Part shown: piece after piece, positions 1 through 55,223 of the stretch
How the letters are laid out: every line of letters starts with the position of its first letter
Position numbering within the stretch: position 1 is the stretch's first letter
Virus record (IMG/VR): IMGVR_UViG_3300042868_005645
Span: 1 to 55,223 of that record
Direction: 5' to 3' (one strand)
DNA from: a virus
DNA length: 55,223 bases
The notes under the pieces: generated by a model
The model's database searches: none
The model's input: only the letters and a program-made list of their open reading frames with translations
What the model was told of the DNA's origin: nothing
Made by a program: the position numbers and the translations under genes

Positions 1-67
1 ACGTGGGTTCGAACAGACATGCTGGGGGTGGACGTGGAGAGTGCCTGTCATTTCTAGAACCTGAAAA

Positions 68-134
68 ACCTGGTTGACAAAGTGGTTGTAGACGAAAAAC
101 AACACGAATCAAAGACCTGGTTGACAAAGTGGTT
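68..134. repeat. 20-bp direct repeat left of the DnaA-box cluster
   Basis: The sequence acctggttgacaaagtggtt occurs at 68-87 and again, identically, at 115-134, a 47-bp period. Each copy contains TTGACA, but no convincing -10 element follows at 16-18 bp, so I do not call them promoters. Their position directly before the DnaA boxes suggests they belong to the same origin-like region. Positions 1-67 hold nothing I recognise. Confidence 0.75.
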
Positions 135-143
135 ATTGCAGAG

Positions 144-195
144 TTATCCACAGGTTATCCACAGCCAAGAAAAAGTTATCCACAGGATATCCACA
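144..195 (+). other. Cluster of four DnaA boxes (origin-like)
   Basis: TTATCCACA, the strongest E. coli-type DnaA box, occurs exactly at 144-152, 155-163 and 176-184, and a one-mismatch copy (ATATCCACA) lies at 187-195. All four point the same way. Their starts are 11, 21 and 11 bp apart, that is one, two and one helical turns, so DnaA would bind one face of the DNA. T4-like phages do not normally rely on host DnaA, so this is unusual in this context. It could instead be a titration site for host DnaA. Confidence 0.8.
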
Positions 196-202
196 ATGGA
201 AA

Positions 203-504
203 ACCGGTAGAGACCGCTTTGACTTTAGGGTCTTTGAATTTTCAGACACTGTGGCTCTATTACAACAGCGTAATAGGTCTAGGTTGACAGGGTCAGAGGG
301 CCCGCACCGGTAGCGACCGGTCAGCATGTAGACACATTACCGGTCGGCACCGGTTACAGTTTAACTAGAATACCGGTAACTACCGGTTATTTTAGACACG
401 ATTTCCCACTATACCGGTCGGTACCGAACCACTCGTTACCGGTTATATGTGGCATTTTCACTACGATTTTATATGGTTTTGAAACGATACCGGTTGACAC
501 CGAT
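203..504. repeat. Iteron-like array of ACCGGT-N4-ACCGGT
   Basis: Seven ACCGGT hexamers start pairs at 203, 306, 339, 372, 413, 438 and 489. In six of them a second ACCGGT or a one/two-mismatch copy follows exactly 10 bp later, for example 306/316, 339/349 and 372/382. The pairs at 306, 339 and 372 are exactly 33 bp apart. ACCGGT is itself a palindrome, so each pair looks like a site for a cooperatively bound dimer on one face of the helix. With the neighbouring DnaA boxes this resembles the iteron part of a plasmid-type origin. No gene is supported in 1-540. Confidence 0.75.
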
Positions 505-540
505 GAGAGGCATAGTTCAAATACTCGCCCCTACTCTCTG

Positions 541-750
541 CTATTCGCCCCGTCTACGACTCTCACGCTTGATGGCCTCTACTTCTTGTCGCACACTCAT
601 GTCCATTCTGCTCCAACGTATGATCATTGATGCCAACTTGCCTGCTACCCATACCCAACGACCCTTTTCAGTGGTGTATCTACCAGGCGCTAGACGTAGC
701 AGTGCTGACACCAATTCAATGCTTGCACGACGATGTTCTTCTTGACTCAT
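541..750 (-). CDS. Small basic hypothetical protein, 69 aa
   Basis: This open frame encodes a 69-residue soluble protein rich in Arg and Glu, with a tryptophan-rich middle (RWVWVAGK) and a charged C-terminal helix. I do not recognise a family. It ends at the edge of the ACCGGT repeat array, so it could encode a protein acting there, but that is only inference from position. No strong ribosome binding site is visible upstream of the ATG at 750. Confidence 0.45.
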   Translation of the reverse strand: MSQEEHRRASIELVSALLRLAPGRYTTEKGRWVWVAGKLASMIIRWSRMDMSVRQEVEAIKRESRRRGE

Positions 751-780
751 GCACGTATTTACAGGAAATCTAGGCTTTCG

Positions 781-1154
781 CGCAGCGGGGCCTAACCATG
801 TATGAAGGTCTGTGACCGTAAGCCAGTGTTCTATGTGTAAAACCCCAGGACCGCACAGCGGGGCCTAATGCTCTTATATGTGTCTGAGAGGATCTCTGCT
901 GTGCAGGAGACTCCTTATGCGTATATGCTTACGCAATGAGTCCGGTCACTAGGTCGGCGTTGGGATCTACAGCATCACAGCAGTCACCATAGCGTAACAT
1001 GAACTCAGTGTGCAGTTTATTGTTGATATCCAATGTGAATCTAGTACGGTTCAAGTGTACACTGTAAGCGATATTGTGCATGCCTAGCCATGAAAGTACC
1101 TGTGTAAACTTAGAATTTTCTGTTAAAATGTAATACTGCACAGCGGGGCCTTGA
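781..1154. repeat. Three copies of a GC-rich 13-mer (AGCGGGGCCTWA)
   Basis: CAGCGGGGCCT with flanking similarity occurs near 783-795, 855-867 and 1140-1153. The second and third copies also share the preceding GCA. In minus orientation the copies at 1140 and 855 read AGGCCCCGCTGTG, placing an AGG-type Shine-Dalgarno just before a GTG. A fourth copy of the core (cagcggggcctaa) lies inside the Sm-like gene near 39210. In a moderately AT-rich genome this is more than expected by chance. 751-928 otherwise holds nothing convincing. Confidence 0.5.
929..1141 (-). CDS. Small hypothetical protein, 70 aa
   Basis: The frame reads as a coherent small protein (SKFTQVLSWLGMHNIAYS, then RTRFTLDINNKL). I chose the GTG at 1141 as start because an AGG lies just upstream and it begins after the stop of the membrane protein gene at 1162; an ATG at 1216 would overlap that gene. 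Function is unknown. It is probably cotranscribed with the membrane protein. Confidence 0.45.
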   Translation of the reverse strand: MQYYILTENSKFTQVLSWLGMHNIAYSVHLNRTRFTLDINNKLHTEFMLRYGDCCDAVDPNADLVTGLIA

Positions 1155-1161
1155 GTGCAGA

Positions 1162-1329
1162 TCACTTGTCCATGAACACAAACATAGTGACTACGCAAAA
1201 CACCACCACAAACCACAGTGCATATTCAGCCCATGCCTGTTGTTCCTCTTCAGTGGGCTCATGTTCATCACAGACTTTCTTCCAACCAAATTCTTCACTG
1301 CGATCCTGTTCCTCATTGTATTTTACCAT
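1162..1329 (-). CDS. Small single-pass membrane protein, 55 aa
   Basis: An acidic N-terminal half (about residues 1-33) is followed by one strong hydrophobic segment (ALWFVVVFCVVTMFVF) and a short basic end, typical of small phage membrane proteins. The ATG at 1329 is preferred over one seven codons upstream because AAAGGAG sits at good spacing before it. The function is not recognisable. Confidence 0.6.
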   Translation of the reverse strand: MVKYNEEQDRSEEFGWKKVCDEHEPTEEEQQAWAEYALWFVVVFCVVTMFVFMDK

Positions 1330-1460
1330 TGTGTGTTCTCCTTTATACACAGTGTACTTAGTGCAGTTTCAGTGTGGGAGGCCAAAAAAAACCGCGGCGC
1401 TGCCGCTCTGCGGCTATCAGGACTCTTGGCTCCGGACCAAAATGTCGGATAACTACACAT

Positions 1461-2114
1461 ATGATACAACTGTTACCTGCCACTAATACTGTTAGCACTG
1501 AATATCGATTAAACTCGTTGGGATATAGATGCTGTGAGTTCACTAGAGAGTCATTTGATAGCACATGGCTGTTTGGCTGTAGTTATGCCTTTGGTTGGGC
1601 TGTTGCGGAGGAACATACTGTTGGCTATCAGTTGAGCGAGTTATTAGGGGAACCAGTGCTGAATCTAGGGCAAGGTGGCACCAGTATACGCTATCAGGTG
1701 GATCAGTTTGCGTTGTTATTATCACAGGGTTTGCGTCCTCGTCGTGTTGCTGTGATATGGCCCGATCCCAGTCGTTGCACATGGATAGGATCGCAGGGCA
1801 GGCTTCAGCCTAGACTCAGTCAACAACTGCGCTTGGCACATGCAGAGGATGAAGTATATGTTAATACCAGGGCACACTTGGATATACAACAGTTTAGACT
1901 ATTATGTCAGTTCGTGGGTGTTGCCAGTGCAGAACTAACTTGGAGTACGCATACACAGGCTGTGACGTCGGGACCTAAGGGTTTTGAAGATCCTGTATCG
2001 TGGAGTTATCCTGAACTGGATCTGGGTTGGGATCAACAACATCCTGGGCATTTGAGTCATAGGGTGGCCGCCGAAGAGATTGTCCTACAGTTTCAGGGTG
2101 TCAATGTGCCATGA
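1461..2114 (+). CDS. SGNH/GDSL hydrolase-like protein
   Basis: This 217-residue protein has the layout of the SGNH hydrolase-like proteins seen in phages and surface polysaccharide loci: NSLGYR at about 18-23, a block I nucleophile region GCS at 39-41, LNLGQGG at 67-73 (the Gly block), and a GHLSH motif near 199-203 where the family has its catalytic His. The expected enzyme removes or transfers acyl groups on glycans. The open frame extends upstream through 1374, but the ATG at 1461 gives the sensible N-terminus. A paralogue with the same signatures lies at 43510-44211. Its stop overlaps the next ATG (ATGA), so it heads a short operon. Confidence 0.65.
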   Translation: MIQLLPATNTVSTEYRLNSLGYRCCEFTRESFDSTWLFGCSYAFGWAVAEEHTVGYQLSELLGEPVLNLGQGGTSIRYQVDQFALLLSQGLRPRRVAVIWPDPSRCTWIGSQGRLQPRLSQQLRLAHAEDEVYVNTRAHLDIQQFRLLCQFVGVASAELTWSTHTQAVTSGPKGFEDPVSWSYPELDLGWDQQHPGHLSHRVAAEEIVLQFQGVNVP

Positions 2115-2308
2115 AAGCCTTGTGTTATCGTGCAAGACTGCACACACCCTGGGACGACCACTGCTACAATCTCATGATTAAATTGGGAGGGTGGAGCACC
2201 ATAGGCATCATCACCATAGACTACTATGTGCCTGAAGATCGCAGTTTTTTGTTGGTGTTGAGTCATCCTGAGTTAGAACGGCGTGAGAGTCAAGACTATA
2301 TTATTTGA
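2111..2308 (+). CDS. Small hypothetical protein, 65 aa
   Basis: The ATG overlaps the stop of the SGNH-like gene in the ATGA form used throughout this genome, which supports translation. The protein is compact and aromatic, with a central hydrophobic stretch (STIGIITIDYYV). I do not recognise it. It may be a small partner of the SGNH-like protein. Confidence 0.55.
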   Translation: MKALCYRARLHTPWDDHCYNLMIKLGGWSTIGIITIDYYVPEDRSFLLVLSHPELERRESQDYII

Positions 2309-2319
2309 CGAGGTCACAG

Positions 2320-2327
2320 TGTAAATA
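2320..2327 (+). promoter_or_regulatory. T4-late-type promoter, near-leaderless
   Basis: TGTAAATA lies 5 bp before the ATG at 2333. This is the spacing seen at several other late-type elements here and would put the transcript start at or next to the start codon. No Shine-Dalgarno is visible for the gene. Confidence 0.45.
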
Positions 2328-2332
2328 CCTGC

Positions 2333-3370
2333 ATGAATGAATTCTTTAGACCTACATATAATGAAGCCCAGGGACCACAGCGTATTGCCAGCCAAACAAG
2401 ACCCTGGCACTTGCCGGAACTCACAGTCTACATCACAGATAGTTGTAGCCTGAGTTGCCAAGGTTGCATTACCTATAACAACTATGCCCTGGGTGGGCAC
2501 CTTGAGTTAACAGAGCAAGTTCGAAGTCGCATGTCTGCATGGGCACAGACTGTAAGTGCAGACAGACTCTACATCATAGGCGGAGAACCTTTGAGCCATC
2601 CTGATTTGGCTCTGTGGATGAACTTCGTCGCTGAACTATGGCCCAAGAGTCGTTGGACCGTGGTCACCAATGGGCGAGGCCTAGAACAGCGTAGTCAAGA
2701 AGTGGCTGGTTGGTTAGAACAGGGTTGGGATTTAGAAATATCCAGCCATAGTGAGGCGGATTACACCACAGCACGAGCCTGGTGGTCAAGCATGGTGACA
2801 GAGTTAGCAGACAGGGTCAAACATGGTCAAGAACGTGACCGTCATGGAGTCACAGAGTATTGGTTAGACAGTGAGGGTAGGCCCATGATGCAGATTGGCC
2901 TAAGGGATCACTTCTATGCGCCCACGCACACAGTAACAGATCGGGGCACACTGGCATGGAATCCATTAACATCACCCAAGTCTACCCACAGAAATTGTGA
3001 CGCCAAAGCGTGTACACATTTGGTCAACGGTGTTATGTATCGCTGTCCTGTGCAGGCTACCTTGCCCAGACTCAGTGAGCGTTACACTATAGAAGGTGTT
3101 GCTGGTGAGATAGCCAGCAAGGATTTGGGCTACGATCCACTCAAGCCCAGGATGTCTTTGAGCACATGGATGTCAATGTTAACCTCCAGCACTGAGCAGT
3201 GCAGACTCTGCGAGTGGCCCAGGGCAATGACAGCCCTAGGCGACCCAACAGCAAAGAAAATTAAGTTAATTCGAAGAGTTAACCCAGATAGTCCAACCAC
3301 TGCTCTGGAACACCCTGCCAACCTTGACGGCGACGAGCACTGGCCAGAGCCCAGTAATCAGGCTTCGTAG
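2333..3370 (+). CDS. Radical SAM protein with SPASM-like C-terminus
   Basis: At 345 aa this has the radical SAM signature Cx3Cx2C (C38, C42, C45 in CSLSCQGC), which binds the 4Fe-4S cluster that cleaves S-adenosylmethionine, and the GGEP motif at 83-86. Further cysteines at 222, 227, 238, 290 and 293 suggest an auxiliary SPASM/twitch-type cluster. Substrate is unknown. Its neighbours (SGNH-like, epimerase) suggest modification of a surface glycan or a small peptide, by inference only. Its last 92 bp overlap convergently with the HNH gene. Confidence 0.8.
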   Translation: MNEFFRPTYNEAQGPQRIASQTRPWHLPELTVYITDSCSLSCQGCITYNNYALGGHLELTEQVRSRMSAWAQTVSADRLYIIGGEPLSHPDLALWMNFVAELWPKSRWTVVTNGRGLEQRSQEVAGWLEQGWDLEISSHSEADYTTARAWWSSMVTELADRVKHGQERDRHGVTEYWLDSEGRPMMQIGLRDHFYAPTHTVTDRGTLAWNPLTSPKSTHRNCDAKACTHLVNGVMYRCPVQATLPRLSERYTIEGVAGEIASKDLGYDPLKPRMSLSTWMSMLTSSTEQCRLCEWPRAMTALGDPTAKKIKLIRRVNPDSPTTALEHPANLDGDEHWPEPSNQAS

Positions 3371-3791
3371 GCTTGGTACGGGGCACAATCTTTTTGTTGT
3401 TGCCCTTGCTGGCATTACATGGACCACAGGCAGTGACACAGTTGGTAAACGTAGTCTTACCGCCGTGACTTACTGGTAGTACGTGGTCCACAGTGGCATT
3501 ACGTCGATCCACTGCACAGCCACAGTATTGGCAACTCCAGTTATCGCGCAGGAACAAATTGCCCTTAGAGAAACGCACAGTGCTCTTGGGTTTTTGGCGA
3601 TCATGCAACATCATCACAGCAGGCACAGCAGTTTCCCAACGTGCTGAACGTACGATCCAAGAGTCGTAGTAACTCAATACATAGGCCTTGTCCAAGACCA
3701 TGTATTTGATTGCATCTTCCCAACTTAGTGTGCTCAAAGGCAAGTAACTAACTGGTTGTGCGTCTGTATTGAGTAATAGTGTAGTGCTCAT
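3279..3791 (-). CDS. HNH endonuclease
   Basis: A 170-residue HNH nuclease. The C-terminal half shows the zinc-ribbon HNH fold: CQYC (87-90), VDHVLPVSHGG with the catalytic His at 103, N117, and a second zinc pair C122/C125 in CGPCN. HNH enzymes cut DNA using a single metal ion; in phages they act as homing, packaging-linked or defence-related nucleases. I placed the start at 3791 because upstream sequence of the open frame reads as antisense of YqgE and because a sigma70 promoter ends at 3802. The N-terminal domain (1-75) resembles that of stand-alone phage and bacterial HNH proteins. Confidence 0.85.
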   Translation of the reverse strand: MSTTLLLNTDAQPVSYLPLSTLSWEDAIKYMVLDKAYVLSYYDSWIVRSARWETAVPAVMMLHDRQKPKSTVRFSKGNLFLRDNWSCQYCGCAVDRRNATVDHVLPVSHGGKTTFTNCVTACGPCNASKGNNKKIVPRTKPTKPDYWALASARRRQGWQGVPEQWLDYLG

Positions 3792-3801
3792 AATGTTGTC
3801 A

Positions 3802-3830
3802 ATTATACTAGATTTCGAAGAGTTTGTCAA
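3802..3830 (-). promoter_or_regulatory. Sigma70 promoter for the HNH gene
   Basis: On the minus strand TTGACA (3825-3830), a 17-bp spacer and TATAAT (3802-3807) are all exact consensus. It lies inside the end of the YqgE gene and fires into the HNH gene, with the expected transcript start only a few bases before the ATG at 3791. Confidence 0.8.
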
Positions 3831-4347
3831 CTGCTTGTTGTGTGGCTGAATCCAAGGCTTGATGCCAAACCACTTCAGGTCTACGACGATCCCAAAGTAA
3901 TTCTTCTTGAAAATCGGTGACCATCCAACCTGCACTGTCTTTGAGTTCGCGATCCAATTGTCCCGGAGCCCATCCTGAATAGCCCAACATCAAACGCCAA
4001 TTTTCAGGTTCGTCACCTCTGCTCAGTCTGGTCAACATGCTGACATGACTGCTCAAAGATATATTACTGTGCGTGACTAACTGTGTATTGGCTGTACGCC
4101 ATTCCGTAGTGTGTGCTAGTATTAGCGCACTGGGATTTACAGGTCCGCCTACAAATAAAGGCACATTGGTTCGCCAAGCAATATTGTGATGTTCAGCCAG
4201 GTCGCCGCAGTTCTTGGCACTGGGTTTGTTGATGATTAAGCCAGCATAATTATCTTGGTTACATTCGTATAACCAAATAACTGTCTTACTCCAGAAAGGA
4301 TCTTTCTGGTTGGGGGTTGCAACCAGAAGTTTGCCCAAGTACTGCAT
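3808..4347 (-). CDS. yqgE: YqgE/AlgH family protein (DUF179)
   Basis: A full-length (179 aa) member of the YqgE/AlgH family. Visible family marks are the N-terminal GKLLVATPNQKDPFW, the GGP motif at 67-69 and the diagnostic LGYSGWAPGQLDREL at 121-135. The bacterial family has no settled biochemical function; it has been linked to transcriptional control in Pseudomonas. In a phage this looks like a captured host regulator. It follows the basic 78-residue gene by 2 bp and ends inside the promoter of the HNH gene. Confidence 0.9.
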   Translation of the reverse strand: MQYLGKLLVATPNQKDPFWSKTVIWLYECNQDNYAGLIINKPSAKNCGDLAEHHNIAWRTNVPLFVGGPVNPSALILAHTTEWRTANTQLVTHSNISLSSHVSMLTRLSRGDEPENWRLMLGYSGWAPGQLDRELKDSAGWMVTDFQEELLWDRRRPEVVWHQALDSATQQAVDKLFEI

Positions 4348-4349
4348 GA

Positions 4350-4586
4350 TTAACTGTAATCAGGTAATGGGCCGCCATATTTTTTGCCTTTGATCTTCTT
4401 ACCGCCTACGGTGATTCTTTTCTTGCCCACTAAGTGGCTTTTCTTTCCGTCGCGACTGCGAAGACCCTGGCTCTTACAACTGGCGAGGTTAGACGCCCCT
4501 AGTTCGTCATCGGGCTTGGTACTGACGCAGAGTTTCCTAGAGGCTTTCTCTAATGCCAGTCCTTCTGTGATATCTTTGATCTTCAT
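4350..4586 (-). CDS. Small basic protein, candidate internal virion protein
   Basis: A 78-residue protein with N-terminus MKIKDITEGLALEK, matching the tag shared by several late proteins here and containing ITE/G, a T4 gp21-like cleavage site. The rest is strongly basic (GKKSHLVGKK, GGKKIKGKKYGG), as expected for a DNA-associated internal head protein. An exact TATAAATA late promoter on the minus strand ends 5 bp before the ATG. Function as a packaged protein is inference. Confidence 0.65.
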   Translation of the reverse strand: MKIKDITEGLALEKASRKLCVSTKPDDELGASNLASCKSQGLRSRDGKKSHLVGKKRITVGGKKIKGKKYGGPLPDYS

Positions 4587-4590
4587 ATGT

Positions 4591-5424
4591 TTATTTATAC
4601 TGAGTGTCTAACCAATTGTAAACAGTGAGCCAGTCACGTGATCCTATGGTGCTTTTTAGTTTAGTTAAGTCAGCACAGGTATGGGTGCGGAACGAGTGCG
4701 GATCTGGTATGGATTCATAATCAATGACTGCTCCTTCACGCTCTGCAATGTCTTCGGCAATTTCTAAAAATGTATAGGCCTGCCCTGAGCCCACGTTCCA
4801 GATGCCCGAGCCGTTGACTGTTTCAATGAAGTCTGTATGCAAGCGACAAACATCGCCTACCCAGGTAAAGTCCCTGCGTAGGTTGTCAGCACCTCGATAC
4901 ACTGTGACCCGGCCATGCTGTTGTGCCTCTTTGATCCATTTGTCAATAACGTTGGCTCTGCTGCCACGCAGGGCCATGCGTTCACCGTAGACATTGAAGT
5001 AGCGAAAGCCCTGCACCATGATGTTCAAGGGCTGATCAAACACCCAACGGTCAAATAGATACTTGCTCCAAGCATAGGGGTTGTCTGGATGGCACATGGC
5101 AAACTCTGTGAAGTCTTTACTGCGTCCATAGACACTACTGGTGCTGGCATACTGTAGGTGTACCCCTAACTGGTTACATTCTGTAAACAGCCAACGGCTA
5201 AAGTCATAGTTCTGTTTAAGACACTTTTCCACGTCAGTCTCAGTGATATCTGCTACTGCGCCAAGATGTATGACCCAGTCATAGAGATCCACTCTGGGCC
5301 AATTATCAGGATTAGGATCCCAGTCCCAGCCTTCTACAATGTAACCTTGCCCTTGGCACCACAGCATCATGTTGGTGCCAATAAAGCCTTTATGGCCAGT
5401 GATTAATATTTTGGTTCGCTTCAT
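4591..5424 (-). CDS. NAD-dependent sugar-nucleotide epimerase (extended SDR)
   Basis: A 277-residue extended short-chain dehydrogenase. It shows GxxGxxG for NAD(P) at 10-16 (GHKGFIG), the active-site Ser region ASTSSVYG at 93-100, and YxxxK with Y117 and K121. GFRYFNVYGERM resembles ADP-heptose 6-epimerase (HldD/RfaD), so an epimerase acting on a nucleotide sugar for lipopolysaccharide or glycan is likely; other substrates cannot be excluded. Its start overlaps the end of the upstream gene by one base, and its stop region contains the late promoter of the next gene. Confidence 0.85.
   Translation of the reverse strand: MKRTKILITGHKGFIGTNMMLWCQGQGYIVEGWDWDPNPDNWPRVDLYDWVIHLGAVADITETDVEKCLKQNYDFSRWLFTECNQLGVHLQYASTSSVYGRSKDFTEFAMCHPDNPYAWSKYLFDRWVFDQPLNIMVQGFRYFNVYGERMALRGSRANVIDKWIKEAQQHGRVTVYRGADNLRRDFTWVGDVCRLHTDFIETVNGSGIWNVGSGQAYTFLEIAEDIAEREGAVIDYESIPDPHSFRTHTCADLTKLKSTIGSRDWLTVYNWLDTQYK
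4592..4599 (-). promoter_or_regulatory. Late promoter TATAAATA
   Basis: Exact T4-type late element on the minus strand, 5 bp from the ATG at 4586. If transcription starts about six bases after the element, as in T4, the mRNA begins at the AUG. Confidence 0.65.
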
Positions 5425-5975
5425 TAAGGTATACCTTGCTCAATGGTGTGCATGATATCTTTTTGGAGTGTGTTGTTGTACACAGTTTTTTGAGTTATAG
5501 GCCCGGCAATGGGCACAATCTGATCAGCAGTGACTTTGACCACTACACCGTCGCCCAAGGCAGTATGATTGGCCAAAATAGTAGCACGATCCAAAACAAA
5601 TACTCCGTCTTTCATAGGCACAATTATGATATCTGCAACATCCTGTGCAGACAGTGCTCGATTATTGGTGCCCATGCTGTTATTGAGTTTGATAGAATAG
5701 TTCTTGCGATACTTGCCTTTTTTGGTGTACATACTGGCAGTCATATTGCTTTTGAGTTCGATATCGATGCCATGCCTGCTCCAAACAAAGTCCTTGTGAA
5801 CTTCGCCTACGTATTTGAGTTTAGGATCATTGCTGTGTTTTTCCACAGTCTTTTCAATGATTAGCCCTTTGAGAAAACGCCATTGGGCATCGTTGAAATC
5901 GTCCAAACTGTTACCAAAATCTATGATAGTTTGCCAATCCCATTGCTTGATGTCCGTGATAATTTGGTTATTCAT
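5424..5975 (-). CDS. Hypothetical protein, possible PD-(D/E)XK nuclease
   Basis: A 183-residue protein preceded by a good AAGGA ribosome site. I do not recognise it firmly. GIDIELKSN could be the (D/E)xK part of a PD-(D/E)XK nuclease fold, with an acidic region upstream, and the YTKKGKYRKNYSIKLNN stretch is basic. It is the first gene of the minus-strand epimerase operon and is divergent from the lipoprotein at 6049, sharing a bidirectional promoter region. Confidence 0.6.
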   Translation of the reverse strand: MNNQIITDIKQWDWQTIIDFGNSLDDFNDAQWRFLKGLIIEKTVEKHSNDPKLKYVGEVHKDFVWSRHGIDIELKSNMTASMYTKKGKYRKNYSIKLNNSMGTNNRALSAQDVADIIIVPMKDGVFVLDRATILANHTALGDGVVVKVTADQIVPIAGPITQKTVYNNTLQKDIMHTIEQGIP

Positions 5976-5988
5976 TTAACGATCCTTG

Positions 5989-6017
5989 TTGACAAACTTT
6001 GGTGTTTGTATTATAAT
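5989..6017 (+). promoter_or_regulatory. Consensus sigma70 promoter
   Basis: TTGACA (5989-5994), 17 bp and TATAAT (6012-6017) are all exact consensus, driving the operon starting at 6049. The same AT-rich patch contains a minus-strand TATAAT with a poorer -35 facing the gene at 5975, so it is probably a divergent promoter. Confidence 0.85.
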
Positions 6018-6048
6018 TATACTATCGACAACGACTAGAGAGCAATCT

Positions 6049-6240
6049 ATGAAACTACTTTCGGCAATATTAATTGTTATTACACTTTCAGGCTGTGCCA
6101 GCACAGAGTGGATGACAGCGGACGAACGACATGGTTATAAGCCGTGGGATCCATGCGTTCGTTGTGGTGAGAAGATTATGCAGATTCCTAACAGTCCTTT
6201 TGAAGCACAAATACGTAGAGCAAATGGGGAGCGTTGGTAA
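6049..6240 (+). CDS. Small lipoprotein, 63 aa
   Basis: The N-terminus is a signal peptide with lipobox LSGC (lipidated Cys at residue 15), so the mature protein is a short membrane-anchored peptide of about 49 residues containing CVRC. ATG 6049 was chosen because the sequence upstream is promoter. The stop overlaps the next start. Function unknown; small lipoproteins in phages can be superinfection-exclusion or lysis factors. Confidence 0.7.
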   Translation: MKLLSAILIVITLSGCASTEWMTADERHGYKPWDPCVRCGEKIMQIPNSPFEAQIRRANGERW

Positions 6241-6569
6241 TGGAAGCCGTCAAAGAAATCACAGCGTGGAAGGATGGCACTACAGCCAACCACACCTACT
6301 TGCTGGACGGCAACAATCTAGTTGCCTACATTAAGAAAGGTGAACAGACGCCCTACTACTTTAAGAGCCCAATCAAAGGCTTTTCAAAGACGGGTCGTAA
6401 ATTTGAAACTTTGAAAAAGAATCCTTTCAAGGTCGAGGTTAAGAGTGAATTGCGTGAAGTCAAGGGCAGTAAAGGCAACAGTTATTTTGTAGATGACGAA
6501 GCCCATACCTGCACTTGCCCAGGATTCACATTTAGAGGTTCATGTAAACATATAGGAGTTGAACAATGA
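6240..6569 (+). CDS. SWIM zinc-finger protein
   Basis: This 109-residue protein ends in a SWIM-type zinc finger: C91-x-C93 ... C102-x-H104 (CTCPGF, CKHI). SWIM domains bind DNA or proteins in recombination and helicase complexes. The N-terminal two thirds has no feature I recognise but is basic (KTGRKFETLKKNPFK). Start ATG 6240 overlaps the TAA of the lipoprotein, with GGGGAG upstream. It is in a tightly coupled early operon. Confidence 0.75.
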   Translation: MEAVKEITAWKDGTTANHTYLLDGNNLVAYIKKGEQTPYYFKSPIKGFSKTGRKFETLKKNPFKVEVKSELREVKGSKGNSYFVDDEAHTCTCPGFTFRGSCKHIGVEQ

Positions 6570-6742
6570 AAGATAAATTTTTTGTATGGTTTGGTCGTAA
6601 CCGTAAAACGATTGGATACACTATCGGTGGAGCGAACCTATTGGTTGCATTGAGTCATTTGATTCAAGGCCAATACGGTTTGATGTTGCTGTGGTTGGTC
6701 ATTGGGTTTATGATTATGTTTGATACATGGGAGTTCAAATGA
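6566..6742 (+). CDS. Small membrane protein, 58 aa
   Basis: A short gene overlapping its neighbours on both sides (ATGA at 6566 and again at 6739). It encodes a basic N-terminus (residues 1-14) and one long or two short hydrophobic segments (YTIGGANLLVALSHLI, then YGLMLLWLVIGFMIMF). The function is not recognisable. Confidence 0.65.
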   Translation: MKDKFFVWFGRNRKTIGYTIGGANLLVALSHLIQGQYGLMLLWLVIGFMIMFDTWEFK

Positions 6743-6975
6743 TCGAAGTTTTATTTGCATTGATGATGGTGTCCAAAGCACCAGCCATGCCAGACCAACA
6801 AGTGGCGGTGTTTACTTCTAGAGCACAGTGTATGGCAGAAGCACAGAACATTATCCAACAAGGCCCTAGTGCCTACTGTGTGCCGGTTAACCAACAACCT
6901 AGTCCTGAAGAAGCAATTCGTAGAATGACTAGTTTGATGCAAACTATGATGAAAGAAATGGACAATGTCCGCTAA
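6739..6975 (+). CDS. Hypothetical protein, 78 aa
   Basis: Starts at the ATG overlapping the previous stop; a GTG-like upstream extension is not needed. Residues 1-18 are hydrophobic and could be a signal or anchor segment, followed by a Gln- and Met-rich polar region with two cysteines (C33, C49). The next gene starts inside it. Unknown function. Confidence 0.55.
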   Translation: MIEVLFALMMVSKAPAMPDQQVAVFTSRAQCMAEAQNIIQQGPSAYCVPVNQQPSPEEAIRRMTSLMQTMMKEMDNVR

Positions 6976-7288
6976 GTTGTATGTTGCCTATTGGGATAAC
7001 CTAGGCTTTGAATGTATTTTGGATGTGACCAGTTACGATAAAAAGGCCATGTGGGCCGCACTAAGTGACAAGTCTGTACCAAATGAAATACCGTTGCATC
7101 AAATGATTATGCGAGCCAAATTCAATCCACAACGCTTTCCAGAAATTTGGACGTTTCAATCAGAGGTTGACTTAAAGACATTAATCAAGTACAGTAAGGA
7201 CTTGCCGCAGGAGTTAGTGGACCTGATCCGTGAACATGGCACTAAAGTTTATGTAACGCACAGAGACAAAAACACTGTTATCGTTTAA
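6965..7288 (+). CDS. Hypothetical protein, 107 aa
   Basis: A soluble protein of mixed charge beginning MSAKLYVAYWDNLGFECI, overlapping the upstream gene by 11 bp. No motif I can name. It sits in the same early operon. Confidence 0.6.
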   Translation: MSAKLYVAYWDNLGFECILDVTSYDKKAMWAALSDKSVPNEIPLHQMIMRAKFNPQRFPEIWTFQSEVDLKTLIKYSKDLPQELVDLIREHGTKVYVTHRDKNTVIV

Positions 7289-7308
7289 CCTTCATAAGGA
7301 CATTTAAG

Positions 7309-7542
7309 ATGTTTGATACCCCCAATGCCAATGTTTATCGTTTGATAGACAGAAAAGCAGAACAGTCTTCACAAGAACATTATCGAGTTGGTTGCACCAC
7401 TGACGGCAAGACCACACTGACAATGATTGGTGAAGACTGCGTTACAATGACGCTGACAATGAACAAAGAATCCTGCGAGCAGATGATTCGTATGCTTCGT
7501 GCAACATACCCCGCAACCGATATCAAGGAACACAACAAATGA
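7309..7542 (+). CDS. Hypothetical protein, 77 aa
   Basis: Preceded by AAGGA at good spacing. The protein has a beta-rich middle (KTTLTMIGEDCVTMTLTM) and an amphipathic C-terminal helix. Coupled to the next gene by ATGA. Unknown function. Confidence 0.6.
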   Translation: MFDTPNANVYRLIDRKAEQSSQEHYRVGCTTDGKTTLTMIGEDCVTMTLTMNKESCEQMIRMLRATYPATDIKEHNK

Positions 7543-8075
7543 TTACTATTAAAGAATGGATGGAACTGGTAGACTATCGTATTACCGAAGGCAGTAACTA
7601 CTGCTGGCAGTGTTATGGCGACAATGCCTACACACTAGACTCATGGAATGGTGACCACGAAGGTCATAGTTTCAGCATCGTCTTTGACGCCAAAGACCAA
7701 ACTGTCTATGAAGTGCAAGCCCATGACTATCTGCACAATCGTGCCTACCGCATGATCAATGAAGACTTTCAAAAGAAAATGCGCAAGGAATCCAAGCGTC
7801 GCGATGTTGACAAAGACCAAGCATGGGACGATGTCAACTACATTGATTTGGATGTAGACGATGACTTTATCCAAAAGTGTTTGGCTATTCGCGAAGGCGA
7901 GGACTACGACACACGGGTCCTCATGCCTGTGGAGTTCTCAGACGAAGACCTTTTGAAATATATGAAAATGGCACATGAACGTGACATTACATTTAACCAA
8001 TTGGTAGAACAGGCCCTACTCACAGCCATTGAAGAACACAAACTTGGGATTGGGCCGGATCGTGGAATGGACTAA
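7539..8075 (+). CDS. Phage protein paralogous to that at 18737
   Basis: A 178-residue protein. Residues 22-100 share a pattern with the protein at 18737-19135: W-x-C-[FY]-G-x-N-A, then I-V/I-F-D, V-Y-x-V, A-[YW]-R-x-I-[ND]-E-x-F and a D-[DN]-V-[NS]-[YF] block, so they are diverged paralogues. The C-terminal part (EDLLKYMKMAHERDITF) looks like a small helical, possibly ribbon-helix-helix-like, segment. Function unknown. Confidence 0.65.
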   Translation: MITIKEWMELVDYRITEGSNYCWQCYGDNAYTLDSWNGDHEGHSFSIVFDAKDQTVYEVQAHDYLHNRAYRMINEDFQKKMRKESKRRDVDKDQAWDDVNYIDLDVDDDFIQKCLAIREGEDYDTRVLMPVEFSDEDLLKYMKMAHERDITFNQLVEQALLTAIEEHKLGIGPDRGMD

Positions 8076-8208
8076 ACTTGATTGGTTTGTTTTGGGTTTG
8101 GCCATAGGTTTATTTTGGCTTCCAGTTTGGCGAATTGGCAAACGAATTGTGGAAGAAGCCAAAATAGCCAAAAAAGAATGGCGACAACCTGTTGACAAAG
8201 ACCGCTGA
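8062..8208 (+). CDS. Small membrane protein, 48 aa (GTG start)
   Basis: Starts at GTG 8062 inside the end of the upstream gene. It encodes a hydrophobic segment (WFVLGLAIGLFWLPVW) followed by a basic helix. The start codon is uncertain because a TTG also lies upstream. Its end overlaps the -35 of the rIIA promoter. Confidence 0.45.
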   Translation: MEWTKLDWFVLGLAIGLFWLPVWRIGKRIVEEAKIAKKEWRQPVDKDR

Positions 8209-8220
8209 TGGTTGTATAAT
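8192..8220 (+). promoter_or_regulatory. Consensus sigma70 promoter for rIIA
   Basis: TTGACA (8192-8197), 17 bp, TATAAT (8215-8220), all exact. The gene starts 38 bp downstream with AGAGGG as ribosome site. Confidence 0.85.
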
Positions 8221-8257
8221 AATACTATTGCAACAACACACACAGAGGGCGACACAC

Positions 8258-10420
8258 ATGATTTTGAACACTGCACCGCAAGACCAAGCAATCCTTTCTA
8301 ACGTGGGCGAGATTGGCGAGTTCCGTATCCGTAACTCAGCCAAAGCCTTTAACATCCTTTCTTCAGGACTGTATGCAAACAAGATTCGTGCTATCATTCG
8401 CGAACTGAGTTGCAACGCTGTGGACAGTCACACAGCATCTGGCAAACAAGATACTCCGTTTGACATTCATTTGCCAAATCAGTTGGAGCCTTGGTTCAGC
8501 ATTCGCGACTATGGTACAGGACTTAATCATGAACAAGTCACCAGCATCTACACCACATACTTTGAGTCCACTAAGACTAATAGCAATGATTTTATTGGTG
8601 CCCTTGGTCTTGGTTCTAAGTCTCCATTTAGTTATACGGATAACTTCACCGTAACTGCTATCCGCGACAACGTCAAAGGTATCTACACTGCCTTTATCAA
8701 TGATCAAGGTGTTCCTAGTATTGCATTGATGACCAAAGAAGAGACGGCAGAACCTTCCGGTGTTGAAATCAAATTCAGCGTCAGTGACCGATATGACTTC
8801 TCTAAGTTTCAAGACGAAGCACGTCAAGTCTATACCTATTTTAAACTGCGCCCAGTGGTAGCCGGTGCAAACAGTTTCCAGTTCCGCGATGTAAAATATG
8901 ACACCCAAGATATTATTCCTGGTGTTCACAGTTACCAAGATAGTCAACGTAGTGTTGCCGTCATGGGTAATATTGCCTATCCTATCGAAGTGCCTAATGC
9001 AGACCAAACACTCGGTGACCTGCGTGGCTTGCTGAACTGCGGTTTGGAGTTGCACTTTGCCATTGGCGACTTGGACTTCCAAGCAAGTCGTGAAGGCTTG
9101 AGTTACATTCCACAAACAGTCAACAGCATCAAACGCAAGTTGGAAGCATTGAACGCACAATTGGCCACGCACCTTGCCCAAGAAGCAGATACCATTGCCA
9201 ATCTGTGGGATCGTGCCTTGTTCCTCCAAAGCAAGCATCGCATGGGTCTGTGGACTGCGGCTGTGAAAAAGTATGTGGCAGACACTAAACTGTCTACGTT
9301 TGACGACAACCGTTATGGTGGCACCAAGACTTTTAAGATGCCCATCGACGAACTTGCTAAGAAGTATAACATTGCAATTCGCGGTTTTAACTATGCCAAG
9401 CACAGCAAAGCATATCCTAACCGCAAGCATGAAACAGAATACAACGACAAGAAGAATGCCGCGGGTCATTACGAGCATACTATCTATTGGGGCTTTACTG
9501 TAGAAAAACATGTACAGTTCATTGCCAACGACACCAATGTTGGTGCTGTTGAACGTGCTAAGTTTCACTACCGTACTACCAAGCCAGATAACAGCACCAC
9601 AGTGTTTGTTCTTGAAAAGGCAAACAAAGCCAAGGATATGAACTTGAAGGCATTCTTCAAAGCCATTTCCAATCCTCCGCAGGCCACTATCGTCAATGCC
9701 AGCACACTGGAAAAGAAGGAACGTGCTGACAGTGGTCTGGGTAAGAACGTTACCATCCTTGCACTGCAAGAACGTGGTAGCGGTGGCTACTACCGTGAGA
9801 AAGAAATGGTTTGGCGTGATGCAGGCAAGGCCGATAGTTTTGACGCCGCTCAAACTTATTACTACTTGCCTTTGAGTGGCTTTGAAGTTCAAAGCAAGCA
9901 CGGTTCAATTGATGTTAAACAGTTCTACAACGACTTGAAAGACTGTGGATTGAAAGGTCTCCAAACTACCATTTATGGTGTGCGTAAAGGCGACATTGAG
10001 TTTATCCGTACACAAACTAATTGGGTCAACATCGAAGACCATGTTGCCAATGAATTGGCCAAGCCTATCGATAACAAACTTGTTATGAGTTTGGTGTTGT
10101 ATGCTGTTGACAGTTTTAACTTGTTGCAATATAATAGCAACATCGTCTCCGCAGTAACTAATCCTGTTAGTCCTTACACTAAATTGGTAACACAGTTTAA
10201 AGGCTTTGACAAGATCAAGTACAGCGAAGTGAGTTTGAAGCGTTTGTGCAATCGTTATGCTCAAGGTGTAACGTTCAATCCAGAAGCACAAGTTCAAAAA
10301 TTTGTTGATGGATGCTCTGACATCAGCAAACGATATCCGTTGTTGCAGTTCTTGCGTTCTGCACCTAACAGTGATGTAGCAGAGTATATTAATTTGATCG
10401 ACACACAGAAAGGTGTTTAA
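8258..10420 (+). CDS. rIIA: rIIA-like protein (GHKL ATPase)
   Basis: At 720 aa this is close to T4 rIIA (about 725). The N-terminal GHKL/HATPase fold is clear: N-box IRELSCNAVDSH at 46-57, DYGTGL at 84-89 and GALGLGSKSPFSY at 114-126. In T4, rIIA and rIIB are early membrane-associated proteins that protect the infection from prophage Rex exclusion and affect lysis timing. I placed the start at ATG 8258 rather than upstream because the upstream frame overlaps the promoter. It is directly followed by rIIB, as in T4. The ATP lid and metal-binding residues look intact. Confidence 0.9.
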   Translation: MILNTAPQDQAILSNVGEIGEFRIRNSAKAFNILSSGLYANKIRAIIRELSCNAVDSHTASGKQDTPFDIHLPNQLEPWFSIRDYGTGLNHEQVTSIYTTYFESTKTNSNDFIGALGLGSKSPFSYTDNFTVTAIRDNVKGIYTAFINDQGVPSIALMTKEETAEPSGVEIKFSVSDRYDFSKFQDEARQVYTYFKLRPVVAGANSFQFRDVKYDTQDIIPGVHSYQDSQRSVAVMGNIAYPIEVPNADQTLGDLRGLLNCGLELHFAIGDLDFQASREGLSYIPQTVNSIKRKLEALNAQLATHLAQEADTIANLWDRALFLQSKHRMGLWTAAVKKYVADTKLSTFDDNRYGGTKTFKMPIDELAKKYNIAIRGFNYAKHSKAYPNRKHETEYNDKKNAAGHYEHTIYWGFTVEKHVQFIANDTNVGAVERAKFHYRTTKPDNSTTVFVLEKANKAKDMNLKAFFKAISNPPQATIVNASTLEKKERADSGLGKNVTILALQERGSGGYYREKEMVWRDAGKADSFDAAQTYYYLPLSGFEVQSKHGSIDVKQFYNDLKDCGLKGLQTTIYGVRKGDIEFIRTQTNWVNIEDHVANELAKPIDNKLVMSLVLYAVDSFNLLQYNSNIVSAVTNPVSPYTKLVTQFKGFDKIKYSEVSLKRLCNRYAQGVTFNPEAQVQKFVDGCSDISKRYPLLQFLRSAPNSDVAEYINLIDTQKGV

Positions 10421-10421
10421 A

Positions 10422-11222
10422 ATGACATTTCCATATTTGATTCAGGGCAAAAATATTGTTGTTGTAATTGACAACAATCCTCATACAATTACTTCTACTC
10501 ATATTGCCTATGAGAAAGTCAAAGAAGCAATTAAAACAGGCGAATGGGAAACTGTTCGCGACATCATCGAGCCAAAGAAGATTGTGCTTGAGTATGGTGC
10601 TGGCAACATCGCCATCCAAGGAGACAAGTTTTATTGGAAGGGACACGAGTTCCACAACACATTGGCTGATCGTATCATCCAAATGTATCAAGACGGCTTT
10701 CCAATTGAACCAATGATTAAGTTCATGGAGAACTTGATGAGCAATCCAAGTCATCGTGCTGTGACAGAACTGTACAAGTTTTTGGAAAAGGGTAACCTGC
10801 CAATTACCAATGACGGTCACTTCTTGGCATACAAGAAAGTTCGCAAGGACTACAAGGATTGCCACAGCGGTACAATGGATAACTCCGTTGGACAAGTGGT
10901 TGAAATGGAACGCAACATGGTTGATGACAAAGCCGAAAATACTTGCAGTTCTGGCTTGCACTTCTGCTCACGTGAGTACTTGGACCACTTCGGTGGCGAG
11001 CGCACAGTGATCCTTAAGATAAATCCACGTGATGTTGTGAGCATTCCCACTGACTACAATGCCAGCAAAGGTCGTGCTTGCCGCTACGAAGTTATCGGCG
11101 AGTTGGGTGTACATCCAGACGATGCTTTCAAAGCACCTGTTCAAGACGAAGCCTACACACAAGAGCAATTGGATGCCGCAGTTAAGGCCGCAGTCGAAGC
11201 CGCACTTAAGGTAACACAATGA
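10422..11222 (+). CDS. rIIB: rIIB-like protein
   Basis: A 266-residue homologue of T4 rIIB (312 aa), recognised from its position after rIIA and from conserved stretches such as LPITNDGHFLAYKKV (about 126-140), the CSSGLHFCSREYL region (174-186) and the Ala/Lys-rich C-terminal helix. AAGG precedes the ATG at 10422, one base after the rIIA stop, so the two are translationally coupled. It acts with rIIA at the inner membrane in T4. Confidence 0.85.
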   Translation: MTFPYLIQGKNIVVVIDNNPHTITSTHIAYEKVKEAIKTGEWETVRDIIEPKKIVLEYGAGNIAIQGDKFYWKGHEFHNTLADRIIQMYQDGFPIEPMIKFMENLMSNPSHRAVTELYKFLEKGNLPITNDGHFLAYKKVRKDYKDCHSGTMDNSVGQVVEMERNMVDDKAENTCSSGLHFCSREYLDHFGGERTVILKINPRDVVSIPTDYNASKGRACRYEVIGELGVHPDDAFKAPVQDEAYTQEQLDAAVKAAVEAALKVTQ

Positions 11223-11395
11223 TTAGACTTTGGCTAGCATTTGCCATCCTTGCCGTCCTTATTCACTTTGGCATTACTGCCTGGAGAAACATGGAGGGCA
11301 AGGAGCGTTGGACCTTGACAAAGTCTGTGACGTATAGTATAATTGTCGCATTGCTAGCCGTGCTGGTAATGACTGTAATCGTAATTCTTTTTTAA
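11219..11395 (+). CDS. Small two-helix membrane protein, 58 aa
   Basis: ATGA overlap with rIIB. Two hydrophobic segments (LWLAFAILAVLIHFGI and SIIVALLAVLVMTVIVILF) flank a charged loop with WRNMEGKERW. It is probably part of the rII membrane module; a role is not recognisable. A sigma70 promoter for the next gene lies within it. Confidence 0.65.
   Translation: MIRLWLAFAILAVLIHFGITAWRNMEGKERWTLTKSVTYSIIVALLAVLVMTVIVILF
11315..11343 (+). promoter_or_regulatory. Consensus sigma70 promoter for the SPFH gene
   Basis: TTGACA (11315-11320), 17 bp, TATAAT (11338-11343), exact. It is internal to the upstream membrane protein gene and about 60 bp before the ATG at 11405. Confidence 0.8.
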
Positions 11396-11404
11396 GGTAA
11401 ACAA

Positions 11405-12199
11405 ATGAAACGTATTTTTACTCTCTCTATTCTCGCCGCCGCAGTTTTGGCAACGGGTTGTACTCGTATTGAAACTGGTGAAGTCGGTGTTCGCGTTGGC
11501 TTTGACAAACAAGTCCAAAGTGGCGAACTGCTTCCAGGCTCGTTCAATCAAGTATTGATCGGCGATGTCTTGACATTCCCAGTCAAGGATGTCAACGTTA
11601 CTCTGGAGAATATGACTCCAGTAGCCAAAGACAATAGCACAATGAAAGATCTGGATGCTGTGGTTGTTTACAACATCAATCCACAGCAAGTATCAGAACT
11701 GTATGCTACTAAGAACAAAGCATTCCATGCTGAGTTCAAAGGCGATACCTATGTGATGTACAACTACATCGTACAAAATGCTCGTAATGCTATCTACAAG
11801 GCGGCACGTAAGTACGAAGCATTGGATATGGCTGACAATCGCGGCGAAATGGAGAAGTTCATCCAGGAAGAAATTGTTCGCAATCTAGCAGACGAAAAGT
11901 TGGACGGTAGTATTATGATCAGCCAAGTGTTGATTCGTAATGTTGTGCCAGCAGACTCAGTTGTCGAAAGTGCTAACGCATTGGTTCGTTCAAAGAACGA
12001 GTTGAAGCAGAAGGAAGTTGAAGTTAAGACTGCCGAAGCCGAAAGTCGTCGGATGGCGGCATTGGCTAACAACTCCGGTGCAAGCATTGCATTCATGCAA
12101 GCACAGGCCATGTTGAATATCTCCGAAGGTATCAAAGCAGGTCAAGTACAGACCATTATTGTGCCTAGTAACTTCAACGCATTGATGATGCCTAAGTAA
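11405..12199 (+). CDS. SPFH/prohibitin-like lipoprotein
   Basis: A 264-residue protein with a lipoprotein signal (LATGC, Cys19) instead of the usual transmembrane anchor. The body reads as an SPFH (stomatin/prohibitin/flotillin/HflC) domain: TGEVGVRVGFD at the start, VPADSVVESA, and an Ala/Glu-rich coiled coil (KNELKQKEVEVKTAEAES) at about 195-215. Such proteins form membrane scaffolds that organise microdomains or restrain proteases such as FtsH. With rIIA/rIIB and two small membrane proteins beside it, a role at the host membrane is likely. Confidence 0.85.
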   Translation: MKRIFTLSILAAAVLATGCTRIETGEVGVRVGFDKQVQSGELLPGSFNQVLIGDVLTFPVKDVNVTLENMTPVAKDNSTMKDLDAVVVYNINPQQVSELYATKNKAFHAEFKGDTYVMYNYIVQNARNAIYKAARKYEALDMADNRGEMEKFIQEEIVRNLADEKLDGSIMISQVLIRNVVPADSVVESANALVRSKNELKQKEVEVKTAEAESRRMAALANNSGASIAFMQAQAMLNISEGIKAGQVQTIIVPSNFNALMMPK

Positions 12200-12201
12200 A
12201 A

Positions 12202-12396
12202 ATGGATATGAATCAAGCGGCCGTGTTTTTGGCAGGAAGCATTTTAACAATGTTAGGGTTTGTTGTTGTGGTTGCTGGTGTTATTGTTATCAATAATCTC
12301 ATACATAAATATTGGAAGCCAGTAAAGATATGGACGTTTGAATCGTATCCTCCCAGTGTCATGTTACAGCAGAAAGATGACAACAAAACTACATAA
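12202..12396 (+). CDS. Small membrane protein, 64 aa
   Basis: One long hydrophobic segment at about residues 7-33 (GFVVVVAGVIVINNLI) followed by a basic and aromatic tail. It lies 2 bp after the SPFH gene and just before a terminator, so it ends that operon. Unknown function. Confidence 0.65.
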   Translation: MDMNQAAVFLAGSILTMLGFVVVVAGVIVINNLIHKYWKPVKIWTFESYPPSVMLQQKDDNKTT

Positions 12397-12427
12397 TGTC
12401 TGCAATAGATAATATTGTGTTTGAGCA

Positions 12428-12465
12428 AATAGCCACTTTACAGTGGCTATTTTTTCCTGTACAAT
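12428..12465 (+). terminator. Terminator overlapping a sigma70 promoter
   Basis: A 10-bp perfect stem (AATAGCCACT/AGTGGCTATT, loop TTAC) followed by six T closes the SPFH operon. The same bases form a promoter: TTTACA at 12437-12442, 17 bp, TACAAT at 12460-12465, which would start the next operon. Termination and initiation therefore share DNA. Confidence 0.8.
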
Positions 12466-12502
12466 CACGCAACACTTACAAATTTTAATCAAGGAGCATT
12501 AA

Positions 12503-12682
12503 ATGGCTGGAACAGCAAAAAGTAATTACTTAACAGTAACTGAAGTGGTTGAGGGCAAACACGTAACAGTTTTCAACAGGATGTTTTTCAATGCAGGCGA
12601 CATGAACAAGTTCATCAAAGAAGAAAAAATTGTAGAAAAGTATCCCAAACCAAGATACACTATCTACAAAGAATGCTATTAA
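12503..12682 (+). CDS. Small hypothetical protein, 59 aa
   Basis: Preceded by AAGGAG. The protein is compact and Lys/aromatic-rich, ending KPRYTIYKECY. The next gene begins 1 bp after its stop. I do not recognise it, but the ribosome site and coupling make it real. Confidence 0.65.
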   Translation: MAGTAKSNYLTVTEVVEGKHVTVFNRMFFNAGDMNKFIKEEKIVEKYPKPRYTIYKECY

Positions 12683-12683
12683 A

Positions 12684-13199
12684 ATGATAATCTATTTAGA
12701 TATGGACGATGTGGTCGCCGATTGGCGTGTGGCCGCAGAGGACTTATTAAAATTAAAGTTTCCCAATAACGACCCATGGGCACGTATACCCAACGATAAA
12801 TGGGCTGAACTTAAACGCAACAGTCGCTTCTATCGAACACTGCCATTAAAGCCAGGAGCAGATGAATTGGTACAGTATTGTCGCAATGCTGTTCATAGAG
12901 GACTAGCAGATGATGTTAGATTCCTAAGTGCTATTCCGCATAACAACGACATGCCATGGAGCATACAGGATAAAGTTTGGTGGGCACACGATAACTTTCC
13001 AGGCATCCCAGTGTTCCTAGGACCTTATAGTCGAGACAAACAAGTACATTGTCAGCCCGGTGATATTTTAATTGATGACCGAACTAGTAACTGTGAAGAG
13101 TGGGAGAGTAGAGGAGGGCAAGCACACATCTATCGTACTTGGGAAGGGTGTAAGCCTTGGTTAGAACAAATTATTAATAACAAAGAAAGAAGTATATGA
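12684..13199 (+). CDS. 5'(3')-deoxyribonucleotidase, HAD family
   Basis: A 171-residue HAD phosphatase of the NT5C type: DxD nucleophile motif at 6-8 (YLDMDDVVADW), motif II Ser at 82 and motif III/IV region GDILIDDRTSN at 126-136 with the acidic pair. It would dephosphorylate (deoxy)nucleoside monophosphates and help steer nucleotide pools during phage replication. It is translationally coupled to the next gene (ATGA at 13196). Confidence 0.85.
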   Translation: MIIYLDMDDVVADWRVAAEDLLKLKFPNNDPWARIPNDKWAELKRNSRFYRTLPLKPGADELVQYCRNAVHRGLADDVRFLSAIPHNNDMPWSIQDKVWWAHDNFPGIPVFLGPYSRDKQVHCQPGDILIDDRTSNCEEWESRGGQAHIYRTWEGCKPWLEQIINNKERSI

Positions 13200-13396
13200 G
13201 TGATCCGTTAGACGAAGCAGAAAGATTTACCAATATGTTTTTGGAAAAAGCACTGCAATACAAAGCCAAAGTTCCAGAACTCACAGGCTTTTGTTTGGCC
13301 TGTGAAGACCCAACCGAAGGCGCATTCTGTTCCAAAGAGTGTAGGGAAGACCACGAACGTTTGGAAAAAATTAAAGCAATCAAAGGCATTAGATAA
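13196..13396 (+). CDS. Small zinc-finger protein, 66 aa
   Basis: A helical N-terminus is followed by C-x2-C (CLAC, 33-36) and FCSKEC (44-49), giving four zinc ligands in a DksA/TraR- or treble-clef-like arrangement, then a charged C-terminal helix. Likely a nucleic-acid or protein-binding zinc peptide. Coupled to the nucleotidase gene. Confidence 0.6.
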   Translation: MSDPLDEAERFTNMFLEKALQYKAKVPELTGFCLACEDPTEGAFCSKECREDHERLEKIKAIKGIR

Positions 13397-13397
13397 G

Positions 13398-13426
13398 TTG
13401 ACTGCCTGACTGTTTTATTGTATAAT
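13398..13426 (+). promoter_or_regulatory. Sigma70 promoter for the AAA ATPase
   Basis: TTGACT (13398-13403), 17 bp, TATAAT (13421-13426). Gene start at 13460. Confidence 0.8.
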
Positions 13427-13459
13427 AGACACATAGCAACAAACACACTGAAAGATTGT

Positions 13460-14536
13460 ATGACTTACTTTATGAAATCGGGCACACGTTTCAATGTTTC
13501 TACCAAAGAAGCAATGGACCTACACGATGCACTGCCCGCAGGTACTTACACTGTTAAATTTGATAAGATGGCCGGTTGCTTCTATCTTGAAGCAGTTGAA
13601 GGTTTTGAAATCAAAGGCAAGATCTACGGTGACACTCGCCGTAGTGCAGAGCGCATTCTGCGCACATTCCATGACCGTCCTAATTCAACTGGTGTAATGC
13701 TCACTGGTGAGAAGGGCAGTGGTAAGACACTGTTGGCTAAGATGCTTTCTTTGGAAGCACAGGCACAGGGTATTCCTACAATCGTTATCAATCAGCCATG
13801 GTGTGGTGAAGACTTCAACGGCTTCATGCAGATGATTGAACAACCCACTGTGATCTTGTTTGACGAGTTTGAAAAGGTCTACGATAACGATGACCAGGAA
13901 AAGATGCTGACTCTGCTGGACGGTGTATACCCTAGCAAGAAGTTGTTTGTCCTGACCTGTAACGACAAGTGGCGTGTGAACCAACACATGCGTAATCGCC
14001 CAGGCCGTATCTACTACATGCTGGACTACAAAGGCTTGGACAATGACTTTATCGTTGAGTACTGTGAAGACAACCTCAATGCCAAAGAACACATTCAAAC
14101 TATTTGCCGTATCTCCAGCATGTTCGATCAATTCAACTTTGACATGTTGAAGGCTTTGGTTGAGGAAATGAATCGTTACAATGAAACACCTCAGCAGGCA
14201 ATGAAGATGTTGAATGCTCGTCCTGAGTTTAGCGGTGAAACCAAATACAAGGTCACCCTGCAACCAAAAGGCTTGGACATTCCAGAAGACCTTTTGGAAA
14301 CTACCACATGGGTTGGCAATCCCTTGACCGGTCGTATCAGCATTGATTACAAAAAAGTCAACGGCGTGGACGAAGATGGAGACCAAGATTGGGATTGGGA
14401 AGGTTGCCGTTTCAGCAATGAAGATCTAAAACAGATCGATGCTAATGCTGGCAAGTTTATCTTCATCAACGACATTGGCGACCGTGTTACACTCAGCAAA
14501 GTTGTTGAGCGTAGTTACCACTGGGATGCATTTTAA
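13460..14536 (+). CDS. AAA ATPase
   Basis: A 358-residue AAA-type ATPase: Walker A GEKGSGKT (83-90), Walker B VILFDEFE (131-138), sensor 1 LTCND (165-169) and arginines in RNRPGR (178-183) that could serve as finger. An N-terminal domain of about 70 residues and a C-terminal domain of about 130 residues have no recognisable motif. Such single-ring ATPases occur in large T4-like phages with unclear roles in remodelling. I chose ATG 13460 because the longer frame starts inside the promoter. Confidence 0.85.
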   Translation: MTYFMKSGTRFNVSTKEAMDLHDALPAGTYTVKFDKMAGCFYLEAVEGFEIKGKIYGDTRRSAERILRTFHDRPNSTGVMLTGEKGSGKTLLAKMLSLEAQAQGIPTIVINQPWCGEDFNGFMQMIEQPTVILFDEFEKVYDNDDQEKMLTLLDGVYPSKKLFVLTCNDKWRVNQHMRNRPGRIYYMLDYKGLDNDFIVEYCEDNLNAKEHIQTICRISSMFDQFNFDMLKALVEEMNRYNETPQQAMKMLNARPEFSGETKYKVTLQPKGLDIPEDLLETTTWVGNPLTGRISIDYKKVNGVDEDGDQDWDWEGCRFSNEDLKQIDANAGKFIFINDIGDRVTLSKVVERSYHWDAF

Positions 14537-14562
14537 AAAACACATTTCGTATTGAGGTAGAT

Positions 14563-15021
14563 ATGAAAAAGATTTACTACGAAAAAGTAGGACGCAGGTA
14601 TGTGCCTGTGAGTGAATACGACAGTGAGTACTTGGACAGTTTCTCCAAGGGCACACATCTTGTGATGTGCTATCCAGGTGGACAAAGTCGTAGATACAAT
14701 GTCGATCCTGACTATGCGGCCATGATTGCCGCAGGGCGTGTGGCCGAAGATGCAATTTGCCGAGCACTGAACAAAGCCAGCGAAATGCGGCCAGCCCGTA
14801 CTCCTATTACACCGGCTCAACAAAGAGCCTGGAAGAAGTTGGCCAAAGAGTTTGGAGATGACCTATGCACACTACACGGTGCCAGTACACACGACATTGC
14901 TGAAGCCGGCATTAAAGCCATGCAACAAGAAGCAACATTGCTAATGTCTAATCCCGCAGTAAAAAAAGCATGGGATCGATTCCAATTGGTTTGTCAACTA
15001 ACTAAAGAAAATCAAAAATGA
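14563..15021 (+). CDS. Hypothetical protein, 152 aa
   Basis: Lys/Ala-rich and mostly helical, with ITPAQQRAWKKLAKEFGDDL near residues 86-105. The C-terminus (NPAVKKAWDRFQLVCQL) matches that of the protein at 16407 (NPAVEKAYQKYVMLLEL), suggesting a shared helical module. Preceded by GAGG. Function unknown. Confidence 0.6.
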   Translation: MKKIYYEKVGRRYVPVSEYDSEYLDSFSKGTHLVMCYPGGQSRRYNVDPDYAAMIAAGRVAEDAICRALNKASEMRPARTPITPAQQRAWKKLAKEFGDDLCTLHGASTHDIAEAGIKAMQQEATLLMSNPAVKKAWDRFQLVCQLTKENQK

Positions 15022-15278
15022 TTAAAGAGATATTGTTGTTCATTAAATGGCAATGGCGCAAATGTGAATTTTGGCAACGCTGTTATCTTGTAGGAGCATT
15101 TTTTCTAGGCATGGCTGCGTTTTCACCTAGTCCATATAATATGTATATTGGTGTTGTTCCTGTTGCTATGTTCTTTGTGTCTACTTTTAAATGGTGGATG
15201 TTTGACCCAATGATGGAAAGTTGGCGGAAATATAAAAAAGAAAAACAGAATCTCTTTGATACTATTAAAGGTGATTAA
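15018..15278 (+). CDS. Small membrane protein, 86 aa
   Basis: ATGA overlap with the upstream gene. Two hydrophobic segments (CYLVGAFFLGMAAFSP, then YIGVVPVAMFFVSTF) separated by a short loop, and a Lys-rich C-terminus. Unknown function. Confidence 0.65.
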   Translation: MIKEILLFIKWQWRKCEFWQRCYLVGAFFLGMAAFSPSPYNMYIGVVPVAMFFVSTFKWWMFDPMMESWRKYKKEKQNLFDTIKGD

Positions 15279-15676
15279 TGATGCATCAATGGCAACTCGA
15301 CTTATTGGATAAGATGACAAACCGCAACGGTAAAGAGTTAAAAATCTCTATGGGTGGTCGTAATATTGGTAAGAGTCATTGGACCAATATGGCCATAGAC
15401 CGACTCATGCGTGACCTTAACAGCCATCCCATTAGTGATCTAGTACTCAGCGAAGGTAGTGTCTACGGTAGTCGTTACTATTGTGTAGAACCGGTAGGTG
15501 GCAATTGGCCGGATATGGAAATATGGAGTCTTGATACATACGGCAACTGTGGCAGTGCATGGGACAAAGACAAAGCACCTGAACTAAATGCTCGTTGGTA
15601 CATGAACGATCGAAGATTTTGGTTCCGTGAAGAAAAAGATCGCAATTGGTTTATTATGAAATGGAGTGCGGCGTGA
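15278..15676 (+). CDS. Hypothetical protein with P-loop-like motif and WS C-terminus
   Basis: A 132-residue protein. GGRNIGKS at about 26-33 matches a Walker A loop, but the protein is too short for a full P-loop NTPase. Its C-terminal FREEKDRNWFIMKWS matches the ends of four neighbouring small proteins. It opens a run of short overlapping genes. Confidence 0.6.
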   Translation: MMHQWQLDLLDKMTNRNGKELKISMGGRNIGKSHWTNMAIDRLMRDLNSHPISDLVLSEGSVYGSRYYCVEPVGGNWPDMEIWSLDTYGNCGSAWDKDKAPELNARWYMNDRRFWFREEKDRNWFIMKWSAA

Positions 15677-15948
15677 CTGGATTTCAATCTAAAAAACTTG
15701 TGGCTCGGATGACGCCAGCGTCTAAAGTAGATTCTAGTATACCCAACTACAAAATAGTAGAGCGAGCCATAGTGGATGATGAGCAATGGTACACTGTTCG
15801 AGTTTATAAGACTCCAATAATGTCTTGGGTAAGAAACAACAATAAAAAGTGGCAGTGGGAACATTCTAATAACGGAAGGCATGGCATACGTTTTGACATG
15901 CACGAAAAACTATTCACCATGTTGGCATTGAAATGGTCTCCTCGATGA
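15673..15948 (+). CDS. WS-motif small protein, 91 aa
   Basis: Start chosen at GTG 15673 because it makes a GTGA overlap with the previous stop and has GGAG upstream. The C-terminus FTMLALKWSPR is the divergent member of the shared DWFxL(K/R)WS ending. A tryptophan-rich basic middle (KWQWEHSN) is present. Unknown function. Confidence 0.6.
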   Translation: MTGFQSKKLVARMTPASKVDSSIPNYKIVERAIVDDEQWYTVRVYKTPIMSWVRNNNKKWQWEHSNNGRHGIRFDMHEKLFTMLALKWSPR

Positions 15949-16193
15949 ATTTAGAGGAAGAGATGATAAACAAAGCAGGCAAGGAACTTGCTGAACATAT
16001 CGACTTCAACATTATAGCAGACTTGCTAGTCGACGAGTGTGGTTGGACCAGGATAGAGTCATCTAGGCCTTTAGAACGTACTGTATTTGAGTGGCTGAAT
16101 GTAAATTGTAAACATCATTGGAAACATCGGGGAGATGTTATTCTTTTTGAATCTATAAAAGATGCTAACTGGTTTACCTTGAAGTGGAGTTAA
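15945..16193 (+). CDS. WS-motif small protein, 82 aa
   Basis: ATGA overlap at 15945. Acidic helical N-terminal half, then CKHHWKHRGD and the C-terminal NWFTLKWS. One of five adjacent or nearby proteins ending this way. Unknown function. Confidence 0.6.
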   Translation: MNLEEEMINKAGKELAEHIDFNIIADLLVDECGWTRIESSRPLERTVFEWLNVNCKHHWKHRGDVILFESIKDANWFTLKWS

Positions 16194-16194
16194 A

Positions 16195-16410
16195 ATGTTT
16201 ATTACATTCAACAATACTCGCTATCATCAGCACCCTGAAATGCAAGCATGGTGCGAGAAACACTTTGGTGAAGGTAAGTGGATCGGTGAACAATATCCTA
16301 AAGAATGGTCAGGCATGCCTAACTGGACCATTCACAGTATGTTTGGCAATACAACATTTGCATTTAAGCACAAAAAGCATCACGATTGGTTTTTATTGAG
16401 ATGGTCATGA
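16195..16410 (+). CDS. WS-motif small protein, 71 aa
   Basis: Aromatic, basic protein (EKHFGEGKWIGEQY, FAFKHKKHHDW) ending DWFLLRWS. It starts 1 bp after the previous gene and overlaps the next by ATGA. Function unknown. Confidence 0.6.
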   Translation: MFITFNNTRYHQHPEMQAWCEKHFGEGKWIGEQYPKEWSGMPNWTIHSMFGNTTFAFKHKKHHDWFLLRWS

Positions 16411-16778
16411 CTACAGAACAAGAATTTTTTAAAAAGTTTGACATGCAGGTTTACCAGAGTAGTCGTAAACTGCGCAGGATTCCCAATATGTGGCAACACA
16501 CCAACGCATGGAATGTATCCATCAGTGACTCTACCATGTACCAACACAGTACTATTCCTATCGAAGAAGTAGAGTGTGTAGAAGTGTTGATGCCCAGAGA
16601 TAGGTTAAACAGCATTATCGAATACATTAATTATTGCGAACGATCCGTAGAAAAGCATGAAGTAGACCGACAACTAATTGCACGATACGAACGAGATCGA
16701 ATTGTTAGGCTTAAAAATCCTGCGGTGGAAAAGGCTTATCAAAAATATGTAATGTTGTTAGAATTGGCACGTAAATAA
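16407..16778 (+). CDS. Hypothetical protein, 123 aa
   Basis: Starts at the ATGA overlap at 16407. Long charged helix in the C-terminal half and the NPAVEKAYQKY ending shared with the protein at 14563. It interrupts the run of WS-motif proteins. Unknown function. Confidence 0.55.
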   Translation: MTTEQEFFKKFDMQVYQSSRKLRRIPNMWQHTNAWNVSISDSTMYQHSTIPIEEVECVEVLMPRDRLNSIIEYINYCERSVEKHEVDRQLIARYERDRIVRLKNPAVEKAYQKYVMLLELARK

Positions 16779-16786
16779 GGTATACA

Positions 16787-17080
16787 ATGGCAAAAAGCAA
16801 AAACACCACAGCAACCACTCATGTAAACATTCCTGCACCAGGATCTTTTATGCCTCCTTTGAGTGCTGAAGAAAACAAAGGACCCAAATTAGAAACATGT
16901 GAGGTTGGTCCATTTAGACTCAAAGGAGTCAAAGTAGATGTTAATCAATACACTGCTGAACAGGTCACAGAAATGATTACATGGGCACGGGATAACAATG
17001 CGTATGTGGTAGAAGACAAGGGTCTGTTTAGTTGGAAAAGCGAAGCCAAACGTGATTGGTTTATTCTGCGTTGGAGTTGA
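16787..17080 (+). CDS. WS-motif small protein, 97 aa
   Basis: Low-complexity N-terminus (residues 1-30), then QVTEMITWARDNNAYVVED and the clearest form of the shared ending, KRDWFILRWS. It is the last gene before the promoter at 17077. Unknown function. Confidence 0.6.
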   Translation: MAKSKNTTATTHVNIPAPGSFMPPLSAEENKGPKLETCEVGPFRLKGVKVDVNQYTAEQVTEMITWARDNNAYVVEDKGLFSWKSEAKRDWFILRWS

Positions 17081-17105
17081 CACATCACGTAAATAATGTT
17101 ATAAT
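17077..17105 (+). promoter_or_regulatory. Consensus sigma70 promoter
   Basis: TTGACA (17077-17082, overlapping the upstream stop), 17 bp, TATAAT (17100-17105). Drives the operon starting at 17137. Confidence 0.85.
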
Positions 17106-17136
17106 ATAATCAACAGTAACTATTTTAAGAGATACC

Positions 17137-17562
17137 ATGGAAGATTTTGATTGGAGCAATATTCTTTTTCAAGCAGTGATATACTGGCTGTTTTTCAAAC
17201 TTGGCCAAGCATCTGTCATTCACAAAGTAAGTAAAGCAGTGATTGAAAGTTTGGAAAAAAAGGGTATCGATGTTAAGGTAGGGCGTAATGGAGAACTGGA
17301 ATTTGGAGTGGACGAAATGATTTTGGATATCGAACGAGTCGAGAATCAATATTTTGCCTATTCTGGAGAAGGACAATTCCTTGGGCAAGGTGCAGACTTC
17401 ACAGGATTATTTGAAAGTCTAAAAAAGCAGTATCCAGATCAACATTTTAGAATTAATGCAGTGGAATCAAATTTTTCAGAAGAAGAGATCAAACAAATGG
17501 TCAATAACGCTATTGAAGTCTTTGGGGATAAAAAAAATGCAGAAAGTCAAACAAGGCAGTAA
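17137..17562 (+). CDS. Membrane-anchored hypothetical protein, 141 aa
   Basis: A hydrophobic N-terminal segment (NILFQAVIYWLFFKLG, residues 8-23) is followed by a soluble domain that reads as a small alpha/beta fold (VKVGRNGELEFGVDEM and IERVENQYFAYSGEGQF). AAGAGA precedes the start. Unknown function. Confidence 0.6.
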   Translation: MEDFDWSNILFQAVIYWLFFKLGQASVIHKVSKAVIESLEKKGIDVKVGRNGELEFGVDEMILDIERVENQYFAYSGEGQFLGQGADFTGLFESLKKQYPDQHFRINAVESNFSEEEIKQMVNNAIEVFGDKKNAESQTRQ

Positions 17563-17722
17563 CTGGCATGATGGCAATGGAAAAACATTCACGGTAATAC
17601 ACACCGTCGTGATAGACGGACACACATGGGTACACTATCGCAATCAGCAAGCCGAAGAATTTAGTTGTTATGAAGAAGCATTTTTATTAAGATTTAGAGA
17701 AAATGCAAATGACAAAAATTAA
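17537..17722 (+). CDS. Small hypothetical protein, 61 aa
   Basis: Start ATG 17537 has GGGGAT upstream; a longer frame exists but would lie deep inside the previous gene. Contains HDGNGKTFTVIHTVVIDGHTW, an amphipathic beta pattern. Unknown function. Confidence 0.55.
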   Translation: MQKVKQGSNWHDGNGKTFTVIHTVVIDGHTWVHYRNQQAEEFSCYEEAFLLRFRENANDKN

Positions 17723-17870
17723 GTTTCGTGATTGGGTAAGGATGTGCTGGCAAGAAAATTGCATGGAACGAGACGGGTTCAACGAATCTGCCCACAGTAT
17801 TACTTACTACTTCAATCAATACAAATGGTGGCTACGAAGAGAATTTAGATATCAACAAGGCAAAAAATGA
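17709..17870 (+). CDS. Small W-rich phage protein, 53 aa
   Basis: A compact protein with RDWVRMCWQENCMERDGF near the start and YKWWLRREFRYQQGKK at the end. This pattern is familiar from small T4-like phage proteins of unknown function. An in-frame ATG at 17703 is an alternative start. Ends with an ATGA overlap. Confidence 0.65.
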   Translation: MTKIKFRDWVRMCWQENCMERDGFNESAHSITYYFNQYKWWLRREFRYQQGKK

Positions 17871-18136
17871 ACACTGAAAATAAAACACTGCAAGAACTCT
17901 CACTGGACGAAATGAAAGATCTCAAGATTGAATTTGCTCCAGGGTGCTTTGATAACTTTGAAGGCACACAAGAAGAATTAGACGAATTAATGTCTAGTAT
18001 TAAAGAAATGTTTCGTACTGGAGAAGCCAAAAATGCTCGCCGATTGGATCTGGATGACCTAGACGAAGAAGATCTTGAAATGCTTGAACGGATCTATGAA
18101 CAAGAATCACAATCCAAAGAAAGGAAACTACAATGA
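17867..18136 (+). CDS. Acidic hypothetical protein, 89 aa
   Basis: Very acidic helical protein (DLDDLDEEDLEMLERI), coupled on both sides by ATGA overlaps. Could be a DNA-mimic or protein-binding helper; that is speculation from charge only. Confidence 0.6.
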   Translation: MNTENKTLQELSLDEMKDLKIEFAPGCFDNFEGTQEELDELMSSIKEMFRTGEAKNARRLDLDDLDEEDLEMLERIYEQESQSKERKLQ

Positions 18137-18348
18137 ACTCAGTAGACATGGCAACGGCTTTAATTAATCGTGCTAAGAACATGCAGGAATTTACAGTGAC
18201 CACCGAAGTGCCTGAAGATTTTAGATTTAACGGTGTGGTACCATTTGATATAAACATTGTTGAAGATGAACTTCAAGCAAAGGTATTTGCTGTAGATTTT
18301 GACGAAGCCGTTGCTCAACTAGATAAATGGTTGGAGACCTGTAGATGA
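18133..18348 (+). CDS. Hypothetical protein, 71 aa
   Basis: Overlaps both neighbours by ATGA. Amphipathic beta-rich middle (VVPFDINIVEDELQAKVF) and a C-terminal helix with AVAQLDKWLETC. Unknown function. Confidence 0.6.
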   Translation: MNSVDMATALINRAKNMQEFTVTTEVPEDFRFNGVVPFDINIVEDELQAKVFAVDFDEAVAQLDKWLETCR

Positions 18349-18740
18349 ATGCACAACAGCCCGCAGAAGGTATTTTAAAACACAACGATTGGGGCGACTC
18401 AAAAGTTTATCGTATTATCTGCGAATGTGGTGATAGCGGACACGAACACAACATGTGGGTCGAAGCAGATGATCATGATGTATCGGTAACAATCTATACC
18501 ACTACCAAGACTAACTTTTGGTCTAAGACACGATGGTATCATATGTGGACTTTGTTAACCAAAGGCTATATAGATACTGAATCAACTGTGTGTTTGAAGA
18601 GACAAGGTGCGCTTAACTATGCAGAGACGTTGAAGAGTGCTATCGATGATGTCAAAGAATTTAAGACACAACGAAAGAGCATGAACAGTTCTCAAAACAC
18701 AGTTGCCAGCAGAATGGCTAATATGGGTGACTGCGAATGA
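18345..18740 (+). CDS. Hypothetical protein with single CxC, 131 aa
   Basis: Begins with a region containing IICECGDSGHEHNMWVEADD, which looks like half of a metal-binding site (C-x-C ... H-x-H). The middle (WYHMWTLLTKGYIDTES) recalls proteins seen in other large phages. Coupled on both sides. Unknown function. Confidence 0.6.
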   Translation: MNAQQPAEGILKHNDWGDSKVYRIICECGDSGHEHNMWVEADDHDVSVTIYTTTKTNFWSKTRWYHMWTLLTKGYIDTESTVCLKRQGALNYAETLKSAIDDVKEFKTQRKSMNSSQNTVASRMANMGDCE

Positions 18741-19135
18741 ATCTGTTGGAAATAATAGCACCTGGAACATTAAAAGTACTTGGCGCGGCTCCTTACAAAT
18801 GGGATTGTTTTGGACCCAATGCTGTGTATTTTGATGCAGGCACTGAACAACATCAACATCTAGTTAGTGTTATCTTTGATGATGATGACGGTGCTGTATA
18901 TGCCGTGGAAATGTTTCTGCCTGAAGAAAGAAAGGCTTGGAGATGGATTGACGAACGATTCGTTGATTACTTTTTAGAGGCTTGTAGAGACAATAGAGTC
19001 AATCCCCGTGTTGCCTACGACAATGTATCGTTTGAGAACGTTGACTCCACTGAACTATTAACTATGCTTAATAGTCTAACTTCAACTCCTGGTATAGACA
19101 TTGAGGGAGACGAGGAAGAAGATGACCCTGCCTGA
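18737..19135 (+). CDS. Phage protein paralogous to that at 7539
   Basis: 132 aa. Shares W-D-C-F-G-P-N-A, VIFDDDDGAVYAVE, AWRWIDERF and AYDNVSF with equivalent positions in the 7539 protein, but lacks its C-terminal extension. The very acidic C-terminus (EGDEEEDD) overlaps the next gene. Function unknown. Confidence 0.65.
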   Translation: MNLLEIIAPGTLKVLGAAPYKWDCFGPNAVYFDAGTEQHQHLVSVIFDDDDGAVYAVEMFLPEERKAWRWIDERFVDYFLEACRDNRVNPRVAYDNVSFENVDSTELLTMLNSLTSTPGIDIEGDEEEDDPA

Positions 19136-19364
19136 CGAACGTTATCGTGCAGTGATGCAGACTCAAAAATTTTTAGTTGAGATTTTGAGTACTCCTAGAG
19201 TACCAAAAGCAATTAAAGATCGTGCTCGTAGTTGTCTGCGACACTATCCCAACGATTGGGATATGAAACAAGCGGCTGAAGGTTCTCCGCATGTGTTTGC
19301 TGAGCAAATGGAAGCAGTTACTAGACTCTTCAAACAATACGAAGAAAATAAGAAATCCCAGTAA
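19122..19364 (+). CDS. BPSL0761-like small protein, 80 aa
   Basis: MTLPDERYRAVMQTQKFL, TPRVPKAIKDRAR and CLRHYPNDWDM follow the pattern of the BPSL0761-type small proteins common in betaproteobacteria. That similarity is from memory and hints at gene exchange with a proteobacterial host. The start overlaps the upstream gene. Confidence 0.6.
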   Translation: MTLPDERYRAVMQTQKFLVEILSTPRVPKAIKDRARSCLRHYPNDWDMKQAAEGSPHVFAEQMEAVTRLFKQYEENKKSQ

Positions 19365-19371
19365 AGTTTCC

Positions 19372-19379
19372 TATAAATA
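19372..19379 (+). promoter_or_regulatory. Late promoter TATAAATA
   Basis: Exact element, 5 bp before the ATG at 19385, predicting a leaderless mRNA; no Shine-Dalgarno precedes the ATG. Confidence 0.65.
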
Positions 19380-19384
19380 TTTGC

Positions 19385-20029
19385 ATGGCCAAATATTACG
19401 GAAATATCAACGATGTGTTCAGCACCAAAGAACTTGTAGAAAGTCTTGGCGAAGGACAATATGAACTGTGTTATCTCTACGATGACGCAGGAGAAGTCAA
19501 ACCCGAATTCCTAGAAACAGTTCAACGTGAGAATGTGTTGAACTGGAAACGTGCAGGCTATCCGGATCCAATCTGCAACGGTGTAATACACTGCCCGCAC
19601 TTTGACTTTGATGCCAAGTTCCTCTACGCAATCAACAAGTACCTAAACATCATATCTGATCGTTGTGCTATCAGTGTGACCAAGCCTGGGCAGGTTATTG
19701 CTCCACATACTGATGTAGATGGTAGGGAAGAAGAACTGCGCAAGTTTGGTGAACTCAAAGGGTTTCACATACACTTAGGCGCACCTGTGCCGGGGCATGT
19801 GTTTATGATCGAAGACCAAAGTTACTATCTACAACAAGATGGAGCAACCTACGAATGGGATAATTGGATGAGTCCACATTCGGGAGCCAATGCAGGACTT
19901 GAGACTAGATACATTATAGCCATAAGGGGAATTCGTCCTTATGAGCCACTAGAATATGAGTATGTATTCGACGAAGGCAATCCTGAATACTTACAATTCA
20001 AATTAAAAGACGGAAGGGTAATACCATGA
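19385..20029 (+). CDS. 2-oxoglutarate/Fe(II) oxygenase (Asp/Asn hydroxylase-like)
   Basis: A 214-residue double-stranded beta-helix oxygenase. The iron triad reads H108-x-D110 (APHTDVD) and H165 (SPHSGAN), with R175 placed to bind 2-oxoglutarate (LETRYIIAI). The spacing and HIHLGAPVPG stretch resemble aspartyl/asparaginyl beta-hydroxylases rather than DNA-base hydroxylases. Substrate is unknown: proteins, amino acids and lipids are all possible. Coupled to the DUF454 gene. Confidence 0.8.
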   Translation: MAKYYGNINDVFSTKELVESLGEGQYELCYLYDDAGEVKPEFLETVQRENVLNWKRAGYPDPICNGVIHCPHFDFDAKFLYAINKYLNIISDRCAISVTKPGQVIAPHTDVDGREEELRKFGELKGFHIHLGAPVPGHVFMIEDQSYYLQQDGATYEWDNWMSPHSGANAGLETRYIIAIRGIRPYEPLEYEYVFDEGNPEYLQFKLKDGRVIP

Positions 20030-20445
20030 AAAAGTTTTTCTGGAAAATATTAGGCTTTATTAGTTTAGGTATGGCATACATCGGAGTCATTACTCCGGGC
20101 ATACCATACAGTCCATTTGTTGTGTTTGCCGCTTATTGTTTTGCCAAAGGCAGTCCCAAGATGCATGCCTGGTTGTACAATCACAAGTTGTTCGGCCCGT
20201 TCTTAACCAACTGGGGTGAGAAGCGTGTGTTTCCATTAAAGATGAAATACTTCATGCTAGGTATGATGTCCTTGAGTTTGGTGTTGATGTACACCAGCGG
20301 AGTCAAACCAATTGGCGTAATTAGTACAGCCGTCTTTATGGCATTGGTTGCCGTGTGGGCTTGGCGTTATCCTAGTTCAGTGGAAGAGCACGACAGCCGT
20401 AAAGGCCAAGGCAAGAAGATTGGTTGGTTCAACGACTATCTTTAA
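20026..20445 (+). CDS. YbaN-like inner-membrane protein (DUF454)
   Basis: 139 aa with the DUF454 pattern: [20 protein letters not shown] (20-39), [19 protein letters not shown] and two further transmembrane helices. The bacterial family member YbaN/Cpx-linked proteins have unclear roles. It overlaps the end of 5-aminolevulinate synthase convergently by 17 bp. Confidence 0.8.
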
Positions 20446-21631
20446 AGATAGTTTTTAGTGCGCCAACTAGGTCTTCAATCATTCCATCATCGTGGAACGG
20501 AGTAGGTGCAAGACGCAAACGTTCTGTTCCTACTGCAACTGTTGGACTATTGATAGGCTGACAATAGATATTAAACTCATTGAGCAGTCTATCACTCATA
20601 GCCTTGCAAAGTTTAGCCTCTCCTACTAGCACAGGAACAATGTGAGTTGTTGAACAGTTCATTACAGGAAGGTCAGCACGTTTTAATTCGTCTTTGAGTT
20701 TCGTAGCCTGACGTTGATGTTGCTCACGTATCTCATTATGCTCACGTAAATATCTAACTGCGGCCAATGCGCCAGCACAGGTCACAGGGCTCATCGATGT
20801 TGTAAAGATAAAGCCAGCAGCCACACTTCTAATTGCATCACGAACTACAGCATCACAGGCAATGTAACCTCCCTGCACTCCAAACGCTTTTCCCAAGGTT
20901 CCGTTAACTATGTCAACTCGATCCTGTAGTCCTAGTTCTTGTAATTTGCCTGCACCTTCATCACCGTACAGGCCTACAGCATGTACTTCATCAATGTAGG
21001 TAATAGCATGATATCTATCTGCTAGATCACAAATTGCCTCTATAGGGCTGATGTCGCCATCCATGCTGTATACGCTTTCGAATACAATACATGGTGTTTT
21101 GTTATTGAGTCTACTGTTGGCTAATTTGTTTTCCAAGTCTGCTAGATTGTTATGCTCAAACACTTGTTTAGGAGCACGACTGTGTTGAATACCCACAATT
21201 AAACTGTTGTGATTTTCACTGTCAGATATAAATTCTATGTTGTCTATGATTTTAGATAATGCTATCAATGTCCATTCGTTGGCCACGTAAGCACTGCTGA
21301 ATAATAGTGCGCCTGTCTTATTGTGTAGACTGGCAAGTTCACGCTCCAAGGCCACATGGTATTGACTCGTGCCGCCAATGTTGCGTGTGCCACCCGATCC
21401 TGATCCTGTGTGGTCGAGTGCGGTGTGCATGGCATCTAGTACAATTTTGTGTTGTCCCATACCCAAGTAATCATTACTGCACCAGTTTACTATGTTTTTA
21501 ATATTGTAAGGTCCGTACCATAAAGCAGTAGGAAACTTGCCTGCTTCGCGTACTACATCATTGAAAACACGGTATTTTCCAGTGTCTTTGAATTCTTGTA
21601 TAAGTTTTTTAAAGGGTTCTTTGTTTATCAT
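20429..21631 (-). CDS. hemA: 5-aminolevulinate synthase
   Basis: A 400-residue PLP enzyme that condenses glycine with succinyl-CoA to 5-aminolevulinate, the first step of the Shemin route to heme. Diagnostic stretches are [13 protein letters not shown] (76-88), [10 protein letters not shown] (214-223) and the PLP lysine K248 in [13 protein letters not shown], plus FTTSMSP. The closest alternatives, 2-amino-3-ketobutyrate ligase and 8-amino-7-oxononanoate synthase, lack the [18 protein letters not shown] combination. Length is standard (about 400). An exact TATAAATA late promoter lies 7 bp before the ATG. It complements heme oxygenase and bilin reductase 29 kb away. Cyanobacteria do not use this enzyme. 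Confidence 0.93.
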
Positions 21632-21638
21632 AGTCTAC

Positions 21639-21655
21639 TATTTATAGCATAAATA
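21639..21655. promoter_or_regulatory. Divergent late promoters
   Basis: TATAAATA on the minus strand (21639-21646) faces 5-aminolevulinate synthase, and CATAAATA on the plus strand (21648-21655) faces the structural operon at 21691. Both elements sit back to back in 17 bp. Confidence 0.6.
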
Positions 21656-21690
21656 TTTGTAGACCAATCTAACCAGAGCCCGGAGTTAAA

Positions 21691-22014
21691 ATGAAAATTA
21701 ATCAACTGATAGAAATGCCAATCGCAACCGGTGAGGAGCCTAATAATCCCACAATCTACGGTCACGAAAAAGCCAATACTATGAGTCTTAAAGGCCGCAT
21801 ACAGCAGGCCCGAGCACAGTTAAAAGAACTTGCAGAACTATCAGATAGCAACGAATTGGTAGTATGGGAACGTATCACACAGTTACACAAAGGCGGTATG
21901 TTCATGGGCCTGGCACAAAATTTAGAGCAGATACGACACGGTATCGATGAACTTGCCGCTAAACGTAAACGTGGTGGCGTTGCTAGTCGTGGTATTGATA
22001 AGAACATTGGCTAA
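21691..22014 (+). CDS. Late protein with tag-like N-terminus, 107 aa
   Basis: Starts MKINQLIEMPIATGEE: the shared N-terminal tag with L-I-E/M as a possible prohead-protease site. The rest is helical and basic (RIQQARAQLKELAEL; AAKRKRGGVASRG). GGAG ribosome site. Probably a virion component; family not recognised. Confidence 0.6.
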   Translation: MKINQLIEMPIATGEEPNNPTIYGHEKANTMSLKGRIQQARAQLKELAELSDSNELVVWERITQLHKGGMFMGLAQNLEQIRHGIDELAAKRKRGGVASRGIDKNIG

Positions 22015-22029
22015 CCCTGGATATAAAAT

Positions 22030-22350
22030 ATGAAAATAAGTGAACTATTACGTGGACTGGCAGATCTCATTGATCGTGAATCAGGACCTACTATGAGCGT
22101 TCAAGTAACGCAACAGTCAGAGCCTTATGCTCCAGAAACACAAACTGCTGATGATCTAGCACGTATGAAAGTTTTAAGCGGCTTGGTCAGTGATGCTCCT
22201 AGAGAACATGCCAACGAGCCACAGCCAATGGTCAGTGATATAGAGAATGTTCTACACAACGGCACAGACTTAATGAAAAGTAAGAACCCAGCAGATATTC
22301 GTACAAATGCTCCTAGCATGTACCCTGCGGCACAATGGCGAGGTGAATAA
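22030..22350 (+). CDS. Late hypothetical protein, 106 aa
   Basis: Starts MKISELLRGLADLI, related to the shared tag. Pro/Gln-rich polar middle. It is in a likely virion operon (21691-25043). Unknown function. Confidence 0.55.
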   Translation: MKISELLRGLADLIDRESGPTMSVQVTQQSEPYAPETQTADDLARMKVLSGLVSDAPREHANEPQPMVSDIENVLHNGTDLMKSKNPADIRTNAPSMYPAAQWRGE

Positions 22351-22352
22351 TT

Positions 22353-23009
22353 ATGTCACTAAATGGTATTGCACAACTGCCTACTAGAGAAGAACGTCAA
22401 GCAGCCAAGTTAGCATTGGCAGCGGCCAAGAGAGCCGCCGATGGCAACGCTAGAGCAACATTAGATCTTACATTATTGCCAACGCAATTCGATGGCAACG
22501 CCACAATAGATAATCCAAACATTGGAGGACTTGTACAAGGTCGCCCGTGGATCAACACTGTTGCTGATTTTACATTCTTTGAAGCCTTTGGAACAACCAC
22601 AGCAATATCAACAACACGATATGTACTTGGTAACAAAATCTACGCAGAGTCATCAACTTATGATGTTCCTAGTTACCAACCTGCTCGTGTAGTATCTAAC
22701 GATGTCCAAGTTGTTAACACTGAACTACGTGGACACACCCTAGTAGTGTTAGATCCACTCGGTGATGTCGTCACAGCAGCCACACAATACGATACCTGGG
22801 ACGTTGTTGGCTCTCCAGGTGCTCGCGCCGCCCTAGCAAGTGCATTAAACGCTGTGGCAACTGGAAACATTATAGTGTTAGTAGTATATGATGCATCGGG
22901 ACTAGATGCTGGTATACGGTCAGCAATCAATACGGGCTACGGTTCAACTAATACTAACACTTGGGAATCACAAAGACAAAGCCATATCTTTATAGGCGTG
23001 AAGATTTAA
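22353..23009 (+). CDS. Tail fibre-like protein with ILEI-type domain
   Basis: 218 aa. The C-terminal part (GHTLVVLDPLGDVV, QYDTWDV, GNIIVLVVYDASGLD, HIFIGVKI) matches the ILEI/FAM3-type domain known from phage tail and adhesin proteins. The N-terminus is Ala/Lys/Arg-rich helical. It precedes the large structural protein by 1 bp, suggesting both are tail or fibre parts. Confidence 0.6.
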   Translation: MSLNGIAQLPTREERQAAKLALAAAKRAADGNARATLDLTLLPTQFDGNATIDNPNIGGLVQGRPWINTVADFTFFEAFGTTTAISTTRYVLGNKIYAESSTYDVPSYQPARVVSNDVQVVNTELRGHTLVVLDPLGDVVTAATQYDTWDVVGSPGARAALASALNAVATGNIIVLVVYDASGLDAGIRSAINTGYGSTNTNTWESQRQSHIFIGVKI

Positions 23010-23010
23010 T

Positions 23011-24627
23011 ATGGGTGTAAGAAATCCTAACTCAACTGTTTACGAACATCCTGACGAGCCTAACCTTTTAAACGTTCATAAGGCTATGGATTACCTACCT
23101 AACGGTGATCCGGCATTACGAGTCTTATCCAACATACAAGGTGACATCACGATCACAGGTGATGTTACCATTCCCGGAACTGTAACAGTTACTAGTACTC
23201 CTGAAGATCCTATACACACTCACGTTACAGAAGTAGGTACTAGCGGTATACTTGATGTTCCTTATATGCCTATAGGTGGCACTGTAACAGTAAATCAACC
23301 TGTGGCGGTAACAGATAACAACGGTAGTCTAACAGTAGATGGAACTGTCAACATTGGCACAATGCCAGAAGTAGAGATTAAAAACGATGCAGGCAATCCT
23401 ATTCCTATTAGTGGTAATGTAAATGCTACTCTAACTGGCACCAGTGCTGTAACTTTAGGGGCAGCGGCCACTGATGCGTTTGGTAGACTGCGTGTAAGCA
23501 ATCCCTATACACTGTTTGATGGCGGTCTGCGTTACTTTGACAACACATACAAGTGGGACCAAGTGGACAGTGGCTCCGTTAGTTCTTCTTTCTTACCTAA
23601 TGAAAGTTCCATACTGATGAACGCTACAGGAGCAGGTTCAGCCATTCGTCAGACTAAACAGGTATTTTCTTACCAGCCTGGTAAGAGTCTATTGGTTCTG
23701 TTGACCTTTGTTATGAACACCCCTACCGCGGGCGTTACACAACGAGCAGGCTATTTTGGAGCAGAGAATGGTGTTTACTTTGAAGTGGCTGGTACTACAA
23801 AAAATCTAGTTATTAGAAAATACACTTCTGGTTCTGTAGATGATACAACAGAAAAATTTGCCCAGGCTTCATGGAATGGTGATAAATTAGATGGGACTGG
23901 AGCCAGCGGAATAACATTAGATGTAACCAAATCACAAATCTTCTGGACAGACATAGAATGGTTAGGTGTAGGAACAGTACGCTGTGGATTTGTGATTAAC
24001 GGCCAGTTCATTGTTTGTCACAGTTTTCACCATGCCAACATATTAAACAAGGTCTACATGACCAGTGCTACATTACCCTTGCGATATGAACTAATCAGCA
24101 CTGGACCCGCAGCCTCCATGCGAGCAATCTGTAGTACAGTTATGTCAGAAGGTGGGCATAGTAATCGCAGTTTTACCCGTGCTATAGGAACAGCCCTAAC
24201 TGGCAAAGACCTCAGCAATACAGTTTATAGACCATTAGTCTGTTTACGCATGAAGTCAACAGCCTTAGACTCTATTGTGATTCCTACAGCATTTGATGTG
24301 TATGGACTACAACAAGCAGCCTTTGCCTATCGTGTTATTCTCAACCCCACACTGACTAATGCTGACTGGACCAGTGCTGACACAGACAGCACAGTGGAGT
24401 ACGACCTATCTGCTACAGCATTATCGGGCGGCAAAGTAATAACACAAGGTATATTTGTAGGATCTAACAAGGGCGGATCTGCTATGGTCACCAGCAATGA
24501 AATAGACTTTAGCCAACAGTTGGGCAGAACTATAGCGGGTGTGTCAGACATATGGTGCTTGGCGGCAATAGCCACTACTAACAACGATGATGCTGTGGGT
24601 ATTGTAAACTGGCAGGAACATAATTAA
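23011..24627 (+). CDS. Tail fibre or virion structural protein, 538 aa
   Basis: Thr/Val/Gly-rich repeated beta pattern at the N-terminus (GDITITGDVTIPGTVTVTS, VTVNQPVAV, SLTVDGTVNIG), then DAFGRLRVSNPYTLFDGG, a junction seen in phage structural proteins, and a C-terminal beta domain. No enzymatic motif seen. It ends one base before the next start (overlap of one base). Confidence 0.7.
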   Translation: MGVRNPNSTVYEHPDEPNLLNVHKAMDYLPNGDPALRVLSNIQGDITITGDVTIPGTVTVTSTPEDPIHTHVTEVGTSGILDVPYMPIGGTVTVNQPVAVTDNNGSLTVDGTVNIGTMPEVEIKNDAGNPIPISGNVNATLTGTSAVTLGAAATDAFGRLRVSNPYTLFDGGLRYFDNTYKWDQVDSGSVSSSFLPNESSILMNATGAGSAIRQTKQVFSYQPGKSLLVLLTFVMNTPTAGVTQRAGYFGAENGVYFEVAGTTKNLVIRKYTSGSVDDTTEKFAQASWNGDKLDGTGASGITLDVTKSQIFWTDIEWLGVGTVRCGFVINGQFIVCHSFHHANILNKVYMTSATLPLRYELISTGPAASMRAICSTVMSEGGHSNRSFTRAIGTALTGKDLSNTVYRPLVCLRMKSTALDSIVIPTAFDVYGLQQAAFAYRVILNPTLTNADWTSADTDSTVEYDLSATALSGGKVITQGIFVGSNKGGSAMVTSNEIDFSQQLGRTIAGVSDIWCLAAIATTNNDDAVGIVNWQEHN

Positions 24628-25043
24628 TGTATAGAAAATATATCAACATAGTAGAAGCAGCCAACAAGGGCTGTCCCATTGCCACACACGACATCGATGT
24701 CAACTTGAAGAATCGTCAGAAGGCCATAGACGAATATCACTACGGTCCATTAAATCCTAGCGAACCCAATGATGCATACTGGCAACAGTTAGCAGACAAG
24801 TGGAACACTGATGATATCGAATCAGTTAAAAACAGTCGTTGCGGAAATTGCGCGGCATTTGATATTACAGAAAAAATGCAAGATTGTATTGCTCAAGGCA
24901 TTGGTAGTGAACCTGGTAGTGATGCCAGCGATACAGTGGATGCAGGATATTTAGGCTACTGCAAGTTTTTGAAGTTCAAATGTGCTTCAAAGAGAACTTG
25001 CGATGCATGGGTCGAAGGTGGCCCAATATCTGACAATAAATAA
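24627..25043 (+). CDS. Cys-rich late protein, 138 aa
   Basis: Starts MYRKYINIVEAANKGC: I-V-E/A is a good match to a prohead-protease site near the N-terminus. Cysteines in CGNCAAF, QDCIAQG, GYCKF and KCASKRTC could bind metal or a cluster. Likely virion-associated; not recognised. Confidence 0.55.
   Translation: MYRKYINIVEAANKGCPIATHDIDVNLKNRQKAIDEYHYGPLNPSEPNDAYWQQLADKWNTDDIESVKNSRCGNCAAFDITEKMQDCIAQGIGSEPGSDASDTVDAGYLGYCKFLKFKCASKRTCDAWVEGGPISDNK
25035..25042 (+). promoter_or_regulatory. Late promoter AATAAATA
   Basis: Overlaps the stop of the upstream gene, 26 bp before the ATG at 25069, whose leader carries AAGGATC as ribosome site. Confidence 0.5.
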
Positions 25044-25068
25044 ACTACACAGATTAAAAGGATCTTAA

Positions 25069-25509
25069 ATGAAAAAGTTTTTATTAGTATTATTAGCAGT
25101 GCCCGTGTTGGCATTTGCACAAGGCAAGATGCCAAAGAATTCAGCAACATACGATGCACAAGTTATTAGAGTGAGTGATGGCGATACTATTGTAATCGCC
25201 GCCCCCTTTCTACCAGCACCCCTCAAACCAGAATTGGCTGTTAGAATCTTTGGAGTCGACACACCAGAAAAAGGACACCGTGCTCAATGTCCACAAGAAG
25301 ACCAGCGAGCGCAATTGGCGAGTAAATTTACAACTCAAGCCTTACAGTCCCACCCGAAGCACCAAGTTATTATCTATGGATGGGATAAGTTTGGTGGCCG
25401 TATATTGGGAGACATCTTGGTAAACGGACAGAGCATTCGTCAAGGACTTATCAGCAATGGACTGGCCCGTGAATACTACGGCGAAGCAAAGCAGAGTTGG
25501 TGCAACTGA
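25069..25509 (+). CDS. Secreted thermonuclease (SNase family)
   Basis: 146 aa with an N-terminal signal peptide (residues 1-18). Nuclease motifs are present: SDGDT (36-40), R59 in AVRIFGVDTPE with D64 and E67, and R111 in GGRILG, matching the catalytic Arg/Glu/Arg and calcium ligands of staphylococcal nuclease. It would act in the periplasm or outside the cell, degrading DNA or RNA. A bidirectional terminator follows. Confidence 0.9.
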   Translation: MKKFLLVLLAVPVLAFAQGKMPKNSATYDAQVIRVSDGDTIVIAAPFLPAPLKPELAVRIFGVDTPEKGHRAQCPQEDQRAQLASKFTTQALQSHPKHQVIIYGWDKFGGRILGDILVNGQSIRQGLISNGLAREYYGEAKQSWCN

Positions 25510-25529
25510 TCACACTGCATCACCAATAA

Positions 25530-25553
25530 AAAAGCACCCCGAAGGGTGCTTTT
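25530..25553. terminator. Bidirectional terminator
   Basis: A 10-bp stem (AAAAGCACCC/GGGTGCTTTT) with loop CGAA and T runs on both strands, serving the thermonuclease gene and the convergent gene at 25586. Confidence 0.9.
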
Positions 25554-25585
25554 TCTTTTCTCTAAATGGCTATGCCAGTATATTA

Positions 25586-25861
25586 TTATTTTTTAGTAGT
25601 TTGATTGCTTTGATTAACAAAACTATACATTTTTTCAGCAGTTTCTAAAACTTTATCAAGTCCTGGAAATTGTGGCATTGTAACTGTGCTAACGATTTGT
25701 CCAGTCTTTTCGTCACGTTGGGCAGTCATTTCCCAACCTGCAAATTTAGATTGAAAGTCGTCTTGTACTAGGCTTTTAGCCATGCCCAAAATGTCTGTGC
25801 GGATTTCATATCCGTTCTTGTTGAATTTTACTTCTGGTAGTTTTGGTGTTTCGAATGACAT
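25586..25861 (-). CDS. Phage protein of unknown function, 91 aa
   Basis: Contains LPEVKFNKNGYEIRTDILGMAKSL split over residues 7-30, a pattern I recall from conserved proteins of marine T4-like phages. Ends with PGLDKVLETAEKMYSFVN. AAGGAG ribosome site. A sigma70-like promoter precedes it. Confidence 0.65.
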   Translation of the reverse strand: MSFETPKLPEVKFNKNGYEIRTDILGMAKSLVQDDFQSKFAGWEMTAQRDEKTGQIVSTVTMPQFPGLDKVLETAEKMYSFVNQSNQTTKK

Positions 25862-25917
25862 AATAATCTCCTTGTGTGTGTATGTCTTACATAGGTACTT
25901 CCTTTTCCCTATGCACT

Positions 25918-25946
25918 ATTATATATGCTTTACAATAAAAAAGCAA
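25918..25946 (-). promoter_or_regulatory. Sigma70 promoter (minus strand)
   Basis: Minus strand TTGCTT (25941-25946), 17 bp, TATAAT (25918-25923), leaving a leader of about 50 bases before the ATG at 25861. Confidence 0.65.
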
Positions 25947-26522
25947 CTATTTTTTGATTCTTTTTACTCGTTCTTTAATTATTTCTAATACTTGATTGCT
26001 GAGTACCACTTCATAATGATTGTACTCTACATCAACTAGTTCCATGTCACTGTGATGACGCTGACTGGCAATTGTGACCACTCCGTCGTTGTGTTCTAAT
26101 AAGAAAGGACTTTGACCTTTTACAGTGACAATATTGGTCCAAGGGTGTTGAATCTTAATTCGATCTGCTTGTTTCATCACCCACGAACTAGGTCCTATGT
26201 CACGCATGAGTCTGCTAAAGGGTAGGAAGAACTGGGCATAATCTGCCGCAGCCGCTCCACCATATGGTGTACTCAATGTAACTGCACCTAGTATTTGGTT
26301 GGGTATAGCATTGGCAATGTGCAGTGCGTATATGCCACCCAAACTGTGTGCTACAAATACAATGTCTTTGACTGCGGACAACTTGGACAACATGTCTTTT
26401 AGATTGTTTTCAAATCCGTTACGACTATCGTAGTCAATGTCTATGCCTGTTCCCAGTTCGTTTCTAATATAATTAAAACTTTCGCTGGTTGCATTGGCAC
26501 CGTGTATATAAACCAAAGTCAT
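25947..26522 (-). CDS. Alpha/beta hydrolase (lipase-like)
   Basis: 191 aa. N-terminal VYIHGAN (oxyanion region, 4-10), nucleophile elbow AHSLGG with S60, likely acid D146 (NDGVV) and His169 (NHYEVV) complete a triad in order. STPYGGAAAADY after the core suggests a lipase/PGAP1-type esterase. It might act on lipids or modify envelope esters. ATG 26522 is preferred to one two codons upstream. Confidence 0.75.
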   Translation of the reverse strand: MTLVYIHGANATSESFNYIRNELGTGIDIDYDSRNGFENNLKDMLSKLSAVKDIVFVAHSLGGIYALHIANAIPNQILGAVTLSTPYGGAAAADYAQFFLPFSRLMRDIGPSSWVMKQADRIKIQHPWTNIVTVKGQSPFLLEHNDGVVTIASQRHHSDMELVDVEYNHYEVVLSNQVLEIIKERVKRIKK

Positions 26523-26542
26523 CCACAAACCCTTTCTACATA

Positions 26543-26665
26543 TTACTTGCTTAACATCAATGTCTTGGCCTCGTCGTACATTCCGGCCCTAGCCAACGCG
26601 GCTGCGGCACGAGCCTGTCCAATGCTGATGCATATATTATATAGCGAATTTAATATTGATTTCAT
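26543..26665 (-). CDS. Very small protein, 40 aa
   Basis: A 40-residue helical protein (IGQARAAAALARAGMYDEAK) with an ATG overlapping the stop of the upstream gene (ATGA). The Ala/Arg helix ending in YDEAK resembles tiny T4-like phage proteins. Coupled in an operon with its neighbours. Confidence 0.55.
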   Translation of the reverse strand: MKSILNSLYNICISIGQARAAAALARAGMYDEAKTLMLSK

Positions 26666-26838
26666 AGATAAGTTTCCTTTTGAGAAGTGAATTGTTGGAT
26701 GTAGTTTTCCAACTGTGCGGCATCGGTAATGCCTTTGGTGCTTAGATACTGATCTAAGCGAGTTTGATACGTGTCATCGGGGAACATTTCTGCTAGTCGT
26801 TCCATCAAAGACAACATGGTCTGCGATAATGTTTTCAT
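26662..26838 (-). CDS. Small hypothetical protein, 58 aa
   Basis: Start ATG 26838 is preceded by GAGGAA. Two helices: TMLSLMERLAEMFPDD and GITDAAQLENYIQQFTSQ. Unknown function; first gene of the minus-strand operon ending with the alpha/beta hydrolase. Confidence 0.6.
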   Translation of the reverse strand: MKTLSQTMLSLMERLAEMFPDDTYQTRLDQYLSTKGITDAAQLENYIQQFTSQKETYL

Positions 26839-26887
26839 TTGGTATTCCTCTGTAAGTGTGTGTAGTAACTCATGGTTTCTACTGATA

Positions 26888-26895
26888 TATTTATC
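26888..26895 (-). promoter_or_regulatory. Late promoter GATAAATA (minus strand)
   Basis: Lies 49 bp before the ATG at 26838, in a leader with the ribosome site GAGGAA. Confidence 0.45.
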
Positions 26896-26927
26896 TGCCC
26901 AGCGCGGCACTGCACAATATCTATCAC

Positions 26928-26965
26928 TTGACTTTTTAAAATAAAAATGTATAATCAGTTAAATA
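26928..26965 (+). promoter_or_regulatory. Sigma70 and late promoters in tandem
   Basis: TTGACT (26928-26933), 16 bp, TATAAT (26950-26955), then GTTAAATA (26958-26965), 21 bp before the ATG at 26987. The gene may be transcribed early and late. Confidence 0.6.
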
Positions 26966-26986
26966 CTACATCAGTTAGAAGGTTAT

Positions 26987-27268
26987 ATGAAAAAACGTAC
27001 ACGTTCCATACTAGAAGAACTCAGCAGTTTAGGCCATAGCCGAAATACTGAATTGCTGATTGAAAATCGCGGTCAAAACATCATTGAAAGCGCAGTAAAT
27101 TTACTATCTCTAGTTAGGAAGAATTTCAACGAAGACGAAGCCGGTGAATTAGAGCGCCGTTTTTTAAATGCCATACGCACCGGAGACCCACGCAAGTTCA
27201 AACGTGGTGTACACAAGATCCAAGAGGCTCGCAGAGCAGCCAAAGAACCTCCAGAAACTGACCTATAA
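26987..27268 (+). CDS. Hypothetical protein, 93 aa
   Basis: A helical, charged protein starting with a basic stretch (MKKRTRSILEELSSLG) and ending in a Lys/Arg helix. Ribosome site GAAGG. I recall similar small proteins in T4-like phage structural regions, but cannot name a function. Confidence 0.6.
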   Translation: MKKRTRSILEELSSLGHSRNTELLIENRGQNIIESAVNLLSLVRKNFNEDEAGELERRFLNAIRTGDPRKFKRGVHKIQEARRAAKEPPETDL

Positions 27269-27289
27269 CTCACATTTTTTTCTCGTTTG

Positions 27290-27297
27290 GCTAAATA
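27290..27297 (+). promoter_or_regulatory. Late promoter GCTAAATA and hairpin leader
   Basis: Followed by a leader of about 50 bases with a short hairpin (CCTAC 27309-27313 with GTAGG 27320-27324) and the ribosome site GAGGAG before the ATG at 27349. Confidence 0.5.
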
Positions 27298-27348
27298 AAA
27301 GTACAAGTCCTACAGAGTAGTAGGCAAAGCCTAAGAGGAGAAAATATC

Positions 27349-27681
27349 ATGGCATCAGTAACAAAAGTAAACGGTGTAAATGTAGTTGAAAGTAACGGTC
27401 TAGGCCCACGCACACGCATTCTTTCACTATCAAAAACAGCAATCACAACCACAGCCATTGCAGATCTTAACGCAGTAGTACTTGCGTTAGCAACAGGCGG
27501 AGTAGCAGGCACAAACGATGCAGTAACAATCGCAGGTGTTGATCTAACAAGTTCAGGCGTTGCTCATGTTGCAGTACAAGGCACAGGCGCTCTAACAGCA
27601 GCCGCAGATTATCTTGGTGTAACAGGTGTTACAATGGCAGTAGTGGCTGACTTTGATCAGCGTGTAATTCCAGCAGTATAA
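27349..27681 (+). CDS. Probable abundant virion protein, 110 aa
   Basis: Ala/Val/Thr/Gly-rich beta protein (TTAIADLNAVVLALATGG, NDAVTIAGVDLTSSG) with almost no charged stretch, as in decoration or tail-associated structural proteins. It has its own late promoter, strong ribosome site (AGAGGAG) and its own terminator, which suggests high expression. No family named. Confidence 0.6.
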   Translation: MASVTKVNGVNVVESNGLGPRTRILSLSKTAITTTAIADLNAVVLALATGGVAGTNDAVTIAGVDLTSSGVAHVAVQGTGALTAAADYLGVTGVTMAVVADFDQRVIPAV

Positions 27682-27707
27682 TCGACTTACCCCGGGATGG
27701 GAAGACT

Positions 27708-27734
27708 AAGCCTACTTTCATAGTAGGCTTTTTT
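27708..27734 (+). terminator. Intrinsic terminator
   Basis: Stem AAGCCTACT/AGTAGGCTT (9 bp, loop TTCAT) followed by six T; ends the 27349 transcript. Confidence 0.9.
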
Positions 27735-27740
27735 ACGGCT

Positions 27741-27748
27741 GTTAAATA
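27741..27748 (+). promoter_or_regulatory. Late promoter GTTAAATA, near-leaderless
   Basis: Directly after the terminator, 5 bp before the ATG at 27754; no Shine-Dalgarno. Confidence 0.6.
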
Positions 27749-27753
27749 TACCT

Positions 27754-28170
27754 ATGCAACGGTTTACGATACAGACATTAGTAGATATTACAGAAACAAA
27801 ACAATATCGACACCAACCCGGCGAGGAGTTGGCCAAACACCAGCAACAAAATTTTGTTACGTTGTTACAGACCATAGGGCTTAGGGCTAACCCTATTTTT
27901 TCAAAAGGTCCTACAATAACTAAAAAAGATCTAAACGCCTGTAACTTTGGCAAAAACTATTCAGGTGTACATGCTGTATGGACATTTGTATTTGACATAG
28001 AATATGAAGGTGCATTCACTGATGGCAACAGTGATCATGCATTGTTGACCAACGACCTACGTTTTGTTCCAATCATTACTGGACTAAACGAAACAATCGA
28101 CGTTGACCTTGCAGTGTTTGATACTTCGAACCCAGACACTTGCAACACAGTGGTGTCTACCGGTAGTTGA
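27754..28170 (+). CDS. Putative virion protein, 138 aa
   Basis: Begins MQRFTIQTLVDITETKQYRH and contains QQNFVTLLQTIGLRAN and an extended beta region (AVWTFVFDIEYEGAFTD). I recall such proteins from marine T4-like phages without function. Predicted leaderless transcript. Confidence 0.6.
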   Translation: MQRFTIQTLVDITETKQYRHQPGEELAKHQQQNFVTLLQTIGLRANPIFSKGPTITKKDLNACNFGKNYSGVHAVWTFVFDIEYEGAFTDGNSDHALLTNDLRFVPIITGLNETIDVDLAVFDTSNPDTCNTVVSTGS

Positions 28171-28257
28171 TAAATAAACTTATATATTAGGCACCCACAA
28201 CTTAGGCACATGGCTCGGAGCGAGCACCTGACTTAACATACAAGGAAAACAGCCTAA
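28169..28257 (+). promoter_or_regulatory. Late promoter GATAAATA with hairpin leader
   Basis: The element (28169-28176) overlaps the previous stop. The 80-base leader holds a hairpin GCTCG-GAG-CGAGC (28213-28225) and AAGGAAA before the ATG at 28258. Confidence 0.5.
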
Positions 28258-28578
28258 ATGGCCACAACAGCAGAACGACTTGGTATTGTAGAAACCAAAG
28301 TAATAAACCTAGATGAAAAGATCGATGATATCAAACTAGATATCAAAGATGTGCATGACTGTCTAGACCGCACGGGCGATACTCTAAAAACACAGTTACA
28401 ACTCATGCACACTGAGTCATGTAAACAACACAACGAACTATCCTGCAAAATTGCTGACCTAGAAAAAAGCAAAAACAAGATGATGCAGTATGGATTAGTA
28501 GCCATGGCCTTTGCCGCAGGCGCCGGCTGGATCGGCAATACAAATCTAGCAAACCTTCTTAAATTCATCGGTTTATAA
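28258..28578 (+). CDS. Coiled coil with C-terminal membrane helix
   Basis: 106 aa: a long coiled coil (LGIVETKVINLDEKID, CKIADLEKSKNK) followed by a hydrophobic end (YGLVAMAFAAGAGWIG). This layout recalls XhlA-type holin-associated proteins or membrane tethers. A lysis role is possible but not shown. Confidence 0.6.
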   Translation: MATTAERLGIVETKVINLDEKIDDIKLDIKDVHDCLDRTGDTLKTQLQLMHTESCKQHNELSCKIADLEKSKNKMMQYGLVAMAFAAGAGWIGNTNLANLLKFIGL

Positions 28579-28584
28579 TCCTCA

Positions 28585-28592
28585 ACTAAATA
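28585..28592 (+). promoter_or_regulatory. Late promoter ACTAAATA, near-leaderless
   Basis: 4 bp before the ATG at 28597; no Shine-Dalgarno. Confidence 0.5.
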
Positions 28593-28596
28593 CAGT

Positions 28597-29325
28597 ATGC
28601 TAATCAACGAGTTTACTGTAGAATCTCCCACCGAGTTTAGTCTAAACACGGCTGTGGTATTTCATAAAGAACTAAACCCTAAAATATTCTCTAATGAGAG
28701 AATGAATCCCGACATACGTCAAGGCTTGCTAAAAATAGCAGATCACTTTCAAGAATTTATTGGTGTCAAGTTAGATATTGTGGACATCACAGTCAGCGGA
28801 TCTAATGCGGCTTTCAGTTATACAGAATACAGCGATTTAGATCTACACCTAGTAGTACAAGTTCCCAACACTGCGGAGTACAAGGAACTACTTGATGCCA
28901 AGAAAAATGTATATAATGCTAGACATGACATCAAAGTAAAAGGCATAGATGTTGAACTATATGCACAAGATGTAGATCAAGAACATCACAGCCTGGGAAT
29001 TTACAGTGTGCTTAAAAACACATGGGTGAGTAGACCAGAGCGAGTAAGTGTTGAGATTGACAGCGGTGATGTCAAAGATAAGTATAAAAATTACAGAGAT
29101 AGACTTGCAGTTGTACTAGGCAATGACGAACTAGAAGTAGCAACAGCGACCTGGGACGACCTTAAAAGAATGCGTAAAGCAGGACTAGAAAAATCTGGCG
29201 AATTCAGCACAGAAAATATAGTTTATAAAATGCTTCGCAATCAAAAATGGATCGAACGTTTACAGGATCATATCTCTAATTTACAAGATCAAGAACTAAG
29301 TATCGAACAGAGGACAATGCAATGA
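28597..29325 (+). CDS. Nucleotidyltransferase-fold protein with tag-like N-terminus
   Basis: 242 aa. The polymerase-beta-type nucleotidyltransferase signature GS...DxD is clear: G68-S69 and D80/D82 in YSDLDLHLVV; a third acidic residue, possibly in IDVELYA, completes the site. Such enzymes add nucleotides to RNA, proteins or small molecules. The N-terminus MLINEFTVESP matches the shared tag, so it might be packaged and injected, as ADP-ribosyltransferase Alt is in T4 (inference). It heads an operon of tagged small proteins. Confidence 0.7.
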   Translation: MLINEFTVESPTEFSLNTAVVFHKELNPKIFSNERMNPDIRQGLLKIADHFQEFIGVKLDIVDITVSGSNAAFSYTEYSDLDLHLVVQVPNTAEYKELLDAKKNVYNARHDIKVKGIDVELYAQDVDQEHHSLGIYSVLKNTWVSRPERVSVEIDSGDVKDKYKNYRDRLAVVLGNDELEVATATWDDLKRMRKAGLEKSGEFSTENIVYKMLRNQKWIERLQDHISNLQDQELSIEQRTMQ

Positions 29326-29540
29326 GAATTGACGAACTAACCATGCCAGGGCTTGCACCTCCAGCCACAGGAGCGGCCCCAACTCCTCAGGATGCGCAAA
29401 AAGGAATAAGCCCTCAGCAACAACTAGCACAAGTTCAAAAAGAAAAGATGGCTAGGAAAAAGCAGATAAATGATCAGATAGCCATGATGATGAAACAGAT
29501 AGCCGATTTGAGAAAACAGTTAATGGACATCGGACGATGA
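29322..29540 (+). CDS. Small tagged late protein, 72 aa
   Basis: Starts MRIDELTMPG, Pro/Ala/Gln-rich, ending in a basic coiled coil (QIAMMMKQIADLRKQL). ATGA overlaps on both sides. Probable virion or assembly component. Confidence 0.55.
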   Translation: MRIDELTMPGLAPPATGAAPTPQDAQKGISPQQQLAQVQKEKMARKKQINDQIAMMMKQIADLRKQLMDIGR

Positions 29541-29737
29541 GATTAAACGAACTGGTCAGAACTATTCCCACTTGGCTCAGCAACGAAGAGCAACAGGTTC
29601 TTGATAGAATCAAAGGACTAGAACCAGCATCTATATTTTCGGAAAGAGAACAACAGATTATTGAAAACCTAGTCCGTAAAAGTCTAGTCATTGCTGTTAC
29701 AGACAAAGGAAACACTTATCTATACCCAAATGCTTAA
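29537..29737 (+). CDS. Small tagged late protein, 66 aa
   Basis: Starts MRLNELVRTIPTWLS. A helical protein (NEEQQVLDRIKGL, EQQIIENLVRKSLVIAV) resembling a small winged-helix-like fold. Coupled to its neighbours. Unknown function. Confidence 0.55.
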   Translation: MRLNELVRTIPTWLSNEEQQVLDRIKGLEPASIFSEREQQIIENLVRKSLVIAVTDKGNTYLYPNA

Positions 29738-30173
29738 CTTAAAAGAAACTGCCAGCGAATTAGAAGGCATGTTGAGAGATATTGCCCTTAAATCAGGCAT
29801 CTTTGTTCCAATCACCAAAGACTTAATTAGATACAAAAAGTATTCAGTTATCAAATTAGAAGATGGGTCTTGGGCTGTGTTCCACACTGATCCCAAGAAG
29901 CGACACATTGCAACAACATTTTTAAAAGTCAGTGCATTTGCTGTGTGTAAAATGCACGAAAAACGCTTGTCAGGGCGTATTCGAGAAATTGAAAAACATG
30001 ACGGTATTTTTGAAAAAAACTATGCCGATAGTTTGATATATAAACAAACATACAGAAAAACCACAGACAATGTACGAAAAGATACAGCATTATGGCGTTA
30101 TGAAATCGCCCATGCAAACGCCAAGCAGGCCAAGCAAGCCATAGACAGTGTGTTCTATGCGTCGATTACATAA
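29730..30173 (+). CDS. Late hypothetical protein, 147 aa
   Basis: Basic protein (SGRIREIEKHDGIFEKNY, HANAKQAKQAIDSVFY) starting at the ATG that overlaps the previous gene by 8 bp. Unknown function. Confidence 0.55.
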   Translation: MLNLKETASELEGMLRDIALKSGIFVPITKDLIRYKKYSVIKLEDGSWAVFHTDPKKRHIATTFLKVSAFAVCKMHEKRLSGRIREIEKHDGIFEKNYADSLIYKQTYRKTTDNVRKDTALWRYEIAHANAKQAKQAIDSVFYASIT

Positions 30174-30176
30174 ATA
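30169..30176 (+). promoter_or_regulatory. Late promoter CATAAATA
   Basis: Overlaps the previous stop, 25 bp before the ATG at 30202, which has AGGAAGAG as ribosome site. Confidence 0.5.
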
Positions 30177-30201
30177 TAATATCAACTCCTAGGAAGAGAT
30201 C

Positions 30202-31095
30202 ATGCGAATTACAGAATTTCACAAACCAATAACAGCACACGCACTAAATGAAAGTGCAGAAAAAACCTTCGGGCAAAAACTAAACTTAGAAAGTTTTAGC
30301 ATGGAACAGTTAGAAGATGCACGTAACAAGTTACGTACAAAACTCTACCAATTTGAAAACACAGAAGGCTTTAATGCTGTGCATGAAAATGATTCATATG
30401 CTAAGAACAAACTATTTTTAGATGTTCTAAATCAAGAGATTGTAGAACGCGAAGCAAGCATCAACGAAAGTTCATTCACAGCAATGGAACAGTTGGTGCT
30501 GGATAAAGTAGAAGAAGGCATCATTGACTTTGAATCTCTACCAGAAGAATTACAGGCCAAGGTAAGACAAGTTCACGAAAACCAGTCAACAGACGAAGAC
30601 ATGTTGGCCGAAGGCGAAGAAGAAAAAGCAGAATTCATTATGTCTGCACGTGACATGGCTGATCGTATCACAGGTTGGATGGAAGACACAGCCAACATGC
30701 AGGCTGAAAATATGTTAAAACTAGTAGACGCGATACGCGATGAATTAGGCGCGGACACTGCCATGGAGTTTGAAAGCATTATCAAGCCAGCCCTAGCAAC
30801 TGTCTATACAGCATTAGAAAGTTCACGTCAACAATTAAATCAAGGTGTTGGTTTGTTAACAGGAGAAGGCGGCGCTGAAGACATGATGGGTGCAGACCCT
30901 AGCATGGACATTGGCGCAGAAGAAATGCCGGACGATCAAGGCATGACTCCTGATGATTTAGATGCAGAACCCACTGACGAGTTTGGAGCAGCCGCTCCGG
31001 CAGCAGGCGGTGATGAAGTAGCAGGTCGTGCCAAGCGTGAGTCAATTGACTACAGCCGCAGACTAGCCAGCATCCTAGCACCAAAAAAAAAGTAA
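30202..31095 (+). CDS. Acidic late protein, possible prohead core/scaffold, 297 aa
   Basis: Starts MRITEFHKPITAHALNES: shared tag, with L-N-E/S as a possible protease site at 15-18. The body is acidic and helical (EDMLAEGEEEKAEF), then Gly/Met/Asp/Ala-rich (GAEEMPDDQGMTPDDLD), and it ends SRRLASILAPKKK. Composition resembles prohead core proteins of T4-like phages. The last codons form the slippery sequence A-AAA-AAG directly before the TAA; the -1 frame continues for 111 codons. Confidence 0.65.
   Translation: MRITEFHKPITAHALNESAEKTFGQKLNLESFSMEQLEDARNKLRTKLYQFENTEGFNAVHENDSYAKNKLFLDVLNQEIVEREASINESSFTAMEQLVLDKVEEGIIDFESLPEELQAKVRQVHENQSTDEDMLAEGEEEKAEFIMSARDMADRITGWMEDTANMQAENMLKLVDAIRDELGADTAMEFESIIKPALATVYTALESSRQQLNQGVGLLTGEGGAEDMMGADPSMDIGAEEMPDDQGMTPDDLDAEPTDEFGAAAPAAGGDEVAGRAKRESIDYSRRLASILAPKKK
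31086..31092 (+). other. Putative -1 frameshift site (A AAA AAG)
   Basis: Nine A followed by G (31083-31092) end the 30202 gene as AAA-AAA-AAG-TAA. A-AAA-AAG in this register is the dnaX slippery heptamer. The -1 frame is open through 31427. A 7-bp stem (CGGCAGG near 31138-31144 with CCTGCCG near 31164-31171) lies about 46 bases downstream, rather far for a stimulator. A homopolymer indel error would look the same. Confidence 0.6.
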
Positions 31096-31427
31096 CAGAG
31101 TCTGAACAAAAACTTAATCTAGTATTAAAGCAACTCATCGGCAGGGCAGATCAAAAAGGTCGTCCTGCCGTTTTCACCTGGGACGAGTTAAACAAGTTCA
31201 TGCAAAACATGGGCATGGAAGATTTCAGTTATGATTCTTTCAAACTAGCCTATGACAACGATTCAGTGATCCAATCACTGACAAACAACTTTGATCAAAA
31301 CGGTGTTGAACTACAGACCAAAGCACAGAACGATGAAAAACGTCGTGCTGTAGAAAAAGAAAAAGGCGCTAACGTTGTTAGTCAAATGGCAAAAAGCGCC
31401 ACCAAACGAGCCATGGCAGATAGTTGA
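31092..31427 (+). CDS. -1 frame extension of the 30202 protein, 111 aa
   Basis: The frame has no ATG, GTG or TTG between the slippery site and the ATG at 31200, and that ATG has no Shine-Dalgarno, yet the residues before it read as ordinary protein (TESEQKLNLVLKQLIGRAD, KGRPAVFTWDELNKF). The domain continues through SYDSFKLAYDNDSVIQSLTN to a basic helix (SQMAKSATKRAMADS). It is therefore best read as the C-terminal part of a 408-residue fusion. The alternative is a separate 75-residue protein from 31200. Confidence 0.6.
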   Translation, partial: VTESEQKLNLVLKQLIGRADQKGRPAVFTWDELNKFMQNMGMEDFSYDSFKLAYDNDSVIQSLTNNFDQNGVELQTKAQNDEKRRAVEKEKGANVVSQMAKSATKRAMADS

Positions 31428-31452
31428 CAGTTAAGTAATAAACTGTTATAAT
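31424..31452 (+). promoter_or_regulatory. Consensus sigma70 promoter, leaderless gene
   Basis: TTGACA (31424-31429), 17 bp, TATAAT (31447-31452). The ATG follows 5 bp after the -10, so the expected transcript start falls on the start codon. Confidence 0.8.
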
Positions 31453-31457
31453 AAGCC

Positions 31458-32144
31458 ATGACTCTATTACAACAAAGATATACTTACGCCAAATTATCAA
31501 GAGATGAATCGCAGGGCAAGAGGCTTTATGCTTGTCCTGACGGTTCTAAAGTCCCTAGTGTGACCACCATACTAGATAAAACTAAACCCGCTGAATCCCG
31601 TCTTGCACTAGCCAATTGGAAAAAAGCCGTTGGCGAAGTTAAAGCACAGGAAATTGTCACAGAAGCAGCCAGTCGCGGAACTAGGATGCACACCTACTTG
31701 GAAAACTACATCAAAGGTGAGCCTCTCAAAGAAACTGTAACTAACCCATATGCCCAACAAAGTCTAGACATGGCTAAGATTGTGGTTGCGCAGGGATTTC
31801 CCAAGATCAAGGAAGTATGGGGTAGTGAAGTACCTTTGTACTTTCCAGAATTGTACGCAGGAACCACAGACTGTGTGGGCATACATGATGGCGATGAAAG
31901 TATCCTGGACTTTAAACAAACCAACAAGCCTAAGAAACTAGAGTGGATTGACGACTACTTTCTGCAACTCACAGCCTACGCCCTAGCACACAACGAAATA
32001 CACGGCACCAACATTCGCAAGGGTGTTATTCTAATGTGTAGCAAAGACTATGCATATCAAGAGTTTATCCTAGAACCCAAGGACTTTGACTATTGGACAA
32101 ATCGATGGTGCGACAGGGTTAGTGAATACTACAGACTAGCATAA
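31458..32144 (+). CDS. RecB/Cas4-like PD-(D/E)XK exonuclease
   Basis: 228 aa with the ordered motifs of the family: RGTRMHTYLE (73-82, the conserved His), GTTD (135-138), ILDFKQ (149-154, D151 and K153) and a QLTAYALAHN helix (160-169). No iron-sulfur cysteine cluster is visible. T4-like marine phages carry such nucleases for DNA processing or host DNA breakdown. Predicted leaderless from a perfect sigma70 promoter. Confidence 0.8.
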   Translation: MTLLQQRYTYAKLSRDESQGKRLYACPDGSKVPSVTTILDKTKPAESRLALANWKKAVGEVKAQEIVTEAASRGTRMHTYLENYIKGEPLKETVTNPYAQQSLDMAKIVVAQGFPKIKEVWGSEVPLYFPELYAGTTDCVGIHDGDESILDFKQTNKPKKLEWIDDYFLQLTAYALAHNEIHGTNIRKGVILMCSKDYAYQEFILEPKDFDYWTNRWCDRVSEYYRLA

Positions 32145-32146
32145 CT

Positions 32147-32154
32147 GATAAATA
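32147..32154 (+). promoter_or_regulatory. Late promoter GATAAATA
   Basis: 20 bp before the ATG at 32175, which has AGAGGAT as ribosome site. Confidence 0.55.
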
Positions 32155-32174
32155 TCCTATATAGAGGATATAAC

Positions 32175-33884
32175 ATGGCAGTCGTTCAAATTTCGCGCAT
32201 TCAGGTGCGCCGTGGCAGAAGTAACAGCGGAACAGGAATTCCACAACTGGCATCAGGCGAATTCGGCTGGGCAGTTGATGACCAAGCATTATACATTGGA
32301 AACGGTTCTGTTAGCGAAGGTGCACCTGCTGTAGGAAACACACGTATTCTTACAGAAAATACCAACATCTTTGATCTAGTTGAGCAGTATCAATACAAAC
32401 GTAGCGATGCTAGTTATATTACAGGAGAAAGTGTTCCTGTACAACGTACATTGCAACAACGACTAGACGACCAAGTATCAGTTAGATCATTTGGTGCCTT
32501 GGGCGACGGCACTACTGATGACAGAGATGCTATACAGCGAGCCATCGATGCTGTTTATATCGACTACACCGCAGAAAGTATTGTAGATCCTCAACCTAAA
32601 CGCAGAGTTGAATTAATAGTTGAAGCAGGCAACTACTTGGTATCTGGTCCTATCTACATCTATCCTTTTATAACATTAAAAGGTGCTGGCAAAGACAAAA
32701 CAGTAATACGTGCCGATGGAGAATTTTCTGCGGCCATTGCAATATGCGATCCCTACAAGACAGATCCATTAAACGATGCTACATTAATCAAATACGAAAC
32801 TGACGTAAATCAATACAGTGCCGCAAACGAAACTGGCAAAACACAACCACGATACATCAACATCACAGGTGTGACATTTGAATCATTGGCAGAAAACAAA
32901 CCCGTATTCATTGCCAATGCCATGCGTAACAGTGTATTCACAGATGTTAAGTTCAAGTCAACTTTTGAAATTGGTACTTCACTAACAGGCGACGTTGATT
33001 TTAATATTGGACTAGAGTTAGTGGCCAAGTCAGTGTCAGTTACTTGCCAAAACAATATCTTCGATAATTGCGAATTTGAAAATTGTGCCTATGGTATTGA
33101 TTCTACTTATGATATTCAACAAAACACATTCCGCAGTTGTATCTTTACTAATCTAGGCATTGGTGCATATCTAGGTTGGGATGTTGTAGTAGGTGTTACT
33201 GATCCAGAAATTGGTTCAGGTCGACAAGTTGGTCCACGTTGGACAAGGTTTGAAAAATGTAGATTCCAAGATATTGATCGACAAGGTCTATACATCGGCC
33301 GCGGCGTTGGTAACGTCAGCAGTTATAACTCTTACATCAAAGTAGGTAATGACGGCGGCGGTTCGACTGGTGGAGTAGGCACTGGATTAAAATATCCAGT
33401 CATTGAATTTGAATTTGACACCAACGTTTCAGAAAATGATTATTTCGAACGTGCCTATGACTTATCTCCAGCATCAAGCATAGCATTTAGAGACACTGCC
33501 TACGTTAGTGAAATCGCTGGCAGTGCCATAGCCAATCAAAAATATTTTCCTCCTAAGAGTATCACAGGCACTTCAGAATCGATTTTACTAAAACTACCAG
33601 GCAGTCAAGATGCAGTGTACAGAATCAATTACTATTATGTATGTCCTCTACTAGAGTTTATGAGAAGAGGTACAATTACAGTATTGGCTGATTTGTCCAA
33701 TGACCGTGTTCATGTTACTGATGATTTTGATGTAACTGGTAGCAATCTAAGTCAAGGAGAAAACTTGACCTTCACAGCAGACTTTGCCGACTCTGACTCC
33801 AATGGCACTAAAGATTCAATCCTATTGAATTACTCCTCAAATCAAAATGGAACTTTGAAATATTGGTATGATATCCAAAGTTAA
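32175..33884 (+). CDS. Tail fibre/spike with beta-helix (pectate-lyase-like)
   Basis: 569 aa. Residues 1-60 match the N-terminal attachment domain of major-tropism-determinant-like proteins (QISRIQVRRGRSNSGTG, LASGEFGWAVDDQALYIG). SVRSFGALGDGTTDD at 102-116 is the classic start of a pectate-lyase-3 beta helix, which runs to about 430 with repeated short strands (FDNCEFENCAYGID, FRSCIFTNLG). A C-terminal beta domain follows. It should bind or cleave host surface polysaccharide. Confidence 0.85.
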   Translation: MAVVQISRIQVRRGRSNSGTGIPQLASGEFGWAVDDQALYIGNGSVSEGAPAVGNTRILTENTNIFDLVEQYQYKRSDASYITGESVPVQRTLQQRLDDQVSVRSFGALGDGTTDDRDAIQRAIDAVYIDYTAESIVDPQPKRRVELIVEAGNYLVSGPIYIYPFITLKGAGKDKTVIRADGEFSAAIAICDPYKTDPLNDATLIKYETDVNQYSAANETGKTQPRYINITGVTFESLAENKPVFIANAMRNSVFTDVKFKSTFEIGTSLTGDVDFNIGLELVAKSVSVTCQNNIFDNCEFENCAYGIDSTYDIQQNTFRSCIFTNLGIGAYLGWDVVVGVTDPEIGSGRQVGPRWTRFEKCRFQDIDRQGLYIGRGVGNVSSYNSYIKVGNDGGGSTGGVGTGLKYPVIEFEFDTNVSENDYFERAYDLSPASSIAFRDTAYVSEIAGSAIANQKYFPPKSITGTSESILLKLPGSQDAVYRINYYYVCPLLEFMRRGTITVLADLSNDRVHVTDDFDVTGSNLSQGENLTFTADFADSDSNGTKDSILLNYSSNQNGTLKYWYDIQS

Positions 33885-33887
33885 TCA

Positions 33888-33991
33888 TTGACTTTTAATC
33901 TGCGCACTGTATAATATAAAATGTTCACTTTATGAATTGCGTTAAATTCATACATACAAAATATTCTACAAAAGATAAGTGTCAATAAATA
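33888..33991 (+). promoter_or_regulatory. Sigma70 plus late promoter before nrdA
   Basis: TTGACT (33888-33893), 16 bp, TATAAT (33910-33915), and an AATAAATA element at 33984-33991. The ribonucleotide reductase operon has GGGAG before the ATG at 34026. No other feature is seen in this 140-bp gap. Confidence 0.6.
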
Positions 33992-34025
33992 ACGCATTAA
34001 AACAAGAATACACAGGGAGTAACGG

Positions 34026-36350
34026 ATGACAAAAAGCATTATGATCGTCAAAAGGGACGGTCGTAGAGAACCACTCACCATTGAAAAATGGCAGGCACAA
34101 GTGGCTAAAGTGTGCAGTGGTATTGCGGATGTAAGTCAATCGATGATTGAAATCAAAGCACAGCCACATTTTTATGACGGAATGACTACAAAAGAGATAG
34201 ACGAGGTTACACTTAGGGCTATTGCAGATTTGATCGATGTGGAAAATAATCCAGATGTCGGACATGTCAATTATCAATATGTAGCAGGCAAACAAAAACT
34301 TAGTATGTTACGCAAAGATGTTTATGGAGACTATGAGCCTCCGCATCTTTATGAAATTGTAAAGAAGAATGTGGCCACAGGTCTTTACACTAGCGAACTA
34401 CTCACATGGTACACTGAAGAAGACTGGAATCGAATGAATGACATGATTGATCATGCCAAGGATGAAGAGTATGGATACGCCAGCATCGAGCAGTTAATTG
34501 AAAAATATTTGGTACGCAATCGTGCGACAAAGGAAATTTATGAAACTCCACAGGTTAGATACATGGTTGCGGCAGCGACTGTGTTCCATAGAGAAGAACC
34601 GAATAGTGCGAGGATGCGTTACATTAAAGAATATTATACGGCAGCATCCGATGGTTTGTTTACTCTTGCTACACCTGTGTTGGCTGGCCTCGGCACTCCT
34701 ACTAAACAGTTTTCTAGTTGTGTGCTTATCCGCAGTGACGACGATCTGGATAGCATATTTGCTTCTGGAGAGATGATGGCCAAGTATGCCAGCAAACGTG
34801 CTGGCATTGGTTTGGAGATTGGCAGATTACGTCCTTTGGGTTCGCCTATTAGAGGCGGTGAAATCATGCATACAGGTATGATTCCATTCTTAAAGAAGTG
34901 GTTTGGTGACCTGCGTAGTTGTAGTCAAGGAGGTATTCGTAATGCTAGTGCTACTGTGTTTTACCCTATTTGGCATCATCAATTTGATGATCTTATTGTA
35001 CTCAAGAACAATCAAGGGACTGAAGAGACCCGAGTTCGACACATGGATTATGGAGTCGTATTGTCAGCATTCTTCTGGAGACGATTTAAAAACAAAGAAA
35101 ACATAACTTTCTTTGATCCTAACGAAGTTCCTGACTTATACGAAGCATTTTACAAAGATACTAAACTATTTGAAGAACTGTACGTAAAATATGAACGCCA
35201 GCCCAATCTTCGCAAGAAGACTATGAGTGCTGAAGAAGTATTCAAGAGTGGTATTCTTAAAGAGCGCACTGATACAGGCCGTATCTATCTAGTGTTTATT
35301 GACAACGTGATGAATCAAGGACCGTTTGATCCTGAGTATCACACCATTTATCAGAGTAACCTTTGCTGTGAAATTCTTTTACCTACTAAGTCTTTTAAGC
35401 GCCTCGATGATGCTGATGGGCGCATCGCTTTATGCACTCTTGGTTCTATTAATTGGGGAGCCTTCCGTAATCCTGAAGATATGCGCAGGGCTTGTCGCAT
35501 TCTACATAGAAGCCTCAATAATATATTGGACTATCAAGATTTCTTATCAATTCAATCGAAGTTAAGCAATGACGAAATTCGTCCGCTAGGCATTGGTGTT
35601 ACCAATCTAGCCTATTGGCACGCCAAACGTGGACTACGCTACGGCGAAAAAGATGCACTACAAGATGTTAAGACTTGGATGGAACATCAGGCCTACTACT
35701 TAACTGAAGCCACAGTAGAGTTAGCCAAGGAACGTGGTAAGTGTGACCATAGTGACAAGACACGCTATGGACAAGGAGAGTTTCCTTGGGAACTACGTGC
35801 TGTTGGCTCCAATGACCTAGCAGACTTTACACCTGAATTAGATTGGGAAACCTTGCGTGGAGATATGCTGGAACACGGTGTACGCAATGCTACACAAATG
35901 GCCATTGCTCCTGTAGAAAGTAGCAGTGTAGTTATCAACAGTACTAATGGCATTGAAATGCCAATGAGTTTAATCAGTGTTAAAGAAAGTAAAGCAGGAT
36001 CGTTTGTACAAGTTGTGCCTGAGTATCATAAGTTGAAGAACAAGTATCAACTAATGTGGGAACAGAAAGACTGTGACGGCTATTTGAAAACTGCCGCAGT
36101 GTTACAAGTCTATGTTGATCAGAGTATCAGTACTAATACATTCTATAATCCGGCGCACTTTGCGGATCGTAAAGTTCCAACAACATTGATTGCTAAGAAT
36201 TTAATGAACTTTTTATACTGGGGTGGGAAAACATTCTACTACAGTTTAATCAACAAAGCAGGATCCCGTGCTAAAGATGATGTTCTGCAAGTTGCCCAAC
36301 AGTATGTTGAAGTTGATATAGAAGAAGACTGCGAGGCTTGTAAATTATAA
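34026..36350 (+). CDS. nrdA: Ribonucleotide reductase class Ia, alpha subunit
   Basis: 774 aa, usual length. It reduces ribonucleoside diphosphates to deoxy forms with NrdB. The N-terminal ATP-cone (IVKRDGRREPLTIEKW) gives allosteric control. The active-site segment NLCCEI lies near residue 445-450, and the C-terminal redox pair CEAC near 770-773 is the substrate for glutaredoxin, encoded downstream. Supplying dNTPs for phage DNA synthesis is the known role. The stop overlaps the next start (one base). Confidence 0.95.
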   Translation: MTKSIMIVKRDGRREPLTIEKWQAQVAKVCSGIADVSQSMIEIKAQPHFYDGMTTKEIDEVTLRAIADLIDVENNPDVGHVNYQYVAGKQKLSMLRKDVYGDYEPPHLYEIVKKNVATGLYTSELLTWYTEEDWNRMNDMIDHAKDEEYGYASIEQLIEKYLVRNRATKEIYETPQVRYMVAAATVFHREEPNSARMRYIKEYYTAASDGLFTLATPVLAGLGTPTKQFSSCVLIRSDDDLDSIFASGEMMAKYASKRAGIGLEIGRLRPLGSPIRGGEIMHTGMIPFLKKWFGDLRSCSQGGIRNASATVFYPIWHHQFDDLIVLKNNQGTEETRVRHMDYGVVLSAFFWRRFKNKENITFFDPNEVPDLYEAFYKDTKLFEELYVKYERQPNLRKKTMSAEEVFKSGILKERTDTGRIYLVFIDNVMNQGPFDPEYHTIYQSNLCCEILLPTKSFKRLDDADGRIALCTLGSINWGAFRNPEDMRRACRILHRSLNNILDYQDFLSIQSKLSNDEIRPLGIGVTNLAYWHAKRGLRYGEKDALQDVKTWMEHQAYYLTEATVELAKERGKCDHSDKTRYGQGEFPWELRAVGSNDLADFTPELDWETLRGDMLEHGVRNATQMAIAPVESSSVVINSTNGIEMPMSLISVKESKAGSFVQVVPEYHKLKNKYQLMWEQKDCDGYLKTAAVLQVYVDQSISTNTFYNPAHFADRKVPTTLIAKNLMNFLYWGGKTFYYSLINKAGSRAKDDVLQVAQQYVEVDIEEDCEACKL

Positions 36351-37009
36351 TGTTAGAAACTTGTTGCGATATACTAGTAGACGCTTATAAGCGCAATTGG
36401 ATCACCAGTAGAGATGGTAACATTTCTATTCGTCATCACGACCGTGATCACTTTTATGTAACTCCTAGCGGTGTTCGTAAACAGAACATGCAACCAGAGA
36501 TGTTTAAGAAGATTAAAATCTGGAGAAGCATTAACAGTGGAGTTGGCAGTGGTGCTTTTAACTATAATTGGGAAGTCATTGAACAAACAGACTTATCAGG
36601 CAACTTGGAACCTAGTGGTGAAATGCCTTTGCATTTTGGACTACAGAAAGAATTAGGACAGCATAAAGACGATGTGCGTGTAGTTGTACACGTTCATCCA
36701 ACTTACTGTATTGCGGCCATGCATGCCGGCATTGACCTAGCAACTGTCAGTGATTCGTTTCCAGAATTAAATCGTTATACCAAAGTAGCACACAATGTGG
36801 GAGATGTTGCTCCCATAAGTGAAGAACTAGGCGAAGCGTGTCATCGCAACTTAGGTCTGGATCGCGAAGGCAACATCAAGTTTGACATAGTAGGTATCAA
36901 AGGACACGGTGTAGTGGCCATTGGCAACACTCCGTGGCGTGCCTATGAGCACATAGAAAGATTAGAACACATTTGCAAGATAGTACTTGCATCAGGAAAA
37001 TATAAATGA
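36350..37009 (+). CDS. Class II aldolase/adducin family protein
   Basis: 219 aa with the zinc-binding HVHPT motif near 120-124, GHG near 183-185 and an early SGNISIR-like DGNISIRHHD (22-31), as in fuculose-phosphate aldolase, ribulose-phosphate epimerase and MtnB. The reaction cannot be assigned. Its place, overlapping nrdA and nrdB by ATG/TAA overlaps, is unusual; it might recycle a sugar phosphate or methylthio-sugar produced during infection (inference). Confidence 0.8.
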   Translation: MLETCCDILVDAYKRNWITSRDGNISIRHHDRDHFYVTPSGVRKQNMQPEMFKKIKIWRSINSGVGSGAFNYNWEVIEQTDLSGNLEPSGEMPLHFGLQKELGQHKDDVRVVVHVHPTYCIAAMHAGIDLATVSDSFPELNRYTKVAHNVGDVAPISEELGEACHRNLGLDREGNIKFDIVGIKGHGVVAIGNTPWRAYEHIERLEHICKIVLASGKYK

Positions 37010-38106
37010 GTCAAGCACAATATAACTTACACACAAAAACAGATTATCTCAATCGCAAGATGTTTCTGGATCCAGCAGGTCCAGTTACTATTCAACGCTT
37101 TGAAGAAGTCAAGTACAACAAGATTTCAGACTTTGAAAAAACTGCTAGAGGATTCTTTTGGGTACCCGAAGAGATTAGTCTAACCAAAGACGCCAACGAT
37201 TTTAAGGAAGCCAGCGATGCTGTCAAACATATCTTCACTAGTAACTTGCTTAGGCAAACTGCTCTTGACAGTCTGCAAGGCCGCGGCCCAAGTCAAATCT
37301 TTACTCCGGTCATAAGTCTTCCAGAACTAGAAGCACTGGTCTACAACTGGACATTCTTTGAAACAAACATTCACAGTCGCAGTTACAGTCATATCATTCG
37401 CAACATCTACAACGTACCAAAAGAAATATTTGCAACTATTCATGATACAAAAGAAATTGTTGAAATGGCAAGTAGCGTGGGCAAATACTATGATGACCTG
37501 CATATGATCAACTGCCGAAAAGAAGCCGGCGAGAAGATCAATGAGTACACACATGTCAAGGCAATCTGGTTGGCATTGAACGCTAGTTATGCACTAGAAG
37601 CACTACGCTTTATGGTTAGTTTTGCCACAAGTTTGGCCATGGTAGAGAACAAGATCTTTATTGGCAACGGCAACATCATTAGTTTGATTCTGCAAGATGA
37701 ACTACTACACAAGGGTTGGACTGCTTTCCTAATCAACCAAGTGGTCAAAGAAGATTCTAGATTTGCACAAGCCAAGGCCGACTGTGAAGCAGAAGTGTAT
37801 CAACTATATAAAGATGTGATTAGAGAAGAAAAAGAGTGGGCCGAATATTTGTTTAAAAAGGGACCTGTGATTGGACTTAATGCTCCTATCCTTTCTGACT
37901 TTGTTGACTATACTGCAACAGGTGCATTGAAAGAAATAGGCATCAAGTATCAAGCCACTGCTCCTAAATCAACTCCGATCCCGTGGTTCAACAAGCATAC
38001 AGATACCAGTAAGAAGCAAACAGCCTTACAGGAAAATGAAAGTACAAATTATGTAATTGGAGTGATGAGCGATGCCATCGACTACGAAGAATTACCAAGT
38101 TTATAA
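37006..38106 (+). CDS. nrdB: Ribonucleotide reductase class Ia, beta subunit
   Basis: 366 aa. Carries the di-iron/tyrosyl radical site: FFETNIHSRSYSHII (117-131) with the radical Tyr in HSRSY, LEALRFMVSF and QDELLH. Compared with E. coli (E-x2-H before the Tyr) the first ligand pair reads E-x3-H here, one residue longer. Otherwise standard. The C-terminus ends EELPSL, as expected for docking to NrdA. ATGA overlap with the aldolase gene. Confidence 0.93.
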   Translation: MSQAQYNLHTKTDYLNRKMFLDPAGPVTIQRFEEVKYNKISDFEKTARGFFWVPEEISLTKDANDFKEASDAVKHIFTSNLLRQTALDSLQGRGPSQIFTPVISLPELEALVYNWTFFETNIHSRSYSHIIRNIYNVPKEIFATIHDTKEIVEMASSVGKYYDDLHMINCRKEAGEKINEYTHVKAIWLALNASYALEALRFMVSFATSLAMVENKIFIGNGNIISLILQDELLHKGWTAFLINQVVKEDSRFAQAKADCEAEVYQLYKDVIREEKEWAEYLFKKGPVIGLNAPILSDFVDYTATGALKEIGIKYQATAPKSTPIPWFNKHTDTSKKQTALQENESTNYVIGVMSDAIDYEELPSL

Positions 38107-38118
38107 TTAAGGAAAGAA

Positions 38119-38352
38119 ATGAAAGCAACAGTATGGTCAAAGTACAATTGCCCTTATTGCGATCAAGCAAAGGCATTGTTAAAACAAAAAGGTATACCTT
38201 TTGAAGAAAAGAAAATCGGCGACGGGTATACTAAAGAAGAGTTGTTGGAAGCAGTACCCTCAGCACGTACAGTTCCTCAAATCTTCTTAGGTGACGAACT
38301 TGTCGGCGGGTTCACAGAACTGCGAGCAAGACTAACAGAGGCAAAACAATGA
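38119..38352 (+). CDS. grx: Glutaredoxin
   Basis: 77 aa, the short NrdH/T4-type length. CPYC redox motif at 11-14, TVPQIF with the cis-Pro near 52-57 and GGFTEL near the end bind glutathione. Reduces NrdA's C-terminal disulfide. Good AAGGA ribosome site; overlaps the next gene by ATGA. Confidence 0.9.
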   Translation: MKATVWSKYNCPYCDQAKALLKQKGIPFEEKKIGDGYTKEELLEAVPSARTVPQIFLGDELVGGFTELRARLTEAKQ

Positions 38353-38579
38353 ATATTGTGATATGGACAAGAGAAGGTGATGCATATTGCAAGGAAGCAG
38401 TGCGCCATCTACAACTTGCAAAAAAAGAATTTGTGGAAAAAAGAATAGGTGCTGGATTCACTATCGACCAACTGCTGGCCGAAGATCCAAATGCCACAGC
38501 AGAAATGCCGGCATTGTTTGTAGACGGAAAGTATGCTGGCGGTCTTAGAGAAATTCATGGTCTAGTCAGGAATTCATGA
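38349..38579 (+). CDS. Degenerate glutaredoxin, one Cys
   Basis: 76 aa with the same fold signatures as its upstream neighbour (VIWTREG, AEMPALFVDG, GGLREIHGL) but the redox site reads DAYC (11-14), so the usually nucleophilic first cysteine is replaced by Asp. It looks like a tandem duplicate that lost dithiol activity and may now bind rather than reduce a partner. Confidence 0.75.
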   Translation: MNIVIWTREGDAYCKEAVRHLQLAKKEFVEKRIGAGFTIDQLLAEDPNATAEMPALFVDGKYAGGLREIHGLVRNS

Positions 38580-39085
38580 AAATCTTAGTTGTTGGGGGAT
38601 CGTCGGGGCTAGGTAAAGCCATTGTAGAAAAATACAATGCTGATAATATCAGCACCAGTGTTGGATTTCCTATTCCTGAAAAACTAAATGAAGCAGTGGC
38701 AACAAGCATGAATTATGATGTTGTTGTTAATTGCCTTCCGGATTCAAATCAAAATAAACTGTTAACTGCTATGTATCGAAGCCATGACGCCGAAGACCTA
38801 CATACATATTTTATAACCATTGGTAGTATGAGTTGGAGATTTCATCAGTCCGGACATAGCAAACGAGATTTGTTTGACTGGAACGAAAGAATTTTGATTA
38901 GCCCAACCAAAGTTAGACACACACTGTTGAATCCTGCATATCTTTGGAACAGTAAAGATCAAGGACCTGTTGAAAAAATTAATGAAAAAGAAATGCTGGA
39001 TACCATTGACTTTTTAATTCAACGCAGTTATACTAGTGCAAGTGTAATTTCACTATTAGAAATCAAAGGACCATTTAAATGTTAA
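38576..39085 (+). CDS. Short-chain dehydrogenase-like protein
   Basis: 169 aa. A Rossmann start GGSSGLGKA (7-15) and VVNCLPDS (51-58) fit an SDR fold, but no Y-x3-K pair in the expected place is visible and the protein is shorter than usual, so catalysis is doubtful. Overlaps the glutaredoxin-like gene. Confidence 0.65.
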   Translation: MKILVVGGSSGLGKAIVEKYNADNISTSVGFPIPEKLNEAVATSMNYDVVVNCLPDSNQNKLLTAMYRSHDAEDLHTYFITIGSMSWRFHQSGHSKRDLFDWNERILISPTKVRHTLLNPAYLWNSKDQGPVEKINEKEMLDTIDFLIQRSYTSASVISLLEIKGPFKC

Positions 39086-39372
39086 TCGATAAAGGCGTTA
39101 CGTCAGGCGAAGTAGTTACAATTAAACTTACTTCAGGAGAAGAACTAGTTGCACGACTAGACACAGAAACAGATACGTTTGTAAAACTATCTAAAACCAT
39201 GGTGCTTACAGCGGGGCCTAACGGACTTGCTATGGTTCCGTACTTGTTTACTGTAGAACAAGATAAGGTAATCTCTTTAAACAAGAGTACCATCACAGTA
39301 ATTGCACCTACAATGAAGCCAGCGGCTGATCAATACTTGGAATCCACTTCCAGTATTAAAATTGTAAGTTAA
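39079..39372 (+). CDS. Sm/Hfq-like phage protein, 97 aa
   Basis: The N-terminal 65 residues have an Sm-like beta pattern (VVTIKLTSGEELVARLD, FVKLSKTMVLTAG, KVISLNKSTITVIAP). Such proteins occur in T4-like marine phages; RNA binding is possible. It contains the fourth copy of the AGCGGGGCCTAA repeat within codons for TAGPNG. Converges with the 39369 gene with a 4-bp overlap. Confidence 0.6.
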   Translation: MLIDKGVTSGEVVTIKLTSGEELVARLDTETDTFVKLSKTMVLTAGPNGLAMVPYLFTVEQDKVISLNKSTITVIAPTMKPAADQYLESTSSIKIVS

Positions 39373-41336
39373 GTAGGTGTTGTTGGAGGGGCAGAGATAG
39401 TTGGATTATCTTTTGCCCACTTCTCGTAGGTAGGATAAGTTCCAGTAACAAACTTTTTCCACTGTCCAGGGCCGCCGTCTTTCATTACTGCTTCTTCAAC
39501 TGACACAGGTAAATCCCCAAATGTTTTACTAGCCTTAAAAGCGTCTAGTAGTATTCCGTATTGATTATTAATCTCTTCACGGCGCTCACGTACCCACAGA
39601 TATTTTCTATATTCGTCTGAATACGCAATAGCCAGTGCTCTAAAGAAAAATCTCTGCCTTACAATAACTTTTTCTTCGTCTGTTCTATCTGCTTCATTGG
39701 GTTTGGCCGCTTCTATCTTTAGATACCGTTCAGCAATTGTAGGGAAGTCGTAGGCACCGTCCATCCATCGTTTTATTAGACCGTCCTTGACTTTTGCGTT
39801 TAACGTTTGTAATTCAGTATCGTATACTGTAAGAACTTTGAAATATTCTTTAAGAAATGGGTTAAAGATTTTTTCATCAGGGTCTTTATCAAACACTGCT
39901 TTCTTCTTTGTAGTAGTAACTGTCACTGCCGGTGCGGAGTCCGCTTCAACTATTTTAGATTGTTTAACTACTGTAGCAGGGTCTTTAGGAGGAGTTGTTC
40001 CTGCAGGTACAAGTGGCGGCTCTTTAGGTCGAGGATTAGGCAAGCCGGATAAACTACGGCGCAATCTCTCAGTGTTAATTCTATCCCATACAATACCGTC
40101 ATCACCTGTATATGTCAGGTCTTCATCTTTAGTGCTTTTGTAAAGACTTGTATCTATACTAGGACCAAGTTTACTTGCACTAGCAAATGTTTGGGAAATA
40201 CTTGCTGGATCAAAAGCACTTTTGTTTAGCGTAAAATCTTGTATTGTTGCTTTAAATCCCGTGGCCGGTTGACTTAGTTGTGCGGCAAAGGCAAATGCTT
40301 TCAAGTCGGCCATTCCTCCTGTAACTGCCGAAGCCTGTGCAGTTTCTATCTCTGCAAATTTTGTAGTCATGTCAGCGGCTGCGGCGTTCATTTTTCCAGT
40401 TACTTCGGTTACTTTGGCTATTTTGGCAGCGTTAGCAGGATTTGCGGCAAATGTTGCATAGGCAGGATTAGGTATTGCTGGACCAGTTGGATTGGCAGGG
40501 TCTGGAATAGTTTGACTTGGAACTCCACTGGCAAATTCAGTTATCTTCGTACCGGCAATTTTTGCCAAGTCAGTTACTTTGTTAATACCTGCTTTGGCAA
40601 AATCTTTAGCCGAACTTAATCCCTTGCTGAGATTGGCTCCAAAGTCTTTGCCTGACTCTGCTACAGCCTTGCTAATTTCTGCGGCCTTTGATTCTAATAG
40701 TTTAGGACCGTCTTGGAAAATTGTTAATGCACCCTGTGCGGCTTTAATCTCGGCTTCTGTCGGTGGCTTTCCGGTTTCTGCAATTTTCTTTTTAGTAAGG
40801 ATATCTACATTACTTTGTGCCATGGCCAACAACTTTGGAAGGTCTGCTTGCGCCTTAGCCATCTTTGCGGCAATGTCTGCTTTCGCAGCCTCTAACTGAC
40901 TACTAGCACCGGCAGGCAAACTGTCGGATACTTCTCCAATCTTGCCAAGGTTGGCAGTGATATCTGCGTTAATGCTACCGTCTTTGATCTTTGATATTGT
41001 ATCAGATAGGTTTGGAGGATTATCTGTAGCAGAGCCACTAAGCAAATTGAAAAATTTTAAACTGCCAGCACTTACTGCACCACTTATCTGTTTATTCTTA
41101 TTCTTCATAGACTCTGCGGTTTGATAAAACGGATCACCAGGCTCAGCAATCTTTTTACCGTCGGGTGCATTATTGATGTTATATAAACGTGCTTCCTCTG
41201 CCCATGTACGACCAGTGGCTGCACATACATCTTCACTGAGAGAACTTGTGGGTACTAGAACAGTTGTTGGCCCATTAGCCGTGACCTTGTTCACATAACT
41301 TTGTCCTGCTGGGGGATCTGGTAGTTTAAATAGCAT
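39369..41336 (-). CDS. Large tail/baseplate-associated protein, 655 aa
   Basis: Long Ala/Lys/Asp-rich helical protein. Residues 1-80 look structured (TNGPTTVLVPTSS-like segment, GRTWAEEARLYN), the middle consists of amphipathic helices (DIAAKMAKAQADLPKLLAMA), then Pro-rich linkers and a C-terminal domain (FFFRALAIAYSDEYRKYLWV). It follows the PAAR gene by 3 bp in the same late operon, so it is probably tail spike- or baseplate-associated. Confidence 0.65.
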   Translation of the reverse strand: MLFKLPDPPAGQSYVNKVTANGPTTVLVPTSSLSEDVCAATGRTWAEEARLYNINNAPDGKKIAEPGDPFYQTAESMKNKNKQISGAVSAGSLKFFNLLSGSATDNPPNLSDTISKIKDGSINADITANLGKIGEVSDSLPAGASSQLEAAKADIAAKMAKAQADLPKLLAMAQSNVDILTKKKIAETGKPPTEAEIKAAQGALTIFQDGPKLLESKAAEISKAVAESGKDFGANLSKGLSSAKDFAKAGINKVTDLAKIAGTKITEFASGVPSQTIPDPANPTGPAIPNPAYATFAANPANAAKIAKVTEVTGKMNAAAADMTTKFAEIETAQASAVTGGMADLKAFAFAAQLSQPATGFKATIQDFTLNKSAFDPASISQTFASASKLGPSIDTSLYKSTKDEDLTYTGDDGIVWDRINTERLRRSLSGLPNPRPKEPPLVPAGTTPPKDPATVVKQSKIVEADSAPAVTVTTTKKKAVFDKDPDEKIFNPFLKEYFKVLTVYDTELQTLNAKVKDGLIKRWMDGAYDFPTIAERYLKIEAAKPNEADRTDEEKVIVRQRFFFRALAIAYSDEYRKYLWVRERREEINNQYGILLDAFKASKTFGDLPVSVEEAVMKDGGPGQWKKFVTGTYPTYEKWAKDNPTISAPPTTPT

Positions 41337-41339
41337 CTT

Positions 41340-41657
41340 TTATCCTGCAAATACGTCTGGACTGCCAGTAACGGAAGTATAGATATCTCCTATTTGTCCT
41401 TCACCTATATCTCCAACGCGATGTACCGCAAGGTTTTCAATGAATACTGTAGCAGACCCAGTTGTGGCTGTACTTGTATGCCCGTCACCGCAACTTTGGT
41501 CGCCAAGCGTGGTCAGCGTTGTTACGGCTTGGTTGTTAATATATACTGTGGCAGCACCGGTTACAAAGGTAGTTGTGTAATCTCTGTGAGAATTGCGTGT
41601 ATCTGCGCATTCATCGCCTTGTCCGATGTCTCCGATTCTTGAAATTGATTGGCTCAT
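41340..41657 (-). CDS. PAAR-like spike tip protein
   Basis: 105 aa with a PAAR pattern: SRIGDIGQGDECA, VTGAATVYINNQAVTTL, DGHTSTATTGSATVFIENLAVHRVGD repeated halves, ending SPDVFAG. PAAR proteins cap the tail spike and bind a metal ion. The minus-strand late promoter GATAAATA ends 5 bp before the ATG. Confidence 0.85.
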   Translation of the reverse strand: MSQSISRIGDIGQGDECADTRNSHRDYTTTFVTGAATVYINNQAVTTLTTLGDQSCGDGHTSTATTGSATVFIENLAVHRVGDIGEGQIGDIYTSVTGSPDVFAG

Positions 41658-41662
41658 ACCAT

Positions 41663-41701
41663 TATTTATCGATTGACAATGTACTGACTTTGTGCTATAC
41701 T
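41663..41701. promoter_or_regulatory. Divergent promoters: late (minus) and sigma70 (plus)
   Basis: Minus strand GATAAATA (41663-41670) serves PAAR. Plus strand TTGACA (41673-41678), 17 bp, TATACT (41696-41701) serves the gene at 41708, only 6 bp after the -10. Both genes should be leaderless or nearly so. Confidence 0.7.
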
Positions 41702-41707
41702 TACAGT

Positions 41708-42298
41708 ATGAAAAAAATCATTCTTACAGACGCAGACGGTGTTATTTTGGATTGGGAGTATGCATTTGACGTCTGGATGCAACAACATGGCTTCCAAAAA
41801 CAAGACGGTGGACAATTTGTCTATAATATAGGCAAACGCTACGGTATTGATGCAGATCAAGGCAAGAAGTTAATCAAAATCTTCAACGAAAGTGCCGCAA
41901 TTGGTTTCTTACCCCCATTGCGTGATGCCATGTACTACATTAAACGGCTACATGAAGAACACGGTTATGTTTTTCATTGTATTACTAGCCTAAGCAAAGA
42001 CGAAAATGCCCAAGAACTGCGAACAATGAATCTTCGTAAGTTATTTGGTGCAACAGCATTTGAAAAGTTCATTTATTTGGACACAGGTGCAGATAAGGAT
42101 GAAGTTCTTGAAAAGTATCGAGGCAAGGGTTACTACTGGGTAGAGGATAAAATTACCAATGCACTGGCAGGTGCCAAAGTAGGACTAAAGAGTCTGCTCA
42201 TGGAACATGGTCACAACATGGACTTTGCGGGCAATGAGGCACAACTGGTAAAAAATTGGAAAGATGTTTACGAAAGGATTACAGGTGAACAGTCTTGA
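41708..42298 (+). CDS. HAD-like hydrolase (phosphatase)
   Basis: 196 aa. N-terminal HAD motif TDADGVILDW (6-15), motif II Thr/Ser in CITSLSKDE and acidic YWVEDKITNA near 145-154. A second HAD nucleotidase-type protein, unlike the one at 12684 in detail. Substrate unknown, a nucleotide is likely. Start at ATG 41708 because upstream is promoter. Confidence 0.75.
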   Translation: MKKIILTDADGVILDWEYAFDVWMQQHGFQKQDGGQFVYNIGKRYGIDADQGKKLIKIFNESAAIGFLPPLRDAMYYIKRLHEEHGYVFHCITSLSKDENAQELRTMNLRKLFGATAFEKFIYLDTGADKDEVLEKYRGKGYYWVEDKITNALAGAKVGLKSLLMEHGHNMDFAGNEAQLVKNWKDVYERITGEQS

Positions 42299-42476
42299 AA
42301 AAATATGGGCTCGGGCAACCGGCCACTTAATGGGACACACGGACGATGACCGTCCAGATGTTCCAATTCTAACAGTCCGTGAAGCAAGGATAGCCCTTTT
42401 CTTAAAAACATTTTGGGTTATTATACACGTTGTAACCTGCTTCTTTATTATTGCCAACACCGTGCGTCATTGGTAA
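42285..42476 (+). CDS. Small membrane protein, 63 aa (GTG start)
   Basis: GTG 42285 has AAGGA upstream and overlaps the previous gene by 14 bp. Soluble basic N-terminus ([19 protein letters not shown]) and a C-terminal hydrophobic helix ([17 protein letters not shown]). Unknown function. Confidence 0.6.
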
Positions 42477-42479
42477 ATA
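42472..42479 (+). promoter_or_regulatory. Late promoter GGTAAATA, near-leaderless
   Basis: Overlaps the previous stop and lies 5 bp before the ErpA-like ATG at 42485. Confidence 0.5.
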
Positions 42480-42484
42480 CTAGT

Positions 42485-42814
42485 ATGGAACCAATTACAA
42501 TAACCGAATCGGCTGTAAAAAAGATCGCAGACCTTTTAGCAGAAGAAAATAATCCCAAGTTGTGCCTGCGCACCTTTGTTCAAGGTGGTGGATGCAGTGG
42601 ATTCCAATATGGATTCACCTTCGACGAAGAACAAGCAGAAGACGATTTTGTCATCGAGCGTGACAGTGTTAAAGTTCTCATAGACGCTATGAGTTACCAA
42701 TACTTATTGGGCTCAGAGATCAACTATACCGAAGATGCTATGGGTAGTAGTTTTACTATTAAAAATCCAGCAGCCAAATCTACCTGTGGTTGCGGTAGTA
42801 GTTTTAGTGTATAA
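42485..42814 (+). CDS. erpA: A-type iron-sulfur carrier, ErpA-like
   Basis: 109 aa. The three cysteines are present: [11 protein letters not shown] and the C-terminal [11 protein letters not shown]. The sequence follows ErpA more than IscA ([34 protein letters not shown]). ErpA delivers 4Fe-4S clusters to apoproteins. Next to IscU and IscA, it forms a phage-borne cluster assembly set. Confidence 0.93.
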
Positions 42815-42822
42815 GGAAACAC

Positions 42823-43209
42823 ATGGCCTATTCAGATAAAGTTATTGACCATTACGAAAATCCTCGCAACGTAGGATCGTTTGCCAAAGATGATCCAACT
42901 GTGGGCACAGGCATGGTGGGTGCTCCTGCCTGTGGTGATGTGATGAAACTACAGATAAAGGTTGACAATGATACAGGTATTATTACAGATGCAAAATTTA
43001 AAACGTATGGCTGTGGATCGGCTATCGCAAGTTCGAGTCTTGTCACAGAGTGGCTTAAAGGAAAAACCCTCGACCAAGCAGGAACAATCAAAAACAAAGA
43101 AATAGCAGAAGAACTAGCCCTACCTCCAGTAAAGATACATTGTTCAATTTTAGCAGAAGATGCTATCAAAGCAGCCGTTGATGATTACCGTAACCGACAC
43201 AGCACGTAA
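42823..43209 (+). CDS. iscU: Iron-sulfur scaffold IscU
   Basis: 128 aa, full length. The cluster ligands C37 (PACGD), C63 (YGCGSA) and C106 (HCS) and the HscA recognition motif LPPVK are in place. IscU builds 2Fe-2S clusters with a cysteine desulfurase. No IscS, HscA or HscB is in the window, so host partners are presumably used. Confidence 0.95.
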   Translation: MAYSDKVIDHYENPRNVGSFAKDDPTVGTGMVGAPACGDVMKLQIKVDNDTGIITDAKFKTYGCGSAIASSSLVTEWLKGKTLDQAGTIKNKEIAEELALPPVKIHCSILAEDAIKAAVDDYRNRHST

Positions 43210-43507
43210 ACGCATCAAACAGAATTTAGACAAACGCGGCAAAGGCCTAGGTATTCGCATAGGCGTGAGAACCACAGGTTGCAGTGGTTTAGCCTACACC
43301 ATCGAGTATGTGGATGAATACACTGCTGAACCCGGAGTTACTAATTTTGGTCAACCAGAATTCATTGTGCTGATTGACGCTAAGAGTTTGGCTTATCTAA
43401 ATGGCTTGACAATGGATTGGGTTCGCAACGGACTCAATGAAGGATTCGATTTCATCAATCCTAATGAGCGTGACCGTTGTGGATGTGGAGAAAGTTTTAG
43501 AGTTTAA
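43181..43507 (+). CDS. iscA: A-type iron-sulfur carrier, IscA-like
   Basis: 108 aa, starting at the ATG 43181 inside the end of iscU. TTGCSGLAYTIEYV and DRCGCGESFRV hold the three ligand cysteines. Divergent from the upstream ErpA-like protein, so two different A-type carriers flank IscU. Confidence 0.92.
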   Translation: MITVTDTARKRIKQNLDKRGKGLGIRIGVRTTGCSGLAYTIEYVDEYTAEPGVTNFGQPEFIVLIDAKSLAYLNGLTMDWVRNGLNEGFDFINPNERDRCGCGESFRV

Positions 43508-43509
43508 AT

Positions 43510-44211
43510 ATGAGTGGAAGATTTTTTAGTCCGCATATTCCTCCGGCGTGGATGATCTTGCCTAGAACTAAATTATTAAGCAACAACATTCTACATCATA
43601 ACACTGATAGTATTGTTTCCTGCGAAGAAAATAACACAGATGCCTATTATACTTTTAATTCCCTCGGGTACAGAGAAAAAGAGTATGCAGAAAATTATTC
43701 TGAATTTGATCGATTAATTTTAGCCATAGGGCCTAGTTGTGTGTTTGGGATCAATGTTAGAAATTCCCACTGCTGGCCCAGACTCCTAGAAAATTCTTTG
43801 CCTAATACTAGGGTATTAAATTTTGGAGTTGCAGGAGCAAGTATGGACTCCATTTCGAGAATGACTTCGTGTTTAATTCCATATTTTAAATCTCGTTGTA
43901 GAAAATTAGAAGTTGTCGCATTATGGGCATTTATGGATCGCCGAGAAATATTTTTAGACGACTATATGTGTTCTTGGAGTCCTCCAGTAGATCCCCCTTT
44001 CCCAGAATTCGTTCTTGGCATCGATGATACCTCAAGTAGTTACAACCATGAAAAAAATGAAACTATGGTTAGAGCAGTGTGTAGTCAATACGATGTTCCT
44101 TTGTATGTTGTCTCGTGGGACATCTATGAAAACGCAACCAAAGATGGTGGGCACCCTACAGCACAACATCATCGTGAGATGCTATTAGATATTGTAGGAC
44201 AAATCAAATGA
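43510..44211 (+). CDS. SGNH hydrolase-like protein, second copy
   Basis: 233 aa with FNSLGYREKEY (49-59), GPSCVFG (block I Ser), LNFGVAGASMDS (Gly block) and the C-terminal DGGHPTAQHH with the catalytic-type His. The same signature order as the 1461 protein identifies a paralogue. Nothing upstream suggests its own promoter; probably cotranscribed with the Fe-S genes. Confidence 0.65.
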   Translation: MSGRFFSPHIPPAWMILPRTKLLSNNILHHNTDSIVSCEENNTDAYYTFNSLGYREKEYAENYSEFDRLILAIGPSCVFGINVRNSHCWPRLLENSLPNTRVLNFGVAGASMDSISRMTSCLIPYFKSRCRKLEVVALWAFMDRREIFLDDYMCSWSPPVDPPFPEFVLGIDDTSSSYNHEKNETMVRAVCSQYDVPLYVVSWDIYENATKDGGHPTAQHHREMLLDIVGQIK

Positions 44212-44543
44212 CAGCATGGACCAGAGAAGACACTCAATTTTGGGTTGCTCGATTAGAACATAGAATTGAAGACATTGACTATTACCTAAACCGCACAGTT
44301 GAATGGTGTGAGGATAACGGCATTTACAGAGATGATGCAGTCTTTGCCTGTGCATTGATGACAATCATTTGGGTAAGCCATCAACGTGACGAGCCACTTT
44401 CCAAAAGAGAAGCCATGGAACTACTTGGAATCAAAGGATGGGAATTGGTTGAAGACGAAGAGTTTGAACTTAATCAAAAATATATCGATTTGGACATCGA
44501 CGACCTCCTAGAAGAAGTTTACCAAAAACTATTTTTAACTTGA
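44208..44543 (+). CDS. Acidic hypothetical protein, 111 aa
   Basis: Helical, acidic protein (DYYLNRTVEWCEDNG, IDLDIDDLLEEVYQK) coupled to the SGNH gene by ATGA. Its stop lies in the next promoter. Unknown function. Confidence 0.6.
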   Translation: MTAWTREDTQFWVARLEHRIEDIDYYLNRTVEWCEDNGIYRDDAVFACALMTIIWVSHQRDEPLSKREAMELLGIKGWELVEDEEFELNQKYIDLDIDDLLEEVYQKLFLT

Positions 44544-44568
44544 CAAATCAACTTAACTGTACTATACT
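44540..44568 (+). promoter_or_regulatory. Sigma70 promoter
   Basis: TTGACA (44540-44545), 17 bp, TATACT (44563-44568), driving the 44601 gene with GGAG before the ATG. Confidence 0.8.
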
Positions 44569-44600
44569 ATAGACTATTACAGTAAACAGTTGGAGTTCAA

Positions 44601-44996
44601 ATGAGTATGCACCTAGAAGGCCCTTGGCTCAGCACCACTGGCAAGCGAAAAGGTAAAAAGAAATTTGCCTCAGCAGAACATGCAAAAAAGGCTCGTGAAT
44701 TGGAAGAGTCTTGGAAAGAATTGCTCAAAAGACAAGGTGTTGAGCAAGAGGAAAGAAAACGTGCTCGTGGTATGAGTGCTCCAAGTTTGAGCAGTTCCTA
44801 CAGCCTCAAGATTCCAGAAGGTCGTAACACTACAGCACATATCAAAAGTGTTGATACTGGTGGTAATGCTGTACTAAAACCTAGTCCAGTGTATACAGGT
44901 ACAAAGGTCAAAGGTATTGCCACCATGCACAAGAGCAATGCTGTTCCAGTGTTTTCGGATGAGCAAGCAGTAGATATTTCCAAAATGCGACGATAA
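44601..44996 (+). CDS. Basic hypothetical protein, 131 aa
   Basis: Lys-rich N-terminus (KRKGKKKFASAEHAKKAREL) with a charged helix, then a Ser/Thr-rich extended region ending VDISKMRR. I recall such proteins from T4-like marine phages without function. DNA or RNA binding is plausible from charge. Confidence 0.6.
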   Translation: MSMHLEGPWLSTTGKRKGKKKFASAEHAKKARELEESWKELLKRQGVEQEERKRARGMSAPSLSSSYSLKIPEGRNTTAHIKSVDTGGNAVLKPSPVYTGTKVKGIATMHKSNAVPVFSDEQAVDISKMRR

Positions 44997-44998
44997 TC

Positions 44999-45027
44999 TT
45001 GCATTTTTTAATGGAATATTGTACAAT
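44999..45027 (+). promoter_or_regulatory. Sigma70-like promoter for the structured RNA
   Basis: TTGCAT (44999-45004), 17 bp, TACAAT (45022-45027). The next ATG with a good ribosome site is 260 bp away at 45289. Confidence 0.6.
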
Positions 45028-45288
45028 GAGATATATACTGTACGTTTCGCAAAGAAACTAAGATAGTAGAACTAAAGTATGTCACAAGCAGAAACGGTTC
45101 CGCGGGTCTTGGCCAATGAGAAACCCGTATTTTCGGGAAGCCAAGGGTCGCCAAAGGCACACTGATTATGAGACAGTGCGTCCAATGGAGACAACTACAC
45201 GAAAGTAGGGTTCTTTCAGAGCCTCGTGAAGTTAACTCCCTTTATGTAATGTGATTAGAAATAATCACACCAAGTCAAAGGAGGACTT
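45028..45288 (+). ncRNA. Structured leader or small RNA
   Basis: A 260-base stretch without a convincing gene but with several hairpins: GTTTC/GAAAC (45044-45058), CTTGGC/GCCAAG enclosing CCCG/CGGG (45108-45145), CACTG/CAGTG (45160-45178), GAAAG/CTTTC (45201-45217) and GTGATTA-GAAA-TAATCAC (45251-45268). A last stem AAGTC/GACTT (45272-45288) holds the ribosome site AAAGGAG in its loop. Two 28-codon open frames (45079-45165 and 45168-45254) lack ribosome sites. I could not match it to a known RNA class. Regulation of the SleB gene downstream is likely if the transcript continues. Confidence 0.6.
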
Positions 45289-45837
45289 ATGGAAAAATTA
45301 GTTAAAATCAGCACCTACATTTTGGCGCTGTTGTCAGTGGTCTTGGTTGTAAATGCCATCACCGAAAGAAAATTTGAAATTCTTAAGAAAAACAATGGTT
45401 ACTATAATACAGATATAGTTTCTATTAAGACACGTGAGCGTCAACTAGATTGTTTGGCCATGAACATCTATAGAGAGGCAGGACACGAATCGTTTGAAGG
45501 TAAAGTTGCTGTGGCACAGGTTACACTAAATCGAGTAGAACATCCTAGTTTTCCAAAAGATGTCTGCGGTGTAATTTACCAAAAAACATCATTTATGGAC
45601 AAAGTCGTTTGCCAGTTCTCATGGTATTGCGAAAGTGCCACAAAGGCTCGTCCTATAAACAAAGCCGCATATGACGAAAGTTATGCTGTGGCCAAGAAGG
45701 TTCTTTTAGAAAATTTTAGATTGGACGTTATGAAGGATGCATTGTACTATCATGCAAACTATGTAAATCCAAGATGGAATTTGGACAAAATTGGATCAAT
45801 CGGTAATCACATTTTTTATAAACCAAAAGGGCAATAA
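45289..45837 (+). CDS. Cell wall hydrolase, SleB/CwlJ family
   Basis: 182 aa. N-terminal membrane segment (IlALLSVVLVV region, residues 8-23) followed by the Hydrolase_2 domain: CLAMNIYREAGHES (56-69, with the catalytic-type Glu), GKVAVAQVTLNRV and ALYYHANYVNPRW. It should cleave peptidoglycan and is the best endolysin candidate in the window; the anchor resembles a signal-anchor-release design. A membrane protein gene follows. Confidence 0.85.
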   Translation: MEKLVKISTYILALLSVVLVVNAITERKFEILKKNNGYYNTDIVSIKTRERQLDCLAMNIYREAGHESFEGKVAVAQVTLNRVEHPSFPKDVCGVIYQKTSFMDKVVCQFSWYCESATKARPINKAAYDESYAVAKKVLLENFRLDVMKDALYYHANYVNPRWNLDKIGSIGNHIFYKPKGQ

Positions 45838-45839
45838 TC

Positions 45840-46151
45840 ATGACACAAAGCAATTATTCTTTGGAAACAGTTAAAACATTCTTTGTTGAAAAATTTCGAA
45901 ACATCTCAGCCGAAACATTGGGGTGGATCGCTGTAATAATTCTACACTCTGCAACCATTCCAAGCCTACTAGCAGTAATGGCTGGATTGACTGATAGACT
46001 GCCAGGTGTTGACTTAGTTCTTTTGGTTTGGTCCGGCCTAGCACTGTTGTTTGTCAAAGCCGCAGTCCAAAAAGACATGCTGAACATTGTTACTATTGGT
46101 TTTGGTTTCATCGTTCAAGCAGTATTGATGGCATTGATATTCTTCAAATAA
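45840..46151 (+). CDS. Small multi-span membrane protein, holin candidate
   Basis: 103 aa with about three hydrophobic segments (GWIAVIILHSATIPSLLAVM, VDLVLLVWSGLALLFV, IGFGFIVQAVLMALIFF). It begins 2 bp after the cell wall hydrolase. Adjacent position and topology fit a holin; other membrane roles are possible. Confidence 0.55.
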   Translation: MTQSNYSLETVKTFFVEKFRNISAETLGWIAVIILHSATIPSLLAVMAGLTDRLPGVDLVLLVWSGLALLFVKAAVQKDMLNIVTIGFGFIVQAVLMALIFFK

Positions 46152-46169
46152 CATCGATTACCAAACCAG

Positions 46170-46198
46170 TTGACACCACCTCCGGGTGGTGTTATACT
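46170..46198 (+). promoter_or_regulatory. Sigma70 promoter with palindromic spacer
   Basis: TTGACA (46170-46175), 17 bp, TATACT (46193-46198). The spacer forms a perfect inverted repeat ACACCACC-TCCG-GGTGGTGT (46173-46192), a likely operator. No T run follows the stem, so a terminator is not favoured. Confidence 0.75.
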
Positions 46199-46243
46199 AT
46201 GTACATAGTGAAAACTATTAATCAACACACAGAAAGGCACATT

Positions 46244-46723
46244 ATGAAAAAGGCAATTTTAATTAGTTTGGCGGCTGTAGCCATCACTGGCTGTAGTTCA
46301 ATGAAAGATATTCCGGATCGTAAAACATACGCACAGCCGGATTGGTATCAGAGTTGCGCCCAAGAGGGTGTCAAGGGCTGGTTCTGGTGGAAAGAAGATA
46401 TGGTCTATGCCTGCGGCGCTGGCGAGTCTGCATTTGCACAAGCCGCTGAAGAGCAGATGGATGCTATTGCAATGAACAACTTTGCAAAACGTATCGACGG
46501 TGTGGTTAATTCCGAAACCGTTATTGACATCAAAGACGATAAGAAATCTACTCGTACAACTATTTCTTATAAAGTTGATAACACTTCTATCCGTAAACAT
46601 GTTAAAACGGAAAAGGGTCATTTCACTATGAATGGACGTCATTACACTTACGTTCGTCTTGAAATGAAGAAAGATGTATTTGAACAGTTGATTGCTGAAG
46701 CCAAAACATCTAAGGCACGATGA
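46244..46723 (+). CDS. LPP20-like lipoprotein, 159 aa
   Basis: Signal peptide with lipobox ITGC (Cys17), then a domain like the LPP20/LPP20-lipoprotein group (WYQSCAQEGVKGWFWWKE, AFAQAAEEQMDAIAMNNFA). Likely anchored in the outer membrane of the host or virion-associated. GAAAGG ribosome site. It overlaps the next gene by ATGA. Confidence 0.65.
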   Translation: MKKAILISLAAVAITGCSSMKDIPDRKTYAQPDWYQSCAQEGVKGWFWWKEDMVYACGAGESAFAQAAEEQMDAIAMNNFAKRIDGVVNSETVIDIKDDKKSTRTTISYKVDNTSIRKHVKTEKGHFTMNGRHYTYVRLEMKKDVFEQLIAEAKTSKAR

Positions 46724-47070
46724 TGCGACCCCTTACTATAGCAGTTGGACCTACACTACTGTTAGCATGTCTTCTGACGTTAACAGGGTGCGCAAGTTAT
46801 CCTGAATCTGCTAGACTAAAGCCACAGTATTGTTATACTAATCAAACCATTGATGTTAAAAATGGAGAGAAAGTTTCCAGCGATACAAGATTAGAATGTA
46901 CTGACGATCCTACAAAACAGTTGTTCCAGGCTCGTAGTGGTATATCTAAAGATTGTAGGGAATTTTATTATGTCATGCCTCTAAGAGGCGAATTGGTTGA
47001 AAGGAGAGGTTATGCTTGCCAAAAGTTCTCAGGTGTTAGTGAAGTTTTTAATCCTGGTCAGCATCGCTAG
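46720..47070 (+). CDS. Lipoprotein, 116 aa
   Basis: Signal peptide and lipobox LTGC (Cys24). Four or more cysteines in the mature part (QYCYT, LECTDD, DCREF, YACQK) suggest disulfides, consistent with a periplasmic location. Unknown function. Confidence 0.6.
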   Translation: MMRPLTIAVGPTLLLACLLTLTGCASYPESARLKPQYCYTNQTIDVKNGEKVSSDTRLECTDDPTKQLFQARSGISKDCREFYYVMPLRGELVERRGYACQKFSGVSEVFNPGQHR

Positions 47071-47449
47071 TACTGCTCATGCAGATGTCAACATCCCATT
47101 GAGTGCGACTAATGGAGTAAGACAGGATTATCAAAGCAATACCAGTGTCCTTGCCATTGTGTTTAACCTGTTCAAGGCAGTGGATGGTTCGCTGTCTTAC
47201 GAAGACAAACAAACACACATCATGACAGTTATACATGCACTGCAAAATTCAGATAACGGAGAAGTTTCTGAATGGCACAATCCGTCAACTGACAGTTCAG
47301 GAAGAGTTAGTATTGTTATGACATATCCTGTGCAAGGTGGTGTGTGCCGTAGGTTCTTCTCAGAGATTCGAATTAAACAACGAATACGGGAATTTAACGA
47401 ACAAGGCTGTCATACCATGGATAGTCGCTATTGGAGTTTTAGTCGATAA
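47012..47449 (+). CDS. Secreted protein, 145 aa
   Basis: Excellent ribosome site (AAGGAGAGG) before ATG 47012. Cleavable signal peptide (ILVSIASTAHA). The C-terminal part (YPVQGGVCRRFFSEI, QGCHTMDSRYWSF) resembles the C-terminal motif of 17-kDa surface-antigen-like proteins. It starts within the previous lipoprotein gene. Unknown function. Confidence 0.6.
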   Translation: MLAKSSQVLVKFLILVSIASTAHADVNIPLSATNGVRQDYQSNTSVLAIVFNLFKAVDGSLSYEDKQTHIMTVIHALQNSDNGEVSEWHNPSTDSSGRVSIVMTYPVQGGVCRRFFSEIRIKQRIREFNEQGCHTMDSRYWSFSR

Positions 47450-47452
47450 ATA
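47445..47452 (+). promoter_or_regulatory. Late promoter GATAAATA, near-leaderless
   Basis: Overlaps the previous stop, 6 bp before the ATG at 47459; no Shine-Dalgarno. Confidence 0.5.
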
Positions 47453-47458
47453 ATAATT

Positions 47459-48850
47459 ATGGTATTTGCTTTCTTACTTGCTATCTCAGGATTAACACTA
47501 TCGGCTGTGGCCATTTATTATAGTGTTATAGGTTTAACCGCAGTGTTTGCCGCGGCATTCTGGCCCATTGTAATAATGGGTACAACACTAGAAATATCTA
47601 AACTTGTAGCCGCAAGTTGGCTTAAAGCCTACTGGGACAAAATTCCAGTAAGTATGAAAATATACATGACTATGGCAGTGGTGGTACTTATGTTCATTAC
47701 CAGCATGGGTATATTTGGATTCTTAAGTAAAGCACACTTGGATCAAAATATTGTCAGCGGAGATGTTCAAGGTAAAATTGCCATCTATGACGAGAAGATA
47801 AAAACTGAACGGGAGAATATCGATGCCGCACGTACAGCACTTAGTCAAATGGATGCGCAGGTTAATGAACGACTTAGTCGTAGCACCGACGACCGTGGTG
47901 CAGAACGAGCCGTCCAAATCCGCAGACAGCAACAAGCAGAACGAACTAGACTCCAAAACGATATTTCTAGGTCACAGGGTGCTATTGCTAAACTCAACGA
48001 AGAACGAGCCCCTATCGCCGCAGAAGTCCGCAAAGTCGAAGCCGAAGTTGGACCAATAAAATATATTGCCGCATTAATCTACGGCGATAACCCAGATGCT
48101 AATATATTAGAAAAAGCAGTAACATGGGTCATTATGATTATTGTGTTTGTGTTTGACCCACTGGCTATTCTAATGTTGTTGGGCGCACAAATGACTTACA
48201 AATGGCACAAAGAGCGACAAGAGTACACTGAAATGGCCAGTGACTTATATGAAGTTTCAAAACCCCAAGAAGAAAAAATTGACGAGCCTGACATAGAGGA
48301 AGGCAATCGCCTCTTGGCAGAGATTGAAAAGGAAGAACCAGTGTGGCCTACGCCTAGTCCTTATTGGCCATTCCCCAAAGCAGAAAAAATAGAAGAAATT
48401 AATCCTAGAGATTTAGATCTCAACGAAGCAGCCAAAGCAGAAAAAGTTGACATTGTTGAACAAGCGGGTCTTGAACAATGGAACCGAATGATAGAAGAAG
48501 CAGAACGTGAACTTCAAAAAGAAAAAGTCACTGAAACAGAGTTTGATATCGAAGAACATGCAAGGTCTTATGACGTTGATCAAACAGAATCGGTTAAGGA
48601 TCGTATGCGCCAGTGGAAACTAGAAAATCCCAATTCCACTATTAAAGAAGAACGTGCAAAGAGAGATCTGGGAATAATTGAAACCCTACCATGGGAAGAA
48701 ACAGAAACGGACACAGCAGAGAAAAAAACGTATATGGTAAAAGAAGGAGATCAGCAAGTTATCAAAACTCGAGATGATACCTATGTACAAAATGCTGAAC
48801 AGACCACAGAAACACTATGGCAAAGAATACAAGACAAAAAAGCAAAATGA
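47459..48850 (+). CDS. Membrane protein with long coiled coil, 463 aa
   Basis: Four membrane segments: two at the N-terminus (FLLAISGLTLSAVAIYYS, VFAAAFWPIVIMGTT), one at about 62-85 (MTMAVVVLMFITSMGIFGF) and one near 225-245 (VTWVIMIIVFVFDPLAILML). Between the last two is a coiled coil (DEKIKTERENIDAA, RRQQQAERTRLQND). The C-terminal half is acidic and disordered. Similar proteins are frequent in marine T4-like phages; function unknown. Confidence 0.7.
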   Translation: MVFAFLLAISGLTLSAVAIYYSVIGLTAVFAAAFWPIVIMGTTLEISKLVAASWLKAYWDKIPVSMKIYMTMAVVVLMFITSMGIFGFLSKAHLDQNIVSGDVQGKIAIYDEKIKTERENIDAARTALSQMDAQVNERLSRSTDDRGAERAVQIRRQQQAERTRLQNDISRSQGAIAKLNEERAPIAAEVRKVEAEVGPIKYIAALIYGDNPDANILEKAVTWVIMIIVFVFDPLAILMLLGAQMTYKWHKERQEYTEMASDLYEVSKPQEEKIDEPDIEEGNRLLAEIEKEEPVWPTPSPYWPFPKAEKIEEINPRDLDLNEAAKAEKVDIVEQAGLEQWNRMIEEAERELQKEKVTETEFDIEEHARSYDVDQTESVKDRMRQWKLENPNSTIKEERAKRDLGIIETLPWEETETDTAEKKTYMVKEGDQQVIKTRDDTYVQNAEQTTETLWQRIQDKKAK

Positions 48851-49230
48851 TTCCAAAAAAAGTAACATTAATTACTCCACCGGATATACTGTCTAATCGT
48901 ACACAAAGTATATTGTTAGTTACTCCAAACAGTGACATAAAAGATTTCTTAGATGATTACTTAAAAACATTTAATGCTAACATTCATGTGTACCTTTATA
49001 CACCTTCGGATGCTGACATTAAGTGGCTGTTAACTGTAGCAGTTAGAGCAGAGGCTGTTATACTAGATTGCGATAATGCGCCCGATGATTTAAGTCATTT
49101 CTTGTCATACATTATCAGTATGCCTAATACATACTACAGAATAACTAATCCTAAAGTTGATTATTCTATCATTAACCCAAACAGGTTTTATGATTTTCCT
49201 AATTTAAATGAGAAGTTAAGGTCGCTATGA
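48847..49230 (+). CDS. Hypothetical protein, 127 aa
   Basis: Start at the ATGA overlap at 48847. An alpha/beta sequence (ILLVTPNSDIKDFLDDYL, AEAVILDCDNAPDDL) that reads like a response-regulator-like or Rossmann fold, unconfirmed. Coupled to bS21. Confidence 0.55.
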   Translation: MIPKKVTLITPPDILSNRTQSILLVTPNSDIKDFLDDYLKTFNANIHVYLYTPSDADIKWLLTVAVRAEAVILDCDNAPDDLSHFLSYIISMPNTYYRITNPKVDYSIINPNRFYDFPNLNEKLRSL

Positions 49231-49457
49231 AAACTAAAACGTTCGGCAATGTAGTACATGTAAGAGAAGGCGAGCCTTTTGAAAAGGCTATGCGAAGATT
49301 TAAAAAGAAAGTACAAGATTCGGGATTGCTAGAAGATCTGCGTAGTCGTGAGTTCTATGAAAAACCAACAACTGCTCGTAAGAGAGCAAAAAGTGCGGCC
49401 GCGAATCGCTGGCGCAAAGAATTGGCAAAACAAGCATTGCCAAAAAAACTGTTTTAA
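49227..49457 (+). CDS. rpsU: Ribosomal protein bS21
   Basis: 76 aa, bacterial bS21: VREGEPFEKAMRRFKKKV (12-29), LRSREFYEKPTTARKRAKSA (39-58) and a basic C-terminal helix. bS21 joins the 30S subunit near the anti-Shine-Dalgarno and is the commonest ribosomal protein in viruses. Phage copies may bias initiation towards viral mRNAs, which matters here because many late genes look leaderless (inference). ATGA overlap with the gene before. Confidence 0.92.
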   Translation: MKTKTFGNVVHVREGEPFEKAMRRFKKKVQDSGLLEDLRSREFYEKPTTARKRAKSAAANRWRKELAKQALPKKLF

Positions 49458-49471
49458 TATCGGATATCCGG

Positions 49472-49560
49472 TATAAATAAATTTGTAGGACGCCAATAGG
49501 GTCTTATAAATCGGAGCATGGTGCTCCAAAACGTTCTTGCTTAATATAAGGAGAAAAACT
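49472..49560 (+). promoter_or_regulatory. Late promoter TATAAATA and Hsp20 leader
   Basis: Exact element at 49472-49479, then a leader of about 75 bases with hairpin GGAGCA-TGG-TGCTCC (49513-49527) and the open ribosome site AAGGAG before 49561. The ribosome site is not obviously paired, so a thermosensor is not supported. Confidence 0.6.
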
Positions 49561-49995
49561 ATGAACGCATTAACTCGTTTTGATACAAACAGTCTCGCTC
49601 AACTAAACAGAGCACTTATCGGATTTGATCGCATCTTTAACGATGCCGAACGCAGATTCGCTAATTCACCACAAACCAATTATCCACCATTCAATATTCT
49701 AAAGCACGATGACGATCATTTTGAGATCGAAGTTGCTGTGGCAGGATTTGACAAGGAAGATGTCAGCATCGAGGTGGATCAGAATCTATTGACTATTCGT
49801 GGTCAACGTCTCAAGGAAGATGATGCCAGCAAGTATGTGCATCGCGGACTTGCAGCCAGAGATTTTGAACGCACCTTTACCATGGCAGATTATATGGAAG
49901 TGGGGGACGCCGAGTTGACTAACGGTATTCTTCGTGTTAAACTAACACGTATAATCCCTGAAGCACTTAAACCACGTTTAATTGCTATCAAGTAA
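49561..49995 (+). CDS. Small heat-shock protein Hsp20
   Basis: 144 aa, IbpA-like: LNRALIGFDRIFNDAERR at the N-terminus, the alpha-crystallin core (HFEIEVAVAGFDKEDVSIEV, LLTIRGQR) and GILRVKLTRIIPEA before the tail. Holdase chaperone for unfolded proteins; T4-like marine phages often carry it, possibly for capsid assembly. A terminator follows. Confidence 0.9.
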   Translation: MNALTRFDTNSLAQLNRALIGFDRIFNDAERRFANSPQTNYPPFNILKHDDDHFEIEVAVAGFDKEDVSIEVDQNLLTIRGQRLKEDDASKYVHRGLAARDFERTFTMADYMEVGDAELTNGILRVKLTRIIPEALKPRLIAIK

Positions 49996-49998
49996 AGT

Positions 49999-50028
49999 AT
50001 GGGGGCTTTGTCCCCCATTTTATAAATA
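49999..50028 (+). terminator. Terminator followed by late promoter TATAAATA
   Basis: Stem ATGGGGG/CCCCCAT (49999-50018, loop CTTTGT) with a short T run, then an exact TATAAATA (50021-50028) that drives ClpS, heme oxygenase and bilin reductase. Confidence 0.7.
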
Positions 50029-50045
50029 TCTAAAAGAGGAAAGTT

Positions 50046-50351
50046 ATGTCAACCGCAATGGATGTGCAAATTGATGAAAAAATCAAAAAGGTAATTGCAG
50101 AACCTAAAAAATATAAAATCATCTTTCTTAATGATGATAAGACTCCTATTGAATTTGTGATTGAATTGCTTATTTCAATATTTCGCCATACAGAAGAAAC
50201 TGCCAAGGATATTACACTGGCAGTACACAATGATGGTTCGGCTGTTGTAGGAATTTACACTTTTGAAATTGCTGAACAAAAAACCATCGAGACAACACAG
50301 GTTTGTCGACAGCATGGATTTCCATTACAAGTTAGAATGGAACAGGAATGA
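50046..50351 (+). CDS. clpS: ClpS-like protease adaptor
   Basis: 101 aa. The core KYKIIFLNDDKTPIEFVIEL (20-39) with the NDD and the C-terminal HGFPLQVRMEQE match ClpS, which delivers N-end-rule substrates to ClpA/ClpC. The hydrophobic pocket residues are broadly kept, but the usual VHxxG region reads VHNDGSAVVG. Overlaps the heme oxygenase start (ATGA), so the adaptor and pigment enzymes are made together. Confidence 0.9.
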   Translation: MSTAMDVQIDEKIKKVIAEPKKYKIIFLNDDKTPIEFVIELLISIFRHTEETAKDITLAVHNDGSAVVGIYTFEIAEQKTIETTQVCRQHGFPLQVRMEQE

Positions 50352-50893
50352 GTCTTAGAGAAATAACTAAAGACCTCCACCATGAGGCAGAACTAACTAA
50401 GTTCGCCAAGATGTTACTCAGCGGTAAGATTGAAAAACAAGATTACAAAAACTATCTGTACAATTTACTTGCAATTTACGATCCAATTGAATGGTATTGC
50501 AAACGTCAAGGCTTTCTGGATACAATGCCAGACCTTCCCCGTCTCAAGGGTATCCTTGCAGACTTCCTAGAATTAGACGATGGCACTTACTGCTATCTAA
50601 CTCCTGCTACTCTAGAGTATCAAGCATACTTACATAAACTAGGAAACGATGAACAACGTAAACATTTGGTTAAGGCGCATTTATACTGCCGCCATATGGG
50701 CGACCTATTCGGTGGTCAAATCATTAAGAAACAAGTAGCACATATCAGCAAGGGCAAGTTCTATGACTTTGATAATGCTGATGATATGAAAATGTCTATT
50801 CGCCAAACACTCACAGACGACCTGGGCGATGAGGCATGTGTAGCATTTGAATATGCTATTAAGATGATGAAGGACTTGTACCATGGAGAGTAA
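50348..50893 (+). CDS. ho1: Heme oxygenase
   Basis: 181 aa, shorter than cyanobacterial HO1 (about 240). Proximal heme ligand H11 in KDLHHEAE and the distal-helix motif RHMGDLFGGQIIKK (GDLSGGQ in most relatives) are present. It opens heme to biliverdin, CO and iron using reduced ferredoxin. The product feeds the next gene, which starts inside it by 11 bp. Confidence 0.9.
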   Translation: MSLREITKDLHHEAELTKFAKMLLSGKIEKQDYKNYLYNLLAIYDPIEWYCKRQGFLDTMPDLPRLKGILADFLELDDGTYCYLTPATLEYQAYLHKLGNDEQRKHLVKAHLYCRHMGDLFGGQIIKKQVAHISKGKFYDFDNADDMKMSIRQTLTDDLGDEACVAFEYAIKMMKDLYHGE

Positions 50894-51566
50894 AGTATGG
50901 AGTACACTAATTGAAATACAACAACTTCTCGAAGCGTCGTTCAGTCAAACGGGAGTCGAAGTCTTCGAACCTGGAATGGATCGTTTTAATCAACCTGGTT
51001 GGGTTAATCGTGTATGGACTAGCGATAAGTATCGCCGGGCCCACATTGATGTCGTTGATGCTAGGCTGACCAAAGGCCTTTGGATGATGCACTGCTGTGT
51101 GTTTCCACATATTCATAATCCTGCACCTATCTTTGGTTTTGACGTAGTTGCTGGCAAGAATAAGATTACTGGTTGCTTTATCGATTATAGCCCAACAGGT
51201 GACAAGACTCATCCGATGATTGACTACTTTGGCGACGAAGTTAGTCGCTACGAGTGGAACAAGAAACGTGCTTTGCCAGAGTGGGCACAGCGTATTTTCA
51301 GTGAGCATATGGTGGCCGCTGGTAATGTCAGTGACGAACACGAATTAGATCAAATTGCTAGTCTAGCCAGCATTCTAGTTAATCATTATGTAGAAACTGT
51401 AGGAGAAACAAATAACACTACAGCAGACACTACATTTGAGCAGAACTACTATGCACAGAATCAAAAGCAAAACCCACATACACCCAAAGTTATGGTAAGT
51501 TTGGGGCTTTCAGAAGACGATGTACAGGTATTTGTTCAGGATTGTTTGTTTCCTGAGATACGATAA
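50883..51566 (+). CDS. Ferredoxin-dependent bilin reductase (PcyA/PcyX-like)
   Basis: 227 aa. The FDBR core FGFDVVAGKNKITGCFIDYSP (split: FGFDVVAG at about 83-90, FIDYSP at about 97-102) holds the catalytic Asp equivalent to PcyA Asp105; MMHCCVFPH carries the His equivalent to PcyA His88; NYYAQNQKQN and CLFPEI match the C-terminal signature. By eye, PcyA Glu76 (HLE) is Asp here (HID), which could change the product. It reduces biliverdin to a phycobilin such as phycocyanobilin or phycoerythrobilin. PcyA/PcyX-type is favoured over PebA/PebS. Confidence 0.88.
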   Translation: MESKVWSTLIEIQQLLEASFSQTGVEVFEPGMDRFNQPGWVNRVWTSDKYRRAHIDVVDARLTKGLWMMHCCVFPHIHNPAPIFGFDVVAGKNKITGCFIDYSPTGDKTHPMIDYFGDEVSRYEWNKKRALPEWAQRIFSEHMVAAGNVSDEHELDQIASLASILVNHYVETVGETNNTTADTTFEQNYYAQNQKQNPHTPKVMVSLGLSEDDVQVFVQDCLFPEIR

Positions 51567-51569
51567 ATA
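51562..51569 (+). promoter_or_regulatory. Late promoter GATAAATA
   Basis: Overlaps the stop of the bilin reductase, 18 bp before the ATG at 51588. Confidence 0.5.
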
Positions 51570-51587
51570 TCTAATACTGGAAAACAT

Positions 51588-53018
51588 ATGAGAGCAAAAG
51601 AATTTATTATTGAAGGCACCCTTACACCTGCTGAGATCTTTGGTAAACATTTGGGATGGCGTCCTGACGCATTGATAGCAAAACTACAAGCCAAAACTTC
51701 GTTTGTTGATAAACTTGATCTTACTGTAGCCAACCAATATGTTCCCGCAGACGGAGAATATGAAAGATTGGCCCCGTTGATTACCGCAGCCAAAGATGCT
51801 CTAACAGCCAACGACACTGCTCCAAAACCCAGTCTCACGCTGAACTACAAATCAATAATTCGCCCAGACGGTAAAGTTGATAAAACCGCTGGATCTATTG
51901 CGTTCAGCAAACTAGAAAAGTACGATCTGCAAACTGCTAAAGGTCAAGCAACTAGTACGGTTAATGTTCAGCCCATAGGCATTGGTATCGCCGCTCCTAA
52001 AGTCGACAAAAATGTGAGTATTGCTGATGAAATTAAAAACGCACTTGACAATAATTCATCAATTGCAGGCAAAGACATACACCGAACAATTATGAACAAT
52101 TCGGTATTGGATCAAGCAGGTGAATTAGGCAAGGCTATCAAACAAGCCTCCAAAGAGATTCATCAAAAACAAAATCCCACTGTGAATCAGTACGATAAAA
52201 AAACACAAACTGTTATAGCCATCGACGCAGGCGAATACTTAGGCATTCAGCAGATGATCGATGGATCAGCCGATTGGAAAGGCAAGTACGAGGCATTTTT
52301 GAAATTCTTAGGCGCGGGTGATTTAAACAGCATGAAGGTAATTTTTCCAGGAAGTCAAAATAGTCAACTACAAGACAGTTACGGAGTACAAAATGCGGCG
52401 ACCGGTCATACTATAATGATCAGCAGTAAAGGCGGCATTGGTTCAACTGCGGCAGGTGCCGCACCTGCACTAAGTGGATTAGTTTTGCCACCAAATATGA
52501 CTAAAAAAGTCAAACCTGGTAGCGGTGCAGACTTTATCCTGTTGTTGCAAAGAATGACCACTATCAACCAGCCGTTTGCTGGTATGAATTTTTTGAACAC
52601 ACACTATCCGGACGCAGTTCCAGAATTGTATAAAAATTTACTGCCGTTCACAAATGAAGACATACTGTCGATCAACGCAAACATCAAAGGGCGTGGCGAT
52701 TTAGATCCTAGATTTGATGCAATTATTGCGTCTAGAGATATCAAATCGCGAGCAAGAAAAGGCGGAATCTTGATGTATGCCACTGCCAAAGATCTAGTAG
52801 AAACTATAAACACCAATCAACCTATTCCAGATTTTCGTCAAACAGTTCTAAACGTTTTAGATATGAACTTTGTCCAAATCTTTTCTAGAGTTGTAGGCGG
52901 AAAACTCAAGGCCGATGTGCTATGGCCTGGCAAAATTGACGGAAATGTTTTACTATGGACCAAAGCAGAAGCGGCAGCACCTAGTTCCGCTGGATTTAGT
53001 TTCAAAGTTATAGACTAA
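51588..53018 (+). CDS. Large tagged late protein, 476 aa
   Basis: Begins MRAKEFIIEGTLTPAEIFG: shared N-terminal tag with I-I-E/G as a possible prohead-protease site. The rest is an Ala/Asp/Lys-rich soluble protein (DLTVANQYVPADGEYERLAP, VIAIDAGEYLGIQQMIDG, RGDLDPRFDAIIASRDIKS). I recognise no family. Its size and tag make it a candidate internal or injected virion protein. Confidence 0.6.
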   Translation: MRAKEFIIEGTLTPAEIFGKHLGWRPDALIAKLQAKTSFVDKLDLTVANQYVPADGEYERLAPLITAAKDALTANDTAPKPSLTLNYKSIIRPDGKVDKTAGSIAFSKLEKYDLQTAKGQATSTVNVQPIGIGIAAPKVDKNVSIADEIKNALDNNSSIAGKDIHRTIMNNSVLDQAGELGKAIKQASKEIHQKQNPTVNQYDKKTQTVIAIDAGEYLGIQQMIDGSADWKGKYEAFLKFLGAGDLNSMKVIFPGSQNSQLQDSYGVQNAATGHTIMISSKGGIGSTAAGAAPALSGLVLPPNMTKKVKPGSGADFILLLQRMTTINQPFAGMNFLNTHYPDAVPELYKNLLPFTNEDILSINANIKGRGDLDPRFDAIIASRDIKSRARKGGILMYATAKDLVETINTNQPIPDFRQTVLNVLDMNFVQIFSRVVGGKLKADVLWPGKIDGNVLLWTKAEAAAPSSAGFSFKVID

Positions 53019-53036
53019 TTTGGTTAACCATTTTCC

Positions 53037-53065
53037 TTGACAACTATATAAAGATATTATATAAT
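53037..53065 (+). promoter_or_regulatory. Consensus sigma70 promoter
   Basis: TTGACA (53037-53042), 17 bp, TATAAT (53060-53065). Followed by AAGGAG before ATG 53093. Confidence 0.85.
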
Positions 53066-53092
53066 AAAGATATCGTTATAAAGGAGATTTTA

Positions 53093-53770
53093 ATGTACGC
53101 AACTACTGGAGTTTATCGCTCTGCCTCTCAGATCAATTCGGCAATGGGTCGAGTTTTTGGACACATGGGACTTGCTGTTGTAACCAGTATGATTGTTTCT
53201 ATGCTGGTGGCTGGTAGTCCAGGTCTAATGGCACTGTTATTTGGAACAGCACTTAAATGGGTCGTTATTTTTGCACCATTGGTAGCAATCCTTGCACTAA
53301 GTTTTGGTCTTGAAAAATTAACCAAGACACAGGCTACTGTAGCACTACACGGATTCGCCGCGCTGATGGGTGTTAGTTTTGCCACAATTTTTGTAGTCTA
53401 TAATCTAGGCAGTATTGTTTCGGCATTCATGGGAGCCGCTGTGTTGTTTGGAACTATGGCATTTTATGGGTATTTTACAAAACGTGACTTGAGTGGAGTT
53501 GGACAGTTCTTGTTCATTGGTTTGATTGCCATTGTTATTGCCAGCATCATTAATATTTTTATTGGTAGCAGTGTAGCACAAATGGTGATTTCAGCATTGG
53601 CCATTATTATCTTCACAGGACTTACTGCCTACGACACACAAAACATTCGTCAGATGGTAAGTGTGGATAATCCAGGCAACCTCGAGATTGCTGGAGCACT
53701 TTCATTGTATCTAAACTTCATCAACATCTTCCTAAGTTTGCTACAGTTGTTTGGACAGAAAAACGACTAA
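53093..53770 (+). CDS. Bax inhibitor-1/YccA family membrane protein
   Basis: 225 aa with seven hydrophobic segments. The family signature TGLTAYDTQNIRQM (about 178-191) with the paired Asp, and YLNFINIFLSLLQLFG at the end, are clear. The bacterial relatives YbhL and YccA are linked to calcium leak and to FtsH inhibition. A phage copy could protect membrane proteins during infection. Own promoter and own terminator. Confidence 0.9.
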   Translation: MYATTGVYRSASQINSAMGRVFGHMGLAVVTSMIVSMLVAGSPGLMALLFGTALKWVVIFAPLVAILALSFGLEKLTKTQATVALHGFAALMGVSFATIFVVYNLGSIVSAFMGAAVLFGTMAFYGYFTKRDLSGVGQFLFIGLIAIVIASIINIFIGSSVAQMVISALAIIIFTGLTAYDTQNIRQMVSVDNPGNLEIAGALSLYLNFINIFLSLLQLFGQKND

Positions 53771-53786
53771 CTTGGTAGACTATTTA

Positions 53787-53811
53787 AAAACCGTCTTAGG
53801 ACGGTTTTTTT
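53787..53811 (+). terminator. Intrinsic terminator
   Basis: Stem AAAACCGTC/GACGGTTTT (9 bp, loop TTAG) with a run of T. Confidence 0.9.
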
Positions 53812-53852
53812 ACGATTGAATAATCTGCATACTTAAAAAATTAACTACTAGT

Positions 53853-53860
53853 TTTAAATA
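53853..53860 (+). promoter_or_regulatory. Possible late promoter TTTAAATA
   Basis: Weak match, 29 bp before the CsgF-like ATG at 53890, in an otherwise featureless 78-bp gap after the terminator. Confidence 0.35.
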
Positions 53861-53889
53861 CAATAACAGCGGATATCGGGAGCAAAGCG

Positions 53890-54327
53890 ATGAGAAAGTT
53901 ATTGTTATTATTACTAGTACCATTGTCTACACAGGCAGCAGATCTAGTACATCAGTTTCAAAGTCCAGCCTTTATTCCAGGCAATGGATTCAGTCAGCAC
54001 GTTCTTAGTATCTACCAATTAGAAGAATCTAAAAAGAAAGAAATTAAAGCAGAAGAACTAGCGGCAATAAACAAAGCGGAAGCGGCCGCAAAGAATACAA
54101 ACTTAGCAAAATTTCTAATTAACGTAGAAGCACGTATCTACGCACAATTATCTAAACAACTAGCAGATCAACTGTTCGCTGAAGGTGGCGGCACCAGTGG
54201 AAGCATGGACTTTCAAGGAACTAATATAAGTTGGGTTAAGTCAAGCACAGACGTTACCCTTACTATAATTGAAGCCAATGGCGGACGAACAGAAATCACC
54301 GTACCTATATCAAGTTTTGCATTCTAA
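53890..54327 (+). CDS. csgF: CsgF-like curli assembly protein
   Basis: 145 aa with a signal peptide (1-16), then the CsgF N-terminal pattern LVHQFQSPAFIPGNGF (the FQNPxF-type segment that plugs CsgG) and the C-terminal domain with TLTIIEANGGRTEITVPISSF. A Lys/Glu/Ala-rich insert lies between. In bacteria CsgF binds the CsgG pore and nucleates curli. Its stop overlaps the CsgG start by one base. Confidence 0.8.
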   Translation: MRKLLLLLLVPLSTQAADLVHQFQSPAFIPGNGFSQHVLSIYQLEESKKKEIKAEELAAINKAEAAAKNTNLAKFLINVEARIYAQLSKQLADQLFAEGGGTSGSMDFQGTNISWVKSSTDVTLTIIEANGGRTEITVPISSFAF

Positions 54328-55223
54328 TGAAATTAATATTATCATTACTTCTTGCTACGATTCTTTCAGGATGTGCCACAATAGACATGACGGCATCCAA
54401 AGAAGAACCCGTGGCGCTAACACCAAGAGAAAGTCTAACTACTAAGATACCTCAATTAGATGGTCCTCCCATGACCATTGCTGTCTACGGATTTACTGAT
54501 AAGACTGGTCAGATGAAACCTAATGATAGACTTGCTGTATTCAGCAAGGCAGTAACACAAGGGTCTGAAGTGTTTCTAATTAAAGCATTACAGGATTCAA
54601 AGAATTGGTTCAAGGTAGTCGAACGTGTGGGACTGGACAATCTGATTAAAGAAAGACAGTTAATTCGTAATCAACGCGAAGTCTACGAAGGCAAAGATGC
54701 TAGACCACTGAAACCGATGACAGTGGCAGGTGTTATGATAGAAGGCGGCATCATTGGCTACGACAGTAACATTCGTAGTGGTGGTAATGGTGCTAGATTT
54801 TTAGGTATAGGTGGAAGTCAACAATATCGTGTGGATGAGATTGTAATCAGCCTAAGACTGATAAGTGTGAACAGTGGAGAGATCCTACTGTCCAATGCTG
54901 TGAGTAAAACCATTTACAGCACACAACACAACGTTGGTGTATTGCGTTTTGTCGACGCAGGCACAAAAGCATTAGAATTAGAAAACGGACAAGCGTTGAA
55001 CGAACCTACAACTTATGCTGTTCGTGTTGCTATAGAACAAGCAGTATATGACATGATAATTGAAGGCGAAAAGAAAGGACTATGGAGATTTAAAAAACCT
55101 GTAGTTCAAACAGAACCTGTAGTTCAAACAGCGCCTGTAGTAAAAGAGGAGAAGAAAGATGAGTTGGTTCAAACACAAACCTCCCAAACACCCACCACCG
55201 TTGAAAAGCCCACCAACAGCGCA
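54327..55223 (+). CDS. csgG: CsgG-like secretion channel (3' end beyond window)
   Basis: 299 codons without a stop up to the window end, so partial. Lipobox LSGC (Cys16), then the CsgG domain: MTIAVYGFTDKTGQMKP, WFKVVERVGLDNLIKERQLI, IEGGIIGYDSNIRSGG, GARFLGIGGSQQYRVDEI, NSGEILLSNAVSKTI, and a C-terminal tail with tandem PVVQT repeats not found in E. coli CsgG (277 aa). CsgG forms a nonameric outer-membrane pore. T4-like marine phages are known to carry CsgG homologues; function there is unclear. Confidence 0.88.
   Translation, partial: MKLILSLLLATILSGCATIDMTASKEEPVALTPRESLTTKIPQLDGPPMTIAVYGFTDKTGQMKPNDRLAVFSKAVTQGSEVFLIKALQDSKNWFKVVERVGLDNLIKERQLIRNQREVYEGKDARPLKPMTVAGVMIEGGIIGYDSNIRSGGNGARFLGIGGSQQYRVDEIVISLRLISVNSGEILLSNAVSKTIYSTQHNVGVLRFVDAGTKALELENGQALNEPTTYAVRVAIEQAVYDMIIEGEKKGLWRFKKPVVQTEPVVQTAPVVKEEKKDELVQTQTSQTPTTVEKPTNSA

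Follow-up and report, generated by a model that had tools for sequence, protein, structure and literature searches.

Parts of the locus

By the window we mean the whole stretch of DNA that was analysed, a record of 55,223 bases. Near its first base, which is a contig end, the window carries a conserved leader, a direct repeat, a cluster of DnaA boxes and an array of ACCGGT dyads that ends at a nearly invariant 22-mer (Table 1). Among its products are T4-type proteins, namely RIIA, RIIB, the ribonucleotide reductase large subunit and a structural protein whose nearest counterparts are found in cyanophages.

Table 1. Coordinates of the features at the start of the window
Feature	Position	Strand	Remark
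Conserved leader (GTGGGTTCGAACAGACATGCTGGGGRTGGACGTGGAGRGTGCC)	1..52	+	alignments of 7-8 records
Direct repeat copy 1, 24 bp	64..87	+	one copy at most in relatives
Direct repeat copy 2, 24 bp, 96% identical	111..134	+	47 bp from copy 1
DnaA box TTATCCACA	144..152	+	exact
DnaA box TTATCCACA	155..163	+	exact
DnaA box TTATCCACA	176..184	+	exact
DnaA box ATATCCACA	187..195	+	near-exact
Dyad 1, one half degenerate (ACCGGTAGAGACCGCT)	203..218	
Conserved block CCGCTTTGACTTTAGGGTCTTTGAATTTT	214..242	+	common to G001, nearly to G003
Dyad 2, perfect ACCGGT-N4-ACCGGT	306..321	
Dyad 3, perfect	339..354		33 bp past dyad 2
Dyad 4, perfect	372..387		33 bp past dyad 3
Dyad 5, one half degenerate (ACCGGTCGGTACCGAA)	413..428	
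Lone ACCGGT half-site	438..443	
Dyad 6, one half degenerate (ACCGGTTGACACCGAT)	489..504	
Nearly invariant 22-mer GAGAGGCATAGTTCAAATACTC	505..526	+	ends array in G000, G001, G005-G008
Small ORF, 69 aa	541..750	-	also in G001; oriented toward array

Four DnaA boxes lie within 52 bp (144-195) at steps of 11, 21 and 11 bp, which confirms an earlier note on this DNA that had described three exact boxes and one near-exact box with this phasing (at 144, 155, 176 and 187). The cluster exceeds chance: for the whole window we would expect ~0.5 exact boxes and ~4e-8 triple clusters within 41 bp. DnaA clusters are not rare in viral contigs, and a scan returned at least 120 stretches with two tandem boxes; at least 63 of those listed had, within 100 bp, three or more boxes by a loose definition, all in one orientation. 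By themselves the boxes would be ordinary, and the unusual part is their link to the operator regulon described below. In a comparison with known phages, the DnaA boxes were the sole part of the window's first 6 kb to find a match, in Vibrio phages BD1 and BD5. In BD1 (L002 2380-2560), DnaA boxes and variants are clustered near the end of an unrelated 47-kb genome. Two jumbo phages with a related GP88 protein, XacN1 and RAS14, had no tandem DnaA boxes, and ACCGGT pairs were absent from the stretches of these two phages that we examined. A literature search turned up one report on a lytic phage in which DnaA boxes are named, as part of an Ori-Finder prediction (PMC11512268).

The seven ACCGGT units counted previously proved to be an undercount, as ten are present in 203-494 (at 203, 306, 316, 339, 349, 372, 382, 413, 438 and 489). 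The window holds 16 in total, compared with 5.8 ± 2.3 in shuffled sequences. The array units build six 16-bp dyads, full or partial, of the form ACCGGT-N4-ACCGGT. Three perfect pairs (306/316, 339/349 and 372/382) do lie exactly 33 bp apart, as had been claimed, and these are the perfect pairs of the window, where ~0.001 would be expected. Beyond what had been described, the pairs extend as partial dyads at 203, 413 and 489. The word "iterons" was misleading, since the ACCGGT pair appears in relatives as a palindromic operator on phage early promoters; the array units are palindromic dyads with ACCGGT in both halves, not directly repeated asymmetric iterons. For the direct repeat, the 47-bp spacing held and the reported length of 20 bp did not: the repeat measures 24 bp at 96% identity. 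Because relatives hold at most one copy, we regard it as a local duplication.

The leader includes a nearly invariant GGGRTGGACGTGGAGRGTGCC, found in the same place in six relatives. In relatives, the leader lies shortly 3′ of a rightward TTGACA-N17-TATAMT promoter (e.g., L173 14913-14941); the contig end removed the window's own copy of this promoter. None of the relatives scanned had an Rfam match for the leader, which folded no better than shuffled sequences in five of six cases. It may contain a very short reading frame (MDVEGA-like). To the right of the array, a short repeat, CAGCGGGGCC(T), occurs at window positions 779-795, 852-868 and 1137-1153, and copies are also scattered on this side of the array in relatives (L176, L180 and L181).

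Related records and the variable module

A neighbouring gene led to the relative IMGVR_UViG_3300032326_000129 (L124; whole record L173, here G001), and pattern scans added G002, G003, G005, G006 (278 kb), G007, G008 and L206. The array comparison covered eight IMG/VR records, namely the window (G000), G001-G003 and G005-G008; G004 is unrelated. The relatives have many small early or flanking genes in common. The region in L174 gave no matches to known phages. A further contig, L125, was found by a 17-mer of the region and was rejected as a chance match, and L053 and L208, which carry ACCGGT repeats of other designs, look unrelated. GC content is ~46-49% in the array and early gene region (window 1-4000; G006 100001-120000, L189) and ~35-43% across most of what remains of these genomes.

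Aligned in the window's orientation, these records follow a common order: a rightward consensus promoter, the leader, a variable module, an array of about five to six dyads and GAGAGGCATAGTTCAAATACTC. The rightward promoter was found in six relatives, and leftward early promoters adjoin. Contig ends cut the layout in four cases, with the window and G008 starting inside it and G002 and G003 ending inside it. The earlier note had pointed to related phages as the place to look for the same array. The dyad array is indeed kept in seven of seven relatives, but the DnaA cluster is missing from its place beside the array in three of them (G005, G006 and G007).

The DnaA cluster is thus the variable module in five of the eight records (G000, G001, G002, G003 and G008). 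It ranges from three to ten boxes when near-exact variants are included, the ten being in G002, and it is cut by the contig end in G008. All 27 boxes in the five records have the same orientation, and they are in 11-bp phase (R 0.93). Two tandem DnaA boxes are found in G005 ~1 kb away. At about the position of the module, G005 and G006 each have one TGCGAATNATTCTTA-like palindrome and G007 has four; by eye, these palindromes resemble Fur boxes and may be of that kind. Sites of this type occur at L180 11626-11765 (four in ~120 bp), L176 9895-9915 and L178 5100-5120.

In G002 and G008, the lowest stability in the record is found directly 3′ of the boxes (99.8-100th percentile), where the AT content is 84-86% over 50 bp. 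This segment contains repeated AWAGTAAATTTT units; G002 has a repeated AACAWAGTAAATTTT unit, of which G008 has a near copy. The opening region of E. coli oriC is likewise located 3′ of box R1.

The dyad on early promoters

Outside the array, the early gene regions of seven relatives contain 51 dyads, of which 49 fall on consensus sigma-70 early promoters. Measured from the first base of the -35 hexamer, the centre of these dyads is at -7, +3, +13 or +14. The four offsets are about one helical turn apart, and a typical early promoter reads TTGACA-ACCGGTNNNNACCGGT-NN-TATAAT. By the same promoter criterion, 8.5% of random positions would qualify, as does just one of 29 array dyads. In a scan of bacterial genome contigs, the operator-promoter pattern was absent. 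Because nearly all dyads outside the array sit at fixed offsets on early promoters, the reading of the dyad as the operator of a phage early regulon is well supported, and a dyad placed between the -35 and -10 elements of a strong promoter would most simply mean repression. On the best-supported reading of its sequence, the array gathers the early operators of the phage itself into a cluster free of promoters, placed beside host DnaA sites and heading the early genes.

Two apparently unrelated viral contigs carry similar elements. In L053 (6105-6350), GTAAACCGGT repeats adjoin three DnaA boxes, an independent case of such pairing, and in L208 (5631-5670), ACCGGTTGACAACCGGTTTTAACCGGTGATATACT is a promoter whose spacer contains the same dyad.

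A winged-helix HTH_39 protein is encoded in G001, G002, G005, G006, G007 and L206, with 74-87% identity, and was found in every record in which enough of the early region is covered. A small HTH_23-like protein has the same distribution and lower identity. Either protein could be the dyad binder; for HTH_39, co-occurrence makes it our guess at a candidate. The scan of early-region proteins also matched a DnaB-type helicase gene, and the 278-kb G006 encodes a B-family DNA polymerase. We found no recognisable DnaA or Rep_3 protein in any record; Rep_3 (PF01051) was absent from all eight, most of which are fragments, and this weakens the absence there. A scan of 50 early- and flanking-region proteins returned ten Pfam families, with no Rep or partition family.

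Replication, early transcription and the competing readings

Our best reading of the locus is a conserved control region in an uncultured group of large T4-type phages. Judged from its sequence elements, this control region is most likely a host-DnaA-assisted replication origin that one phage protein couples to early-gene repression, a proposal whose chances we put at about even. Arguing for an origin are the DnaA cluster, with its single orientation and helical phase across five of eight records, the AT-rich, least stable DNA that adjoins the boxes in two members, the conserved order of the parts, and the parallel with T4 oriE (PMC3016281). The conservation of HTH_39 and the match to a DnaB-type helicase gene also speak for this best reading. 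The earlier suggestion of an origin-like region able to recruit host DnaA is a fair one: the cluster recurs in four relatives without change of orientation or phasing, and an AT-rich segment is added in two of these. Several observations weigh against an origin. The window has no AT outlier, its weakest 100 bp being at the 69th percentile; three array-bearing members lack the DnaA cluster there; no phage-encoded initiator was recognised in any record; and the array dyads across relatives are only weakly in helical phase (R 0.41, p ~0.03). A change of skew at the site, which had been put forward as a check, was not found: the gene-direction-corrected skew has no switch at the array of G006, a record that itself has no boxes there. 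In the window, the record starts at the site, and skew can be read on one side of it.

A purely transcriptional role for the locus is possible, although we do not favour it. The array would then be an operator stock for the early regulon, serving as a repressor sink or looping site, and the part of DnaA would be confined to the nearby early promoter, where it would serve as a host transcription factor or as a sensor of growth state. On early promoters the dyads clearly resemble operators, and the lack of a skew signal fits such a role. So do the three relatives that keep the array without DnaA boxes and have TGCGAATNATTCTTA-like palindromes in about the same place, as would be expected of exchangeable host regulator sites. 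However, a strongly AT-rich segment adjoins the boxes in two relatives, on the side expected of an origin, and a consensus promoter is present at just one of the 29 array dyads.

It is unlikely that the boxes are a DnaA titration site, which would draw DnaA off the host origin and help stop host replication. Boxes of exact consensus, numbering ten in G002 with variants included, would serve this purpose, and their copy number would climb as the phage genome multiplies. Nevertheless, the four boxes in the window would make titration weak until the genome had already multiplied, and titration requires neither fixed orientation, phasing nor linkage to an operator array. The earlier note had also raised a plasmid-like maintenance element, but it is highly improbable that the phage carries such an element or a plasmid-type replicon: DnaA boxes next to repeats do resemble the RK2 or P1 origins (PMC4980987), but the repeats are palindromic operators, no Rep_3 gene was found in the related records, most of them fragments, none of the ten Pfam families among the 50 proteins scanned is a Rep or partition family, and a comparison with PLSDB gave no plasmid match.

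A close known parallel to the proposed origin is T4 oriE, where repeats resembling iterons occur together with an early promoter, close to a switch of transcription direction; the role of its repeats is still undefined, and they are kept in related phages (PMC3016281). The statement that this combination is not typical of a T4-type phage was thus only partly right (PMC3016281). Both loci belong to T4-type phages and have regularly spaced repeats that are kept in relatives, together with an early-mode promoter near a switch of transcription direction (PMC3016281). They differ in that the oriE iterons are 12-nt direct repeats, with no DnaA boxes named there by the review (PMC3016281), whereas the repeats at this locus are palindromic operators common to early promoters. 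Iteron plasmid origins (RK2 oriV, P1 oriR and F) share with the locus DnaA boxes adjoining repeated protein sites and, with its best examples, an AT-rich region for opening (PMC4980987). In contrast to these plasmids, the locus has no Rep_3 initiator and has dyads in place of direct iterons, the same site is used on many early promoters, and the 278-kb relative has its own B-family polymerase. Phased consensus DnaA boxes, with an AT-rich repeat segment 3′ of the boxes in G002 and G008, recall bacterial oriC, but no dnaA gene was recognised, skew did not switch in the relative tested, and the window has no AT outlier. The stoperators of mycobacteriophage L5 are dispersed repressor sites, in which one short site is present at many genome positions and is tied to repression. 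The sites described here differ from stoperators in their placement: they occupy fixed offsets on early promoters and also form an array next to DnaA boxes.

If the locus is a DnaA-assisted origin under phage control, host DnaA would assemble on the boxes and aid opening of the adjacent DNA. The early promoter beyond the boxes would send a transcript toward them, which may aid opening or help to prime synthesis, as happens in T4. A phage protein that binds the dyad, for which HTH_39 is the candidate, would repress the early promoters and fill the array, and through occupancy of the array replication there could be started, or restrained, as early transcription ends. More tentatively, we speculate that one phage protein reads the 16-bp dyad both on ~6-8 early promoters and in the origin array, which would make early shutoff and initiation a single switch, and that the module next to the array, which takes a host factor, can be swapped, with DnaA boxes in some members and TGCGAATNATTCTTA palindromes, similar to Fur boxes, in others.

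Outside T4, little is known in T4-type phages about where replication first starts and how its timing relates to early transcription. The repeats described here have a readable second use, as putative operators of early promoters, beside sites for the host initiator, and this makes a coupled switch directly testable. It is probably at this locus that the virus couples the onset of its DNA replication to early-gene control.

Follow-up and report, generated by a model that had tools for sequence, protein, structure and literature searches.

Uncultured jumbo phages related to RaK2 and GAP32 were found to end the gene of a putative virion protein, P1, on a run of adenines that adjoins the stop codon. 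By comparison of their genomes, programmed −1 ribosomal frameshifting at this run probably produces P1 together with a minority P1-P2 fusion, a reading to which we give a probability of about 0.78. The window, the whole stretch of DNA that was analysed, is an IMG/VR virus record of 55,223 bases, with the region of the slip site at 30202-31427 on the + strand. The following features are located there or directly downstream.

30202..31095, + strand: P1, zero-frame gene of 297 aa, homologue of the virion proteins RaK2 ORF135, GAP32_293 and CBB_298.
31083..31091, + strand: A9 run, forming two overlapping −1 slippery heptamers with the next G.
31093..31095, + strand: zero-frame TAA stop, adjoining the slippery codon.
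31092..31427, + strand: P2, a −1-frame stretch of 111 codons (VTESEQK...MADS, TGA at 31425-31427), with a predicted winged-helix-like fold.
31139..31170, + strand: RNA hairpin of 13 bp, 46 nt 3' of the slip site, which in the window's subclade may act as a distal stimulator.
31458..32144, + strand: downstream exonuclease gene (phrog_298), a synteny marker common to RaK2/GAP32-type phages.

In the window, the 3' end of P1 reads GCA CCA AAA AAA AAG TAA. The first heptamer, A_AAA_AAA, covers 31083-31089 and the second, A_AAA_AAG, covers 31086-31092, with the TAA following at 31093-31095. A preliminary description of this DNA had placed A_AAA_AAG in −1 register at the end of P1 and had described the −1 frame as open for 111 codons and startless through codon 36. 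Both statements are correct, the earliest ATG, GTG or TTG of the P2 frame being the ATG at 31200 (codon 37). Internal initiation at this ATG was considered and rejected, as it would truncate the winged-helix domain and the codon is not conserved across the clade. Only one A9 run is present on the + strand of the window, with about 1.5 expected over 55 kb under a first-order model. Since a lone A9 is no more than this simple model predicts, the case was built on comparison.

IMG/VR was searched with P1 and P2 for close relatives and subsequently with a P1 profile for distant ones, by which 133 relatives were found and 80 kept. All close relatives have P2 in −1 relative to P1, and their P1 gene ends in CCA AAA AAA AAG TAA, except in L013 (A10 then TAA) and L016. 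The preliminary description had proposed to look for the slippery site in relatives, and it proved conserved: 57 of the 63 distinct IMG/VR loci have an A-run with P2 in −1, two have A11 with P2 in +1/−2 and four are without A-run. P1 identity among the A-run loci falls to about 40%, and these 59 loci form 52, 40 and 20 clusters at 95, 85 and 75% P1 identity, respectively. A heptamer in the right register (A_AAA_AAG, A_AAA_AAA or A_AAA_AAC) was identified in 57 of the 59. In every −1 locus the slippery codon is immediately followed by a stop (TAA, once TAG), with the exception of L098, in which one GTT codon is inserted between the two. In a pattern scan demanding only A6G, the run was A9 in 36 of 37 matches (27 A9 and one A8 in one subclade, nine out of nine A9 in the window's own) and A10G in none, which indicates that nine A's are kept and that the length giving a plain fusion is absent. 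No in-frame plain P1-P2 fusion was found among the related loci examined, and no related loci were found in microbial genome contigs. The slip arrangement is conserved across a deep clade, to an extent exceeding chance.

The P2 frame itself is maintained as protein. Values of dN/dS from 0.03 to 0.30 were obtained in 15 out of 15 comparable pairs, one further pair being saturated, and stop codons abound in the two other frames of this stretch. In the −1 frame, purifying selection acts on P2, whose conservation begins right at the slip codon.

Hairpins 3' of the site were found in several subclades. The usual spacing of a stimulatory 3' structure in −1 frameshifting is 5-9 nt. The L054-type subclade has a stem of 9 bp that begins 8 nt 3' of the slippery codon. 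Over 26 sequences, 97.4% of its cells are paired and four pairs have changed on both sides, and its covariation score lies above those of all 500 shuffles and every slid control. A second subclade contains an unrelated stem, CCCUUAGU/ACUAAGGG, at variable spacing, and L007, L013 and L014, from the window's wider group, each carry a hairpin of their own 3' of the site. Spacing in the subclades other than the L054-type and the window's is approximately 7-20 nt. The window's subclade has no strong hairpin adjacent to the site and a strong one 46 nt off, in the window CGGCAGGGC-A-GAUC/GGUC-GUCCUGCCG at 31139-31170. This distal hairpin shows one compensatory pair and modest shuffle support (64 of 500), and the 93-nt region containing it has a z of −3.3. 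An intrinsic terminator was considered for it and rejected, as none was called by the scan and only four U's follow. A comparison with known RNA families gave no match apart from one below threshold.

Synonymous differences point to the same region of the RNA. In the window's subclade they amount to 0.12 in codons 294-326, with limits set post hoc, versus 0.39 elsewhere. These codons span the slip site to just beyond the hairpin and tie for the lowest of 376 windows of 33 codons; the column-shuffle p-values for this dip ignore relatedness and neighbour effects and are therefore not exact. In the L054-type subclade the dip is limited to the adjacent hairpin. The constraint at the RNA level thus tracks the position of the hairpin, and this is the main reason why the ribosomal route is favoured.

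Under −1 ribosomal frameshifting, most ribosomes would terminate at the TAA after ...APKKK and release P1 (297 aa), while a minority would slip one base back on A_AAA_AAG, or on the overlapping A_AAA_AAA, with the aid of the downstream RNA hairpin, and continue to the end of P2 (408 aa). The two forms of 297 and 408 aa had been suggested in the preliminary description, and the conservation of the site, the P2 frame and the hairpin supports a slippery site that would yield them. The fusion would consist of P1 with a C-terminal winged-helix-like domain and, presumably as the minority form, would be built into the particle. From the sequences, we infer that slippage occurs and that it is mainly ribosomal.

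Transcriptional slippage, in which the polymerase slips on A9 and some A10 mRNAs are read through into P2, would give the same products and may contribute, although as the main route it seems rather improbable. A homopolymer of about nine or more residues conserved in length is expected of such slippage, and this is what is found. Conservation extends over all nine A's, the first of which is the third base of the Pro or Ser codon in front and lies outside the A_AAA_AAG heptamer; a Ser at this position is always TCA in the 59 listed sites, a codon making up 24% of the Ser codons in these genes. L098 holds its nine A's in another register. This conservation beyond the heptamer counts against the preferred ribosomal explanation, but the ninth A also creates the second slippery heptamer, so that the length of the run does not decide between ribosome and polymerase. 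The lack of a Shine-Dalgarno-like stimulator 5' of the site and, in the window's subclade, the 46-nt distance of the strong hairpin likewise weaken that explanation. Also to be set against it is a sister subclade (L092, L109 and L137-L142), for which transcriptional slippage is no worse an explanation. Its run reads AAA AAA AAA AGT AAC... after TCA (A11) or TCC (A10), P2 lies in +1/−2 and the zero frame ends in KKKSNRSH, an arrangement that is stable across six or more contigs. Since a plain −1 shift would hit a stop in this group, −2, +1 or transcriptional slippage is required, and an mRNA losing one A would serve it directly. On the other hand, the 3' hairpin is still untranscribed while the polymerase is on the run, so covarying hairpins and the synonymous constraint would be unexpected if slippage were transcriptional.

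A separate P2 gene, on which ribosomes would reinitiate past the P1 stop at a non-standard start codon, is very unlikely. Separate P2 genes with their own ATG do exist, in the cultured relatives and in five contigs without A-run (L016, L131, L134, L135 and L149), where the ATG is located at or near the P1 stop, and in L051-L053, L058, L081 and L086 an ATG in the P2 frame overlaps the TAA. An unfused P2 is evidently possible, as in L016 and the cultured relatives, and this speaks against the frameshifting explanation. However, the window and most relatives have no ATG, GTG or TTG in the P2 frame near the stop, P2 is conserved from the slip codon onward, and a need for restarting would not preserve A9. 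The preliminary description had regarded relatives with a start for a separate downstream gene as contrary evidence; in this clade a separate P2 ATG was found only where the A-run is missing. The pattern is either/or, an A-run or an own start codon for P2. In two of the loci with an own start the frame extends past the usual end of P2, to 207 aa at the contig end in L016 (4855-5475) and to 463 aa in L131 (2986-4374). A quick tree of P1, rooted on the cultured phages, requires two changes of slip state, for which the simplest account is a single gain plus a reversion to an own start in L016; with the root on long branches, this history is only a sketch.

An assembly or sequencing error, by which the true run would be A10 with a plain 408-aa fusion, as the preliminary description had envisaged, or P2 would have decayed, can be practically dismissed: homopolymers are error-prone, but nine A's recur in independent contigs from many separate metagenomes (seven of them, L007-L012 and L019, from one virus) with the stop always adjoining, A10G is absent and P2 is under purifying selection.

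A broader interpretation is offered tentatively, as one that we consider possible and would not bet on: a poly-A recoding switch across the clade, in which A9 in the main lineages would give −1 by ribosomal and polymerase slippage, A10/A11 in a sister lineage would give +1/−2 and loss of the run would lead to an own start. Throughout, one virion protein would receive the winged helix in limited supply and never by plain fusion.

Cultured relatives give an indication of the role of both proteins. Protein searches against them returned distant matches only for P1 and none directly for P2, and P2 in cultured phages was reached via Vibrio phage 2.275.O, which shares the P1-P2-exonuclease part and has P2 as a separate gene. 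The order P1-P2-exonuclease-NrdA is common to GAP32, RaK2, XaC1, BF, XbC2 and CBB. P1 was matched to GAP32_293 (phmmer 3e-6; hhalign 94%) and to phrog_14154, annotated as virion structural (E 5.7e-10). For P2 and GAP32_294 the first, earlier profile comparison was weak; with 39 sequences hhalign gave 68% (E 5e-5), and this score, the gene order and a shared secondary-structure pattern make homology likely, not certain. RaK2 ORF135/136, GAP32_293/294 and CBB_298/299 would be the homologous pair, in the same order beside the exonuclease and NrdA. The window's clade differs from these phages, in which the pair consists of two genes, each with its own ATG and without A-run (GAP32_294, CBB_299 and RaK2 ORF136 for P2). 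The RaK2 and GAP32 records label both homologues as virion structural, and mass spectrometry of CBB virions detected CBB_298 with 10 unique peptides and CBB_299 with two (PMC5259590, Table 4).

Downstream of P2, a perfect sigma-70-type promoter match (TTGACA-17-TATAAT, 12/12, TG before the −10) at 31424-31452 overlaps the P2 stop, and TTGACA/TATAAT-like spacing is also found 3' of P2 in close relatives. The exonuclease ATG at 31458 is about 5 bases past the −10 box, so the exonuclease mRNA may be leaderless. Elsewhere in the window, a large rIIA-like gene is located at 8192-10420 (phrog_612, E 2e-129), and the long ORF on the opposite strand is probably spurious.

The prediction for P1 shows long helices, a disordered acidic segment at residues 228-280 and, at the C-terminus, a helix that ends in LAPKKK. 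Its fold matches proteins of uncultured phages and, weakly, proteins of RaK2 and Atu_ph07. P2 is predicted to be winged-helix-like (pLDDT 77), its elements being a helix, a strand, two further helices and a wing of two strands. Among solved structures, the top matches to P2 include winged-helix domains (that of MCM8) and subunits of JetABC, none with a significant E-value. Sequence domain searches yielded nothing convincing for P1 in Pfam, nothing for P1 or P2 in PDB and nothing for P2 in PHROGs. The suggestion that P1 is a prohead core protein found no support here. Neither Pfam nor the PDB yielded a match to it, its homologues belong to the virion, and RaK2 has a different gene, gp092, for its prohead protease/core; this gene and the capsid gene gp094 lie some 40 ORFs from ORF135/136 (PMC3622015). 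As a guess from its predicted fold, P2 might occupy a restricted number of P1 sites in the virion and perhaps contact DNA or another virion protein.

Past about residue 130, P1 of L002 and L013 has an inserted module of some 40 aa, APEGWEGTVKAMKKH..IDNPYALAH.MK.KGYKSHKKES, which is lacking in P1 of the window. Four nearby genes of the window (at 28597, 29322, 29537 and 30202) open alike, with MLINEF, MRIDEL, MRLNEL and MRITEF. P2 proteins with an own start begin similarly (MRITEV, MKLFDL, MKLFEV, MKIYEV), and frameshifted P2 is without such a start. The common N-terminal peptide could be a sorting or cleavage signal.

The site had been called dnaX-type, a name that holds for the A_AAA_AAG heptamer, common to this site and to E. 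coli dnaX (tau/gamma), and less so for the stimulators. A 3' hairpin is present in many members here, although in the window's subclade the strong one is 46 nt away, and the 5' Shine-Dalgarno stimulator found about 10 nt upstream in the dnaX type is absent (none in 59 A-run sites). The genes are unrelated, and the frameshift product is the shorter form in E. coli and the longer one here. The dnaX run of Thermus thermophilus is also A9. To our knowledge its slippage does not depend on a 3' hairpin, whereas here 3' hairpins are conserved. Transcriptional slippage on this long A run, a feature likewise present here, gives Thermus thermophilus a mix of two products (PMC5009743). In some bacteria the dnaX layout is reversed, with the stop directly after the site, as in these phages (Atkins 2016, PMC5009743).

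Among phages, the capsid genes of T7/T3 (10A/10B), A2 and a Listeria phage likewise combine a short virion protein with a minority frameshift form extended at the C-terminus. They differ in that P1 is not the major capsid protein and that the predicted extension is winged-helix-like, not Ig-like. T7 gene 10 has a distant 3' element (PMC5009743). The tail assembly chaperone gpG/gpGT of lambda is similar in that it gains a domain by a −1 shift close to the 3' end of the gene, and in phage tail chaperones the direction varies between −1, −2 and +1 (PMC5009743). However, the next gene here encodes an exonuclease and not the tape measure, and gpG/gpGT leave the particle whereas the homologues of P1 and P2 were found in virions. 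A literature search found no paper on such a frameshift in RaK2-like jumbo phages. Once tail chaperones and Ig-domain extensions of capsid and tail proteins are set aside, we know of only a few virion genes of phages in which a frameshift is conserved.

In these genomes P2 will be overlooked or cut short by automatic gene callers. The natural variants, with an own start in place of the A-run, an altered direction or moved and rebuilt hairpins, span a diverse uncultured clade, which may thus serve as a natural system for studying how one kind of slippage, ribosomal or transcriptional, takes the place of the other. The frameshift would tie P1 and P2 functionally.
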